64,000 nucleotides of DNA from Hippasteria phrygiana (Eukaryota; Echinodermata; Asteroidea; Valvatida; Goniasteridae): assembly GCA_037893225.1 (NCBI GenBank), contig JAZGUH010000084.1:744001-808000 (forward strand), read 5' to 3'. Under the pieces are notes generated by a model. The model was not told where the DNA came from. It searched no databases and was given only the letters and a program-made list of their open reading frames with translations. The position numbers and the translations under genes were made by a program. Below are positions 1 to 64,000 of the stretch, one piece after another. Positions within the stretch are counted from its first letter, which is position 1. Each line of letters opens with the position of its first letter.

Positions 1-684
1 TCTGATTTCCCGAGTGAATTTTAAGACCTCTTGGATGAAGTAACCCTACTCTCTAGTAAAATCCTTTTGCTAGGAGATTTTAACATTCATGTAGACATTG
101 CTGGAAAATCAGATGTGTCCCAATTCCTCACAGCAATCAGTGATTGCGGTCTCCATCAACATATACATTGACCAACCCATAAACTAGGTCATACTCTTGA
201 CCTCATCATCTCCCATCCCGAAGACTGCCTTGTTCAAGACAGCAGAGTTTCTAATATTTTAAATTCGGATCACTTTGTTATAAATTGCACAATCAACTAC
301 TCGACACCCGCCCACGTAAAGATCACCTCAAACTCGAGAAATTATCGTAGCATTGATAATGGCTCCTTCGCCAAGGATCTTGAGATTGCTTTTCAACCTT
401 TCCCTTACAAAAGTGATGTCGAGCACCAGGTGTTTTTTTACAATGAGACAATAGTTTCTGTCCTTGATAATCACTGCCCGGTCATCACCACTCGAAATCA
501 CAGTTTCAAATCGCAACCTGTCTGGTATACCAGTGACATTCATCTCGCCAGACGTAATAGACGTAAACTTGAACGTATATGGAGGAAATCGGGAAATCCT
601 GAAGACCATCGCTTGTATCTGGATGAAATTCATGCTTTTACAAGACTTACTAGAAAAGCAAAATCGGATTTAATACTACACTAA
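1..684 (+). pseudogene. LINE ORF2, endonuclease C-terminal half and linker
   Basis: Reading the + strand gives a GDFN motif (near 75-90), a T-L-D-L-I-I block (near 190-210) and an SDH motif (near 265-275), which are the second-half signatures of the APE-like endonuclease that nicks target DNA. A stop codon (TGA) sits near 168 and another break near 22-25. Frame 430-684 continues the linker between endonuclease and reverse transcriptase, rich in Arg and Lys, and ends at TAA. No start is expected here because the gene begins upstream of the window. Confidence 0.8.
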
Positions 685-724
685 ACAACTCTCCACAGCT
701 GACACCAGAACTGTTTTCAAGACG

Positions 725-2204
725 GTGAACACTCTCCTCAATAGAAATGTCCCTGCTCTTCCATGTACCGGTACTCATCCCATCAAGAATCTGTGTGATA
801 GGTTCAGCAATTTCTTTGGTGACAAAATTCTCAAAATCAGAGAGAACATAAATATAACATCAAGTACTGATATGCCTGCATTAACCTATCCCCTTGAACC
901 TGCTTCTTGCAAAGTTCTTGATGAATTGTTAGAATTCAACCCTGCTGATTACAGTGAAGTTCGTAAAATCATCATGAATTCTAACAATAAATCCTGTATA
1001 TTAGACCCACTTCCTACGTGGCTTCTAAAACAAAACCTAAGCACAATTGTCCCGGTTGTCTTATCCATTGTGAACACATCATTATCTGCAGCAACCTTTC
1101 CAGCAACTTTGAAAGATGCAGTGATTACACCCCTATTGAAAAATCATTCCTTAGACAAGGATACCTTAAAAAACTATAGGCCGGTGTCAAATATTGCTTT
1201 TCTTGCTAAAGTAATTGAGAAATATATTTTAACACGTATCTCTGAACATATCGATAATAATAACTTGCATTGTAAATTTCAATCAGCTTACAGGTCTGGT
1301 CATAGCACGGAGACGGCTCTGTTGAGAGTCAAAAGTGATATCATGCATGCGATCAATAATCAACAGGCCGTCTTTATGGTGTTGCTAGACCTGTCTGCTG
1401 CATTTGACACTATTGATCACAGTATTCTATTGAATAGATTGTCTGATGTTTTTTGGAATTGGAAGTAAGGCTATTAACTGGTTTAAGACTTACCTTTATG
1501 GCAGAACATGTAAGGTCAAGATTGCTATTAAATGATTACTCTGTTTCCAGAGTGCTTAATTATGGCCTACCTCAAGGTTCCTGTGTTGGACCTCAGCTGT
1601 TCTCATATTACACTCATCCACTGACAGATATTATCAGACATCACCCCAGTATCAGATTCCATTTTTATGCAGACGACATTCAGTTGTATGTTTGTGCTGA
1701 TCCAGGGAAGCCTGGTGATACAGACCATGCTCTTTCCATTTTAACAAGCTGTATCTCTGAGATTAAGACCTGGATGTGCCAGAATATGCTTCTCCGTAAC
1801 AATGACAACACGGAATTGTTTGTTGCAGCAAAACCAAGAACTCTAAAAATGTTATCCGACATCTCTCTTACAGTTGGAAATACTGTGATCAAACCATCCT
1901 CAACTATAAAAAATCGTGTTCGATAGTAAAATGACTATGTCTCAACATGTTTCCTCAATTTGTAAAACTGTTAATTTTCATCCCCGAAACTTATCACCAT
2001 GCAGTTCGTGCTCTTGTCACATCCCGTCTTGCCTACGGAAACTCTCTCCTTCAAGGATTATCTATTAAAGACACAAAACGACTTCAACGTCTCCAAAACA
2101 GGGCAGCAAAATTAATTTTTATGGCAAAAATATTTGGTCATGTCTCACCCCTCCTTCAACAGCTTCACTGGCTTCCTATTCATCAACGTATTGATTTCAA
2201 ATTG
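725..2204 (+). pseudogene. LINE ORF2, reverse transcriptase, frameshifted
   Basis: The first frame (725-1468) holds the fingers and palm: LDPLPTWLLK, KNYRPVSN, FQSAYRSGHSTETALL and DLSAAFDTIDH, a standard LINE reverse transcriptase series. The frame is lost at a T6 run near 1448-1454 and resumes at about 1453 with GLPQGSCVGP and the catalytic FYADD motif (near 1662-1680). A further shift near 1910-1925 precedes the thumb (CKTVNFHPRN-like) and the H-W-L-P-I motif near 2168-2180. The polymerase would have copied the element RNA at the nicked target; with at least three frameshifts it cannot do so now. Confidence 0.85.
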
Positions 2205-2208
2205 TTAA

Positions 2209-2783
2209 AGGGACACATTGCCTTCAAATGTCATGAAATTTTCCTGTTTGGAAATGTTCCTTATCTTTTATAAGAGTTGTTCATGCAAAAAAACACGTAT
2301 AATGTGTTGTAATTAGTGAGTAGTGATTACAAAACAAAAAATTGGCCGCTTACCCCTGACATCTGACCCGCGAAACATAGACTTATTTCCAGTACTAAAT
2401 ACCACCGTCTAAATAATGCGCAAAATACGCTGTAAGAGTCTTTAGGCTGGCGCCACAGCCAGTGGCCAGGTACAATTCCCTACCTCGCGACATATCGCCA
2501 GTGCTGCGCGCCGTGCCACAGTACATCAAAATGGATCAACAGAACGTACTTCAACCAGATGCGACTAGAAATACGACTTGTGAACACGGTCCGCCATTTT
2601 GTGGAGTCAAAAATTTGGTTCTACAAAATGGCGGACCGTTATTTGTCACGAAATTAAACAAAAACCACGCAATTTGAAGGGATAGTTATGTGAATCTTTA
2701 TATTCTACTTTTAAAAAAGCTTCCCAACCATATCCATTTCAGTTTTATAGCCCAAATCGCAAAATCCAAAGCAATGTGTCCCT
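2209..2783. mobile_element. TTAA-flanked TIR element (575 bp) inserted in the LINE
   Basis: Ends are AGGGACACATTGC and its complement GCAATGTGTCCCT, flanked by TTAA at 2205-2208 and 2784-2787. Removing the element and one TTAA rejoins the LINE reading frame (DFKLL then TITYKC), so the empty site is supported by protein homology. TTAA duplications are typical of piggyBac and Kolobok transposons; with no transposase here I cannot choose. It also holds an inverted pair at about 2582-2640 with arms containing CGGTCCGCCATTTTGT. Confidence 0.85.
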
Positions 2784-2787
2784 TTAA

Positions 2788-3049
2788 CCATTACCTATAA
2801 ATGTATGAGTGACAGTGCCCCATCTTTAATACCTCACGGTACTTATCGTTCCAAAGCCTAATCGTCCACTTCGTTCTAGTTTAGATACCACGATTTTAAC
2901 AAAACCCCAAACCCACATCTGCCAAAGGTTTTTATGCAGCTGCTCCAAACCTTAGGAACAGTCTTCCTTATGAAATTTGTCATGCCAGTTCTCTTACTCA
3001 ATTCAAAACATCACTCAAAACTCACTTATTCCAGTCATTTGTTTTATAG
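2788..3049 (+). pseudogene. LINE ORF2, C-terminal tail after the TTAA insertion
   Basis: Directly after the inserted element the LINE frame continues (TITYKCMSDSAPSL) and stops at TAA near 2860. A second frame from about 2930 to 3049 gives the FYAAAPNLRNSLP and FKTSLKTHLF motifs that close ORF2 in this LINE group, ending in TAG near 3047. Two breaks separate the pieces. Confidence 0.75.
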
Positions 3050-3134
3050 GCACCTTATTAATTAATTCTGTTGTTTTCTTTTCGATGTAAAGCGTTGTGA
3101 TACCACTTGTGTAAGAACGCTATATAAATGCCTT

Positions 3135-3602
3135 AATTTTCCTCAATTGCCGGATAGGGTGACACATAATCCTGGAAAAGAGTGGGTTAGGGTGACCTGG
3201 TCGAATAGGGCGACAATTTGGTGTCGCCCTATTGTGAAAGTCGCCCCTTTGGAGTGTTTTTTAGTAAGGTGCGTTGGGAAAGTGCTCTAAAAGGGCGACA
3301 CTCGTGTCGCCCCAATAAGGTTATTTTGGGAAGAGTCGCCCATTTGCCGCATCCAGGAGATTTCTAATAATTTTCCTCAATTGCCGGATAGGGCGACACA
3401 TAATCCTGGAAAAGAGTGGGTTAGGGTGACCTGGTCGAATAGGGCGACAATTTGGTGTCGCCCTATTGTGAAAGTCGCCCCTTTGGAGTGTTTTTTAGTA
3501 AGGCGCGTTGGGAAAGTGCTCTAAAAGGGCGACACTCGTGTCGCCCCAATAAGGTTTTTTTGGGAAGAGTCGCCCATTTGCCGCATCCAGGAGATTTCTA
3601 AT
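3135..3602 (+). repeat. Two-copy 234-bp tandem repeat with four GGGCGACA/TGTCGCCC stem-loops
   Basis: The unit starting at 3135 is repeated at 3369 with only a few substitutions (for example GGGTGACAC to GGGCGACAC), so the duplication is recent. Each unit has two hairpins, GGGCGACA-atttgg-TGTCGCCC and GGGCGACA-ctcg-TGTCGCCC, plus loose GTCGCCC words. It sits between the LINE 3' end and an (ATT)n tract (3603-3625), so it may have inserted into the LINE tail. Confidence 0.85.
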
Positions 3603-5151
3603 TATTATTATTATTACTATTATACAATAAACACACAGGGCGAAACAGTTTTCTTTGTTTATCCACCCACAGGTACCGGCTGTACTGAGAGTAGCTCTTT
3701 CCTCAGAACCTTCCTCGAGTGAGACAGGTTACCATGGAGAGGCATCAAATGATGAAACTTGACCTGGACACCAGCAGTGTATTAAACCAGGTTCTTCTGG
3801 GTTGGCGGAGGGGGGGGGGGGGGGGGGGGCTGATTTGTTTTCTTATGAAAGTCGCCCAATACTTGGCTATCACTCTAGGTATATATAAGGCCTGTAACAG
3901 AGGTGGTGGGGTTGGCCACATTTTAGGTTGCCGGCCCTACCACCCTTACGGTTTTCCTGGGTCCAGATCTAACAAGAGGATAAATCTTCAATGGATACCA
4001 AAGAAATTATCCCAATTTTCAGACCTATATAGACCCAGGCAGGGTACGGTAACTTCCACCGTCAGTAAGCCTAACTCACCCATGTGGCAAGTCCATTTTT
4101 ACTACTTCCATGTACGAACCCGATAGGTTTATATGTCTGAGACCTTGTGCGGACTACACTCCTTTGTTCACCCATGTCATCAGACTCAAAACTCCTGCAG
4201 TTAGAGGTGCACCATTGAATTTGGGGGGGGGGGGGGTATAAGTTTTTTCCTTCTGAACAAAAAAATATACCAAACATTGAGGTAACAACCAATACTGGCT
4301 TGATGGCACCAAGAAAATATTTTTCAGTGGGCTAGGCAGGAAAAAAGTTAGCGCAAGGCCTGCGCGCTGCCGGACAGTATCATCAGGGTACCAACTTTCA
4401 AACTATACCAAGCTGCATACATGTACTTGTAGCATCCCATATATGGAGAACATTGCATTATCACACCAGAACTCCAGAAAGCCATTCCGACTGAATGCCA
4501 TTGCAACTGCTAAAGGCATTCTAAAGAACTTGTTACTCAAAACCAGCTCTAAAATAACAAATTAGTGCCTTCAAGTCATTCTTGAAATTTAGGTCACAAA
4601 TGTGTCAGACATCAATTACTGTTACTCAAAGAAAACAGGGACAGCCTATAGACTATCCTACAATCACTGCCAACAGCAATGTACATTACGTGCCAAAGAC
4701 CTCCTCAGTGGAATTAGCCAAAGTGCACCGGAAGGAAGGACAAATGGAGAGGTGATGGAGGAAGGTGTTGGCAATTATGCACTTAAAAATAGTCATTTGC
4801 TTTTTCTGTACTTTTCAGAAATGAATGGATTTTGGGGTTATTTTATAGCGCACTAGTAAATACTGACCTGTTAAATTGTGTGTGCATACAAGTACATGTA
4901 GATGCCAAATCGGTTCTCTACTAAAGATGAATGTATTCTGGGCCCAATTTCATAAAGTTGCTAAGCACAGGAAATCCTGTCCATTTCATAGGGCCATAAG
5001 CTTTAAGCACAGAAAAGATTTTGTTCACTTCAGAAGTAGAATTTGCTTAATAAAATAGTGACACAATAGAAATCTCTATGTACATGTACATGTGTATGCA
5101 AAGGCATTAGCAAGACTTGTTGTATAACCATGGCAACATGGCAGTGTATAT
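3603..5151. other. Non-coding stretch, simple and dispersed repeat fragments
   Basis: I see no convincing gene. There is an ATT-rich tract at 3600-3625, G homopolymers at 3810-3829 and about 4224-4237, and at 4938-5050 a fragment with GGGCCCAATTTCATAAAG and two CTAAGCACAG/TTAAGCACAG words that resembles a dispersed repeat I associate with echinoderm genomes. The short open frames here look random. Confidence 0.5.
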
Positions 5152-5294
5152 GAAGACTTCAGGTGCAAAAGCCGCTAAACGGCAACAAAAAAATATTTGA
5201 TTATTGTATACTAGGAACTGAGAGCTTTCATTTGATATCGTTATCCCATTTTTCATGGAAGTGGGGTTTAGCGGCTTTTGCGAATGAAGTCCTC
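5152..5294. mobile_element. Short foldback MITE (143 bp)
   Basis: The ends are inverted: GAAGACTTCA..GCAAAAGCCGCTAAAC on the left and GTTTAGCGGCTTTTGC..TGAAGTCCTC on the right. ATAT flanks both sides (5148-5151 and 5295-5298) as a candidate target duplication, although such a simple sequence could match by chance. No coding capacity. Confidence 0.75.
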
Positions 5295-6026
5295 ATATGT
5301 CCTCAGGGGCAATTTTTACCGCAAATAACATCACAGTAAGAAACAGATATTATTCGTGGGAAGGCACGTCCATGATTTTGTTTATGTCCAAAGTCTTGAT
5401 AAATTATTAAAACCCCAAATTCACCATTTCCCCAGTACCACATTCTTTGTTCAGTCAAGCATAAAAAACACTTACTCAGAAAAAGCAGCTGACTGCTTGT
5501 TGAATGGTTGTATTTTCAACCAAAGATTTCACCCTCAAGAACTGATTGAAAAGAAAATATGTTAAAAGTTTGTTCCATGGAAATTTCTTTTTCATATGGT
5601 GTATAAAAAATGAAAGTCATAACGGCTAAAATAGCAAAGTTACGGCTGTTTTCTCTTCCGGCCCACTTTGAAAGTTGTTTGTCACTTGAACCAATAGCAC
5701 GCCATACAAATAACTCTACAGGGAAACTTCGGATACAGTTTTCTCAAAGTATTTTAATGGTGACACATGAATTTGATAGCACCATTGGAAAGATCCGAAC
5801 AAGCTCTTTCTGTTTGTTGGTAGATTATGTATGGACAGCGCAAAACACAAGCACTACAGTTCACTGAAACATGGTGATATTTGTTGTTTGGATACTCTGG
5901 TGTGTGGTTTCCTTGTGAAGGAAACTCGATAATTATTGGTAAGCAACAGGGGTGCCGTGGCTTGTCAATAAGCCTTTTGCGCGTTGATTTGCATAGATCC
6001 TTGTACCCCATCTTCGCTCAATCTAA

Positions 6027-6701
6027 AGCCGTGTCCGCACTGGACTTATTTTCTGGAAGGTTTTACCGAGACGATGGTAAAATGAAAAATGGTCAAATGT
6101 GACCACTGTCCGCACTTGGACTTTCGACACGGGAAAATTTTACCGAGACCGTGGGAGAAGTAACCGAGCTGTCAATATAAGGACTCATGAGGGCGCTTTG
6201 CGTGACCTTACTACATTGACACGATTGACCCAAATCACGGCGTGCCTTTTCATTTTTCGTGCTGATTTGTACACATAGGACTACACCGATTAGCACTAAT
6301 CAAACTTCTGACTGTATTAATAATAATATCTGCCATGATTGCAAACAAAAAAGGAACAACGCACTGGAATTTGGAAACTTGCCACGTGCACCGCACCGCG
6401 GTAAAGCAATGCAAAGCGCATGCGTGGTGTCCCAGTGTAGCATGACCTTGCGCTCTGGCCGGATGTACGCTTTCCCGAGCCGCTTTTACCGACACGCACT
6501 GTCCGCACTGGACTTATCGTCTCGGGAAAAGTTACCTGGTCAGTTTTCCTGGGCAGCAGTTGGCCGGTAGAAGTAACCGCTGGACTCAGGAAAAGTAACT
6601 GAGAGGAAAACGTCCTAGGCTGTCCGCACTGGACTTAAAATGGGAAAAGTACCCATCGTCTCGGTAAGTTTTACCAAAATAAGTCCAGTGCGGACAGGGC
6701 T
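6027..6701. mobile_element. PIF/Harbinger-like MITE (675 bp), TSD TAA
   Basis: The ends are AGCCGTGTCCGCACTGGACT and the complement of AGCCCTGTCCGCACTGGACT, flanked by TAA at 6024-6026 and 6702-6704. The paralogous copy near 28490 is an empty site reading AATCTAAGATGC, proving the insertion and the 3-bp duplication. TAA/TTA duplications are typical of PIF/Harbinger. The TGTCCGCACTGGACTTA word recurs inside (near 6107, 6499 and 6620) with CATCGTCTCGGTAA words, and 6619-6698 forms a long hairpin. Confidence 0.85.
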
Positions 6702-6984
6702 TAAGATGCACAGCGTGCGCCGGTCGTGCCATACTGATCATTATTATGCACGTCGGTACCGTTGTTGCTAGACCACGTGATTCGGGGCAAGCCGCAACGT
6801 GGCGACGCACGGCCAGTGGTGGTTTCCCTGTCTGGTACATGTATCTGGAACTACCGCTGGGTGAAACAGCGCACGATAGAGATTGTCACCACTCTAAAAC
6901 ACAACAACTGCTCGAATCGTTACAGTACATGTTGTATGTTCTTCTCGAAACGTGGCCTATTTTTTAGCAATTATAGTTTCTTTA

Positions 6985-7374
6985 ATGGATAACAACTTCG
7001 AAGGTTGGAACGTGAAGAAACTGCAGACATTTCTTCAAGAGAGAGGGGTTTCAATAACGGGTTACCTGAAGAAAGAACTGGTTGAACTGTGCAAGTGCGT
7101 GGCCAATCTGAAATTGACAACCGACCCGAATCTTTCAAGCCCCAACTTGAAGGAGACTCTTGACAAAAGATTGAAAGACGCTGGCTGCACATTTTCCGAC
7201 CCATTTAATCTTCCTGGATTCACAAAGGATTTCTCGAATATACCAGATTTCGGACTATACGATGTCTTCAATTATTTGATTTGTTTTCGAGCGGATTACG
7301 ACTGGCGAAAACGTATTCGTAAATATACAGAAAACAATTTCTGCAAGACCAGTCACTTACGTAAAAACCGATAA
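6985..7374 (+). pseudogene. SAP-like N-terminal fragment of a SWIM/YqaJ-type transposon protein
   Basis: From the ATG at 6985 the frame encodes 129 residues. Residues 1-50 resemble a SAP-like helix-turn-helix (KKLQTFLQERGVSITGYLKK then ELVELCKCVANL), and residues near 75-110 carry DPFNLPGFTKDF and FGLYDVFNYLI. In related invertebrate proteins this N-terminus precedes a SWIM zinc finger and a YqaJ-type exonuclease, neither of which is present here. The frame stops at TAA. It could be an internally deleted, non-autonomous derivative. The matching region at 27.7-28.2 kb is frameshifted. The family assignment is from memory of protein style. Confidence 0.6.
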
Positions 7375-7799
7375 TGAGACCTTGCTCAACAGAATCTTTC
7401 TTCCTCCAACCTTTCCCACAAATAAAAAATGAATGGAAAGAGAGATTTTGTTGATGCCTTTAACAACCCCCACCCTCCCTACCCCCTAAACGAACTTTGA
7501 CTCACTGCGGCTATTTCCTGAGATGATAAAATAAGATAAACTGATCATTCCTTGAATTTTGCCTGCACACACCGGTTCTTTCTTTCTTTCTTGCTATTTT
7601 CAAAATTTAAAAAGCACTTCATCTTGTAAAGAACAAGAAGTTCAACCAAAATTAACAATCGGTTAACCAAGGCCCTGAAACAAAAAGTTCCATCACATTG
7701 ACTCAACATCGTAACACATAGTCTGCAAGTATGATTACGCCCCCTCCCAATAAAAACAAAAACAAAATTGTTCATCTCCACCGCGCTAGATGTCGAAGC
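7375..7799. other. Interior of the ISL2EU-like element between the convergent frames
   Basis: This is the junction between the 3' ends of the two convergent coding remnants. It holds a C/T-rich stretch (CTTTCTTTCTTTC near 7577) and stop codons in all frames. The same sequence recurs inverted at 27.43-27.85 kb. The missing catalytic and nuclease exons would have been expected here, so I read it as the site of the internal deletion. Confidence 0.45.
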
Positions 7800-8056
7800 T
7801 GGTATTGGGTCGGTGTATAGTCATCTGTTGGCCCATTGCCACCGACGAAATGTTTGGAGCAAATGTAAGTATTGTAAGTTACATTCTCTGCCGAAAAGTC
7901 TTTTCTGGAGCAGTTTTTTTATCCAACGGAGACACTTCTCACGGTTCGACTTCGGCTTCGGAAAGGGTAGCCACAAACGCCATTCATGCGGGGACGGTCC
8001 GAAAAGCGCGAGTCGCTGTTGCATGTTCCGTAAGAACAGTGCTTCTTCGCAGGCAT
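7800..8056 (-). pseudogene. THAP-domain transposase N-terminus, frameshifted (left copy)
   Basis: Reading the minus strand from the ATG at 8056 gives MPAKKHCSYGTCNSD, with the first zinc-binding Cys pair. After one frameshift it continues with GPSPHEWRLWLPFPKPK and KCLRWI. A second shift, absent from the right-hand copy, breaks the CSKHF motif. THAP domains are C2CH zinc fingers that bind transposon ends. Both copies share the first shift, so it may predate their divergence. The catalytic part of the transposase is absent. Confidence 0.7.
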
Positions 8057-8345
8057 TCTCAAGCACTAAATCCCACAAACTTCGTATTTTATGTTAATGT
8101 CTAGATTCTAACAATAACCAGTACTAGAGTCTGACAAAATCTGCGTGGAAATTTATCGTTTTAAAGTGACAAGAAACGTATAAATCGCGTACATGTACTT
8201 TGATCACGGCAATTGGACACGTATGCGATATGCATTGACATTGTGTCTGCACGCGCGTATGCGAGAAAGCTTACCCCGAATCACGTGTCGTGGCAACAAT
8301 CACTACGCAGCGGGGTCAAAGTACGGGTCACTCGCAAAAGGCTTA

Positions 8346-8829
8346 TTAAAGGCCGTGTACATGATTGGTCATTGTTGCATTTTCAAAAACGGGCGGATTT
8401 GGGGGTTAGTATGTTATATGAAATATCGTTCCACGGACCTGTTTAAAGTTTTGCGTTGTTTGATGGCGAACAAATTTAGAGAAAAACAGTACTCGTTTCC
8501 AACCGTCGGGCGGATGATAGCCTTTAGTCAAGGCACGCGTGGCTACCAGCTGGACACGTGACGCGCCCTGAATGCCAGCATGTCCAGCATGCCACTCTTC
8601 TGGGTAGCCAAGCGCCTTGACTAAAGGCTACAGGGCAGTTTTCCAACGATTTCCAGCTGGAAATCATTGGAAGACGATATAAATTTCCACTTTTCTTGAC
8701 AAAGACAGCACACCTGGTGCCATAATTTCATTGATTGAGACTACTATTAACTTACAGTCTAGTAAGGTATTTCATAATAATTCAGTAAAAACTTTTTTGG
8801 AGAATTACCAATCGTGTACACTCCCTTAA
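8346..8829 (+). mobile_element. TTAAAGG-end TIR element, copy 1 of 4, with central palindrome
   Basis: Starts TTAAAGG..GTGTACATGATTGG and ends ACCAATCGTGTACACTCCCTTAA, a diverged inverted pair. It abuts the right end of the ISL2EU-like element, which apparently inserted at its edge. An inner foldback occupies 8519-8630 (arms around GCCTTTAGTCAAGG and CCTTGACTAAAGGC). At 8641-8672 there is a 32-nt palindrome with core GATTTCCAGCTGGAAATC. Related copies lie near 20030, 34996 (reversed) and 58700. Confidence 0.8.
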
Positions 8830-9185
8830 ACTCGACATTGGTAAGCAAAGGGTTAAAAAATATTTTTTGTATATATTTTAATAAAAAAAAATTAATACAG
8901 AGAATGGTTTTAATATTTAAAATTTATGCTAGTGTATCTTTTTTAATTTATATCCCATTCCTCTAATTGGCGGTTCTTCCGGTGTTGGATGTGGTTAATA
9001 AATAAATTAATAAATCTTTACCTCTACAATATCCATAATTATGTCAGGGCCTTTGTTTTCCCTGTTTGGAATTCTGTGAATCTTAAACCCTAAGACAGCA
9101 AAAAATAGTACTAATGCATCCATTAACATTGGGAATCTCAGGCCTAACTTTAGCTATATTTTAAAGAGGAAGTTCAGTGGTAAAA
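8830..9185. other. AT-rich non-coding stretch
   Basis: Mostly A/T with a long A-rich run near 8880-8895 and AATAAATAAATTAATAAAT near 9000. I find no gene, tRNA or repeat boundary I can support. Confidence 0.4.
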
Positions 9186-9795
9186 GTCTGCGTCATTTTT
9201 TTATTTTTATGTAGATTGCATAAAAATTCCATCTTCTGACTGATTACGTGGTACCCGCTGCTGCATTGGATTCGAATCGGTGGTCGAGTGGTTAAGATGT
9301 CTGCACTAGTACTAGTAAGCAGGAAGTCGTGGGTTCGAATACCGCCCGAGTAAGCCTGTGAATTTTTTCACACAGACTCTCGGAAAGCACCGAGTATACA
9401 GTGCTTCATACATTACGTCCGGACAGGCAAAAGAGAAAACATCTCTGTTCTAATTTAGATTGCATATTGTCAAAATCAAAACTATTCCTGCCATGAAATA
9501 CCTAAAAAGTGACTTTTGAGAGCTATTTTTATCAAGTCCCCTCTAGCCCGCTGTTGCCATTTGTCTAAAAGTCATCCCTGCGGGTAGCAAACAATTTGAC
9601 GTCATAAAACGAACTCCCCTTTTGTGTATAGCACTAGGCACAAAAGGGGAGTTCATCCTATGACGTCGATTTGTTTGCTGCCCGCAGCAACGACTTTTAG
9701 ACAAATGGCACCAGCGGGCTGTGCTGCGCTAGAGGGGACTCGATAAAAAATTACAATATGCAATCTACATACAAATGAAAAATTACGCAGACTTC
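9186..9795. mobile_element. Long foldback element containing a SINE insertion
   Basis: The left outer arm (GTCTGCGTCATTTTT..TATGTAGATTGCA, 9187-9220) matches the inverted right arm (TGCAATCTACATA..TTACGCAGAC, about 9758-9791). The inner arms pair over about 100 bp: AAGTCCCCTCTAGC..AAAGTCAT..GAACTCCCCTTTTGTG against CACAAAAGGGGAGTTC..GACTTTTAGAC..GAGGGGACTC, meeting near 9635-9645. Removing the SINE at 9223-9455 restores arm continuity. There is no coding capacity. Confidence 0.8.
9223..9455 (+). repeat. tRNA-derived SINE
   Basis: Polymerase III promoter-like boxes are visible: A box TGGTCGAGTGG at 9281-9291 and B box GGTTCGAATACC at 9332-9343. The head resembles a Ser/Leu-type tRNA but does not close as a cloverleaf. 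The element is flanked by an 11-bp direct repeat, TAGATTGCATA, at 9212-9222 and 9456-9466, as expected for LINE-driven retroposition. Confidence 0.75.
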
Positions 9796-10192
9796 TCTCA
9801 GCAATCAAGATCATCTTCAAACCTTTTTGAACAAAGAAAAAGAGGATGTTGGTTTCTTTCATTTTGGCATGTTGGTATAAATTACATTATTTTGAAAGCA
9901 TCTGTGTGCCATGCTGGGAATATCTGTATATTTTGTTTGGTTTCATACAAAGATTTGAAATCAGATATATCCACTTACAAAACACGATGAAGGTCACTGG
10001 AACCAAACAATACTCTTATCGAGAACAAAACTCAACAAGAAAAATCGCAGAAACATGTTTATCATTGCAAACAATGAACAATAGGGGATAAAGTGTACCA
10101 TAACATCCTCTTCCTATGATACACCTATCGGCCAGCGATGGGCTAACAAGGAAAAAAGGACTACATGTACATGGGTCATTCTATAAATCTGG

Positions 10193-10422
10193 GGTCCAAA
10201 AGTGTAACATTTTTGGTGGCCCTGTTACATAGTGACATGTATAAGATTTTGCAATTCCGGACACATTCTTTAATGCCTTCTATCTCCAAGAGTGATTGTG
10301 TAAAAGCAAAGTACCTGCCAAACAAGTACAACAAATAGTGTAAAGTCAATTTTAATGATACTTGATGGAAACTACTCAGGTCAGGGGTAACAGGGACACC
10401 AAAAAATGTCACACTTTTGGAC
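10193..10422. repeat. Inverted-repeat element with GGGACACCAAAAA word
   Basis: GTCCAAAAGTGT..CATTTTTGGTGG..CCTGTTAC (10195-10228) is inverted at 10386-10422 (GTAACAGGGACACC..ATG..ACACTTTTGGAC). The stretch just upstream, GGGTCATTCTATAAAT, resembles the ends of the larger element at 51.8-52.85 kb, which also carries GGGACACCAAA words, so the two are probably relatives. Confidence 0.65.
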
Positions 10423-10599
10423 ACTTTCTACATTCTTAAAACAAACTGTTGAATGATGACTTTTTATCAACAACATAAGCTTGTTTGCAGTATTTCCTGT
10501 CAATATTTCATTTGTTTTCCTTTCTTAAACCCCCCAAATGCTGGAGACTGTGCGAAGGGTCCAGATGTCAGGCAAATTTGCATGATCACCAGTGTTTCA

Positions 10600-10945
10600 G
10601 CCAGGCATTAAATAACACAAGCACCCACTATGCTTTTGGGAATTAGCACTACGCTTGAATCCTGCCCCTACACTACCACTATGCTAAACAATTTCAAATG
10701 AACTAAATTTTGAGTGTATATAATTTTAAAAACTTTTACTCAAAACAGTCAGGGGAAAGTGGCCAGGAATCGTCTCAGATTGCACCACAGAGCACCTAGA
10801 ATCCAAAAAATTTCGGGCTCCTTAAGTGGACCCCGGACCCCACGCCATAAGGGCTTCACGCTCCATTGTCCATCCTTGAGCAAAATGCCCCTACGCTTCA
10901 ATATCACCCTGGCTACAATCTTGGACAAAACTCTTGGGACACCTC
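10600..10945 (+). repeat. Dispersed repeat P, copy 1
   Basis: The stretch from GCACCCACTATG through TGCACCACAGAGCACCTAGA to GAGCAAAATGC and CCCTGGCTA recurs at 56285-56615 in the same orientation and partly, inverted, at about 15550-15760. It has no clear TIRs and no coding frame. Its class is unknown. Confidence 0.7.
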
Positions 10946-11079
10946 AACAGTAGACCACCACCCCCTTCCCCCGGTCAGTGTTGATGTCCGTTGTTAGGGA
11001 ATTTGGCGCCAATAACAATTTTTTCTGCGCACGAGTTTCCTCAATCGTCGACTTTTAACCACACCGAACCAACAATGAT

Positions 11080-11107
11080 TGGGGGTGGGGGGGGGGGGGG
11101 GGGGGGG
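11080..11107 (+). repeat. Poly-G tract
   Basis: A GGGGGTGGGGG..-type run of about 28 bases. Similar G or C runs occur throughout the window; their exact length is likely uncertain in any assembly. Confidence 0.9.
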
Positions 11108-11195
11108 TGTCCCAACGAGTTTTGTCCAGGATTGCAGAACACTGGTTATCATTATGGTGCTTGTGCTAGATTTACAGTTCAAGTACTAAATATAC

Positions 11196-11490
11196 AGGGA
11201 GTCAGGTTGGCCTAGCGGTACTTTCCTCGCCTTCCACTGCTGTGACCCGGGTTCGAATCCCACCAGGGCCGACATGTGGAATGGGTTTTCAGTCCCTGCC
11301 TGAATGATATTCCCCCAGAATATTATTCTGGGGTTTTCCTCCCACCTCTAAAACTGATCATTTCTTTTTCGTCTCCCTACAGGTTTCTTCAGGCTTTCGA
11401 GCTACAGTGCAATATGTGCTTTTCTGGAACCCCTGGGTTTATTCCCAGAAGGAATTAAAACAAAAAAACTAAAATAAATGAATGAATAAA
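11196..11490 (+). repeat. tRNA-derived SINE with conserved central block
   Basis: A box TGGCCTAGCGG (11208-11218) and B box GGTTCGAATCC (11250-11260) mark a tRNA-derived head. The body includes a GGGGTTTTCCTCCCACCTCT block and ends in an AAAACAAAAAAACTAAAATAAA tail. The body is AT/CT rich and not coding. I did not assign it to a named SINE domain family. Confidence 0.75.
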
Positions 11491-11874
11491 GTGCATGTGC
11501 ACACAACAGACTATCACACCATCAAACTGAATTCTGTCATCCTGAATTAATTAACACATTTGTAATGTACATGTATGTAAGTAATTGGCTCATATAGATT
11601 TGTTTTTGTTTTTTTGCTGAATGGCTCACGTAAAAAAAAAAAAAAACCACTAATTGGCAATTCATCATTTGGAACTGGGCAAAATTCAAACAGAACACGA
11701 AAACCAACTTTAACAATTTGTCATACATGCACCTGCAAGATATTGATTTCACATTACCTCCACAAGCCAAACATCTGCACAATTAGCGATGAATTTCAGC
11801 CTCCCCCTCACATCCCCCGTTTACTCATATCGAATACTGTGTAGACGTGTACATATACATGTACTGTATTCCAT

Positions 11875-12022
11875 TTAAGGACAAGAGGAGAAAAAAAATA
11901 CAAACGAATCTTTCCTGTCCTCGGGAGTCGGACTTTTGTTAAAATCGGACGTAAAAATACGAGCTTATGGGAGTTTTTAAAGTAAAGGAAAAATAGGAAA
12001 CACAAAGCATTGTCCTCAGTTG
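11875..12022 (+). repeat. GTCC-word module, subtype F (GTCCTCGGGAGT)
   Basis: The scaffold words ACAAGAGGAG, AATACAAA, CTTATGGGAG and AAATAGGAAACACAAAGCATT appear in the order seen at 55.4-55.95 kb. Words: GTCCTCGGGAGT at 11917-11928, a decayed GGACGTA near 11947, and GTCCTCAGT at 12012-12020. It is the same subtype as the module at 18.7 kb (ACTCCCGAGGAC and ACTGAGGAC). Confidence 0.75.
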
Positions 12023-12061
12023 TATACATGTAGTATTAAACACACAGTCGTACTTTCCCAA

Positions 12062-12375
12062 TACGTGCGAGGACAATGCTTTGTGTTTCCTATTGTTCCT
12101 TTAAAACCCTCCTGTGCACCTGGCCAAAATCGACCCAGTTGTTGTACAGATCAAAACCTATCAAATGACAGATTGAAACACACACAAACTGTGAGAGTTG
12201 GTGTTTAGAGTTTTTGATAGGCTGTGATAGTTATAAGTATAGGAGGGTTTTAATATAACCCAACCCCATAGACTAAGCACATACTTCTACGTGCGAGGAC
12301 TGATTTAAACAAAAGACTTGAAGTGCGAGGACTGAAAGGTTTCTTTGTATTTCCCTTCTCCTCTTGTCCTCGGAG
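12062..12375 (-). repeat. GTCC-word module, subtype F (GTCCTCGCACGT), split by a MITE
   Basis: Read on the minus strand, the word GTCCTCGCACGT or a one-base-shorter form occurs at three places (+ coordinates 12064-12074, 12290-12300, 12323-12332), with the opposite-orientation GTCCTCGG at 12365-12372. The shared scaffold includes GCTTTGTGTTTCC, ACCCCATAGACTAAGCAC and TTTGTATTTCCC. A 145-bp MITE interrupts it at 12105-12249. Confidence 0.8.
12105..12249. mobile_element. MITE (145 bp) inserted in a GTCC-word module
   Basis: Ends AACCCTCCT and AGGAGGGTT. Comparison with uninterrupted modules (CCTTTAATATAAC) gives the empty site. The target duplication is TTAA or a part of it (12101-12104 and 12250-12253), ambiguous between 2 and 4 bp because of the palindrome. 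Confidence 0.8.
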
Positions 12376-12409
12376 ATACAGAACCTGTACACGACCACAT
12401 GCGTTCATT

Positions 12410-12545
12410 ATCCCAAACAAACGTGGACGTATAACAAAGGGAACAATATAGTCCGCGATTCCCAAAATACGTCCGCGATTGAGATCGTGTACAAAACCTA
12501 TGGGAGTCTTCCGAAAAGAGGGAACAATAGGACGTCCGCGTTTGG
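12410..12545 (+). repeat. GTCC-word module A (GTCCGCGATT)
   Basis: GTCCGCGATT at 12451-12460 and 12471-12480 and GTCCGCGTTT at 12534-12543 sit at the first, second and third word positions of the shared scaffold. Scaffold words ACAAAGGG (12434), GTGTACAAAACCTATGGGAG (12487) and GGAACAATAGGA (12521) mark the frame. An upstream AACGTGGAC near 12418 occupies the inverted-word slot with one mismatch. Confidence 0.8.
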
Positions 12546-12604
12546 AGGTCGATACACGTTTAACTGGGTTTGTTTTTGCATCCAATTGGGGACCTTTAAC
12601 AATA

Positions 12605-12715
12605 GAGGACAATAGGGTCCCAAGTTGAGAAAGGTCCCTGGTTAAAAATCGTGTACAAATCCAATGAGGGTCCTTGCCAAACGATAGGACAATAGGAGGT
12701 CCCCGATTAAAGGTG
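12605..12715 (+). repeat. GTCC-word module D (GGTCCCxxxTT)
   Basis: Words GGTCCCAAGTT (12616), GGTCCCTGGTT (12633) and GGTCCCCGATT (12698) lie on the scaffold ATCGTGTACAAATCCAATGA..GGACAATAGGA. It follows module A directly, as module E follows B at 55 kb, so A-D and B-E are equivalent composites. Confidence 0.75.
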
Positions 12716-12744
12716 TTTACACACTTGTGTGTGTGTAGCTAGGC

Positions 12745-14160
12745 ATCGACCGCGTAGGAGGTGGGGGCATTTTGTTATGCAAATTAGGACCGAGTACATT
12801 TCTGTGTCCCCATAATGATTTTGGTCCACACGACGTCTATCGCACGACCAGTGTATGTCCCCACAATTATGGTGCTAGACTGTGTGAGTGTCCAAAAAAC
12901 GTGGGTGCAATTTTCAGCCGAAAATTTTAATTTGGTGAGAGAAAAATCTGTAGCATTAAAACAATTCACTTCCCATCACCAGCTTCCCCGCAACCTTTGA
13001 TTCTACTTAACTTTAAAAGCAATGATAACCCATGTACTACAATGTACAAGACAGATCTGAGTGACTCATGACTGGAACTTGGATTCGAGGCACATTTCGG
13101 TGACTTAGACTCAGACATGAGTCATGAATACTTATGATGAAGGATATCTTTGACTTAGTTTGAGACTCAACATCAGGCTTGTTTGTATAATGTGATTGGT
13201 AGCCTGGATTATCAAAAATGTGGCCAGAGTAGCAAGTTTGACAGAGTTAATTTTTTACAATAACACGTTCATATTTAACTGTTGATTTTCATTTTTGCCT
13301 TTTTAAAGATATAAGATCAAAATGTGACTACTTTTCCGTAAAAATGAAGTCTTGGCTAAAAATCGACATTAGGCAATGTAGCCTCAAATTTAGCCCCAAA
13401 TAAGACATGCATGCAAAACCACGAGTAACCTAACAATAGAAAAGTATTATATATGAAAAACGACAGTTAAATGTAAACGTGTTCAATGTAGATCTTGTAT
13501 TCCATCCTGAAGTATAACAATATTTCCCGATATTTCTTTTCATATCACAAATCGAATTGGCTTTTCGCAGCATTTAATATTTTTCTACGTGTGTATTAAG
13601 TGTGGATTAGTCCAGTTTACCTTGCTCGAAATTCCAGTTATTTCCAACAAATTTGACGATAGAATAGTACATAACATATGATGTACATGTCCTATAAATA
13701 TGTATTGTTTCTTTGATTATTTTCTAAACCCCGACACTTCTTCTCTGTCATATCTCCGCGCCATTCATTATAGCGCACGTGCATGCATTGCATCATTGGT
13801 GTAGCCTTGGTCAAGTGCAAACCACCGCATTGAATGCTACCATCTTATTCCCATTGTACATACAATGCACGTACACGCAGCTAACGTGTAGCGAACTTCG
13901 TCTTGAGAAAAAGACTAAAACCCAGGGTTATGGCAATTCTTTCATTGAGGCCAACCCCTACAGCGCACGTGCATTGCATGAATTATTGTACATGTACACA
14001 TAAGACATACAAAACGATCGCTTTTTTGACAGCTCCACAGTGTGATCGTTCATGGTATTAATTATCAGCTGTTACTAATCAACAATGCCGAAATAGAAAT
14101 AAACGCTCGTCTTTCTGGAGTGTCGTAAAGAAGCCAACTGAAGATAAATGTCTTAATAGT
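12745..14160. other. Non-coding stretch
   Basis: No gene seen. There are AT-rich segments, two AGCGCACGTGCAT words (13773 and 13960) flanking a CpG-containing stretch, and GTACATGT motifs. Short frames have no recognisable protein. Confidence 0.4.
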
Positions 14161-14189
14161 ACTCCCAACTACTCAACGAGTGAAAGCCT

Positions 14190-14395
14190 TGGCCCCGATC
14201 TTGCTGGCCCCAATCTTGCTGGCCCCAATTCGTGATCTTGGCGGCCCCAATTCGTGATCTTGGCGGCCCCGATATTCAATTTCAGCGGACCCGAACTCAA
14301 TCTCGGCAGGCCCAATCTCGGCAGGCCCGATCTCGGCGGGCCCGATCCCGGTGCCCTTAATCTCGGCGGGCCCGATCCCGGTGGCCTCAATCTCA
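14190..14395 (+). repeat. Minisatellite, GGCCCCAATCTCGGC-like units
   Basis: About twelve imperfect units of 15-17 bp, such as GGCCCCAATCTTGCT, GGCCCCGATATTC, GGCCCGATCTCGGCGG and GGCCCGATCCCGGTG. Adjacent units are more alike than distant ones, as expected from slippage. The minus strand is open through it (Pro/Gly/Arg/Leu rich), which I treat as a repeat by-product. Confidence 0.85.
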
Positions 14396-14399
14396 TGAT

Positions 14400-17325
14400 G
14401 CCATGGTGACTTCCATCATGTATTTTTTGTATTCCTCAGTTCCTCCTGGAAAGGAAAAAGTGACGTCATCATCACGATTATATCGAATATCGCGACATTT
14501 TTGGTCATTATTTCGGTATCAAATTAAATTGATATCGAATAGCCTTTAAGTTAAAGTGCCCATGTAAAAATCTGGATAAGAACCCATCTTCACTCGGGTT
14601 TTAGGACTCGAAGTCTGTTAATACGTGTATCTACCCATTCTGTTGGTTATGGCATGCCAACCACAATTATAGGTATGATATATACCATTGGTACAGAGCT
14701 ACATTGTAACACCACATTTGCAGTCAGTGTTCACACTTACATGTGGTGTGATTAAACACATCCATGAAATAACAAAGAAAAAGCATTACCTCAATCTGCC
14801 ATCCGAGCCACGAGAAAATAGTGAAAAAACATTCAGTTTAACAGTGATTTTGTGCACAAGCATTCAATATCTGCTGATTTTGATTCTTGAAAATTGAAAA
14901 ACGCCACAGTGATTTTTGGAGGTCTTCAGATACAATCTTATCTAAGATGACGGCATTTGAGAAAGAAATATTTCTCGGGACAATTGGTACCGGTACTATC
15001 TTCATAAACGGTAAGCTTATCAGATGGAAACTAACTAATATTTATTTCAATTTTGATCAGTGCCAATTTGTCTACTGTTCGTTTATTTGTTGTTTTTCCC
15101 CCTCTTCTGTTGCACTGTACCTTCATGTTCTTTCACACAAAGTTTGAGGAGATATTACAACCTGAAGTCCTTTGTACACGCAGACAAATACTGAATCATC
15201 CTGACAAAGTTATATTTTGTCTGTTCCCCTCCGTCGTCAGTGCCAACGGCATTTCAAATTGAGTGTTACTAATGACTGCTGCGTGGTAGCGATACACAAT
15301 GTCGACGTTTGAAGATGACCCTATTTGCACAACATGCCATTTTCGTCAGCTGGTAAAATACATTTTAAAGTACATTAAAGTACATTATCTTATGAATAGT
15401 ACATTTGTACTATGTGGTACTCCTTTGATCGTCTTGCATGGAAATTAGCTTGGGAGAGATTGCAATCAGTTTGACTTTGAGGCGCATGTGCACAACGCAA
15501 TAAGCAGGCATGCAACTCTTCAATTGCAAAAAAAAGAGGAAAATATCCGTCTTCACTAATTTGCGAGCGCGTAGTGCGAAGCCCTTACGGCGTGGGGTCC
15601 GGGGCCCGCCTTAGGGCCCATGAACATTTTGAATTCTAGGTGCTCTGTGGTGCATTCTGAGCAGTTTTTGACCACTTGGATTGAAAGCTGAGTGAGAGAT
15701 TTTAACCTCATTTTGTGGAATGTTTTCTATTACACAAAAATTACACAAAAAGCTTCAAATTTTCTTTTTACCATTTATTCAGATGTAAAAATTGTTACCT
15801 TGACATTCTCAACTAATGAATCCTTTTAGATGTTTTCAGCTTCTCTATGTGAGTAAGTCTGGCTTTCTTGGCGACCTCCATCCACTTCCTTCTCCAACCA
15901 GTCCCATTTCCAAGCATTTTTATGCCTTTATCAACAGTTTTTACATGCTCTTGTCCTTTTTCTCGTTCGATGATGTCCTTCCTTTTAGAAGTCATTTGAC
16001 ACGTTAAATTGATACCCAAACACGTTTTTCCAACGTTTTACCAGCGCGTGCAACATGTAGGTATAGCGTCCGTATCCTGATTGTACTGTATTGTATTTAT
16101 TCACGCGAGAAAAAGAATGCGGAACCTGACTATACGTCTGTAGTCGATAGAAAGCGCTATAGCGACATGTTCATAAAATGGCAAGATTGTACAGGTACGC
16201 TACATAATGTGCACGGAGTCTGTGTCCTGCACCTTTCTATGCTATGTATGTGTACAAAATACGAAGCCAGACGATGTGCGCTAGCAATATCACGATCGGC
16301 GAACGATTCCGCGGTCGCCACAGTGGGAAACGAGCCGAAGCACGGATATTTTTTCGCAGTCGGGATTTTTTGAAACGCGGAAATCTGCGATTTTGTTTAC
16401 AGTGTAGGACTTTTGTGGGCGTTCAGGAGTAGTTTTTATTGATACTCATCCATGTCCACAGCATCACAAGCCTCATTTGGCATGTTCTGTACTCACAGCA
16501 CTTGTGCTCCATCCTCAACTAAGCTCTTGGAAGTAAAGTTGCAGTACTCCTGCACCCAAACCCTTCATTATGTGATTTTCATATGACAGTGTGTAACACT
16601 TAATATGAAAAATATTCAATGAAATTTCATTTTTCAAAGTTGTGGGACAAAAAGTAGGAAAAAGTAGGGGGAAGAAAAGAGTAATTTCAAGAAAAAGGAA
16701 AGAAAAGTAAGTGTCAGGTAACAAAGAAATTAGGAAAGAATAGGAAATGTAGGAGTATTGAAAGACTGAATCCAAGTTGTCAGCTCCGAGTAGAAAGGAC
16801 TGAAAGGTACATGAACATGTCTACAGATTAAAGAGGAAAGAAAACCAATTTGCATTTTTCTACTTTAGTGGCTTTTCTGAGAGCTTATGCCTCCCCAAAC
16901 CTAACAAAGTAGGTTTGAAGAGTTTATGCATGGATTTGGCAATTTTAGAGAAGTTTTACTTTGGAGTCTCTTTCGCTCAGAATCAGAAAAGCTTGGGGTC
17001 AACCGCGTGTTTACAATCCAATCGTGTGACGTAGCTGCGTGGGGATAGATGACGTCACTATGCGAGTGCCCATTGTGTTTGCGTGCGTGCATGTGTACTA
17101 TGTGTTGGTTTTGTCCTATTTTTATTGTTCCTGGTGGTGCATTATTGCATGAACGTTGCACTGATGAGTTTTTCATAATTTTATTAATGAGGTCTTTGTG
17201 GAGCAGGAAGCTTACTTGTGTCTTATTCATCCATATTTTGGCACTGAAATTTGGGTTTGGAATTTGTGTGGATGTGTGGATTAGTGTGTGCGCGCCGCGA
17301 ACATAGTCTGGTAACTGCATTGTAT
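14400..17325. other. Non-coding stretch with a reversed fragment of repeat P
   Basis: 15550-15760 carries the inverted partial copy of repeat P (GCGTGGGGTCCGGGGCCC.., TGCTCTGTGGTGCATTCTGAG). The rest has scattered short frames with no recognised domain, including a minus-strand 139-codon frame at 16901-17320 that is low-complexity in places and looks spurious. There is a weak purine-rich tract at 16640-16760. Confidence 0.4.
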
Positions 17326-17775
17326 CTATCTCAATGAAATGAAAACATCACAGTGACGTCGCGGTACGTACAGACGTACACATACTTTTATCGGGCGGAC
17401 TGGGCTGACACTTTTTTTTACATGGACTGGGCCGGCGGTAGAACGGATTGAGCCTGCAGCCGCTGAGACTACGGTCCGGCGGAAAGCTGGGCATGGTGCC
17501 TTCAGCGTTGGTACTGCCCAAGGTTTCAGCCGGAATTGTACATTTATCCCGAGTCTGGCCTTCAGTGCTACAATTTCATCTTCACAGTCTTTCGTTAAAT
17601 GTTCCTTACATATGTAAGAACATTTCGTCAGCCTAAAGTCAGATCGCGTTGTTTCCACAAACCGGACCCACTGCCGTCATTGTTTTCCATCAACTTTGGG
17701 GAATCTTAGAAAAGATAGGTTCGGATTTTTGTCCGTATTTCTTGTGCAGCCACCTACCACACACGTTTTCGGCAA
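17326..17775 (-). pseudogene. THAP-domain protein, decayed (lost start, one internal stop)
   Basis: One minus-strand frame carries a full THAP zinc finger: PKTCVVGGCTRN with the C-x4-C pair, NLSFLRFPKVDGK, QWVRFVETT, ICKEHLTKDC with the C-x2-H pair, and RLKPWAVPTL, the AVPT box that closes the domain. The expected start codon reads TTG (17773-17775) and a TGA interrupts the frame after GKQ (about 17679-17681), where Arg would fit, consistent with CGA-to-TGA decay. The frame then runs another 60 residues without known domains to the stop at 17326. THAP proteins bind DNA and many derive from P-like transposases. It differs clearly from the THAP remnants at 8.0 and 27.2 kb. Confidence 0.75.
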
Positions 17776-18689
17776 AAAATGCCAAGAAAGTACGACCAGC
17801 TGACGACGAAAATGTCATAACACACACGTGAATGATAGTACCAACACGCTCCAGACGTGGTGGCTGCACGGCCGGGTAAGCGCACACATGTCATAAGGTC
17901 ATATGCATACATTTGCATCCCTAATGACCTTTGCAGGAATTGAGACCAAACGCTCACTCCAAGGGGCAATTTTAGTCTTCTTTTTTTCAATGCAATACAT
18001 TTTAATCGTTCTTTACCAATTTGTATTCGGTTAGAAGAATATACAAGCTATCAGAAAAGCCAATAAAGTGGAAAAATGCAACTTGGTTTTCTTTCCTCTT
18101 TAAGTTGAATATGGCTTATAAGCCTTTCTCTTCTGAGCCAAAGATTTACATGTACTCTACAAATTTCAAATTGACCAGTTCGCGCCAGGATTATTTTGAC
18201 ATTCACCGGACCCAGGCGAGGGATTATTTTCACGAACCTCGATGCCAGCCGGGTTGAGGCAGAATCAGGCCGTAATCTGCGGGTAGCACACCCTGATATT
18301 TCTGGCCTCGCTCGCTTCGAGTGGGTTGCTGACAGATATTTCTGGCCTCGCTCGAGTGCGTGTTTATGAGTCATCCGTTCTGAATACCGCAAAACCTTTG
18401 CGTGTATACACGTCATCCGACGCGAACAGGTTAATGGCGGACTGCAAACAATTTATTTGGGACATCAAATATTCAACCTCCAATACGCCTCAGTGTGCAT
18501 TCATATGTATGGTTTCCAAGTGACGTCCTAAGCTACATAAAATAGAGCTTATATTACAAAACAAATTTGCACTGCCACCTGCATTTCTGAAAAAACGGAA
18601 CAAATCTTTGAAAAAACAAACTATATCTGGCCCCAATGTGAGTTTACACCACTATACAATGCTATACACACACAGTCATGTTTTCCTAT

Positions 18690-18852
18690 ACTACTGAGGA
18701 CGATGCTTTGTGTTTGCTATTGTTCCTTTAATATAACACAACCCCATAGACTAAGCACGTATTTTTATGCCCGAGGACCGATTTTAACAAAAGACCGACT
18801 CCCGAGGACAAGAAAGATTCCTTTGTATTTTCTTTCTCCTCTTGTCCTCGAA
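18690..18852 (-). repeat. GTCC-word module, subtype F (GTCCTCGGGAGT)
   Basis: Words in + orientation are ACTGAGGAC (18693-18701), TGCCCGAGGAC (18768-18778) and ACTCCCGAGGAC (18798-18809), with opposite GTCCTCG at 18844-18850. The scaffold includes GCTTTGTGTTTGCTATTGTTCC, ACCCCATAGACTAAGCACGT and TTTGTATTTTC. The copy is uninterrupted and helps define empty sites in the others. Confidence 0.8.
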
Positions 18853-18859
18853 CATATTA

Positions 18860-20029
18860 TTACACTTGTGTTGTACATATGTACGTAATTTCCGGTGTAA
18901 AGTTACATCATTCATTGCAACTTCATATATTTTTAATGACCAATTCTGGCACACATTACACTTGTAGTATGATTGTTCTCAGTACTACATGGTACAGAAA
19001 TCATTTGCTGATTAAAGTGATCAATCACCACTGGCAGATCCAGAGCAACTTTTATTTATTTATTTATTAATTATTATCCTTTTCAGTGGGGGAGGGGGGG
19101 GGCACAAACCTCACTGCAGCATAGGGATGTGCATTTATGGGTAGCACGGGTTGCCATTAAAGAAAGCCAATCTCAAAAATGTAATCTTTGGAAATTGCTG
19201 TTCATATTGTTTGTTAAGGTCCACGCAATAAAACTACATCAATGCATCAAGATGCAAGTGTGTACAGTGAGCTCTGTAGCTTTATGGTCTAAATTGCATT
19301 TGTGCAAGCGTCACAGATGTTTGTTTTGTTTTGTTCCACGTACACCCTGGTTTTCATTTTGAAAATTCCCCACAAATGACATTCAGAAACTTTTTTTTTT
19401 TATTGTCTGAGAAATTACTAAGTAACATGTTAATTTGGTTACGGGTACTCGATTCCATAATCTGGAACCGGTTCCTGACATTAGCAGTCGGTTACTAGGA
19501 TACCCGGTTCGGATGCACAGCCCTAGTACTGCAGTAGGAGGTTCAGGGTTCCCGCCATCCCATATCTTGCTTCAAATGTGAATAGAGATGACGGCCATAG
19601 CTGCGGTTTGAAAAAGAGCACCTGGCCGGTTGTTTATATGTGCATTCCTGTGTATCTCAATCCATTCATGTTTCAACTATATACATTGTAGTTCTTGAAG
19701 GGGGGGGGGTCCAAGTGCTATGAATATGACCACTCTATTCTGTGTGGTGCCTTTACGCTTGGTTGCCCAGTCTATTCTTGGCATCCCAGTTCCCCATCAA
19801 TAACACCCAGACCCAAAGCAAATTCTATAGATCCTAATTTTAAAAAAAAGATGACCAACAAGAACATGACAGAGGATACATAATTGCAATGCCAGCTTGA
19901 CTCTACTCTAACTGTAAATTTCCCCCCCGAGTCAAATGTGGCCAGCTCAAACAGCGGTATGAATTAACTACTGGATCCTACACCATTGTCAAACTTTCCT
20001 CCCAAGTAAGTTCTACAAAAATAAGTATT
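18860..20029. other. Non-coding stretch
   Basis: Contains a TTTATTTATTTATTAATTATTA tract near 19050, G-rich spots near 19088 and 19700, and at 19435-19530 a fragment with GGTTACTAGGATACCCGGTTCGG similar to the 49.5-51.0 kb element. A fragment at 19580-19670 (TGGCCGGTTGTTTATATGTGCATTCCTG) recurs near 56125-56200. No gene is supported. Confidence 0.4.
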
Positions 20030-20517
20030 TTAAAGGAAGTGTACATGATTCAAAGTTCAAAGTTTTGCCTTCTTGGATGGCGGAAAAACGGCATTTGTTT
20101 TCAACCGTCGGGCGGTAAGCTCACGGGCGGTAAGCTCACGGGCGGTAAGCTCTCACGGGCAGTAAGCTCACGGGCGGTAAGCTCACGGGCGGTAAGCCAA
20201 CAACGCGTCGCTTCGGCACACTAAGCATACGCCTGTTTTCGGATTGTTAACTTATTTTATACACAATTCAGACTAATGACATTCGGTCAATAGAGGGCAG
20301 TATTTTAACAAATCCGTTATTTTTTTCAACGATTGTTCGGCCGAACAATCTTTGAAAAACGATATAAATTTTCACTTTTCTTGAAAACGACAGAACACAT
20401 GGTGCCATGATTTCACAGGATGATTGAGACTACTATTAACTTACAGTCTAGTAAGGTATTTCGTAATAATTCAGTAACAAAAAATTTGAAGATTACCAAT
20501 CGTGTAAACTACCTACA
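20030..20517 (+). mobile_element. TTAAAGG-end TIR element, copy 2 of 4
   Basis: Starts TTAAAGG..GTGTACATGATT and ends ATTACCAATCGTGTAAAC. Its central palindrome at 20322-20359 has core GATTGTTCGGCCGAACAATC, different from copy 1 on both arms. The inner foldback of copies 1 and 3 is replaced here by a minisatellite (20105-20197). Confidence 0.8.
20105..20197 (+). repeat. 15-bp minisatellite GGGCGGTAAGCTCAC
   Basis: Six units of GGGCGGTAAGCTCAC, one with an extra TC and one with GGGCAGT, inside the TTAAAGG-end element. Confidence 0.9.
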
Positions 20518-20587
20518 CAGATCCTATTAAAACAAAAAAAAGAGCAAAAATCCCAAACCAAATGCCTCAACATGTTGATGTACTTAC

Positions 20588-20731
20588 CATCACTGCCTGT
20601 ATCACTCTGACCACCTGATGGTCCGGTACCAGACGTTGCTGTGGGGCCACTGTGTACCTCCCACCCCGGCACCGAGCTTGAGATGGCAGGTGTTTCCCAC
20701 AGGCAAGGTGTCTCAAAATTACACTTGATAC
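20588..20731 (-). CDS. MAM-domain exon of a MAM/LDLa (MALRD1-like) host gene
   Basis: This 144-bp exon is bounded by a polypyrimidine-AG acceptor (TTACTGTTTTCAG on the minus strand) and a GTAAGT donor. It encodes the first part of a MAM domain: CNFETPCLWE, a conserved Trp in PGWEVHSGP, then TGPSGGQSDT. MAM domains are extracellular adhesion modules, often alternating with LDLa repeats in secreted or membrane proteins. It begins and ends in phase 1. The LDLa exon at 48373-48486 ends in phase 1, and the joined codon AGT (Ser) places the MAM Cys two residues later, so the two are plausible neighbouring exons. The rest of the MAM domain should lie on exons below this position; I did not find them. 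No start codon is expected. Confidence 0.82.
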
Positions 20732-20872
20732 CTGAAAACAGTAATAGGCCTACACATGAACAAGATGTGAACGTTTGAAAGATACATACAATATACTGTC
20801 TGTGCTCTTTAACAAATTGCATCTTTTCTTTTTAACAGATTTAAAATAGTACGCATGTCTTGCAGTACATAT

Positions 20873-21154
20873 TTGAAAGTAAACCTGGGAATGGGAATTT
20901 CTTTTTACACTTTTTTCTCTTCCCAGAGAATTCACTTTCATTTCACAAAATGTAAAAAAATGTTTCCACAGTGGGAAAACATTTTCGCACCTTTTCACAC
21001 AAGTGGGAAAATATTTTCACACCTTTTCTCAAAAGTGGGAAAATAATTCCCCACTTGAATTTGCAGGGGGGAAAAGTTGGGTGTGAAATGTGAAATGTGA
21101 ATGGGAATTCTTTTCACAAATTTTCCCATTTCCATTCACAGTATTAACTTTCAA
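20873..21154. repeat. TTGAAAGTTAA-end TIR element with CACCTTTTC/GTGGGAAAA words, copy 1
   Basis: Ends TTGAAAGTAAACCTGGGAATGGGA and TCCATTCACAGTATTAACTTTCAA are inverted. The interior repeats AAGTGGGAAAATATTTTCACACCTTTT-type units three times. Related copies: 53600-53941 and 63480-63791. Confidence 0.75.
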
Positions 21155-21240
21155 TTGCAATGTAATACATGCCTTATTTGAGCTACTATTTTGGGTATCT
21201 ACAACTTCCTTTTTTTTGTCACTACATCTAAGCTTTAACT

Positions 21241-22140
21241 TTTCAAATGAGAAATTTTACATTTGCAGCCTATTTTACCACTTGACCTGAAATGACCTTT
21301 GACATTGATATGCGACCTTTGACATTGATATGCGACCTTTGACATTGATATGCGACCTTTGACATTGATATGCGACCTTTGACATTTATATGCGACCTTT
21401 GACATTTATATGCGACCTTTGACATTGATATGTGACCTTTGACACCAACATTACATAAATGTTGCACGTTTGGCACAAGTTTGATTGCAATTGGACTTGA
21501 ACTGTTCAAATGAGACTAATTTTACATTTTAAACCTATTTTGTAACGACCTCAAATGACCTTTTACCCTAGTATGTGACCTTTCACATCACCATCATATG
21601 ATGGTTAATCGTTAACATAAAGCACCTATGACCCAAGTTCGATTGCAATTGGACTTCAACTTTTCAAATGAGACCAATTTTACATTTTCAACCTTTTTTC
21701 AACACTTGACCTCCAATGACCTTTGATCTTGATGTGACCTTTGATCTTGATGTGACCTTCAACATTATATCAATGTTTCCATGTTGCACCTCAGGCTCAA
21801 GTTTGATTGCAATTGGATTTGAACTTTTCAAATGAGGCCAATTTTACAGTTTCAGCCTATTTTATAACTTGACCTCAAATGACCTTTGACCTCAAATGAC
21901 CTTTCACATCACCATCACATGACAGTTAACATAATGCACTTATGACCCAAGTGTGATTGCAACTTTTCCTATGAGACCCAATTTTTTCCGAAACTAACCA
22001 AAATGACATGAATACCGACATACTAATGAACACTAATGACCCCTACATGACCTTTGACCTCAGCATTCCGAAGAAGAATTGCATCTTCCCACCCAAGGGT
22101 CACTGCATAATATAAGTTTCATCAAAATCCATGAAAGCAT
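21241..22140 (+). repeat. Higher-order satellite of TGACCTTTGACAT units with perfect DR1 sites
   Basis: A 20-bp unit (GACCTTTGACATTGATATGC) repeats about eight times from 21289 to 21443. Around it, longer units containing TTCAAATGAGACCAATTTTACA and TTTGATTGCAATTGGACTT recur near 21241, 21503, 21662 and 21826. TGACCTTTGACCT, the complement of a direct-repeat-1 nuclear-receptor site, is perfect at 21880-21892 and 22048-22060. No coding function is suggested. Confidence 0.85.
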
Positions 22141-23107
22141 GTAGATCTGATTTTTAAACTTTCTCCCAAAAACTTAACCTGAAACTTTAACATCGTGTAC
22201 ATGTACGGAGCTACGGAGCTACAATGTACAGAGCTATGGTCACACAGAATTTAGGACTGGTCAGTGTCCCCCAAAACATTCGTTTAGGCGACACAAAAAT
22301 GTTTTTATCCTCAGTTGCTTATGCGCCTCTACTGCACAAAAGATATGTCCTGCAGGAACTGAATAATTGTTGAGCTGCAAAAAATTCAACATTTGCTAGG
22401 TAATTATTCAATAACTAAACTTGAATGGATTTTTTCGTTTAATATCTTTAGTCAAAAACTGTGGTATTGTTAAGTAAACACATAATAATAAAACAAAATT
22501 AAGTAAATTAAAACAGTGTAGCTTTAAAGTGGTTCTGTCTGCTTTGGGGCACTGCACCCCAAACATTAATTTTAAAATTTAATTTTAAAAAGCTATTAGC
22601 TTTTCAATGAGACATAAAATGCAAAATTCATTATTGTGAACTTTGCATTTTTAACAAATAAAAGGTCCTCAACATGTACAATAAAACACTGCAAGTGAAA
22701 TGCGATAAATCAGTTAATGGAAGGTGGTTATAAACTCGGTAATAAATTAGTGCAATCAACGTGTGTGTCTAGTGAATCATTGGCCGAGTAGATTGACAAC
22801 AAATAACAGGAAAGCAAATAACTCGGCGTGAATCGGTTCATCGTCGTGTTGCGCCGTGGACCTTAACACCTCCGGTGATACCGATAATTTTGGCAACGTG
22901 ACATTTTCAAGAGACGAAGAGATCTGTCAAGTTTCTGGCAATTTGATCTTGTCACCTCCTCAATGCGCCGGTCCCTCATCTGTGATGTGAATGGCAATCA
23001 AATTGGATTTTCAAATCCAATTTACATTTTGTTGTACCGGTAGCACACTCCTATACTTAGCAATCTCTGCAAGTACATGTACATGTAGCACAAAATAAAA
23101 CTATATA
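22141..23107. other. AT-rich non-coding stretch
   Basis: No gene or bounded repeat seen. Near 22560 there is a TTTGGGGCACTGCACCCCAAA inverted pair; the rest is A/T-rich. Confidence 0.4.
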
Positions 23108-23509
23108 TGTGACCCGCTCCGGAAAAAGGTATATTATGTTGCAAAATATGAAAAATGAGTTTGATTTATGTTTGGAAAGCCCACAATGTAGGCTTTCCTT
23201 TGGTACATGATAGAGTTCCAAAGCCCTTTCCGTTCTGGAGATATCGCGTTTTTGCATATTAATTAGTTCTATGGAGTTCAAATTGCACAACAGAAAAAAC
23301 AGGCTTTGAAATAGCTAGTTCTAATACACTGCAATGGAACAATGCACTCTAAAAAGGTTATTTTTTCACTTTATTCACTGAAATCAACATTGTTGTGCAC
23401 CAAACCTGAAACTTTAGATAATTAAGATTTCACCCTCTCAACGTTGAAAGGGCCATTACACGTAAATGCATAGCGCGACTTATATCACCTTTTTCTGGAG
23501 CGGGTCACA
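23108..23509. mobile_element. TIR MITE (402 bp), TA-flanked
   Basis: Ends TGTGACCCGCTCCGGAAAAA and the complement of TGTGACCCGCTCCAGAAAAA (one mismatch), flanked by TA on both sides (23106-23107 and 23510-23511). TA duplication suggests a Tc1/mariner-type relative, though the flanks are AT-rich. No transposase. Confidence 0.85.
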
Positions 23510-23825
23510 TATTTTAGGAAGACAAAGAGAGTGCACAAAGTACATGTGTAGTAAGTGCTTTTTTATTTCCTTTCAAAAATACAATTTTCTACCGTAATTC
23601 ATCAGTAGGGAGAATCCATTAAATTGAATTTGTTTTAGTGCAGCAATAAAGATTAGTTTGGGACTTTTTCAAAAAGAAATTGTGGATCTGCAACTCGGGA
23701 CTTTGCACACTTGTGAACTTCAGTCACTTCTATCAAGAAATCTTGCGATGTTGGCCCGGAAAGTATGAAATCAGTCACAAAGAGGCACTGCAATGTCACC
23801 ATAGCACAAAATTGTGGATTTTCTC

Positions 23826-23858
23826 AACACAACACAACACAACACAACACAACACAAG
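23826..23858 (+). repeat. Pentanucleotide (AACAC)n
   Basis: Six to seven perfect units at 23826-23858. Confidence 0.9.
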
Positions 23859-23905
23859 AACAACTGTAAATGCTTCCACAATGGAATCAGTTTGAAGAGT
23901 TTCTA

Positions 23906-24300
23906 CCCTAACCCACTTCAGTGTTTTTCATATGGCCCTGCTAAATCCAACTTTTCCAACAAAACTGAAATGAGACGCCTGCTAAATATAACAAAATTCA
24001 ACAGCAAATGTTGGATTCTGCAGTGTACCACCTACACACCATCAGCCTTGGCATTTTGCAGCTACCCTGCCGAGTCCAACAAAATACAACATGTATTTGT
24101 TTGCATGAGCCCCTGCCAAATCCAATGAAATCCAACTGAAATTTTACTAGAAGTCTGCTTCTCCACTACTAAATACGACAAAATCGTATGTTCAGCTTCC
24201 ACCCTGCTATGTGTAAATTTCACAAAATCCAACACACAAGGCCATGCAGTTTCTGTTGACTGCTAAATCCAACAAATTACAACAGCTTTTTACCATTGTT
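23906..24300 (+). repeat. Word-repeat element Z (AATCCAACAAAATCCAAC)
   Basis: The word AAATCCAAC..CCAAC recurs about six times: near 23942, 23985, 24072, 24117, 24223 and 24265, with variants such as GAGTCCAACAAAATACAAC and AAATCCAATGAAATCCAAC. The form AATCC-AA-CAAAATCC parallels AATCC-TC-CAAAATCC at 55.5-55.9 kb and AATCC-AT-CAAAATCC at 47.8 kb. Confidence 0.7.
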
Positions 24301-24829
24301 TAACCCTCGGAGCAACTACGGCACTGCAGCGGAAGTAGTTTTTTCGTAATTTTTTAATTACTAAAACATGTTCAGGCCAATATTGCAATTTTTTTTGTTG
24401 AACTCGAGTCGAAAGCCACAGTTTCAGACTGTGCAATCAAATTTAACACAGAGGTCCGCACAGGACATGCCAGCCCTGAGAAAGTAAGCCCTCTGGCATG
24501 TGTTTGGCTGAGCCCCATTCAAGCGTGTGTTATCTAATGCCTTTGTGGTCGGTATACACAAAGGGTTTACCCCTGGGCAGATGCCAGAGCAATCAATCAT
24601 TCTGTCATTATAATTAGCCACGTTTCTGAATGGCAATAGGATGGTGTCTGACCCAGAAATAGCATCAGGGTACTCCTGGCTGGACTTGCCCGTAATACAA
24701 TAATACTTCCACTGTAGTGCATTTGTGTCATCTTGTATATATTTTTAAAAACTTGCTTCCAGGGTTAAAAAGTCGTATCCTTATTGAGCGATCCCCACAA
24801 TGTCGCTTCCTACATTGTCTGTTGTATCG

Positions 24830-25060
24830 AAAAAATTGGGTGTGATCTCTGGCTACACGGCATTCTGGGTTTATGACTTCTGACTAGCGCCCACCCGAAC
24901 AAAGATACTGACAATTTGGGAGACCGCCAACATAGGGCAAGATAGCTCAGTTGGTAGAGCGCCAGTACGGTGTTCCGGAGGTCGCAGGTTCGAATCCTGC
25001 TCCTGCCAGTTTCTTTGTTCAGTTTGAAAATGTATTGTTGGATTTTGTTTGAATTTAGCA
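24830..25060 (+). repeat. tRNA-like dispersed repeat (SINE), copy 1
   Basis: A tRNA-like segment (24936-25008) has the A-box TAGCTCAGTTGGT and B-box GGTTCGAATCC, a good T arm and a near-complete acceptor stem, but a poor anticodon arm. The flanks (TGGCTACACGGCATTCTGGG upstream, TTTCTTTGTTCA downstream) recur with it at 47309-47525, so the unit is a repeat, not a gene. Confidence 0.75.
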
Positions 25061-25098
25061 GAGTTAGGGGTAATTGTATAACTGCATGAAATATTCAC

Positions 25099-25318
25099 TT
25101 TAACCCCTTGGGCACGGTATTTTACGGGAGACGTCGGGGTGTTGCAGCGGTTCTTGCAGCCAAATCGAACCGCTACAATGTTTTTGTGCAGTCAAGCATG
25201 ACATAAACAATAATCCAACAATGGATTGAAACTGCACAAATGGCGGCCAATGGCGTCATCCGGCCTGGTGGCACTTTTTTGGGGACACCATATGGCGTCA
25301 TCCGTACGCAAGTGGTTA
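25099..25318. mobile_element. TTAACCC-end MITE, copy 1
   Basis: The ends TTAACCCCTTGGGCACGG and CCGTACGCAAGTGGTTAA are inverted. The body (TGTGCAGTCAAGCATGACAT.., ATGGCGTCATCCGGCCTG) recurs inverted at 48718-48935. The boundary is approximate and no TSD is assigned. Confidence 0.75.
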
Positions 25319-25517
25319 ACACATAAACAAATCTGACAATGTTTACTTTTCAGTTTGTACGCTCTGGGAGGGGAAGGGGCTCTTTTGTACGCTCGTCACA
25401 AAATGGTGACAAAATGGATGGCCCATTAAACCATTGAATCTGATTAGTCTATGCATACAATTCATAATTGTTTAAATAATACTTGCACCATACCAACTTT
25501 ATTTGATTCAATTTTCA

Positions 25518-25608
25518 TTAATCTTCATTTTTCTTATTCATCTTCATTTTTCTTATTCATCTTCATTTTTCTTATTCATCTTCATTTTTCTTATTCATCT
25601 TCATTATA
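25518..25608 (+). repeat. 19-bp tandem repeat ATCTTCATTTTTCTTATTC
   Basis: Four and a half near-perfect units in tandem. Confidence 0.9.
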
Positions 25609-25861
25609 TTAAAATTGTCTATTATATCAATTACTGCATCTGTACATTTTTTTGATCTGTAAATTCTGAATACATCAATAAACACCATATTTCAAAGTCC
25701 ATCCCATGCATGCATAATTATCTGGGTTTGGCTGCGGCAGGTTTGGGATGAAATAGGAAGTTTCTTTACAGAACTGTGGTGCATGTAAAATATGGATAGG
25801 AATTTACGTTTAATTCGATGTAAATGTTTAGCAAAACTTTCCCGTAGCGTTTAAACATTTA

Positions 25862-26760
25862 AGCCCATTTCACACGAGCGCTGGAAACACACATCTGCGA
25901 TGATTGGCGCCGGGTGTCTGACACCCCACGATGCCTGCGATTTCCTCGCAGGCTTTCCCACGATACAACAGTCCGGCAGCGGGCGTCCCTTGTTTTGTAG
26001 CATTTACGTGCATGGGTCAAAGGTTACCTGTTTTTCGCTGGTACTGCGTGGAATTTCCGCGCACCAGTGATTTTCCCGTGACGCGCGTGCTTTCATTCCG
26101 CATTCATTTTTATATACAAAATGTATTTATTAAAAGCAAACAGATGTATGAAGCCAAACCACAGTCCACAACCAGAACAATGCACGTTCAATGATATGTG
26201 CCGCTGGTTCCCCGTTAACATCCAGTATTCTTTATGGGTACGTGCTGTTGGAACCAGTGAATTGGGATAGTCTCTCATTCGTGCCGTTTTGCACCAAGTA
26301 CAAGTCACACCAACATTGGGCAGTCTTTTCCATGATCAGGTGGACAAATTTTATTTAATGAACAACTTTTCTCCTAATATTTAGTCAGGAAATACAACTA
26401 GGCTAACATATATAAGTAGAAAACACATGCCCTTGGCTTTGTAATTACAGTCGCAGATCATTCTGCTGTGTTTTATTCCTCCATGGCTATACCAACACAT
26501 CGAAACATGAAAACAACCACGAAATTCTGACGCATTCAAAATAGGCTAATGTGGCATTTGCACATCGGTGATCATTGCACGGATGTCGCATCGATGCGAA
26601 CTTTTGGAGGAGGTCTCAATCCCCGTCACGAACCACATGGGACCCGCGCGATTTGGTGACAGGGATACACTTTCACACGGCACTGAATCCGTGTGTTGGT
26701 GACATCGATGCGATTTCATCGCACGGGACCCGTGTATCCAGCGCTCGTGTGAAATGGGCT
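25862..26760. mobile_element. PIF/Harbinger-like element (899 bp), TSD TTA
   Basis: Ends AGCCCATTTCACACGAGCGC and its complement, flanked by TTA at 25859-25861 and 26761-26763. The repeat copy near 47.1 kb is an empty site (TGTTTAGTCAATAC against CATTTAGTGAACAC), confirming the duplication. No transposase frame is left. Confidence 0.85.
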
Positions 26761-27152
26761 TTAGTGAACACTTCAGAAATGATGCTGCCTGTCCCAGTAT
26801 TTGTGCAGTATAACTTCGTCACGTATAAATGCGATTGCACAAGTGCCTGCAGCCAGCTGGGAATAAGCCTTTTGCGAGTGACCCGTACTTTGACCCCGCT
26901 GCGTAGTGATTGTTGCCACGACACGTGATTCGGGGCAAGCTTTCTCGCATACGCGCGTGCAGACACAATGTCAATGCATATCGCATACGTGTCCACTTGC
27001 CGTGATCGAAGTACATGTACGCGATTCATACGTTTCTTGTCACTTTAAAACGATAAATTTCCACGCAGATTTTGTCAGACTCTAGTACTGGTTATTGTTA
27101 GAATCTAGACATTAACATAAAATACGAAGTTTGTGGGATTTAGTGCTTGAGA

Positions 27153-27496
27153 ATGCCTGCGAAGAAGCACTGTTCTTACGGAACATGCAACAGCGACTCG
27201 CGCTTTTCGGACCGTCTCCACATGAATGGCGTTTGTGGCTACCCTTTCCGAAGCCGAAGTCGAACCGTGAGAAGTGTCTCCGTTGGATAAAAAACTGCTC
27301 CAGAAAAGACTTTTCGGCAGAGAATGTAACTTACAATACTTACATTTGCTCCAAACATTTCGTCGGTGGCAATGGGCCAACAGATGACTACACCGACCCA
27401 ATACCAGCTTCGACATCTAGCGCGGTGGAGATGAACAATTTTGTTTTTGTTTTTATTGGGAGGGGGCTAATCATACATCCTGTGTTACGATGTTGA
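27153..27496 (+). pseudogene. THAP-domain transposase N-terminus, one frameshift (right copy)
   Basis: ATG at 27153 opens MPAKKHCSYGTCNSDSR. After a single missing base near 27205 the domain continues as FGPSPHEW..LPFPKP..EKCLRWI, then the full TYICSKHF (C-x2-H) and a DPIP ending. This copy keeps the second half better than the copy at 8.0 kb. It ends at the stop at 27494-27496 with no catalytic domain. Role in family: sequence-specific binding to transposon ends. Confidence 0.72.
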
Positions 27497-27705
27497 GTCA
27501 ATGTGATGGAACTTTTTGTTTCAGGGCCTTGGTTAACCGATTGTAAATTTTGGTTGAACTTCTTGTTCTTTACAAGATGAAGTGCTTTTTAAATTTTGAA
27601 AATAGCAAGAAAGAACCGGTGTGTGCAGGCAAAATTCAAGGAATGATCAGAGTATCCTATTTTGTTGATCATCTCAGGAAATAGCCGCAGTGAGTCAAAG
27701 TTCGT

Positions 27706-28212
27706 TTAGGGGGTAGGGAGGGTGGGGGTTGTTAAAGACATCAACAAAATCTCTCTTTCCATTCTTTTTTTATTTGTGGGAAAGGTTGGAGGAAGAAAGA
27801 TTCTGTTGAGCAAGGTCTCATTATCGGTTTTTACGTAAGTGACTGGTCTTGCAGAAATTGTTTTTGTATATTTACGAATAAGTTTTCGCCGGTCGTAATC
27901 CGCTCGAAAACAAATCAAATAATTGAAGACATCGTATAGTCCGAAATCTGGTATATTCGAGAAATCCTTCGTGAATCCAGGAAGATTAAATGGGTCGGAA
28001 AATGTGCAGCCAGCGTCTTTCAATCTTTTGTCAAGAGTTTTCTTCAAGTTGGGGCTTGAAAGATTCGATCGGGTCGGTTGTCAATTTCAGATTGGCCACG
28101 CACTTGCACAGTTCAACCAGTTCTTTCTTCAGGTAACCCGTTATTGAAACCCCTCTCTCTTGAAGAAATGTCTGCAGTTTTTTCACGTTCCAACCTTCGA
28201 AGTTGTTATCCA
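27706..28212 (-). pseudogene. SAP-like N-terminal fragment of a SWIM/YqaJ-type protein, frameshifted (right copy)
   Basis: From the ATG at 28212 (minus strand) it matches the 6985-7374 frame through about residue 50, shifts near 28045-28075, and resumes with DPFNLPGFTKDF and FGLYDVFNYLI. It then continues past the left copy's stop for about 40 residues to 27706. Same family remarks as the left copy; neither has the nuclease domain. Confidence 0.6.
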
Positions 28213-28548
28213 TTAAAGAAACTATAATTGCTAAAAATAGGCCGCGTTTCGAGAAGAACATACAACATCTACTGTAACAATTCGAGCAGTTGTTGTGTTT
28301 TAGAGTGGTGACAATCTCTATCGTGCGCTGTTTCACCCAGCGGTAGTTCCAGATACCAGACAGGGAAACCACCACTGGCTGTGCGTCGCCACGTTGCGGC
28401 TTGCCCCGAATCACGTGGTCTAGCAACAACGGTACTGACGTGCATAATAATGATCAGTCTGGCAACGACCGGCGCACGCTGTGCATCTTAGATTGAGCGA
28501 AGACGGGGTACAAGGATCTATGCAAATCAACGCGCAAAAGGCTTATTC

Positions 28549-30436
28549 CAATTGGCAATGACTCCAGCTTGCGCAGGGCCAGGAACTGCAACCAATGGCG
28601 TATTCATTTGCCGGGAACCGGCTCATTTAATTGGTTGAGATATTATCATTACTGTCCATCAGCAAAGAACTAGCGGCAAAGTTCCATAAACTAGCGCCAT
28701 GTCATCAAAGTCCGGTGGCCTGCCGCTGAACCCAAATTAAATAATAAACAAGAGATGCATTGTATAATTTGAACAATGTGGCTGTCAATCATTCTCTGGA
28801 AAGGCTTCTTTTTTTTTAGCCGAGTTTATTTTTTGGCAATTTTGTTTTCAAAGGCCGTGGAAAACTTTATACGAAAAATGACAGAAACTGAAATGAACAT
28901 GAAATTTCAACCCTGTTTTGTGTACATGCACATGGATAAACGATTCGGGGGGGGGGGGGGGGGGAATGATATTTCCAAGTCCAAATAATGTTATTAAATG
29001 TATATCCTTTTTTCGTAGTAGAGGTTAAAAGTGGATTGGAAAAAAGGCCTGGTATTGCTAGTCCAGATTTTATACTAGACCAAATTTAACATGACAGGCT
29101 GGCTTTTTATAACGACTGCTCCACCATTGGGGAAAAGGTGTCTTTACCCATGGGTCCGTACTCGTCAAAAACAACTAAAAGTTTACAAACACAAATAATG
29201 CACATTCCTGTGATAGATCCCAGCCCCGGGGTCCCCTCCCTAAGGTCTATAGAATTTTATATTTTTTTTACCCCTGCCAACACAAAATAAATTCTGGGTC
29301 ATCATTTTCCTTGTTATGGAAGGGCACATGTTCGTTTTTACCACCGCAAGGGCACAGTGACTTCGAATGTCAAATTTTGTTTTTAAGGGAGCGGTGGAGT
29401 TTACAGCGCTTGGAAAAAAAATCAACCCCAAATTAGGGTCTGTCGATGAGAATTTTCAATTATTGATATAGCAGAGATCCAACTTTGATTATATTCGATA
29501 TATCGATTATACACACGTACAAGTTAAAGACTAAATTAAGGGGGGGAGGAGGAGGGGGGGGGGGGGGGTAAGCTATTTTTAAAAACAATTTCCTCACCGG
29601 TGTTAAAAGTCATGAAAGTGCTAGCCCTTGGTTTGATTACTACAAAACACACCAAGTGATGATTTTAGCAAATTCAAGTTCAGAGAAAAATAAAGAAATA
29701 TGACAAACTCAGAATTGTTTGACAACTCGGTATTTTAATCAGAATACACATGTAGGAGAGGCGGCATCTGTGTGGCGAGCATTGATCGCGGCCCAGCGGT
29801 GTATTGAAAAAATCAAACGCAAACAATTGTACATTGTGTATCATTGACACAATAGATAGTTGCCGGTCATTGAGAGATGTATCAATTAAAAATCCCTGGA
29901 ATGTGATCAAGTACTAAAGGCATTTTTAATGCTTTGTAAATTACATTTTTTTGTAAATCGATTTACAAACATCGCAGATTCTTTGTAAATAAAACTGGAA
30001 GGTAGATTGAGTATATAAATACAAGGTCCCTTTTTTGAAATTTGAGTTCCGTTTAAACGTTTGGGAAAATTTCTAAACAGATTTTAATTTTGTTTTGTTT
30101 AAATGTTTAAACGTATTTAAACGTCCCATCCTTATAAATGTAAAATATTAACTGTAAAACTTTACATGACTGCAACTTTATGCGTATTTGTACAACTGCA
30201 TTGACACAGAATTAAAGTTTAAAAACTTGGAAACTTGTGAGATGTGCTCTTTAAACCGTGGATGCAGACAAGGTGTAAAAGGTAATTATCTGCTTCATTA
30301 CCTCTCTGCCCTCCTTCAGCGATTCCCCTAAGGAGCATTTATGAGAGTAGGCAATGCGTGCACAAGGTCTAAAATGTCTTGACTCTGATTACCATAGGAA
30401 CTACATGTATATGTAGTCCAGCAACCACCCAATTCA
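28549..30436. other. Non-coding stretch with G tracts
   Basis: 28549-28660 is the flank of the dispersed repeat that also lies at 46.97 kb. Poly-G runs occur near 28948-28964 and 29540-29569. At 30045-30125 several GTTTAAACG words occur. No gene is supported. Confidence 0.4.
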
Positions 30437-30439
30437 GTG

Positions 30440-30780
30440 TTGTATGGTGGCCCTGAAGGGACATCAAAGACGCAAATGTTCTTTACGACATCGTACATTT
30501 TTTCACGATTGTTGCAAACAAATTTACGACATCACAAATTTTGTTTACGACATCACAATTTTTTTTACGACTGTTGGAAAAAATTTTTTTACGACTGTCG
30601 CAAATTTCTTTCACGACTGTCGCAAAATTTTTTCGCGACTGTCGCCAATTTTTTTCGCATTTTTTACGCCTGTCGCAATTTTTTTTACGACATCACAAAC
30701 TTTGTCACGACTTTTTATATTCACGACATGCATCCAGGTCGTGAAGTTTTGTCGCAAATTATTTACTAGCATCTTAAGGG
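30440..30780 (+). repeat. Array of CGACNGTCG/ACGACATCACAAATTTT units, copy 1
   Basis: After GGTGGCCCTGAAGGGACATC, about ten units of 20-24 bp follow, each like TTTTACGACATCACAAA or TTCACGACTGTCGCAAATT. Many contain the short dyad CGAC-TG-TCG. It shares its lead sequence with the inverted array at 32.18-32.48 kb. The open frames through it are a by-product of the repeat. Confidence 0.85.
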
Positions 30781-30924
30781 GTCTGCTGCTGACCCTGTGC
30801 ACCCGATACTTGAGCGCTTGGGGATTGCATTCCTCCTTTCCTCTCGTGGACACAAGCGCATTTAATGGGTAGTGTGAGTTGTTGTAATAGCCATCCACTC
30901 CCCCAAAAAGGATTGGGGGGACAT

Positions 30925-30946
30925 GTCCCCCCCCCCCCCCCCCCCC
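30925..30946 (+). repeat. Poly-C tract
   Basis: About 19 C in a row after GGGGGGACATGT; typical of the homopolymer runs in this window. Confidence 0.9.
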
Positions 30947-31289
30947 TGTAACCCCAGCATCTCTGCCCATGTACAGGTCTGTGGTTCGTCCAGTCATCAT
31001 GGCCATGGTCCAGTTGTCCGATTATTTCCTGATAAAGGATTTTGCTAGCAGAGCATTGACAGATATATGGAATAGGGGAGATTTGGGAACACGATTGAGG
31101 GGGGTGGGGATAGGCAGGGATTGTGTAGGTGGATGGCAACACTCTTTACTGCTGACCCTGACTTTGTAAAGTGCTTGTAAGTGGAGTTGGAGATTGTATG
31201 AATGGTCTTGTAAAAGGGGAAGTTGCTATGGGTGTAAGTAATTTACAAATGTACAATGAATAAATTGAGAACCAGACCATATGCTCCGA

Positions 31290-31565
31290 ATACGGACGCG
31301 TGACATTTTCCACGTCACGTCATAATATCTCTCTAAATCCCAAAGAGTGAAATTAGGGACTAGACGATTTAGAGTGAAAATCACTTTGTTTTTAGATTGA
31401 ATATTCTAAAAAAAAAAAAAAACATCAGTCGCCACTCCAGTAAAAATTCGATCTTTTCAATTGAATGAATTTCACTCTTAAACGTCTGGTCCCTAGTTTC
31501 AGACTGTGGGAGTGAATTTTCACTCGAGTAGAGTGATTTTTCACTCTTTAAAAATAAGCGGATAT
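31290..31565. repeat. Element with AGAGTGAAA/TTTCACTC words
   Basis: AGAGTGAAA or its complement occurs near 31346, 31371, 31469, 31512, 31530 and 31541. GGGACTAGACG and CGTCTGGTCCC (31353 and 31480) form an inner inverted pair. No TSD is assigned. Confidence 0.6.
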
Positions 31566-32174
31566 CTATCCGGAAACAGTTAAAACTGAGATACCGTAAT
31601 TGGGTTTTTTGCAGGGGAAAACCCGTCATAAATTACATAAAATATGGATAAGGCTAATAATGAAATACATATCTACTTTGGGGAAAGTATGTGAGATACA
31701 TTTTTAACTGGCAGTGTTGTTATTAAAATGCAGTTTTCTGCACTTTTAAAGGAATAGTTCCCATTAGCCCTTAAATTAGAAGCCATAATTACTAAACGCA
31801 ATCGGTCCTCTATGAAATATAAGCATGTAGATTATATTTGCTAACAATTTTGCTAAAAATTGTAGAATTTTGTGGATGGAACAAAAAATGCTTGTATGAA
31901 TAATAAACACACTTTGTTGACCACATTTTACTTGATCTATTTGAGATTTTGAAACTGCGACTGGTAATCGACTAATTTAAATATAATAAGTTAAACCAGA
32001 TTTGGCAAAATAGTAAAATTGATATGATCATTCCCTTAATTTTTGTATTATACCTCACAGGGGCGGAGGCTTGAATAAACTATGTACATGTGCCTAGTAC
32101 GGTGTAGGCAAAGCAGCCCTCTTCTATACGTGATTCCAGTCCTGACCTTTGCGCTGCTGCTTGTCCGGGTGAAC

Positions 32175-32480
32175 CCCCTAGACCACTGAAAACAAAATTT
32201 GCGACATAAAATTCACGACTTAACTGCGTGTCGTGAATTTTATATCAAACAAAATATGTTATGTCGTGAACAATTTGGCAATGTCGTATACAAATTTGCG
32301 ACGGTTGTAAACACAATATGCGAACGGCGCAAACAAAATTTGCGATAGTCGTGAAAAAATGTGCGACATGTTGCGAAAAAATTTACGACGGTCGTGAAAA
32401 AATTTGCAACGTCGCGAAAAAATTTGTGATGTCGTAAAAGAACATTTGTGTCTTTGATGTCCCTTCAGGGCCACCATAGT
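32175..32480 (-). repeat. Array of CGACNGTCG units, copy 2 (inverted)
   Basis: Read on the minus strand it begins GGTGGCCCTGAAGGGACATC and has about twelve units such as TTACGACATCACAAATT, CGCGACGTTGCAAATT, CACGACCGTCGTAAATT and CACGACTATCGCAAATT. Units differ mainly in the two to four bases inside the CGAC..GTCG dyad. It ends with a hairpin at 32205-32245 (AAAATTCACGAC/GTCGTGAATTTT). Confidence 0.82.
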
Positions 32481-32539
32481 GTTGCCTTCAGGCTTGTACA
32501 CTGTACAGTACATGTACTTGTTATATGTCCATGAAATAA

Positions 32540-33026
32540 CCATAGAGCTACATGTATATTAAATTACTAGAGCGCTGACTCGCTGTACAAAGTGATGCCT
32601 GCTGGGCGCATCCATGTTTGTGCACAAACCTATGGAAAACTCAAAATTTTGTACGGCTTATGAACGGCTATTTGCATATCTGCGTTTGTATTCTATAAAG
32701 TTGCCTTATCGAAGCCGATACGCCGAAACCCGAAACGCACAATCAGTAAATGAGCAATTCATTTTGCTCTGCGCAAACAACGCAAACGCGTACCGCGCTA
32801 CAGATTATTTTTGCCGTGACGTTTTAAATAACCCTCATGACGCGCTTAAGTTGTTTGCGTATGTTGTACTTCTGCGTTGCATTTAGAGTACACTTTTAAA
32901 ATTCAATCTAATTTCATTATGTTCTACAAACACGCACACGAATTCAAAATGTCTGAGCGCAGGAAGGATTTCTCCGCGCCTAAGATGGGGAGTTAGCACT
33001 CTAGTAATTTAATATAGCTCTATGGA
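32540..33026. mobile_element. TIR MITE (about 487 bp) with AAATAA flanks
   Basis: Ends CCATAGAGCT..TATTAAATTACTAGAG and the inverted CTCTAGTAATTTAATATAGCTCTATGG. AAATAA flanks both ends as a possible 6-bp duplication. A 90-codon frame at 32614-32886 has no recognisable domain. Confidence 0.7.
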
Positions 33027-33182
33027 AATAACTTGAAACTACGTGGATTCTGGTTTCTAAACAGAAAATACGGGTGCAAACCTAAAATGTGACCCGTCAT
33101 CACGAACGGGCCGTAATCCCACATTCATAAATGCCTCAGCGAGTTTCACTATCCCTATTGGTCGAGAGCCTGTCACGTGGGT

Positions 33183-33236
33183 GTGTTTAAACGGTTGTTT
33201 AAACACGGCTGGAAGTTGTTTAAACACGGCGCGAAA
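33183..33236 (+). repeat. Three GTTTAAACACGG words
   Basis: GTGTTTAAACGG, GTTTAAACACGGC and GTTTAAACACGGC follow each other at 13-24 bp spacing. Confidence 0.7.
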
Positions 33237-33559
33237 TGTAGAGTCACTACAAAATCTGGTCCATTTTATTGGTTGAACACTCGAGCGACCAGTCACTCTC
33301 CTAATATCGCAAGCGCAATACTACCGATGCGTCCGTATTTAGAGTCCATAATTTCACGCTACACCGGCACTGCTGCACCACCTGGCGAGCGCGTCAATTT
33401 CCATGTAAGGAAATGTTTACCACTACGCGCGTGGCACGAACCATTAAATAGCTGAAGGGGTGTTTTACAAACCAAGGTAAAACAAATTAAACAAAATCAT
33501 TGGAAATTTAAAATTTTCGGTGGTTTTTGCTTAATTATACAAAAAGATATTTTATGAAT

Positions 33560-33627
33560 GGGAATAAATTTGTGCTGGGCCGGTTTTAAACGTACGTTTA
33601 AAACCGGCCCAGCACATATTTATTCCC
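33560..33627. repeat. 68-bp palindrome
   Basis: The central 44 bp (33572-33615), from GTGCTGGGCCGG through TTTTAAACGTACGTTTAAAA to CCGGCCCAGCAC, is a perfect palindrome. It extends with one mismatched pair through GGGAATAAAT and ATTTATTCCC. Weaker pairing continues outward on both sides. There is no unpaired loop. Confidence 0.93.
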
Positions 33628-34995
33628 TTAATAGCAAATTTGTATATACAGTCGAAAATAGGTCAAAATGCATTTTCCGGTCCAAAATATGATTTTTATT
33701 TAATTGAAAAGTTTGAGCATTAAACTTACATTCTGTTGAGTTTGAAAGCCTAAAAGTGTCTTAAAATCTGAATAATCAGTGATTTAAGTGAGATGTCGTG
33801 TAAGAAATAGATTAGAAATGGCTTAGAAATTGATTAAAACACTGTTCTCAACAATGGAAATGAGCCATTTTTACCTTCATTATTTTGAGTTGTAAGTTGC
33901 CATGTCTTACGGAATCTGTGTATTTATTGATAGGTTCTTCTCTCTGATTGGTAAAAAGTAACGGATTACCCAGAATACACACAAAAAAAGCCAATTAAAT
34001 TGACCCTTTCTAAGCCTTCGATTTTTCGTTTCAGGTAAAAAATCGTCACTAAGCGGCCTAAACACGCAGCGCGATTGGCTGTAATCGATCAGCTGACCAA
34101 CTAAGCATGCCGGAACGAAAGTTGTCTTCCGGGTTGTGATGAAACCATAGACGGCCGGCACTGTGGTTCGCAACGTAGAACTCGTCAAATTCCCTCTATT
34201 TGCAGCTTCCAGAAATGATTGAGATCTGCCCGGGGAGGGGGGGGGGGGGGGGGGGGTAGCGAGGGAGGGGGGGGGGGGGGGGGTAGCGAGGGAGGGAGTG
34301 GGGGCGAGGGGGGATAGCAAGGGAGGGAGTGGGGAGCACCCAACAGTATATTTCTTAATAATACTATTAGTTTCTCCGTTTTCAAAATTTCTAGGGGGGG
34401 GGGGGACTTGGGGGGGCAACAATTCGTTTTTTTTTTTTTTGGGGGGGGGGCATGTGTACCCCACCTCCACCCCCCTGGGTTACGCTACCTTCCCTTGTGG
34501 CACCCCTGCCCTCAGTGGATCCTGTTGACTGAACCAATGTATTTTGCTGGTTAAGTAAACATTGAAGAACATGTGTGCAAAGTTTCAAAATGATTGGACA
34601 AATCCAACTGTCCGTTGCTATGTTGTTTTGATGGCACTACAATATGAAATGTATCCTTTTGTTTTCTCTAGTATTTCTCAGCTTTGCAATTAATTAATGC
34701 GCCTGACCTGGCCCCATTCAAAATGCTGTAACTTTTGAACTGGACCTCCAATTGAGATGGCTGCCTTGTTTTAAAGCTAATAAAATGCTCTATTATTTAA
34801 GTATAAAATCTCAATTTTGATGGGGTATTTACTTTACTGCCCGTTTGTGGTGACGGGTCACAAATATGACATAATGCACTGTACCAACTGTACCAACATG
34901 CAGCTTGTATTTTAAAGATGTCCGTACTCTGACTGAACATTTCAATTTTATACTAACACACTATGGAAAAAATTGAAGTTTTTACCAAAAAACAC
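33628..34995. other. Non-coding stretch with long G/T homopolymers
   Basis: Poly-G blocks at about 34233-34257, 34268-34282, 34395-34403 and 34441-34450, with a poly-T run at 34428-34440. The proline-rich and glycine-rich frames here arise from these runs. No gene or bounded repeat is supported. Confidence 0.5.
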
Positions 34996-35455
34996 TTAAA
35001 GGTATTGTACACGATTGGTAATCCTCCATTTATTTTTTACTGAATTGTTTCAAAATACTTTACTAGGCTGTAAGCCAATAGTAGTCTCAATCATCCTGTG
35101 AAATTATAGCACAAGGTGTGCTGTCGTCAAGAAAAATGGAAACATATATCGTTTTCCAACGATTTCCAGCTGGAAATCATTGGAAAACTGCCCTGTAGCC
35201 TTTAGTCAAGGCGCGCTCGGCTACGTGGATGAGTGGCACCCCAGACATGCTGGCATTCGGGGTGCGTCACGCGCCCAGATAGCCACGAGCGCCTTGACTA
35301 AAGGATATCATCCGTCCGACGGTTGAAAACGAGCGCCGTTTTTCTCTCGCTTTTTTCGCCACCCAACAGCGCAAAACTTTGAACAGGTCAGTGGAACGAT
35401 ATTTCCTATAAAATACTAACCCCTATTAAAATCCGCCCATTTCAGAAAACCTTGC
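34996..35455 (-). mobile_element. TTAAAGG-end TIR element, copy 3 of 4 (reverse orientation)
   Basis: Starts TTAAAGGTATTGTACACGATTGGTAAT, the clean form of the end. The palindrome at about 35154-35189 has core GATTTCCAGCTGGAAATC, and the inner foldback (arms CCTTTAGTCAAGGCGC and GCGCCTTGACTAAAGG) lies at 35195-35308. The far end decays after CCGCCCATTTCAG. Confidence 0.8.
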
Positions 35456-36368
35456 GCATTGATACGCGCGCGTTAGTTATCCCGAATGACCCATGACCCA
35501 TGTTATTGTGCACATCATGCGCAGTTGAAATACCGTACTGGCTTATTAGAAGCATCCTGTTCCTGATTCTAGATTTGGAACTTTTTACTTCAGGGCAGGG
35601 GCCATGTGTTTGTGCAATATCCCATTGGAAGGCTTATAACTTAGGTATCTAATGGTAAAAAATTTACCATATAATTTGAAAATTTAGTAAATTCGCAGTG
35701 CCACTCCCCAAAAGGCAGGGACACAGCATCTTTAACCCTAACGTCCTAGGCATTAATTTGGTTTGAATACCTACAAAATACTACTTAGTATTCTGCTGCA
35801 TTGAGTATCTCTGTCTTTGGGTGCGTTCGAGTAGCTCACCCGGGTCGACTCGGGTTAGCCCCGTGCCCTTCGATTAGGTCTGACGTCATACCCGGGGCTC
35901 ACTCGGGTCAGCTACCACAGACCCTGCTCGTGGAGCAGAGTCACTGGTGTAATTACGTCACACGCGTGCGTAGTTAAGTCTGACTACCCACAGATTCTAC
36001 TGGAGCGGGGAATTAAAAATGGCTGACCTCAAGAGCGATTGTGTAGTTAAGGACTGTTTCTATATGAGAACAAAATCCACTTTTAAGTTATTGGACTCGG
36101 CAAACTACAAATGTTGATTGCGACATTAAAAACCAACAGGTACATGTATGTCATAGATAGAGGGCAGAGTTTTACATTTTTTGTGGGAAATTTTTTGGTA
36201 AAACGACAACGAAGATGACAAAATGCAACACGAAAATAAAGATGGCGAAGACCGCACTGATTCGCAAGACACGAACTGCAAAACACGTAAGAAAATTTCA
36301 TTTTTTTTCCGGCAGGAAACTTTTCAGAATTACAAAAAATGATGTCATTAGAATTGAGAGGAGTATAC

Positions 36369-36719
36369 TGTAGCGCCAGTGCCGGTCGGTTGGCGGAGGG
36401 CGCTAGCACGGCACCACTAGCGGAACCGTTGCGGTGGAGCCCCAGCTGACCGGCCGGTAGAGGGCACCAGCACGGTCCCACAGCGGAGCTGTTGCAACGG
36501 AGCCCCTGCTGGTCGGCTGGGGAGGCCCGTTGCGTGCGGCGCACGCGCGGTGACCCATTTCCCTAGTAACAAGCATTGTGCGATCCTCCACCATTTTGTG
36601 TGAGGCCTTGTGTATTTTGCTACCCGAATAAACGGCCTAGAGCCCTTCAGAACTTGAGCAAAGTGTGCCGGAGTGTTCTTTCAGGGTGTACGAGAGTCCC
36701 GCGCACGGTCGACGCTACA
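36369..36719 (+). repeat. Gypsy 5' LTR
   Basis: TG..CA-bounded, 351 bp. Polyadenylation-type AATAAA at 36627-36632. It differs from the 3' LTR at GCCAGTGCC/GCCGGTGCC, GACCCATTT/GACCCGTTT and CTACCCGAATAA/CTACCTGAATAA. No clear TATA box. Confidence 0.95.
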
Positions 36720-36739
36720 TTGGAGGCAGCGGTGACATA
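36720..36739 (+). promoter_or_regulatory. Candidate primer-binding site
   Basis: TTGGAGGCAGCGGTGACA follows the 5' LTR directly; TGG would pair with the CCA end of a tRNA. I cannot say which tRNA. Confidence 0.5.
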
Positions 36740-36755
36740 CCAGGAAAGAGCAAAT

Positions 36756-36764
36756 CAGGTAAAA
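36756..36764 (+). promoter_or_regulatory. Candidate 5' splice site in the Gypsy leader
   Basis: CAG/GTAAAA, with GT at 36759-36760, 22 bp before the gag start codon. It is the right place for a donor that removes gag-pol to make a subgenomic mRNA. Confidence 0.5.
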
Positions 36765-36781
36765 CCTCAAGTTCTTGCGGC

Positions 36782-39700
36782 ATGAATCCACCGGGTAGGG
36801 ACAGTCTGGTGTCCGACTCGCCACACGGCGCGGACACAGACGGGGATATAGCTCCACACGACGCAGGCCAATCGGGAGATAGGAATGGCGGACCGTTCGT
36901 TACCTTGAGCGAATTAGAATCCTTTTTGAGGGATAATCAAGGGAGTCTTCCTCGGGATAAGAGGGAGACTGGGGGGTCATCGGGATCGGAATCTCTCATG
37001 TGGGAGGACGGGGAGAAAATGAAGCCTGAGATGATAGATCAGGGGGGGCGAATTTGTTACATTCCATGTCGCATTTGCATCGATTCCCCCCAGACTAGTT
37101 ATGAGTCCCTCAGTGGGCCGTCCCACGCCGCTGGCGTCGGGGTGACAGATGCTCCGTTCCACCCGGAACGTTGCCGAGTCGCACTGGCCGGTGTGGCGGG
37201 GACGGTGCTTCACTGTGGGACAACCCATGACCCTTATTCCGGCGTGTCGAACGCCGGACCCCGCGAGGGGCCGCCCGGTGCTGCGCACGGCGACGGCGCA
37301 GACGCTGCGTTCCACACGGAACGCCGCCGAGCCGCGTTCGCTGGGGCAGCGGGGGCGGAGCCTCGTGTGGAGACGGCCTGTGAGTTTCACGCCGGTGCGC
37401 CCGGCGGGGGGTCTCGCGGGGGGCCGCCCTGCGCTGTGCACGGCGGCGGGGCAAACGCCGCGTTCCACACGGAACGCCGCCGAGCCGCGTTCGCCGGGGC
37501 GGCGGGGGCGGAGCCTCGTTTGGGAACGGCCTGTGAGTTTCACACCGGTGCGCCCGATGGGGGGCCTCGCGGGGGGCCGCCCTGCGCCGTACACGGCGGC
37601 GAGGCAAACGCTGCGTTCCACTCGGAACGCCGTCGGGCCGCGTTCGCGGGGGCGGAGCCTTGCATGGAGGGGGCCTTTGGGTTTTGCACCAGTACGCCCA
37701 GCGGGGGACACCGGGAGGGACCACGCCGTGCTGGGTATGGCGGCGGGGCGGATACGCCGCTCCACACGGAGCGTGGTCACGCCGCGTCTGCCGACGCAGC
37801 GGGGGGTCGTCCAGAGACACCCCACATTTTCTACACCGGCGTGAGCACCGGGAGCCACGAGGAACTGACCACCAGGGCAGGCCCTGGCGCAACGGGGATT
37901 CCCCAACCTACACGCCCCATGACGGTAACAGTAGAGCCCCCTCAACGGTACCGGTGTGGCCAGCCACTCCGCGTGGGAGTCAATGGAGAGCCACTCCGCG
38001 TGGGAGTCAATGGAGAGCCACTCCGCGTGGGAGTCAATGGAGAGCCACTCCGCGTGGGAGTCAATGGAGAGCCACTCCGCGTGGGAGTCTATGGAGGAGA
38101 GCCACTCCGCGTGGGAGTCAATGGCGTGGAGCCACTCCGCGTGGGAGTCTATGGGGGAGAGCCACTCCGCGTGGGAGTCAATGGAGAGCCACTCCGCGTG
38201 GGAGTCTATGGGGGAGAGCCACTCCGCGTGGGAGTCAATGGAGAACCACTCCGCGTGGGAGTCAATGGAGAGCCACTCCGCGTGGGAGTCAATGGAGAGC
38301 CACTCCGCGTGGGAGTCTATGGGGGAGAGCCACTCCGCGTGGGAGTCAATGGCGTAGAACCACTCTGCGTGGGAGTCAATGGAGAGCCACTCCGCGTGGG
38401 AGTCAATGGAGAGCCACTCCGCGTGGGAGTCAATGGCGTGGAGCCACTCCGCGTGGGAGTCTATGGGGGAGAGCCACTCCGCGTGGGAGTCAATGGAGAG
38501 CCACTCCGCGTGGGAGTCAATGGGGAACCACTCCGCGTGGGAGTCAATGGAGAGCCACTCCGCGTGGGAGTCAATGGCGCAGAACCACTCCGCGTGGGAG
38601 TCAATGGAGAGCCACTCCGCGTGGGAGTCAATGGCGCGGAGCCACTCCGCGTGGGAGTCTATGGAGGAGAGCCACTCCGCGTGGGAGTCAATGGCGCGGA
38701 GGCAATCCGCACGGGAGTCTATGGAGGAGAACCACTCCGCGTGGAAGTCAATGGAGTGAGACAGCCCAGTCGGGAGGGGAGACCCGGGATCGCGGGGTGG
38801 CACCACACGGAGCCCCCATGCGGGACCGAGGCACCATCCACCACCAAGGGGGCACAGACTACCCCTGGCACATGCGGTGCCGCCGGACGAGCGGGGGACA
38901 TGCCAACACCACCACCCGGGATGAGAAGGGGGACAGCGGGACCTTCCGACCCGGGGGGTCGGAGGCCAATGATGTTTCCCGACAGGTTCGACGGAGGCTC
39001 GTCGTGGTCCGATTACCTGATCCACTTCGAGAGCGTCGCGGCAGTCAACCATTGGAGCGAGGCCGAGAAGGCGATGTTCCTGGCTTCTCATTTGAGGGGC
39101 ACGGCCCAAGAGGCACTTGCGGATATGGCGCCGGAGGGGCGAACGGAATATGCCTCCATCCTCGAGACCTTCGAACAACGGTTCGGGGTGGCTGCCCAGA
39201 TCCCCTTACACCGGGCGCAGTTGTCGATGCGCTTGAGAGGCCGCGACGAGTCACTCGGCAGCTTGGGACAGTCGATTCGAAGACTAATTTACAAGAGCTA
39301 CCCGAAGCTGCCCACGCAGGCCCGCGAAGATCTGGCGGTGGAGGCGTTTCGCAACGCCCTGGGGAACGAACAGCTGCAACGCCACATCTTCTCTAGGAGG
39401 GCGGCAACTCTGACCGAGGCAGTCGCCCTTGCGGCCGAGATGGAGGCCTTCCTCGAGGCACAGGCGCGCCAGAAGGGGAGGTCAGGGACCAAGGACGTCC
39501 GGCTAGTAACTCAGCCCCCAGCCGAGGAGCCCGGGCCTGCCGCCGGGACTGGGGATGTGCAGGCCGCCCGCCCCCGGGTGGAGTGCTACGGATGCCACGA
39601 GTTCGGGCACATACGACGGTACTGCCCCAAGCGGAAGTCTGCTTCCGACCGGCAGCGAGGACCGACGGGGACAACGCCGAGACGCCAGGCCCCAAGCGGA

Positions 39701-42700
39701 GAGCCGGCGGCTCCAGCCCGAGTGACCAGTGCGAACTACATCACGGGCAAGGTCGCCGGGATATCCGTGCGCCTCCTCCTTGATACCGGGGCGGCGGTAA
39801 GCTTGTTGTCCGAGAGGGTCTATGGCACCTTGGATGAGACGGAGAGGCCGAGACTCCTTCGTTCCGCGCCGGCCCTGAGAATGGCAGACGGGAGCTCCAT
39901 GCCAGCGAGGGGGGTGGCCGACTTCAAACTGCAGGTCGGGGGTCAACTTCTGAACCACGCCTGTACGGTGGCCGATATAGAGCCAGACGTGATACTCGGG
40001 ATCGACTTCCTGTCAAGATACCGTTGCGAATGGCGATGGGGGGATGGCGTAGTCGTGGTCGACGGGGAGGCCGTTCCCCTGGAGGGTTCCCGACGGCGGC
40101 CGATGGTGGCCAGGGTACAGGTGATGGAGAATATGGTGGTACCGGCAGGTCACGAGGCGATTATCGCGGGCGGAGTGGCTGCTGGGCCACGGATGGGAGT
40201 CGGGATGGTGTACCCGAACTTGGGGGCCACGGACAGTTGTCAGATTGCGGTCGCCACGGGCCTGGTCGATACTGGGAATGGGACCGTGCCGATCCGAGTG
40301 TTCAACCCGACGACCGACCCCGTCACCGTTTACAAAGGGAGTCGCCTGGCTTTATTTTCGCCAATGGACGACTTTGACGTGATGGAACTTGGCGACGGAC
40401 GGCCGAGAACGGCTACCGGGCATTCTTTTTCCCCCCCAGCGAGTGTCCGAACGGAAGTGCCGGCTCATCTCGGAGACCTCTTGGACCGGGGCGCGGTGAA
40501 CCTCGGTCCGGCCGAGCATGCCCGGTTGGCAGAATTGCTGACGGAGTTCTCGGAAGCGTTCACGGGCCCGGACGGCAAGCTCGGTCGGACGAACCTGGCC
40601 CAGCATGCGATCGACACCGGAGCAGCCAACCACATACGCCAGCCGCCAAGGAGACTACCCATGCACAAGCGGCGGGAGGCAGAGAAGCAAGTTGAACAGA
40701 TGTTGCAGGAGGGTGTTGTGGAGCCGTCCAATAGTCCTTGGTCGTCACTGGTCGTCCTTGTAAGAAAAAAGGACGGTTCCATTCGATTTTGCGTGGACTA
40801 TCGCAAGGTCAACGAGGTGACGCTGAAGGACGCGTACCCCATCCCCCGAATCGAGGACAACTTGGACGCCCTGGACGGGGCGAAGTGGTTCAGCACACTC
40901 GACCTAGCCAGCGGATACTGGCAGGTCGGCCTGGACAAGGGGGACCGAGAGAAGACGGCCTTCGGCATGCAGAACGGCTTGTACCAATTTACAGTAATGC
41001 CATTCGGGCTCTGCAACGCTCCAGCGACATTCGAACGGCTAATGGAGCGGGTGCTGAGGGGACTTCAGTGGCAGATAGCGGTGGTCTATCTGGACGACGT
41101 GATCGTGTGGGGGTCCGACTTCGAGGAACACTATCAGAGGCTGGCCACCGTGTTGGGCCGGTTCCGGGCCACGGGGTTGAAGCTGAAACCAAAAAAATGC
41201 GATCTGTTCAAGACGGAAGTGTCCTTCCTGGGCCACAAGGTTTCAGCCGAAGGGGTGAGCACAGACCCCGAAAAAGTCACCGTCATCAGGAAGTGGCCAC
41301 AGCCGGCAAACCTGACCCAAGTCCGGAGCTTCCTGGGCCTCGCGTCGTACTACCGACGTTTCATCGCAGACTTCGCCGAGATCGCTCGTCCCCTCCACGC
41401 CCTTACCAACAAGAGTCAGAAGACCTTTGCCTGGTCCAGCTCCTGTCAGTCGGCCTTTGAGCACCTCAAGGACGCGCTGGCTACGACGCCGGTGTTACGG
41501 TACCCGAACACGGAGCGTCGCTACATCCTGGACACGGACGCCAGCCACTGCACCATTGGAGCGGTGTTGTCACAGGAAGGGGATGATGGGGAAAGGGTGA
41601 TTGCCTACGGCAGCCGCGCCTTGTCCAAGGCCGAGCGCAACTACTGCACCACACGGAGAGAGTTGCTGGCCGCGGTCCACTTCATCCATTATTTCAAACA
41701 TTACCTCCTGGGCAAGCGTTTCCTGCTCAGAACGGACCACAGCTCCTTACGGTGGCTATTCAACTTCCGCGAACCCGAAGGACAGGTGGCCAGATGGATC
41801 CAAAGGCTGGGGTGTTACGAATTTGACATCGAGCACCGAGCAGGCAAGAAACACATCAACGCCGACGCCGTCTCCAGGATCCCGTGTGGCCAGTGCGGAC
41901 GGTCAAGAGAGCAGGGCCAGGAATGCTACACCGGGGAGGGCCAGAGTAGTACCGGGGAGGCACAAGTGGACGGACTGGTGGGAGCTGTCGGCGAGTCCGG
42001 ACGGAAACGGGCCACTGCCTCAGAACAACTCCTGGAGACATGGGACCCCGAGGAACTGGCGCGGGAGCAACGCAGCGACCCCGAACTGGGCAAGCTCATG
42101 CAGTGGCTGGAGGAGGCGGTCCCCCGACCCGGCTGGACGGATGTCTCGGCGCTGGACGAGGGTACCAAGTTCTGGTGGGCCAAGTGGCAAAGGCTACGGC
42201 TGGCCCGTGGGGTCCTACAGCTAAGATGGGAACAGCCCGGCGGGGGACCCCCGACGTGGAAGGTCGTGGTCCCAAAGGGGAAGGTGGAGGACGTCATGAG
42301 GTTGGTCCATGACAACAGAACCTCGGGCCACTTGGGGGTCGCCCGGACGGTCGCACGACTGAAGCAGGCCTCCGTGTACTGGAGAGGGATGCAACGCCAG
42401 GCGGAAGAGTGGTGTCGGAAGTGCCACAAGTGTGGCTCGAAGAAGTCGCCTCCCAGACCCCGGAAGGCCCCACTCCAACAATACTTAGTAGGGGCCCCGA
42501 TGGAGCGCCTGGCAATTGACCTGACGGGCAGACTTCCGAAGACGAGGGCCGGGAACACGGGCATCATGGTGGTCGCTGACTACTTCACGAAGTGGGTGGA
42601 GGCCTTTCCCATCCCCGACAAAACGTCAGAAACCGTCGCCAGGGTCCTCGTCGAACAGGTTGTCACGCGGTTCGGCACCCCCCTAGAAATCCATACGGAT

Positions 42701-44374
42701 CAGGGGAGGGAGTTCGAAGCCGGACTGTTCCAGGGAGTCTGTAGGCTGCTCGGCATTCAAAAGACCCGTACTACGCCGTTCCACCCCCAGTCAGACGGGA
42801 TGGTGGAGCGGTTTAACCGCACGGTCAAGACGATGCTGAGCCTGTTCGTCGACGAGAACCAGGACGACTGGGACGAACACCTGCCGTATGTCATGATGGC
42901 GTACCGTTCCTCTCAACACGACAGCACCAAACTCACGCCGAACCTGCTCATGCTCGGCCGGGAAGTCAGGCTCCCCCTGGACCTCGTGGTGGGGCTCCCG
43001 GAAGAGCGATCGGCACGCGTGGTAGTACCCGACTACGTGGATGGGCTGAGGAGGAAGATGGAGCGTGCCCACGAGTTCGCCCGGCGTCACCTACAGAGCA
43101 GCCAGACCTACCAGAAACGACAGTACGACCGTCGGGCCGAAGGGGCTGGGTATGAGCTAGGCCAACCGGTGTGGCTGTACACCCCCGCCAAGAAAGTGGG
43201 TCGCACGCCCAAGCTGCAGTGTTGGTGGGACGGACCGTTCGTGGTGACGAAGAGAATGGACGACGTCACTTACCGGGTCCAGAAGTCCCCTCGAGCTAAA
43301 GCCAAGGTGATCCATTACAACCGGCTGAAACCATACCTGGGCGACGCCGATGTGGGCTGGTGGGAGCGTACCACTCGGGGATCTCGGGCGGAAGAAGGCA
43401 GTACCACCACGGAGGGACCGCCGGGGACACCGGACCGATCGGGGGTCCCATTAGCGGACCCGGCGAACGAAGCTGCCCCGGACGACCAGGCGAACAGCGG
43501 GGAAGGTCAAGACCCCGGGATGGCCCCGACTCCCTACGGGGAGGGGACACCACCACCGGCCGAGATGACGGCGACGACCCCCGACGAGCCGAGCGGGACG
43601 GAACCGGAGTCCGGCGAAGTGGCCGGCGAGGCGGCGGGGGAAGGCGAGCCGGCACCTCCTACGCCATCGGAACCGGCTACCGGCAGAGTCACTAGGGCCG
43701 GACGGAGAATTATCCGTCCCAGTCGATATTGCCTCCACCTAACTGACCTTCCTTCTTTTCCCCCCTGCAGGATGGATCAGGTGAGATGTCCCCACTGCGA
43801 CAGGACGTTCAACCAGCGCCATAATCTCCGGAGGCACCTCCGGACGGCGTGCAGGGTACTCCACCCCGAATGTCCCTACGCTTGTGCCCGGGGGTGCGGA
43901 AGGACCTTCTATAGGAGGGACGTCCGGGAGCGACATCACCACTATTGTGCGGGGAGTTTTGTGGGATCGGTGGGTGCGGAGGTCGACGAACTCGACGTCC
44001 ACGCCAGCGACGAGGAGATGGACGCCGCTCCACCCCCTCCGCCGCCGACGTCCCACCGGGGGAGCCGTAACCACCCGGAACAGCCCCCCCACGCTACCAC
44101 ACCACGCGCGGGGCGGTCGCCCTCACCGCCACGCCTCACTCGGCAAGGGAGTCACCAGGTCCCGGAGTCTCCCAGCCGGTCGGGGGACCGCGGCCCCTCG
44201 GAACGCTTCTCCCGACCACCCCATTCGGAACATTCCTCGGAGGGACGACCATCTGGGTCGGGGAGCCGTGTCCGTGCGGAACGCTCCCCGGCGGGGCCCC
44301 CCCACGAGGCCGTTGGAACCGGCGCCGGGGCGGGAGGGGTCGACCGGTCCGAGCGGAGGGCGGGGTGCCGATGA
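36782..44374 (+). CDS. Gypsy gag-pol polyprotein with C-terminal zinc-finger extension
   Basis: The first in-frame ATG after the LTR is at 36782, giving 2,530 residues without a stop or frameshift. In order: five degenerate repeats of about 50 residues (about 123-372); 28 units of EPLRVGVNG (394-658); a gag capsid-like region (about 730-895); a CCHC knuckle from Cys935; aspartic protease with DTGA at 1001; reverse transcriptase with YLDD at 1436-1439; RNase H with the DTDAS motif (first Asp 1584); integrase HHCC (His1843, His1850, Cys1881, Cys1884) and the D1913-D1973-E2009 catalytic triad with D-x35-E spacing; and a GPF module near 2150. A Pro/Glu/Gly-rich linker then leads to two C2HC fingers (2336-2389) and a low-complexity tail. 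Gag and pol share one frame, so pol needs no frameshift. All catalytic motifs inspected are intact. Confidence 0.95.
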   Translation: MNPPGRDSLVSDSPHGADTDGDIAPHDAGQSGDRNGGPFVTLSELESFLRDNQGSLPRDKRETGGSSGSESLMWEDGEKMKPEMIDQGGRICYIPCRICIDSPQTSYESLSGPSHAAGVGVTDAPFHPERCRVALAGVAGTVLHCGTTHDPYSGVSNAGPREGPPGAAHGDGADAAFHTERRRAAFAGAAGAEPRVETACEFHAGAPGGGSRGGPPCAVHGGGANAAFHTERRRAAFAGAAGAEPRLGTACEFHTGAPDGGPRGGPPCAVHGGEANAAFHSERRRAAFAGAEPCMEGAFGFCTSTPSGGHREGPRRAGYGGGADTPLHTERGHAASADAAGGRPETPHIFYTGVSTGSHEELTTRAGPGATGIPQPTRPMTVTVEPPQRYRCGQPLRVGVNGEPLRVGVNGEPLRVGVNGEPLRVGVNGEPLRVGVYGGEPLRVGVNGVEPLRVGVYGGEPLRVGVNGEPLRVGVYGGEPLRVGVNGEPLRVGVNGEPLRVGVNGEPLRVGVYGGEPLRVGVNGVEPLCVGVNGEPLRVGVNGEPLRVGVNGVEPLRVGVYGGEPLRVGVNGEPLRVGVNGEPLRVGVNGEPLRVGVNGAEPLRVGVNGEPLRVGVNGAEPLRVGVYGGEPLRVGVNGAEAIRTGVYGGEPLRVEVNGVRQPSREGRPGIAGWHHTEPPCGTEAPSTTKGAQTTPGTCGAAGRAGDMPTPPPGMRRGTAGPSDPGGRRPMMFPDRFDGGSSWSDYLIHFESVAAVNHWSEAEKAMFLASHLRGTAQEALADMAPEGRTEYASILETFEQRFGVAAQIPLHRAQLSMRLRGRDESLGSLGQSIRRLIYKSYPKLPTQAREDLAVEAFRNALGNEQLQRHIFSRRAATLTEAVALAAEMEAFLEAQARQKGRSGTKDVRLVTQPPAEEPGPAAGTGDVQAARPRVECYGCHEFGHIRRYCPKRKSASDRQRGPTGTTPRRQAPSGEPAAPARVTSANYITGKVAGISVRLLLDTGAAVSLLSERVYGTLDETERPRLLRSAPALRMADGSSMPARGVADFKLQVGGQLLNHACTVADIEPDVILGIDFLSRYRCEWRWGDGVVVVDGEAVPLEGSRRRPMVARVQVMENMVVPAGHEAIIAGGVAAGPRMGVGMVYPNLGATDSCQIAVATGLVDTGNGTVPIRVFNPTTDPVTVYKGSRLALFSPMDDFDVMELGDGRPRTATGHSFSPPASVRTEVPAHLGDLLDRGAVNLGPAEHARLAELLTEFSEAFTGPDGKLGRTNLAQHAIDTGAANHIRQPPRRLPMHKRREAEKQVEQMLQEGVVEPSNSPWSSLVVLVRKKDGSIRFCVDYRKVNEVTLKDAYPIPRIEDNLDALDGAKWFSTLDLASGYWQVGLDKGDREKTAFGMQNGLYQFTVMPFGLCNAPATFERLMERVLRGLQWQIAVVYLDDVIVWGSDFEEHYQRLATVLGRFRATGLKLKPKKCDLFKTEVSFLGHKVSAEGVSTDPEKVTVIRKWPQPANLTQVRSFLGLASYYRRFIADFAEIARPLHALTNKSQKTFAWSSSCQSAFEHLKDALATTPVLRYPNTERRYILDTDASHCTIGAVLSQEGDDGERVIAYGSRALSKAERNYCTTRRELLAAVHFIHYFKHYLLGKRFLLRTDHSSLRWLFNFREPEGQVARWIQRLGCYEFDIEHRAGKKHINADAVSRIPCGQCGRSREQGQECYTGEGQSSTGEAQVDGLVGAVGESGRKRATASEQLLETWDPEELAREQRSDPELGKLMQWLEEAVPRPGWTDVSALDEGTKFWWAKWQRLRLARGVLQLRWEQPGGGPPTWKVVVPKGKVEDVMRLVHDNRTSGHLGVARTVARLKQASVYWRGMQRQAEEWCRKCHKCGSKKSPPRPRKAPLQQYLVGAPMERLAIDLTGRLPKTRAGNTGIMVVADYFTKWVEAFPIPDKTSETVARVLVEQVVTRFGTPLEIHTDQGREFEAGLFQGVCRLLGIQKTRTTPFHPQSDGMVERFNRTVKTMLSLFVDENQDDWDEHLPYVMMAYRSSQHDSTKLTPNLLMLGREVRLPLDLVVGLPEERSARVVVPDYVDGLRRKMERAHEFARRHLQSSQTYQKRQYDRRAEGAGYELGQPVWLYTPAKKVGRTPKLQCWWDGPFVVTKRMDDVTYRVQKSPRAKAKVIHYNRLKPYLGDADVGWWERTTRGSRAEEGSTTTEGPPGTPDRSGVPLADPANEAAPDDQANSGEGQDPGMAPTPYGEGTPPPAEMTATTPDEPSGTEPESGEVAGEAAGEGEPAPPTPSEPATGRVTRAGRRIIRPSRYCLHLTDLPSFPPCRMDQVRCPHCDRTFNQRHNLRRHLRTACRVLHPECPYACARGCGRTFYRRDVRERHHHYCAGSFVGSVGAEVDELDVHASDEEMDAAPPPPPPTSHRGSRNHPEQPPHATTPRAGRSPSPPRLTRQGSHQVPESPSRSGDRGPSERFSRPPHSEHSSEGRPSGSGSRVRAERSPAGPPHEAVGTGAGAGGVDRSERRAGCR
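37149..37900 (+). repeat. Five diverged about 150-bp coding repeats in gag N-terminus
   Basis: Each unit encodes a block like AAFHTERRRAAFAGAAGAEP followed by a Gly/Pro-rich stretch. Units 2 and 3 are nearly identical; 1, 4 and 5 are diverged. GC-rich; antisense frames are open by composition. Confidence 0.85.
37961..38757 (+). repeat. 28-unit coding minisatellite (27/30 bp) in gag
   Basis: The unit is GAGCCACTCCGCGTGGGAGT plus CAATGG or CTATGGGG, 27 or 30 bp. All length changes are multiples of three, so the frame is kept. A few units vary (LCVG, EAIRTG, RVEV). No stop appears in several other frames over most of the tract. Confidence 0.95.
43747..43771 (+). promoter_or_regulatory. Candidate 3' splice site before the zinc-finger segment
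   Basis: A pyrimidine tract of about 18 bases (CCTTCCTTCTTTTCCCCCC) runs into TGCAG/G, with AG at 43769-43770 and an ATG two bases later (43772). A CTAAC-like branch site lies at about 43738-43743 (CCTAACTG). This is a near-ideal animal acceptor inside an otherwise GC-rich frame. Confidence 0.6.
43772..44374 (+). CDS. Candidate spliced ORF3: double C2HC zinc-finger protein (overlaps the pol 3' end in frame)
   Basis: If the subgenomic mRNA exists, translation from the ATG at 43772 gives 200 residues, identical to the C-terminus of the polyprotein. Finger 1 is C-x2-C-x12-H-x4-C (CPHC..RTFNQRHNLRRH..C) and finger 2 is C-x3-C-x12-H-x3-C (CARGC..RTFYRRDVRERH..C). The remainder is an acidic patch, a poly-Pro run and Ser/Arg/Pro-rich low complexity. 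It could bind nucleic acid; nothing resembles an envelope protein and I see no signal peptide or membrane segment. Its presence as a separate product is inferred only from the splice-site pair. Confidence 0.55.
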   Translation: MDQVRCPHCDRTFNQRHNLRRHLRTACRVLHPECPYACARGCGRTFYRRDVRERHHHYCAGSFVGSVGAEVDELDVHASDEEMDAAPPPPPPTSHRGSRNHPEQPPHATTPRAGRSPSPPRLTRQGSHQVPESPSRSGDRGPSERFSRPPHSEHSSEGRPSGSGSRVRAERSPAGPPHEAVGTGAGAGGVDRSERRAGCR

Positions 44375-44862
44375 GACCCTCTGCGCCCCCCGATGCCCCC
44401 TTGCCACAGTGGGACGGACGCCCTCTTCTTCTTCCGGCCGGTACCAGCGTGCACTTCCCGGACGGGAGACGACTCCAGCTGAGCAGAGCCGCGGCCGTCC
44501 GGACGCCTAGCATCACACTGGACTCCGCCACCCACATGGAAACGGCCCTCTGCGAACACCTCAGGGAGGAGTGGCGGTTAGAGCACACGCCCCACGGGGT
44601 GGATGCCCGTGGCCACCGGCTGGGGCGGAGACGAGTGATCCATACCTACGAGGCCCCCGTCCACCTTCTCCAGACGTACCAGGGGCAGCAGTATGGCCAA
44701 TACTTCGTAGATCCCTCCGTGTCCGCCCAGCCCTCTCTGGGGGGACTGCTACCACCCGGAGCGCCGCCACCCCCGCGCTACCCCAACAACGTACCACGTC
44801 GCTTCTGGGAGGAACTGTTCCGGCAGACGGAAGTCCAACGGCAGCCTCCACCTACCAGCTGA
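44371..44862 (+). CDS. Gypsy ORF4, unknown protein, ATGA overlap with the upstream frame
   Basis: ATG at 44371 overlaps the TGA at 44372-44374 that ends the preceding frame, in the arrangement used for termination-reinitiation. It encodes 163 residues and stops at 44860-44862. Visible features: a Pro-rich N-terminus, an LCEHLREEWRLEH helix-like stretch, a YQGQQYGQYF aromatic/Gln segment, and a Pro-rich segment before FWEELFRQ. No signal peptide, membrane segment or known domain is recognised. The open frame inside a young element with matching composition suggests it is real. Confidence 0.6.
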   Translation: MRPSAPPDAPLPQWDGRPLLLPAGTSVHFPDGRRLQLSRAAAVRTPSITLDSATHMETALCEHLREEWRLEHTPHGVDARGHRLGRRRVIHTYEAPVHLLQTYQGQQYGQYFVDPSVSAQPSLGGLLPPGAPPPPRYPNNVPRRFWEELFRQTEVQRQPPPTS

Positions 44863-45026
44863 ACTGGATGTTGTTTTCCCTTCCCCCCCTGGACTTTTGT
44901 GTAACCCCCTTTTTTTTTTTTTTTTTTGTGTTTTGGTGGTCACTGCGGGCGCCGTCCGGCTCGGGCCTTCCTGGGCGTCCGGTCATCGGTGCTGGTTGTC
45001 TTGTTCGGGGACGAACAAAGGTCTTC

Positions 45027-45037
45027 GCGGGGGGCAA
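45027..45037 (+). promoter_or_regulatory. Polypurine tract
   Basis: GCGGGGGGCAA directly before the 3' LTR, the expected position of the plus-strand primer. A T18-type run at about 44911-44928 precedes it by 100 bp. Confidence 0.6.
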
Positions 45038-45388
45038 TGTAGCGCCGGTGCCGGTCGGTTGGCGGAGGGCGCTAGCACGGCACCACTAGCGGAACCGTTG
45101 CGGTGGAGCCCCAGCTGACCGGCCGGTAGAGGGCACCAGCACGGTCCCACAGCGGAGCTGTTGCAACGGAGCCCCTGCTGGTCGGCTGGGGAGGCCCGTT
45201 GCGTGCGGCGCACGCGCGGTGACCCGTTTCCCTAGTAACAAGCATTGTGCGATCCTCCACCATTTTGTGTGAGGCCTTGTGTATTTTGCTACCTGAATAA
45301 ACGGCCTAGAGCCCTTCAGAACTTGAGCAAAGTGTGCCGGAGTGTTCTTTCAGGGTGTACGAGAGTCCCGCGCACGGTCGACGCTACA
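45038..45388 (+). repeat. Gypsy 3' LTR
   Basis: 351 bp, TGTAGCG..GCTACA, followed by the ATAC target duplication. About 99% identical to the 5' LTR. Confidence 0.95.
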
Positions 45389-45627
45389 ATACTTTAGGTT
45401 GATAAATTCATTTTGGAATACTAAAAACAACCTTGACTCGAAATGGATCAAATATAAAGAGGTGTCCGTAAACTACACAATCCCGGACCCTTATTCCTCC
45501 ATGGCCGATTCAAGTGCAAGGTGACATCAACAGGAGAGGGCGTTTGAGCGTTCTATTAGCCCAGCTCTCGCGGCTGACCCGTCTGCCTTCACCCGAGTCG
45601 ATCCGGGTAAGCTACTCGAATGCACCC

Positions 45628-46973
45628 TTTGATGATTGAGTGTATCATGACAGCAGTCAAGATACTTGCAAAGTTCTACAAAATACTACAATACAGTTAA
45701 GTTAGTTAAAATTATATTTGTGCCAATGCATTGGATCGCTAAGATACAAATTTGATCATTTCTGAAAACCAGTAGTTCATGCTTTGTTTCCGCCTAACAT
45801 ACATTGTACATTTTCCCTCCAACCCCAGCAACAAACAGTAGTATATATATATATATATGTATGTATATTACTACTTTATTTAGGGTGAAGTATCAAATAC
45901 TAAAAATTACCACAAGCATTGTACACAAATAGGCGAGAGTACTGCATTTTACTATCAGTAGTGTAGCTTTATGTGAGGTTAGTGTATAATTTTATGTGTA
46001 TATTGTTCTATGTATTTCATGTATTATGCACAAGGGGCCACCAGTAAAACAACAGGGGTTTAACATGCATTAAGTATGGTTGCTAAATGCAAATGTAACC
46101 CAAGGTATGCTGTAGTAATGCATGGATACCACTAAAATATTTTATTGGAACAGTTGTACTGCCGTGACCACTGAAATTAACGCATACAGTATGTATATCA
46201 CTCACCAAAATTGCGCCTATCAACTGCTTTCCCCCACCCCTCCCTCCTCACCCTCACCCCTCACCCCTCCCTCCTCACCCCCACCCGGGCTGCCTCACCC
46301 AAGATGTGGGGATTGTCACTTTCGAATTGGATATATATTAAACCATTATTGAATTGAATTGAATTGCCTTTATCTTGTAAAGTATGCTGTAGTCAGAGGA
46401 ATGGTTTAATAAAAGTAATCCTGTAACGCAGCTTCTACAGAGCTGAATCAGAAAAAAAAAACATCTTTTTCCACCTGAACATACATATCTGTGACAATTT
46501 CCACATGCTGATTTGTTATGACACCTGTTTCTTTGTTCAACAATTTGTTAACCATTACAATCAAACTGGGATACATCATGTGTTTACACAGTTCAACAGA
46601 CATGTATACATTTGTACATTCAGTATTTACAATGCAGGACTCTGTGTATATGTACATGTACATCCACTGATTAGTGAGAAAATATTAGATTAGTGAGAAA
46701 ATATCTCATCTGGGAGAATAAGTACACTCTACATGTATACATAATTCAGTCAAGAGGTTTTCTGTGAATAGACCTGTGAATAGACCATTTCGAAAAATTT
46801 CAGTTTTTCAGTAACACATTGTTGGTATACATACATGTATGTACATGTATTGAGAGTCCATCGGTAAATCATTAACCCCTTGAATATGGACGGCGGCCAC
46901 AGACAAGACCACAAATGTCTTTTGAGAAAGAACTTGCTTAAGTTTGAAACATTAGTCAAGCTAAATAAATACA
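45628..46973. other. Non-coding stretch with simple repeats
   Basis: TATATATATATATATGTATGTATATTA near 45842, a C/T-rich CCCTCCCTCCTCACCC tract at 46230-46290, (GAATT)n near 46350, and several GTACATGTAC palindromes (46640-46660, 46825-46850). No gene recognised. Confidence 0.45.
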
Positions 46974-47172
46974 CCATTGGTTGCGGTTCCTGTCATGCGC
47001 AAGCTGGGCGTCATTGCCAATTGGAATTCCTAGTTGGCTGAGGCACAGGTGCATTCGCATTATACAAACACACGTGACCGCAGTTACTGCCACACATACT
47101 TGGACAGGCGGCAGCCTTTTTCAAGTATTGACTAAACATTTAACCGCTACGGGAAAGTTTTGCTAAACGTTT
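46974..47172 (+). repeat. Dispersed repeat, uninterrupted copy (empty site for two insertions)
   Basis: Read on the minus strand it aligns with the flanks at 25.81-25.86, 26.76-26.86 and 28.55-28.61 kb: GCTAAACG..CGTAGCGGTTAAATG, GGTCACGTG, AATGCACCTGTGCCTCAGCCAAC and CCAATTGGCAATGAC..GCTTGCGCA..CGCAACCAATGG. It lacks both the Harbinger-like and the ISL2EU-like insertion. Its own class is unknown. Confidence 0.8.
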
Positions 47173-47194
47173 ATCAAATTAAACATAGATTCCC

Positions 47195-47525
47195 ATCCTT
47201 AAATCCCGCTCCTGCCAGTTTTCTTTGTTCACTTTGAAAATGTATTCAAATTTACCTAGTCAATTTCCCTTGTGGTTTGTCGCTTCCCAGGTTGTATTGT
47301 AAAATTAGGTGCGATCCCTGGCTATACGGCATTCTGGGTTTATGACTTCTGACTAGCACCCAGCGAACAAAGATACTGACAATTTGGAAGACCACCAACA
47401 TAGGGCAATCTAGATAGCTCAGTTGATAGAGCACTGGTACGGTATTCCGGAGGTTGAAGGTCCGAATCCCGCTCCTGCAAGTTTTCTTTGTTCACTTTGA
47501 AAATGTATTTAAATTTACCTAGTCA
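47195..47525 (+). repeat. tRNA-like dispersed repeat (SINE), copies 2 and partial 3
   Basis: A 3' fragment at 47202-47270 (CCGCTCCTGCCAGTTTTCTTT) is followed by a fuller copy at 47309-47525 with TAGCTCAGTTGATAGAGC and GGTCCGAATCCC, a degraded B box. It shares the upstream TGGCTATACGGCATTCTGGG with copy 1 at 24.85 kb. Confidence 0.75.
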
Positions 47526-47810
47526 GTTTCGCTTGTGGTTTGTAAAATTTAGATTTGCTCGAGTGACTTTTTGAATGTGACAGATAATACTGCAGTAATA
47601 AAAGCATTATTTTTGTAATCTTAATTTTCTATTGAAATGTGTAGGCCTACTTAATTAATCTTGATGACTAACTTGAGGTTAACTGACAAAGTACATGTTT
47701 CTCTGTTGTAACAGTTTCTCTGTTGTCCGATTGCCCAGGGCAATAACAAATTCTGTCCGGCAACCAAAAGTTTAGTCAACCATCTAAATTTCAAAATTTC
47801 CGAAAGTAAA

Positions 47811-48058
47811 TTAACCCTAACCTACCTAAATCCATCAAAATCCTTTCCCTGTTTTGGAGGATTTCGGCGGATTCAGGATACCTTCATATTGAAACCTGGG
47901 GGATTTTGATGGATTGAGGATTGTAAGCCTAGCGGTACTGCAGGATTTTGATGGATTCAGGATACCTCCACATTGAGCAATCACCAAAACCAACTTTTTG
48001 TGCATGACAAAATAGGTTGGCAGATTTTGGCAGATTTAGGATACTTTCTTGTAAAGTT
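47811..48058 (-). repeat. Word-repeat element Y (GGATTTTGATGGATTCAGGATA)
   Basis: Starts TTAACCCTAACC. Variants of GGATTTTGATGGATTCAGG occur near 47859, 47905, 47943 and 48023, and inverted as AATCCATCAAAATCC near 47830. Compare elements X (55.5 kb) and Z (23.9 kb). Confidence 0.7.
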
Positions 48059-48071
48059 ACCCAAGGGGTTA

Positions 48072-48260
48072 AGGCTGGTTTATAGTCGGTTTATAGTCGG
48101 TCGGCGATGGTCGCCGCGACAGAAAATTGACGCGCGATCCTCTCAAGCACATAATATAGAACGTAAAGTTATTGTTTAAACGTTCTATATCTATGTGCGT
48201 GACAGGATCGCGCGTAAATTTTGTCGTGGCGACCATCGCCGATCGACTATAAACCAGCCT
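48072..48260. mobile_element. Palindromic Harbinger-like MITE (189 bp), TSD TTA
   Basis: Ends AGGCTGGTTTATAGTCGG and its complement, flanked by TTA (48069-48071 and 48261-48263). The two halves pair almost throughout (GGCGATGGTCGCC, CGCGCGATCCT, AGAACGT / ACGTTCT), so the element is one long hairpin with a short loop near 48160-48170. Confidence 0.85.
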
Positions 48261-48372
48261 TTAGGTAAAACAAAAACTGATTGAAATCAGTGATTTTTTT
48301 GAAAATAATCCTGTTTTTTAAATCTTGATTTAAAATCACACAACCCCGACAGAAGGAGACATTGATACTTAC

Positions 48373-48486
48373 TGCATTTATCTTCATCGTTCCCGTGAAG
48401 ACAATCATCTACAAAGTTGCAGACTTTTGATTGGTTAATGCAGCTGCCATCCAAACACTGGAACTGTCCACTGAGACAAACGGCTC
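48373..48486 (-). CDS. LDL-receptor class A exon of a MAM/LDLa (MALRD1-like) host gene
   Basis: This 114-bp minus-strand exon sits between a GATCGTAG acceptor and a GTAAGTAT donor. It encodes one complete LDLa module with six Cys: AVCLSGQFQCLDGSCI, a VCNFVDDC segment, and the calcium-binding HGNDEDKC ending. LDLa modules are extracellular ligand-binding repeats. Phase 1-1 is usual for LDLa exons. Joined to the MAM exon at 20588-20731 it keeps frame and gives a typical LDLa-then-MAM order. The intron between them would be 27,641 bp and would hold the Gypsy and both Harbinger-like elements at 25.9 and 48.1 kb. Upstream exons should lie above 48.5 kb; none was recognised with confidence. Confidence 0.88.
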
Positions 48487-48717
48487 CTACGATCAGACAA
48501 GAAGAAAAGTTAAAACCATTGTAAGATGCAATAAAATCAGTACAGGGACATACATGTACATGTAAAACAGGCGGTTTTATCAGTAGTGCTACTATTTTTT
48601 TTGGCGTACTGGTATACCCCGTCTGGTAACCTCATTCTTGATTTTTGACTACACACAGGCAGTCTCCTCATGGAACAATTCATTACTGATAAAGAGTTTT
48701 AGGGAGTTCGCCACTTA

Positions 48718-48935
48718 ACCCTTTGCGTACGGAAGATGCCATATGGCTAAAAAAACAAAACAGTGCCATCAGGCCGGATGACGCCATTGGCCGCTGTTTG
48801 TGCAGTTTCAATCCATTGTTGGATTACATGTTATGCTTGACTGCACAAACACGTTGTGGCTGTTCGCTTGGCTGCCAGAGCCGCCGCAACACCCTGACGT
48901 CTCCTGCAAAATACCGTGCTTATAAGGGGTTAAAG
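48718..48935. mobile_element. TTAACCC-end MITE, copy 2 (inverted)
   Basis: Reverse complement of 25099-25318: TTAACCCTTTGCGTACGG at one end and CCGTGCTTATAAGGGGTTAA at the other. Confidence 0.75.
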
Positions 48936-49536
48936 CTGTGAAGTCCGTGCTCTTGCTGATAATTTCAATTCTATGGATTTCTACCTACAAACAAATAACA
49001 ACAGAAAACTGTATTTTTGAACAAACAAACAAAGCGCTCACTACACTCTGCAATCTATTGAGTCTGAACTTTACACGTGATGGTTGCCTTATCACTGTAA
49101 GAATAGGAGCATCCCATTCCTGTTGTAAAAATTGTTAACTTTAAACTAACAATTGTTAATTGATAAAAATAGTTAGTTGTTAATTTTTAGTTTTGATTAA
49201 AATATTTTTATTTATTTTATTTTATTTAATTTTATTTTTGATATAACATTTTTATATGATACATTGTACCTGTAAGTGACGGGTCTCTGCTATTGGATAT
49301 CGAAATAAATAAATAAATAAATAAAAATTGAAGCGTACTGTGTTTACTTATCTTCAATCAACTTTTTTATGAAATGTCTCATTGGAAAGCTCGTAACGAA
49401 TTTTAAGCAATTTAATTCACAAATATATTTTTGGGGGTACCATGCCAAAAAAGCACGGATGCAACATCTTTAATTTTTGAACTTAAATGTAAGTATATTG
49501 TACAGTAAATTTCCATTCGAAAGCCATGCAAAGCAC
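48936..49536. other. AT-rich non-coding stretch
   Basis: Includes a TTTATTTATTTTATTTTATTTAATTTTATTTTT tract near 49208 and (AAAT)n near 49305-49323. No gene seen. Confidence 0.45.
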
Positions 49537-51038
49537 CAGGCCTGTTCATTCACTGGTTCGGTTCTCGGGTACCCGAAAGTGGACCGTTCAGAAAAAGAAA
49601 GAAAAAACACTATGTATGCTGTTTATGTCCTATAAAAACTTATGGGCTCGGTAAAAAAACCCAAAGTAAATGTAGTGTGCGGCCGCTAAAGAAAGAAAGA
49701 TTTACTTTCTACACGTGCGCATAGAAAGCCGGCCGTAGATCTGACTTGATTCCACGTCAATTGACTTCCGAGAAAATTGAAATTAAATGCAGTATAAAAG
49801 TACATGTAGATGTTTCAAAAAATGCCTGAAACTTGACATCAATGTCGCAATCATGTATTAATCCTGCAGTGTTTATACGACTGGGCCTAATTACAAGTTA
49901 TGATGTTGCAACAGCATTGGTATTTCGAAGGAGCCCCGACAAAGCAACACGTGCACTGCACACAGGGAACGAGTGCCGTGTGCTGATTGGACGGCACATG
50001 TGCGAGGTGGACTCACTGAACTGTGTGATTGGTCTACTACGGCTTAATTCTTGGCCCATCTTCATGTGGACTTATTGGTTGTTCGGGGCGGGCCAGATGT
50101 CACAACTTTAGTAATAGCCCGTGATTGGGCGACTGCACGGAACGTACCACTATCGTACCACTATCTCCTTGTCCACTGGGGCAGTTCTTCTATGAAGGGA
50201 CGGGCGCTGTCAAAAATATCCAGCACAAGAAAAAAAATTGGGGGTCATGTAGTGTAACCCGCCTTATAGACAAGGTTACAATCTTGGCTTTGTGCTTATT
50301 ACTGATTTCAATTATTTAATGGACGCTAGGACCTAGGAAGTTGAACATTAATTATGTTACATTTTATCTGTTATACGACATTCTCCATTAAAGATGTTTT
50401 CACAGCTACAGTCATTACCAGTCCATAAAATATATCATTTAGAAGTACATGTATATATACATGTACAGAGAGTACGAGTTGACCTGGGTAGGAGTTGACA
50501 GGGCACATGGAGTAGGACACCAAAATAATCACACACCATATTAAACAAATTACTCCAAGCAAAGCCTCCAAGCAAATTAGGCCTTTTATTGTTTTCGTTT
50601 TACTGTATAGCTGTAGGCCTTATACTGAGAGCGCTTCCCACTCCCGCTGCCCGAGTGTCTGAGCAACAATCACTCTCTCAAGATCAAGAACTCCCCTGCG
50701 CCCGCTTTTTGATCACGCGGAGTTCGGTCGCAGCGTAAACCCCAGTTCACATTACATTGACAGACTATACTGGGCAACAAGATAGATAAGATACAAACAT
50801 CGTTGGCCGGCCACATTATTGATACTTTTCATTAACTGCATTTTAAAAACACCGCCAGACGGTTCGGGTCTTTCGGGTCGGAACAGAGTTGGAAATTAAT
50901 CAATTTGTCCTTATTTATTTATTTTTGGTCTGAAATCTCACCTTGAATTTGTCACCGTAAGTTTCGGGTACCCGAACCGAAAAAATGGAACCGGATATTG
51001 ACGCCCGCATTCGGGTACCCGGATACCTGGCATAGGCC
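49537..51038. mobile_element. TIR element with CGGGTACCCGAA words (about 1.5 kb)
   Basis: Left end CAGGCCTGTTCATTCACTGG and right end CCTGGCATAGGCCTG are inverted in outline. CGGGTACCCGAA-type words recur at 49567-49579, 50965-50980 and 51013-51022. The interior has scattered frames, one at 49833-50111, without a recognised domain. No TSD assigned. Confidence 0.55.
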
Positions 51039-51059
51039 TGCTAGTGGCATACAAATTGT

Positions 51060-51180
51060 ATGTACAGTTGGGTTGGGGGAGGGGGGGGGGGGGGGGCTTC
51101 ACTCTGCCCCAGGCCCTTCCGCAGCTCCAGGCATCAGGGGGCCACGGGGTGGGGGGGGGGGCTGGGGGCCTGCAGCCGAT
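51060..51180 (+). repeat. G-rich block
   Basis: Poly-G runs at about 51075-51097 and 51149-51163 around a CAGGCCCTTCCGCAGC segment. Gly-rich frames here are by-products. Confidence 0.8.
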
Positions 51181-51804
51181 TTCACGAAACCATACGCAAC
51201 ACCATGGCGAAGGATTTCCTTGCGATCCATTTCAGTGCATAGCTGCGCAATGTTGCATTTGTTTTATACGTCGCGGACGAGGCTGAATGCCGACGGTTAG
51301 TACAACAATTTCACATGGAACAGTTGTGAAATTATACTGTCTGACACTTTTGACACTTCACTCCAAAAACAAATTGGTTGCAACTTTTGGAAATACATGT
51401 ACATTGTACCTCACAGGTAAACCTGCACTTCATTACTCTCTGAAATAATCTAGTGAATTTAATACATAATTTCAACTAATGGCTCTACTACATGTAGCTC
51501 ACGCTCAGCTATCCAAGTCATCATTTTGGTGTTTTTGCGGACAACTTAAGCCACCTAAAACGAGTGCGTTAGTTAAGCCATTATTTGTGGCACAAGTCAG
51601 CGACTTACGCACTGCGTACCTTTCATGAAATCGATTTTAAAAATGTCACAGATGTTGCGCAACTTACGCAAAAAATTGTGGTGTAAGTAGAGTTATGCAA
51701 TTGCGCAAGGTTTTGCGAAATCGTGGGGGAATTGGGCGGCATGCGAATATAACTAGATGTACTTGGACTGCATTTCATCCTGAGCGTCTGCATACGTGTA
51801 TGTA

Positions 51805-52855
51805 CATGTACGTGGGTTATTCCATAAATTAGGGTACCAACTTGCGACATTTCGACCCAAAATGGAAACAATTCATTGAGAGGGGATTCATTAATAATTT
51901 TCACTATAACTTAAAGATATTGACATTCCTCATTAATTGTAGCCAAAATCAGAAATGTTTTACTCCAGAAATGCCAAAATATCATGTCAAAACCCATTCA
52001 CGGTTTCACGTATAAAGGGGACACCAAATTAGTTTTCTGCTTATTTTTGTGATAATTCATGCTCAATGTTGTATGTTTATTTTAGAATGTATTTTTTGTC
52101 TTACCCAGGATAACACATCAAGGTTCATTGTGAAAATAACTTGATTACACTGAAAATAACAATTCGGTGCATAATTGCGTATGGGGACACCATTTGGTGT
52201 CCCATTTACACGTGAAACCTAGTAAATGGCCCAAAAAATAAATATTTTCAAGCATGCAATCTTTGTTATGATTTCACACTTATCAAGTAATTATTGGTGA
52301 TAGATCTGGATTTGCCAGGGAACCCAATTATCTTTTTATTTCTCAGAAATATTACACAAATTTCACGTGTAAAAGGGACACCAAAAAAGTGGGTCTTGTT
52401 TACACGTGAAACAGTTAAGCTAACACACTGTCAATCTCGGTCAACTAGTTATTAAATCATTTAAATATGGGGCCATTCCAAAGCAGTATTAACATGCTTT
52501 AACATAATGAAGGGCAATTTTCATACACCTATGTCCACATGGTAGTATTTGAGAACCAAACAATGCATTTTAAGAGCAGTCATGGCAGTTTTTAAAAATG
52601 TCGCAGCTTTGGTGTCCCTTTTACACGTGAAACTGTGAACTATTTAGGACACCATACTGTCAGGAAATTAGTCAGATGTTTCATCCTTTGCTACCAGATA
52701 TTTAGGTACAAGTACTATAATTTGAGCAACTAAAATCATTTGTATATATATATTTCATTGTTGGTAATACTAGGGAAACAAATATCACAATGTAAAGAGG
52801 GACACCAAAAGTCATTGGCCCCCACATTTATGGAATCACCCACATACGTGTACAT
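51805..52855. mobile_element. TIR element with TTTCACGTGTAAAAGGGACACC words (about 1.05 kb)
   Basis: TACGTGGGTTATTCCATAAAT (51808) is inverted as ATTTATGGAATCACCCACATACGTG (52828-52850). Five to six words of the form TTTCACGTGTAAAAGGGACACCAAA occur in both orientations near 52001, 52183-52221, 52356, 52400, 52612 and 52796. No coding frame. Confidence 0.75.
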
Positions 52856-53599
52856 TAGAGAGGTTTCGCATGCGAACGGACACGCGTACGCATACGTTTA
52901 GCTGTCCGTAAACGTTTGCGGCCCCTCCTGTTTTCGCAATCCCAACATATTGGTGGTGCTATGACGGGAGAGTATAATCCAAAATGGCAGCCTCCTTAGA
53001 CGATATTATGTTCATGGCTTTAGAGGAAAATGACGAAGAAACCGTGCATTTTTTACTGGAATCCGGTGCTGGTACCAGGACAGGAAGAGTGGTTCCTTTC
53101 TTTTTAATCTAATCATGCATAATGACCAAAAAATAACAGAGAAATACTAGAAATTTGAAATTTCACTACGCATTTTATGCTTACGTGTAGCGAGCGAGAT
53201 ATCCGTGCCTTGTAGATGGATAGCGGATAGCAAGAAACTTTGATGTCATAAGTACACAAAAATCTGTTCGCATGCGAAACCTCTCTAATGTACGTGTATA
53301 CACGCACATACACTGTAACTATGGATCAGTTACAGCCTACATGTACATGTACACGTACATGGTGAGACATGTATGCTTTAAAAGCCTGCAGTTCAAACAA
53401 ACCTGTGAATCTTTTATTGCAATGGCGTCTACAATTCCATTCTGACTCACAGATGGCAAGCTAAACTGCCATGCAGTCCAACAGTTCATTACAATGTAGG
53501 TCTGGGCCCTGGAAGCGGAAGTGCCTTCATCGGGCACATGTGACAGCAAGTCAAACGAGAACGTTGACTAAGACTTGATGTGATGAACAATGTTTACAA

Positions 53600-53941
53600 T
53601 TGAAAGTTAACACTGTGAATGGGAATGGGAAGTTTTGTGAAAAGAATTCCCATCCCCCCCCCCCCCCACCCCCCACGAATTCAAGTGGGAAATTATTTTC
53701 CCACTTTTGAAAAAAAGATGTGAACAAGTTTTTCCACTTGTGTGAAAGGTGTGAAAAGGCATGAAAATGATTTCCCATTTGTGTGAAAAGGTGTGAAAAC
53801 GTTTTCCCACTTGTGTGAAGGGTGTGAAAAGGCATGAAAATGATTTCCCACTTGTGTGAAAAGGTGTGAAAATGAAGTACATGTACATACCTGGGAAGAG
53901 AAAAGGTGTGAAGATAAATTCCCATTCCCAGGTTAACTTTC
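53600..53941. repeat. TTGAAAGTTAA-end TIR element, copy 2
   Basis: Ends TTGAAAGTTAACACTGTGAA and the inverted TTCCCAGGTTAACTTTC. The inside is six to seven units of about 30 bp like TTTCCCACTTGTGTGAAAAGG plus a C-rich run at 53655-53673. Confidence 0.78.
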
Positions 53942-54253
53942 TAATGTACTGTACATACTGCCCAACTGAGTGATCCATCAAGTTATAAAAGAATCCGGCC
54001 TTCTTTGTTATTGGCCAGTACTTGTCCAACATGGGCGGCCATTGCTTGGGGCTTGTACCATCCATTTGTCAACCCCATGCTTGGGTTGACTACAATCAAT
54101 GCTTGTATACAAAGCATGTACTTTACAGATATGGATGGCCCCCTATCATGGTCGCATTAATCCTGCCCATAAAAGTTTGGTCAGATTTGTCTTTAAAGCT
54201 GTCACTGCAGATGTCAGGCATGCAGGGGAAAAGCTCACCAAGTGATGTGAAAA

Positions 54254-54552
54254 CAGGGGCGGATTTAGGGAGGGGTTGTACCATTCACCCACCAAACGTG
54301 AAATGTGCCAAAGGCACGTTCCCACTAGGGGGTCCGGGAAATTCGGAATTCCCCCCGAAAAATTTGAAATAAAGGGGCTTTTTCCTGCAAACTAAGGTAT
54401 CTCAGGCACCGTTTGAAGCTGCATAATTTTGTGGTTTTTAAAGAAGAATTTGCTCATATTAGGCTGAAAAACAACTCGGCAGCCCAAGTGGGGGGGGGGG
54501 GGGGGGGGGGGGGGGCTGCAACCCCCACAAGCCCCCTCTAGATCCGCCCCTG
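54254..54552. mobile_element. hAT-like MITE (299 bp), TSD GAAAA
   Basis: Ends CAGGGGCGGATTTAG and the complement of CAGGGGCGGATCTAG. GAAAA flanks at 54249-54253 and 54553-54557. CAGGG-type ends and a 5-bp duplication point to a hAT relative. It contains a long G run at about 54491-54515. Confidence 0.8.
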
Positions 54553-54984
54553 GAAAACCAAAATAATTTTTGTACTGGTAGAAAAACAGCAATTTCACAG
54601 AAAAAAAGGAAAATTTCAGAGTGAAAGTAAAAAAGAACGATATAGATAGTCTACATGTATCTTTAAAGTTTAAATTAGCTTACTTGGCCAGATTACAAAA
54701 CCTCAAGGCAATCACTTACAAGTGTAGCTGGCATCTGGTACCCCAAAAATGGGCAACGAGTGCTAGGTGCCAATGCCTTGGTCAAGGCTAGGGGAAAGAG
54801 AGATAAAGGGGAATAGAGGGGAAGGGTCAGTGGGGGAGGGTGGTTGCAAAGTCAACAGTGTGCAAATGGTTTATTATCCTTTGCCTTTTCTGATGAAGAC
54901 CAGTGCAGTGAACATGAGTGTAATGAAAAGAAATGTCCACGGAAAACAATATGTGGGGAGGGGGAAATACTCATCAATGTGGAG

Positions 54985-55170
54985 AGATATACCGTACCCT
55001 GTGGAGACATGAAAACAACAGAGACAAAGGGACTGAATAGGTCTCCACAGGGCAATTCTATGGGTTAGGTTGTCTCCACAAGTAATTTTGTGTACAAAGT
55101 CTATGGGGGTTTGCTTAAGTACAGGGACAAAGGGGAAAACAATGCCATGTCTCCACAGGGATGCAAAAAC
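54985..55170 (+). repeat. GTCC-word module B (GTCTCCACAGGG)
   Basis: Inverted word CCCTGTGGAGAC at 54997-55008. Direct words GTCTCCACAGGG at 55041-55052, GTCTCCACAAG at 55072-55082 and GTCTCCACAGGG at 55149-55160. Scaffold: ACAAAGGG, TTGTGTACAAAGTCTATGGGGG and AAACAATG. Confidence 0.82.
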
Positions 55171-55199
55171 GCGGATGTGTGTGCGTGAGTTTGTTTTTG

Positions 55200-55375
55200 C
55201 ATTCAATAGGGAACCTACATGTACGTATGTATAAAAATAGAGGACAATAGGGTCCCCGGTTACGAAAGGTCCCTGTTTGAAAATCGTGTACATTGTGTAC
55301 AAAACCAAAATGTTAAGAGTATGAACAATAGGACAATAGAATGGTCCCCGATTAAAGGTGTTAACACACTTGTGT
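55200..55375 (+). repeat. GTCC-word module E (GGTCCCCGATT)
   Basis: GGTCCCCGGTT at 55251, GGTCCCTGTTT at 55268 and GGTCCCCGATT at 55343 on the scaffold AAAATCGTGTAC..ACAAAACC..GGACAATAGA. It follows module B as D follows A at 12.6 kb. Confidence 0.78.
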
Positions 55376-55399
55376 GTACAGGTTCTGTATACATGTATA

Positions 55400-55955
55400 T
55401 CTCCGAGGGACAAGAGGAGAAAGGAAATACAAAGAAACCTTACAGTCCTCGCACGTCAAGTCTTTTGTTGAAATCGGTCCTCGCACGTACATTTTGTAGA
55501 AGTACGTGCTTTAGTCTATGGGGTTGGGTTATATTAACCCTAACTCCCTACATCATTTTCCCCCCATGTAACCTGAATCCTCCAACATCCTCTGATTTCA
55601 AAGTGTTAAAACTCCATATAACCTGAATCCTCCAAAATCCTCTTATGGGGACCATAGCATGAATCCTCAAAAATCCTCCAGGGGTTTTTTGCATACCCCT
55701 AGTAACCTCAATCCTCCAAAATCCTCATGTATCACATTGAGCCTGATAACCTGGATCCTCCATATTCCTGCAGGGGCAAAAACCCCTAGTAACCTCAATC
55801 CTGCAAAATCCTCCGATGCATCAACTTCCAAGTGCCCTCAATCCTCCAAATTCCTCTATTTTGCAAAGAGGATTTTGGAGGATTTGGGATGGTTAGGGTT
55901 ATAGGAGCAATAGGAAACACAAAGCATTGTCCTCGCACGTATTGGGAAAGTAAGA
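55400..55955 (+). repeat. GTCC-word module F (GTCCTCGCACGT), split by element X
   Basis: GTCCTCGCACGT is identical at 55445-55456, 55477-55488 and 55929-55940, with an inverted CCGAGGGAC at 55403-55411. Scaffold: ACAAGAGGAG, AATACAAAGAAACC, TAGTCTATGGGGTTGGGTTATATTA. Element X sits between the second and third word. Confidence 0.85.
55539..55900. mobile_element. Word-repeat element X (AATCCTCCAAAATCCTC), TA-flanked
   Basis: Ends ACCCTAAC and GTTAGGGT, flanked by TA within module F, whose uninterrupted form is known from the 18.7 kb copy. AATCCTCCAAAATCCTC recurs about six times, and once inverted near the right end (GAGGATTTTGGAGGATT). No coding frame. Confidence 0.78.
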
Positions 55956-56284
55956 CAGGGTGTACATGTGCACGCAATCCAAAATCTGATCATTTGTCGT
56001 AAGATCCCTCTGGGCCCTCCCCCTACCCCCTGTTTTTCTTGCAATGGCCCCCCTGGCCCCTGTTCCGCCGCCTATATGTCTGGAGTAGCATTATGTAACC
56101 TTTTAACCCACTGAATAAGGAACGATGGCCTTAGCCAGTTTGGAAAGACCACTTGGCCGGTTGTCGTCTATATGCGCATTCCTGCACATATTCAATCTAT
56201 TGTTTGCCTACTGTGTGCATTGAGCTTAGCTGCACAAGCCCGTATTGACATACCGGCACCAGTTTTCTAGCAGGCATACTACAT

Positions 56285-56615
56285 GTACATGTAGCACCCA
56301 CTATGATTTCGGGCATTAGCACTACGCTTGAATCCTGCCCCTACGCTACCCCTATGGCATCAATTTAAGAGTACATGTATATTCTAAACAATTTCAAATG
56401 AACTAAATTTTGCCTGTACATGTATATCATCTTAAAAACTTTTTCTCAAACCAGTCAAGGAATAGTAGCCAGGATTTGCCTCAGACTGCACCACAGGGCA
56501 TCTAGAACCCAAAATGTCTCGGGCCCCTTTAGGGCTTCGTTACTCTGTGCTCGCATTGTCCATTCTTGAGCAAAATGCGCTTTAATTTCACCGTGGCTAG
56601 AACACTGACCGGCAC
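56285..56615 (+). repeat. Dispersed repeat P, copy 2
   Basis: Matches 10600-10945 from GCACCCACTATG through CACCACAGGGCATCTAGAACCC to TTGAGCAAAATGC. Confidence 0.75.
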
Positions 56616-56816
56616 CCCTTTAATAACAGCCGGTAGACACTCAACCACCCAGGCATCATTGGGAAGGAGGGGTTTATGACAGTTACAATTATGACGATGA
56701 TGAGTTACAATTATGAGTTTATGATATCATGGCCCAGAAATATATGCAGTTAATTGATTGTACAGACAATGGGGATGCTGTACCAGTCAACACTGCTTTT
56801 GATCGTGGCGATGCTA

Positions 56817-57148
56817 CAGGGTTTCCCCTTAACTTTTTTGTTCACTGGCCGGCCGGACTTGTTAGTTGGACTTTTAACTAGTCCGCCAGCATTTTCACTG
56901 GTCCACTTTGTTTTCAAGTACTTTTTTAATTATGAGGTGGGAGAAAAAGCTCCATAAAAAATGATACTTACAATAAATGGAACAGCCTTAGCTGGCATAA
57001 TTTTCTGCACGCGTTCGTTTGGCTATGCATGCACTATACCATGGAGGATTTTAACTGGCCCGCCGGACTTTTTGGAGAGGGTTTTAACTAGTCCGCCACC
57101 GTTTTAACTGGCATTTGGCAAGCGGACTAGTGTTAAGGGCGAACCCTG
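56817..57148. mobile_element. hAT-like MITE (332 bp), TSD TGCTA
   Basis: Ends CAGGGTTTCCCCTTAAC and the complement of CAGGGTTCGCCCTTAAC. TGCTA flanks at 56812-56816 and 57149-57153. GGCCxGCCGGACTT and ACTAGTCCGCCA words are repeated inside. Confidence 0.85.
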
Positions 57149-57539
57149 TGCTATGTACAAAACATGTACTCTGTCAATGATTACTGGGAGTACATTATCA
57201 GCAAAACATTAAAGATATCCTGTCCAGTGTCCATACTTTTCACAAATTTGATTTTCTTCCTTATAATTACTTTATTGGAACACATTTGTTTTTGTTAACG
57301 GAAACCTTTTTCTATTTTAAAATACGGCTTTTATTCTTGGTTGTTTTTGTGTATCCAATGCACACAATGACACGTCCAAATTGTTGTTGGGCCACAAATA
57401 ATTCAACATTCGGATAGTAATGATTCCCGTAACAAAACGTTGGGTTTTTCATTTGATTTGTTTTGGTTCGAAAGTGAATAACTTTTTGTCTTGCTAGACA
57501 TGTCTAGAGTGTTTAATGTACATGTACATTAGCAGGGAT

Positions 57540-57679
57540 CAGGCATGCAACTTGGAATTAACAAAAAACGAGGAAATTACAAGACTTTGTACAGTGTTTT
57601 TTTTTATTTTCAATGGCATAAGTGTGTTCAAAGTGAAAAACGAGGAAATCAGCTGATCTGAGGAAAAGTTGCATGCCTG
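57540..57679. mobile_element. 140-bp MITE, TSD AGGGAT (6 bp), copy 1
   Basis: CAGGCATGCAACTT at the left end, AAGTTGCATGCCTG at the right. AGGGAT at 57534-57539 and 57680-57685. Closely related to 63184-63326. Confidence 0.9.
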
Positions 57680-57720
57680 AGGGATGTCATTTTGGCCTTC
57701 TGGTAATTAATTACATTTTC

Positions 57721-58060
57721 CAGCCCAGCCCAGCCCAGCCCAGCCCAGCCCAGCCCAGCCCAGCCCAGCCCAGCCCAGCCCAGCCCAGCCCAGCCCAGCC
57801 CAGCCCAGCCCAGCCCAGCCCAGCCCAGCCCAGCCCAGCCCAGCCCAGCCCAGCCCAGCCCAGCCCAGCCCAGCCCAGCCCAGCCCAGCCCAGCCCAGCC
57901 CAGCCCAGCCCAGCCCAGCCCAGCCCAGCCCAGCCCAGCCCAGCCCAGCCCAGCCCAGCCCAGCCCAGCCCAGCCCAGCCCAGCCCAGCCCAGCCCAGCC
58001 CAGCCCAGCCCAGCCCAGCCCAGCCCAGCCCAGCCCAGCCCAGCCCAGCCCAGCCCAGCC
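57721..58060 (+). repeat. Perfect (CAGCC)68 microsatellite, 340 bp
   Basis: 68 uninterrupted CAGCC units. The minus strand reads GGGCT repeats, i.e. GGG tracts with 2-nt loops. All frames are open, so the long Ala/Gln/Pro/Ser and Trp/Ala/Gly/Leu frames through it are artefacts. Confidence 0.97.
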
Positions 58061-58077
58061 CACACAGTCATGTAAAC

Positions 58078-58240
58078 GGGTGCAATCGTGGACCTCCCAT
58101 TGTTCCTCTTTTGTTTATACTCAACTTTTTCGGAAGGCCTCCCATTGGTTTTGTACACGATTTTCAATCGTGGACGTTAGGTCAAACGTGGACCCCTTTG
58201 TCTACGCTCGAATTCTTTTGTCCTAGGTCCACGATTGCCG
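58078..58240 (-). repeat. GTCC-word module C (GTCCACGATTG)
   Basis: In + orientation CAATCGTGGAC at 58083-58093 and 58165-58175, CAAACGTGGAC at 58183-58193, and the opposite GTCCACGATTG at 58227-58237. On the minus strand the scaffold reads ACAAAGGG, AAAATCGTGTACAAAACCAATGGGAG and AGGAACAATGGGA. Confidence 0.85.
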
Positions 58241-58251
58241 GCATATACAAA

Positions 58252-58282
58252 CTCAACCCAACCCAACCCAACCCAACCCAAG
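58252..58282 (+). repeat. (AACCC)n, five units
   Basis: AACTCAACCCAACCCAACCC.. directly after module C. Confidence 0.9.
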
Positions 58283-58699
58283 CAGCTGTGGCAGTGGCAA
58301 CAGTAACAACAGTAGCAGTGGCAACGGATGACGCCACAATCATCCTGGCAACCCTGATGCAAACATTTTTAAAACAAAATCACACCGCGTGACAACTCTC
58401 TAATCTCCCAAAATACTGGAGTGTTCGGCAGTGCATGCCCGTCTTTGTGACGAGCGATGAGTCATGCTTTTTCACAAAAAATATTGCCAACTTGTTCTGA
58501 GAATAACTTTACACAAGTGTGTCCTCATAAAAAGGATCCAAACATTAGTGCCTTCTACAATGCACTAAACAGAGTATTGCTGGTAGTGCAGGTATGCTAT
58601 TTTGCTGATGCAAATTGGGCAAAGCATTGTAACTTTAACTACCACCTTGCTAGTGTATGTATTCATGAATGAAGGTCTGTAACACACCGTGCCTTACTA

Positions 58700-59105
58700 T
58701 ACAAAAGCTTTTGCTGTAATTCTCAGAAATAAAGGGATTTGGGAGTTAGTATTTTATAGCAAATACTATAACACTCAAAAGTTGTGTGTGCATATATGTA
58801 GATGCTGGAAAAAGAGCGAAAACGGAGGGAAAAAAATGTTGTTCTTGTAGTCTGGTTTCCTGACCCTACTTCAGACAAAACAGAGCAATTTATAGATGCC
58901 AGGGAATAATCAGGTCGAGGAACTAGAATATTTCCAATGATTGTCAGCCGACAATCGCTGGAAATTGATACAAAAATTCCACTCTTCTTGAAAATGGCAG
59001 CACACCAGGAGCCATGATTTTCACAGGATGCTTGAGACTATCATTTACTAACTGTAAAGTAAGGTTTTTCATAATAACTCAGTAGTTTTGTTTTTTGATG
59101 TTTGC
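58700..59105 (+). mobile_element. TTAAAGG-end TIR element, copy 4 of 4, ends eroded
   Basis: The body matches copy 1: GGGATTTGGGAGTTAGTATTTTATA, then a palindrome at 58931-58966 with core GATTGTCAGCCGACAATC, then TTCCACTCTTCTTGAAAATGGCAG and ATGATTTTCACAGGATG. The TTAAAGG ends are not clear. Confidence 0.7.
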
Positions 59106-59637
59106 AAATATTGTATATTACCTTTGAAGGCGTGATAGCTTTGGAAATGATCCAAAACCAAACTGATACACAAATTTCACATTGAAGAAAATAGCACCGA
59201 TCTGCATACCTCTTGGTTTGAAAACGAGGCTCAGCGCTAAGTAAACAACCCATGTCGCATTTATTCATATGCAATTTATACACGGTAAAAATCATTTGAA
59301 TTTTGAAAAGTCGCTGATCGAATCGTCCAAAAACAATGTAATGCAGTCAAGTTTATTTGAGAATCATTGTACTGTTAAATACATTGCAGTTGAACATCGT
59401 GTCAATTAAGAATGAATTTGGATGATTTTTTTTAGTGTCTGTGGGCTAATCGGAAAACTGAAAGAATCGATACTACAATTACAAATACGTTGGCGGAATT
59501 AGGCAAACAAACAGGTAAATGGTAGGGAAAAGGAAAGTGCTCATGATCTTCCAGACACAAAGCGTCACAGGTGCCCTGTGAGGTCGGACCGTTTACCATG
59601 AAATTTAAGGGCCCGGCCCCCCCCCCCCCCCCCCCCC

Positions 59638-60386
59638 CAGGCGTGTAGCCAGGATTTGTTCATGGGGGGTGTTTTGCTGGAGACTGACATGGGGGAGGGG
59701 TCTAAGGGGAGGGGGTGTCCCCCTCCCCTTTGGCGAAAAAATTGAATTTTAAGGCCTCTAGATGCAAAATGGTGCAATGTTTGAGCTCAAATCATGCAAA
59801 AGAATATTGATAATTATTTTGTGGAATAATTCTATTCACATCAGAAAAATGCACAAATGTAATCCTATATAGACTCAATTACTGATGCAAGGAAAATGCG
59901 AACCTAAAGAGATACCTTTCTCAATATATATAATTTACAAGCAACTAGGTTCAACTTCAACTCAAAAGTTTGAACTGTAAGAAGGATAATTTGGGGAATC
60001 AGAGATAAAAAGATCAAGGGAATTGCGGACCTATAGAGTTTCCCCTTCGTTTGGACTGTAGAAGTCTGTTGACAAGCAAACTGGGAACCCAAAGAGTTAA
60101 CGGTACTCTCACATCATTGATTTTGGCATATTTGGTATCACGGTTCTCTTAGAGTCTCACTAAAAGTAAAGCTAAAATCCCATTAGTGCGATAATTTAGA
60201 GTTTGTATAAGTTGGGCATATACTGTAACGTGAGTCGTGACGATAGAGAAATTGTTACAGACGAAAGTCCAATCTTCTCGGCTTCTTCGCCAAGTCAGTT
60301 GGTGTTTTCTGCATATATTTTTTTTGGGCACTTGGGCCATGGGGGGTGTTTGAACACCCAAAACACCCCCCTTGGCTACGCGCCTG
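59638..60386. mobile_element. CAGGCGYGTAGCCA-end TIR element beside C tracts
   Basis: CAGGCGTGTAGCCAGG at 59638 and the inverted CCTTGGCTACGCGCCTG at 60370-60386, each bordered by poly-C. GGGGGGTGTTTTG and CAAAACACCCCCC pair further in. It is probably hAT-like by its CAG end. TSD not readable in the C runs. Confidence 0.7.
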
Positions 60387-60539
60387 CCCTCCCCCCCCCC
60401 CCCCTCGTCAGTGGCGGCTGATTTTCCGGTCTGCAACACCTCCAGGTGATGATGAGTGACACTATGTCCAGCCAACCATTTACAGTCCCCTATCCTAGCA
60501 GCTAGTGCAATATCAAGAGTATCAGCGAGGTGTATCAGG

Positions 60540-61560
60540 GAATTATATATTGACATTACAGTTATGTAAATATTTGATAATATGGTGGCTGTTTTGTTTG
60601 GGTTCAAGGAGTTGTTGGAGCGTTATTTGATTATTGGGAAGGCCGGGTGGTTTTAAGAGGATTTGTCTTTGGGTGTTATATTTATGACAGTAAAGAATGA
60701 AGTGTTTCACGTCATCAGTGCATGCGCACACTTCACATATTCCCGTTTGTAACCTTTTAGAGGGAGAACTGTGGATAGCCCCTGTACATATTTTGAGAGC
60801 TTGATATTGGATACTGTCAAGTTTCTGTTTGATTGTCAGGGAGAGCACTGTGGAGCTGATATAGTGTTTTACAATCGGCCCCTACAGGAAATACCAGTAT
60901 TAAAGTAAAAATCTACTAGACAGCTGGGCTAGTAGCACAAAAAATGTACTAGACCAGAAGGTATTCCACAGGACCAATGGTAAAAATAAGAACACACAGT
61001 GTTTTGAATGAGTGTGCTGTTTTGATTTGTTTCCCCTTTGCAGACCTTGTTGGGGGAGGGGTTAGAAATGCTGTTTTGATTGCCTCAAAACTAAAAATGG
61101 CCATTCCAGATATTATGGGGCTTTTTCAGTTCACCAGATTTAGAAAAAAAGATGGACTTTAGTGATAGCATTTCACGCAGTTTATGAAAAAAAATCACTA
61201 GACCACCGGACTACATGTAGTTTGGACAAGAGTTCACTAGACCAACGCTCAAATCACCGGACTCGGTCCAGCGGTCCAGTGGATATTTCGATCCCTGCTG
61301 ATGATATTAAGTCTTCTTTTTTTACACTTAGTAATCATACTGTCTATGTGTTGTTCCCATGTAAATTTTCTATCAAAAATTACTCCTAGGAATTTGGCTG
61401 AGGGAAATATCTGGTTTTGAATGCGTAAACAAATATTGATGTTTTTTGTTAGTGAAAAGGACAGCAATTGTTTTGGGGATGGACAACTTGAATCCCCATT
61501 TATCACATCACAAGTTGTTATTATTTAGGTTTTGTTGGATTTTCTTTGCTGGGTGAGATG
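60540..61560 (-). pseudogene. LINE ORF2 fragment: RT thumb and C-terminal zinc-finger region
   Basis: On the minus strand, 61249-61506 carries the FLGVIFDRKFTWEQHID motif of the LINE reverse transcriptase thumb. After an insertion (60895-61297), 60543-60850 carries KLDSIQYQALKICTG and a C-x2-C..H-x4-C segment (CEVCACTDDVKHFILYC) typical of I/Jockey/R1-type C-termini. It is a different lineage from the LINE at 1-3138. It lacks the palm, so it is a 5'-truncated dead copy. Confidence 0.75.
60895..61297. mobile_element. TIR element inserted in the LINE fragment
   Basis: CAGGAAATACCAGT at the left and the complement of CAGGGATCGAAATATCCACT at the right. CTAGACCA words repeat inside (near 60950, 61198 and 61236). 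No TSD assigned; the LINE frame resumes on both sides. Confidence 0.65.
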
Positions 61561-61767
61561 TGATATACCTGTACCTTTGAACTACTTAACCTTATTTTAG
61601 CAAAATGCCACGTTTGCAAGTAGATTTACAAACATGGTGTAGGGGCAGATTTGTTTTTGTCTTTTTGGAATTTTAAGGAAAGGGTAACACAATATGAAAC
61701 TAGAAGTAAAACAATATGAAATTGAATCACGGTTCTGTCCTATTACACAGATTCTACATTGTGTAGC

Positions 61768-63127
61768 TGGGTCATTCCACCAGGTTGGGACACAGTGTGT
61801 GACATTTATCCATATCTTTAAAAGTACTATTACATTTGATTCAGTTATTTCATGTAACATCAGTCTTTGGGTGGTCAATATTTTAGAAAGTTTTAAATCA
61901 TGTGAATTATATTTAACCAAAAATATGATTTAAAAATGTGTCAGTTTGACGTAACCAATTTGACATAACATGGACACGTCCATATTTCCATTTTTGTGTT
62001 TTTTCAAGACTTTAAATACAATATGGGAAATTCACCATGTGTGCTAATTAAAAGATGTACATGTACTATGCAACACAAAAACACCTCTTTTATGGTAGTC
62101 AGTGTCCAAATATAGCAGAGACAGCAAGAACAGACGCGAGTGTGGACGTAACATGGACACTGTGTCCACTGTTACGTCCACACAGTCGTACTTCCCTAAT
62201 ACGTCCGAGGACAAAGCTTTGTGTTTCCTTTTGTTCCCTTGATATAACCAAACCCCATAGACTAAGCACGTATCCTTACGTTCGAGGACCGATTTCAACA
62301 AAAGACTCTACGTTCGAGGACTGAAAGGTTTCTTTGTGTTTCCTTTCTTCTCTTGTCCTCGGAGATATATACAGTGCACGTACACACATGCATGTTTTTT
62401 TTTGTTCTTGCTGTTTCTGAGCTATTTGGACACTGGCAACCATAACAAAAAGTATTTTCTTGTAGCATTGAGTGTCTTTTAGTTAGTACATATATAGTAA
62501 GTTGCATAACTATTTATTTAATGACGAAAAATTAAGGCAGTCTGGATGTAACATTTAGTACTGACATGGTGTGACATGAAAATGCACATTTCCTTTTTGT
62601 AACATTTTCAACATTTATATAAATAATTATGCAAACTCACTCTGTATACTAATTACAAAACACAAACTGCAACACAAAAAACATTTATGATATTCAATAT
62701 CCAAATGCAGCACAACAGCAGAAATATATGTACATGTATGGTCATGGTCTATCATGGTGTCCTTGTTACGTCTTCAATTCTTGCTATTTCTGCTATATTT
62801 GGACACTGACTGCCGTAAAAAGGTGTTATATTTTGCATACATGTAGTGTGTCTTTAATTATTGTACGTAATGAATTTCCCATATTTAATTATTAAAGTGT
62901 TGAAAAAACACACAAATTTAGATGTTGGACACGGTGTCCATGTTACATGTAACACACTTTTTATTATATTTTTGTTAAAATATAACTTACATGATTGAAA
63001 CTTTCTCAAATAATCTCACACCCCAAAAACGGATGTCACATGAAATAACTGAATTAAATGTAAGGATGGTTTTAATGATGATGGTCATATAACACACTGT
63101 GTCCCAACCTGGTGGAATGACCCAGCT
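61768..63127. mobile_element. Large inverted-repeat element (about 1.36 kb)
   Basis: Arms of about 370 bp (61768-62135 and 62745-63127) pair: AGCTGGGTCATTCCACCAGG..GGACACAGTGTG, TTCAGTTATTTCATGT, TATGGGAAATTCA and CAGTGTCCAAATATAGCAGA. Two further CAGTGTCCAAATA/AGCAAGAA units lie in the middle (62410-62440 inverted, 62690-62725). GTF module F62 lies inside. No coding frame. Confidence 0.82.
62200..62365 (-). repeat. GTCC-word module F (GTCCTCGAACGT)
   Basis: In + orientation ACGTCCGAGGAC at 62201-62212, ACGTTCGAGGAC at 62278-62289 and 62310-62321, and opposite GTCCTCGG at 62355-62362. The scaffold matches the 12 and 18 kb copies. Nested in the large inverted-repeat element. Confidence 0.8.
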
Positions 63128-63183
63128 ACTGATTGAAGGAGGTAAATCAATTGTGATCTAATCAATTGTGATCTAATCAATTG

Positions 63184-63326
63184 CGGGCATGCAACTTGGA
63201 ATTTAAAAAAAACGAGGAAATTCCAATCTTCACAAGACTTTGTACAGTGTTTTTCAATTTTCAATGGCATAAGTGTGAAGTGAAAAATGAGGAAATCAGC
63301 TGATCCGAGGAAAAGTTGCATGCCTG
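63184..63326. mobile_element. 143-bp MITE, TSD CAATTG (6 bp), copy 2
   Basis: CGGGCATGCAACTT and AAGTTGCATGCCTG ends, CAATTG at 63178-63183 and 63327-63332. It lies at the end of a short ATCTAATCAATTGTG tandem (63146-63183). Confidence 0.88.
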
Positions 63327-63479
63327 CAATTGCCAAACAGCGCATAAATGGTTACTATGGTAATGGTAACAATAGAACCCTCAAAAAACGTTTTCGGAAA
63401 GAGAGTTTGGGAAAGGTCACAAATTTCACACCAATCAGCAGCAGGCTTATGCAGGTTTGGACATGTATAGTACTGTGCA

Positions 63480-63791
63480 ATTAAAAATTAACATGGCAAT
63501 GGGAGTTTCTCTTCCCATTTGTGATGCGATCAAGCAAAATCAGTCTGAAGTACATGTACATGTAGGTCCTGGTCAATTTTGGGATTTTTACATATTCATT
63601 TGTAGCGTACTTCAAGCTCCATATTAGTGAAAACCCCATGTGAATACGACCTTTGGTTAAAAAGTTACAAATATTTGCAGGGAAAAAGTTGGGTGAAAAT
63701 TTGTACACGTTGTGTGAAATGTTAATGCAAATAGAATCAAATTCATTTCACAAAAAAAAATCCCATTCACATTTGCAGTGTTAACTTTCAA
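63480..63791. repeat. TTGAAAGTTAA-end TIR element, copy 3
   Basis: Inverted ends (ATTAACATGGCAATGGGA and TCCCATTCACATTTGCAGTGTTAACTTTCAA). AGTACTGTGC and AGTACAGTGC flank it as a possible 9-10 bp duplication, which would suit a Mutator-like origin. Confidence 0.65.
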
Positions 63792-63809
63792 TAGTACAGT
63801 GCTGTATCC

Positions 63810-64000
63810 CACACCCCCCCCCCCTCCCCCAAGCCCAAGCCCACCCCCCGAGCCTAATACATGTAATATGCAACTGGTGCACCATCAGCAATTTGTAGTG
63901 AAATCGATGAATAAATATAGAGCCCTTGATAATGGTGAACCACATCCTCCAAGTCCTATCATCCATCTTTAATTGCCTCTTGGCTGGTGACCGCCCCTTG
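63810..64000. other. Window end, C-rich tract then non-coding
   Basis: CCCCCCCCCCTCCCCCAAGCCC and CCACCCCCCGAG at 63812-63851, then ordinary sequence with no gene recognised. Confidence 0.4.

What the first reader, a model, noticed from the sequence alone, without database searches (positions are those of the whole stretch)
43738..44862. Gypsy element with a spliced-style zinc-finger ORF3 and an ATGA-coupled unknown ORF4 behind integrase
Seen: after integrase the frame continues into two C2HC fingers. A near-ideal branch/pyrimidine/AG acceptor (AG at 43769-43770) is followed at once by an ATG (43772), and a CAG/GTAAAA donor lies just before the gag ATG (GT at 36759-36760). The zinc-finger frame then ends in a TGA overlapping the ATG of a 163-codon frame. 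Known: some Ty3/Gypsy elements make env from a spliced mRNA at this position. Inferred: here the env slot is taken by a non-envelope zinc-finger protein plus a novel second protein, perhaps made by reinitiation.
Basis: partly seen in the sequence, partly recalled or inferred. Interest (0 to 1): 0.86.

Follow-up and report, generated by a model that had tools for sequence, protein, structure and literature searches.

The report
Retrotransposon with zinc-finger accessory protein
A young Ty3/Gypsy jumping element in an animal genome, probably that of a sea star or its kin, carries a conserved zinc-finger protein where retroviruses carry their envelope gene, with conserved splice signals in front of it; the 'second protein' behind it is really the tail of that same protein, cut off by a frameshift in this copy.

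Summary
Every coordinate in the finding checks out, and the splice acceptor is the strongest in the element. Comparison with 79 other loci of the same genome changes the reading. ORF3 and 'ORF4' are one protein: two C2HC fingers, a loose Pro/Arg/Ser-rich linker and a conserved C-terminal domain of about 160 residues with no Pfam or PDB match. The window copy has a frameshift in the homopolymer-rich linker. The ORF4 'start' is a threonine codon in the six copies of other subfamilies where it aligns clearly, and the ATGA overlap is seen in 4 of 30 close copies. Both halves are under purifying selection (dN/dS mostly 0.1-0.3). The acceptor is conserved as RNA signal: 37 of 45 bases but only 8 of 15 amino acids agree between subfamilies A and C. 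The leader donor GT is kept in 19 of 20 leaders. Splicing itself could not be observed, and no processed spliced copy was found. Best reading: an accessory protein made both as the end of a gag-pol polyprotein and alone from a spliced mRNA, working like CERV of Cer1, without shown homology. New variant of a known kind.

The parts
36369..36719 (+). 5' LTR (TGTAGCG...CGCTACA)
36365..36368 (.). target-site duplication, left copy (ATAC)
36721..36736 (+). primer-binding site, TGGAGGCAGCGGTGAC; the primer tRNA is not settled (inconclusive)
36752..36765 (+). putative splice donor AAATCAG|GTAAAAC in the leader, 5' of the gag ATG
36783..39727 (+). gag, with a long array of 27/30-nt repeats and a CCHC knuckle
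   Evidence: frame and knuckle read
39728..40108 (+). aspartic protease (PF13975)
40508..41599 (+). reverse transcriptase and start of RNase H (PF00078, PF17919)
41900..43420 (+). integrase (PF17921, PF00665, PF22938)
43727..43771 (+). putative splice acceptor island: branch-like CTAAC, pyrimidine tract, TGCAG|G
43772..44374 (+). ORF3 as read in this copy (200 codons): two zinc fingers plus most of the linker
43787..43852 (+). zinc finger 1, CX2CX12HX4C
   Evidence: read; PF00096; strand-strand-helix model at pLDDT about 75
43883..43948 (+). zinc finger 2, CX3CX12HX3C
   Evidence: read
44042..44370 (+). Pro/Arg/Ser/Gly-rich linker with homopolymer tracts whose length varies between copies; this sets the frame between ORF3 and ORF4
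44371..44862 (+). 'ORF4': conserved C-terminal domain of the ORF3/4 protein, out of frame with ORF3 in this copy
45038..45388 (+). 3' LTR
45389..45392 (.). target-site duplication, right copy (ATAC)

Best explanation
The window holds a young Ty3/Gypsy retrotransposon whose pol is followed by an accessory gene, ORF3/4, coding for one protein of about 360 residues (455-584 in subfamily C): two C2HC fingers at the N-terminus, a disordered linker, and a conserved C-terminal domain of unknown fold. It is made in two ways. Unspliced RNA gives it as the C-terminal piece of one gag-pol-ORF3/4 polyprotein. A spliced mRNA, leader donor 36758|36759 to acceptor 43770|43771, gives it alone from its own ATG. 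Shown: architecture, selection on both halves, single frame in many copies, conserved donor and acceptor sequences. Inferred: that splicing occurs, and the function. The most likely function is a nucleic-acid-binding regulator of the element's own unspliced RNA (retention, export or packaging), like CERV in Cer1. In the window copy a frameshift in the linker has separated the two halves.
For: At least 150 ORF3 and 154 ORF4 matches lie in the same genome. In 10 copies both matches carry the same open frame of over 2,700 residues, two of these with only part of the ORF4 match. dN/dS against the window copy is 0.11-0.29 for the fingers in 9 of 11 comparisons, dS being saturated in the other two. 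For the ORF4 domain it is 0.20-0.26 in 7 of 12; the rest are one decayed copy at 0.54, the near-identical L007 at 1.05 and three saturated. TGCAG|G is kept in 57 of 58 loci in which the end of pol precedes the ORF3 start, and ATG in 52 of 58. A against C: 37 of 45 bases and 8 of 15 residues agree in the acceptor island, while 48 windows of equal length in the finger region reach at most 30 of 45. GT is kept at the leader donor in 19 of 20 leaders, AG|GT in 17 of 20; the one C-type leader read has CAG|GTATTT at the same spacing from the primer-binding site (L119). A Patiria miniata protein record starts at the Met of ORF3 and ends with the ORF4 tail (52% over 147 aa, 82% over 62 aa).
Against: No RNA data were available. 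A genome-wide search for the predicted exon junction gave 5 matches with 2-3 mismatches against 3 for the reversed control. None of 76 ORF3 copies with a listed primer-binding site upstream lies within 2 kb of it. So no processed spliced copy is seen. In 6 of 58 loci the ORF3 ATG is lost while the acceptor stays. One diverged copy, L071, keeps only 25 of 45 bases of the island, though TGCAG|G and the pyrimidine tract remain. The donor is only the third best GT in the element. Function rests on analogy.
Confidence: 0.6

Rival explanations
1. Polyprotein only: ORF3/4 is simply a C-terminal extension of pol (an integrase-linked nucleic-acid-binding or targeting module) and the acceptor-like stretch is a pyrimidine-rich coding accident.
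For: ORF3 is in frame with pol, and the frame through the join is open in many copies of several subfamilies. Six of 58 loci have lost the ATG. No processed spliced copy was found.
Against: Nucleotide conservation of the island between A and C exceeds what its amino acids need. It sits directly before an ATG kept in 52 of 58 loci. Donor and acceptor are both kept, and no ATG lies between 36600 and the donor.
Confidence: 0.25
2. One reading: ORF4 is a separate protein, translated by reinitiation at the ATGA overlap.
For: The ATGA overlap and the open 163-codon frame are real in the window, and the ORF4 frame is under purifying selection.
Against: The overlap is seen in 4 of 30 subfamily A loci. 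The ATG is a Thr codon in six copies of other subfamilies. In 18 of 43 loci with a long ORF4 match the two are one open frame through the whole match, including 3 of 5 C loci. The frame classes need several changes on a tree of near-identical copies, but that tree is weakly resolved and a single origin of each class is not excluded.
Confidence: 0.05
3. Env-like protein: a divergent envelope or fusion protein in the env slot.
For: Position after pol and a spliced-message layout like the gypsy errantivirus (PMC4276936, passages seen).
Against: No transmembrane-like stretch: highest 19-residue mean 0.6 (ORF3), 0.39 (ORF4), 0.92 (C-type L061); zinc fingers instead.
Confidence: 0.02
4. Passenger or decaying sequence without function, carried along by recent copying.
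For: Many copies carry stops or frameshifts.
Against: dN/dS of about 0.1-0.3 between subfamilies in both halves and conservation of both ends in Patiria.
Confidence: 0.04

Closest known systems
CERV of Cer1 (C. elegans Ty3/Gypsy element; PMC10309623: abstract, introduction and passages seen)
   Same: Non-envelope protein in the env slot of a Ty3/Gypsy element; made from a spliced mRNA; no stop between gag and pol; a cysteine-rich loop suggested to be an RNA-binding zinc finger; acceptor sequences conserved among Caenorhabditis species.
   Different: CERV comes from a 5-exon mRNA and shares exons with gag; its possible finger is C4-type; its function (nuclear export of unspliced RNA) was tested. 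Here the fingers are C2HC, one intron is predicted, and nothing has been tested. The sequences were not compared.
gypsy errantivirus env (Drosophila; PMC4276936, passages seen)
   Different: Env is a membrane fusion glycoprotein; ORF3/4 has no membrane-like segment.
ORF3 proteins of bdelloid rotifer LTR retrotransposons (PMC5408684: abstract and section 3.3 seen)
   Same: Non-envelope genes in the env slot of animal LTR elements.
   Different: Those are GDSL esterases and DEDDy exonucleases.
sORF2 of the MDG1 group (Drosophila; PMC11952523, passages seen)
   Same: Accessory gene of LTR retrotransposons without Env.
   Different: Short transmembrane protein like a viral fusogen; upstream of gag in most cases described, downstream of pol in some Lepidoptera.
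Additional 3' sense ORFs of plant LTR elements (PMC7264820, passages seen)
   Same: Extra sense ORF between pol and 3' LTR; splicing reported for barley Bagy2.
   Different: Plant elements, env-like or unknown products; the word zinc does not occur in that paper's main text.

Membership tests
Ty3/Gypsy (Metaviridae) LTR retrotransposon | two LTRs with TG...CA ends and a 4-6 bp target duplication | tested here: met
   351-bp LTRs, 3 differences, ATAC duplication
Ty3/Gypsy (Metaviridae) LTR retrotransposon | order gag-PR-RT-RH-IN | tested here: met
   for PR, RT, RH and IN; gag by position and its CCHC knuckle (read), Pfam giving only a sub-threshold DUF1759 match
Ty3/Gypsy (Metaviridae) LTR retrotransposon | tRNA primer-binding site next to the 5' LTR | tested here: inconclusive
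   a conserved TGGAGGCAGCGGTGAC follows the LTR, but the tRNA-like sequence in the window matches only its first bases
Ty3/Gypsy (Metaviridae) LTR retrotransposon | RT phylogeny and clade | not tested
   no reference set of clades was at hand
Errantivirus (env-bearing gypsy) | third ORF is an envelope glycoprotein with membrane segment | tested here: not met
   hydropathy; zinc fingers
Errantivirus (env-bearing gypsy) | third ORF expressed from a spliced mRNA | not testable with these tools
   signals present; no RNA data
CERV / Cer1 accessory protein | sequence homology to CERV | not tested
   the CERV sequence was not fetched; the paper reports no obvious homology outside Caenorhabditis or nematodes
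CERV / Cer1 accessory protein | required for export of unspliced genomic RNA | not testable with these tools
   function inferred by analogy only
classical C2H2-type zinc finger (PF00096) | score above the curated cut-off and ordered zinc ligands | tested here: met
   29.7 bits against 25.2; last ligand is Cys in both fingers, so a C2HC variant

The most novel reading that the evidence does not exclude
ORF3/4 is an independently evolved analogue of retroviral Rev and of CERV: a zinc-finger protein from a spliced message that binds the element's own unspliced RNA and lets it leave the nucleus, so that the single-frame gag-pol RNA escapes splicing. Its C-terminal domain of about 160 residues would be a new fold or effector domain, and splicing plus in-frame fusion would give the same protein both inside particles and in the nucleus.
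Probability: 0.22. Interest if true: 0.7.

Novelty: new variant of a known kind. Interest (0 to 1): 0.45.

Why it matters
Accessory proteins in the env slot of Ty3/Gypsy elements are known, but few have been studied. A conserved zinc-finger protein with its own splice signals, in an abundant and young family of what is probably an echinoderm, would be a second test case beside Cer1 for how retrotransposons with introns in their genome handle splicing and export. The family also shows how a reader of one copy can mistake a frameshift for a two-gene arrangement.

Tried and rejected
1) Processed spliced origin of the B-type elements. In 19 of 80 loci ORF3 is joined to a short piece of pol exactly at the acceptor AG (mapped in L045), which looked like a record of splicing. 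Related copies with the same upstream piece show no GT there and share the bases AGGA with the acceptor side, so a short-homology deletion explains it better. I dropped this as evidence for splicing.

2) Direct search for the spliced junction in the genome: chance level. 3) Homologues in protein databases: ORF4 alone, none of 377 candidates; ORF3, one of 1351; a third search could not be made. Viral contigs: 4 pattern matches, none a relative. 4) ORF4 fold: single-sequence model at pLDDT 37.5, meaningless; no PDB match at E 1 for the alignment and no Pfam match better than E 0.3; no fold search was run. The ORF3 model shows only finger 1 with some confidence. 5) Late-domain motifs (PPRY, PSAP; labels recalled) in ORF4: absent from C-type L061, so no claim. 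6) Primer tRNA: not settled. 7) Linker dN/dS about 0.4-0.6 in frame 0 for three of five comparisons; the other two (0.54, 0.89) align too poorly to trust.
Full report
What is there. The window carries a Ty3/Gypsy element from 36369 to 45388: 351-bp LTRs with 3 differences, a 4-bp target duplication, and PR, RT-RH and IN matches in order. One frame is open from 36641 to 44374. The best GT, at 43781, lies inside ORF3.

The host. The only database relative found is a protein of the sea star Patiria miniata, so the host is probably an echinoderm; this is an inference.

Copies. The genome holds at least 150 ORF3 and 154 ORF4 matches (lower bounds, since only the best candidates are scored, and one copy can give two matches). 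I read 80 loci, the window's own copy included. The first 20 are the tool's best matches; the other 60 were picked from the match lists for diversity. They were sorted by the sequence before ORF3: 30 subfamily A (like the window), 10 A', 19 B, 5 C, 16 other.

ORF3 and ORF4 are one protein. Of the 80 loci, 43 have a long ORF4 match (27 A, 7 A', 5 C, 4 other; two of the last lack the ORF3 start, so their frame is extrapolated). In 23 of 43 the two frames agree, in 10 ORF4 is shifted one way and in 10 the other. In 18 loci (13 A, 2 A', 3 C) the frame is open from the ORF3 ATG through the whole ORF4 match. Two more A loci are open, one with a changed end and one with an internal deletion; the remaining three of the 23 are stopped earlier. 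In the three open C loci the protein is 455-584 residues. The ATGA arrangement occurs in 4 of 30 A loci. The differences lie in homopolymer tracts of the linker. On a tree of the A copies the frame classes need several changes and are, one by one, not more clustered than shuffled labels (76, 181 and 113 of 500 shuffles as low); all groups with the outgroup together are more clustered (9 changes against a shuffled mean of 12). The tree is weakly resolved, the tracts were not cut out of it, and a single origin of each class is not excluded. The ORF4 ATG is a Thr codon in L025, L028, L032, L033, L036 and L055, and no Met aligns there in L029, L068 or the C loci. The window copy is therefore a frameshifted member; a homopolymer error of the assembly cannot be excluded. 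In 10 copies the ORF3 and ORF4 matches carry the same open frame of over 2,700 residues, long enough to start in gag (two of the ten have only part of the ORF4 match).

Selection. Against the window copy the finger region has dN/dS 0.11-0.29 in 9 of 11 comparisons; dS is saturated in the other two, both C. The ORF4 domain has 0.20-0.26 in 7 of 12 comparisons, 0.54 in one decayed copy, 1.05 in one near-identical copy with almost no changes, and saturation in three C copies. The linker is weakly constrained, about 0.4-0.6 in three usable comparisons. Patiria conserves both ends: 52% over 147 aa and 82% over the last 62 aa. The middle of that record looks like another reading frame; this was judged by eye only.

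Splice signals. TGCAG|G before the start is kept in 57 of 58 loci in which the end of pol precedes the ORF3 start; in one (L055) the AG has moved by one base. Excluded from this count are 19 B loci, two without an ORF3 start and L068. ATG is kept in 52 of 58. Between A and C the 45 bases before ATG agree at 37 positions although only 8 of 15 amino acids agree, the same in all five C loci; 48 windows of the same length in the finger region reach at most 30 of 45 (A against L061). Against this, L071 agrees with A at only 25 of 45 bases, though it keeps TGCAG|G and 21 pyrimidines of 27. In the alignment of A with L061 the island is 83% identical while the pol tail before it, the fingers after it and the ORF4 domain are 54-57%; in closer subfamilies (L025, L028) the island is no better conserved than its surroundings; the alignment of L063 was out of register at the island. 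The leader donor was seen in 6 of 6 readable leaders (4 further loci gave no motif match and were not read). In 20 leaders, the window's included, GT is kept in 19 and AG|GT in 17. The one C-type leader read has CAG|GTATTT at the same spacing from the primer-binding site (L119). No ATG lies between 36600 and the donor; the transcription start is not known.

What speaks against splicing. No RNA was available. The predicted junction is not found in the genome above chance (5 matches with 2-3 mismatches, control 3), and of 76 ORF3 copies with a listed primer-binding site upstream none is closer than 2 kb (100 of 204 primer-binding sites and 105 of 150 ORF3 places were used). B-type joins at the acceptor are better explained by short-homology deletion.

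Mechanism. The evidence fits a protein expressed twice, as polyprotein tail and from a spliced message. C2HC fingers next to a basic, Pro/Ser-rich linker suggest nucleic-acid binding. The closest worked-out case is CERV of Cer1, a spliced, non-envelope protein in the same slot with a suspected zinc finger, needed for export of unspliced RNA (PMC10309623: abstract, introduction, passages). I take regulation of the element's own RNA as the most likely function, by analogy only. An integrase-linked targeting role is the main alternative.

Literature. Eight paper searches were answered. From the listed titles and starts of abstracts I saw no element with a C2HC or C2H2 finger protein in the env slot; the lists are capped, and most subscription papers and Repbase are not searchable here, so this is weak evidence of absence. 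Non-envelope ORF3 genes are known from bdelloid rotifers (PMC5408684: abstract, section 3.3), spliced env from gypsy (PMC4276936, passages), extra ORFs from plants (PMC7264820, passages) and sORF2 from MDG1 elements (PMC11952523, passages). The Troyka lineage, present in sea urchins, was checked (PMC12440569, passages): no envelope, and only a gag finger of another kind is mentioned.

Verdict. Observation confirmed, interpretation half right: a real zinc-finger accessory gene with conserved splice signals, but one protein, not two.

Noticed in passing
L035, L038, L043-L051, L053, L056-L058, L075-L077, L080: B-type non-autonomous elements: gag joined to the zinc fingers, with PR, RT, IN and most of the ORF4 domain gone (mapped in L045; the others share the join, and lack a long ORF4 match). 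Of three 5' parts read, LTR plus N-terminal gag are 97%, 95% and 86% like the window; in L045 the middle is 81-82% and the 3' end 99%. Apparently mosaics with the A type.
   Followed up: partly
37931-38724: Long array of 27/30-nt repeats in gag coding a nonapeptide like GEPLRVGVN, in frame.
   Followed up: no
L068 (C719), around oriented position 495: Element sequence begins almost exactly at the acceptor (TGCAG|GATGG) with DNA unlike the element before it, then a 431-codon ORF3 frame and an LTR; truncation or a captured exon.
   Followed up: no
G000 contig C202 5088930, 5107619, 5126347: Three ORF3 copies at regular spacing of 18.7 kb, a tandem duplication that includes an element.
   Followed up: no
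24936-25008; 47202-47280; 47465-47543: A tRNA-Thr-like sequence whose 3' end resembles the start of a repeat at 47202 and 47465: probably a tRNA-derived SINE.
   Followed up: no
43778-43786: CAG|GTGAGA inside ORF3 codons 3-5 is the best donor-like site of the element; copies whose protein reads MDQA (such as L016) cannot have this GT.
   Followed up: no
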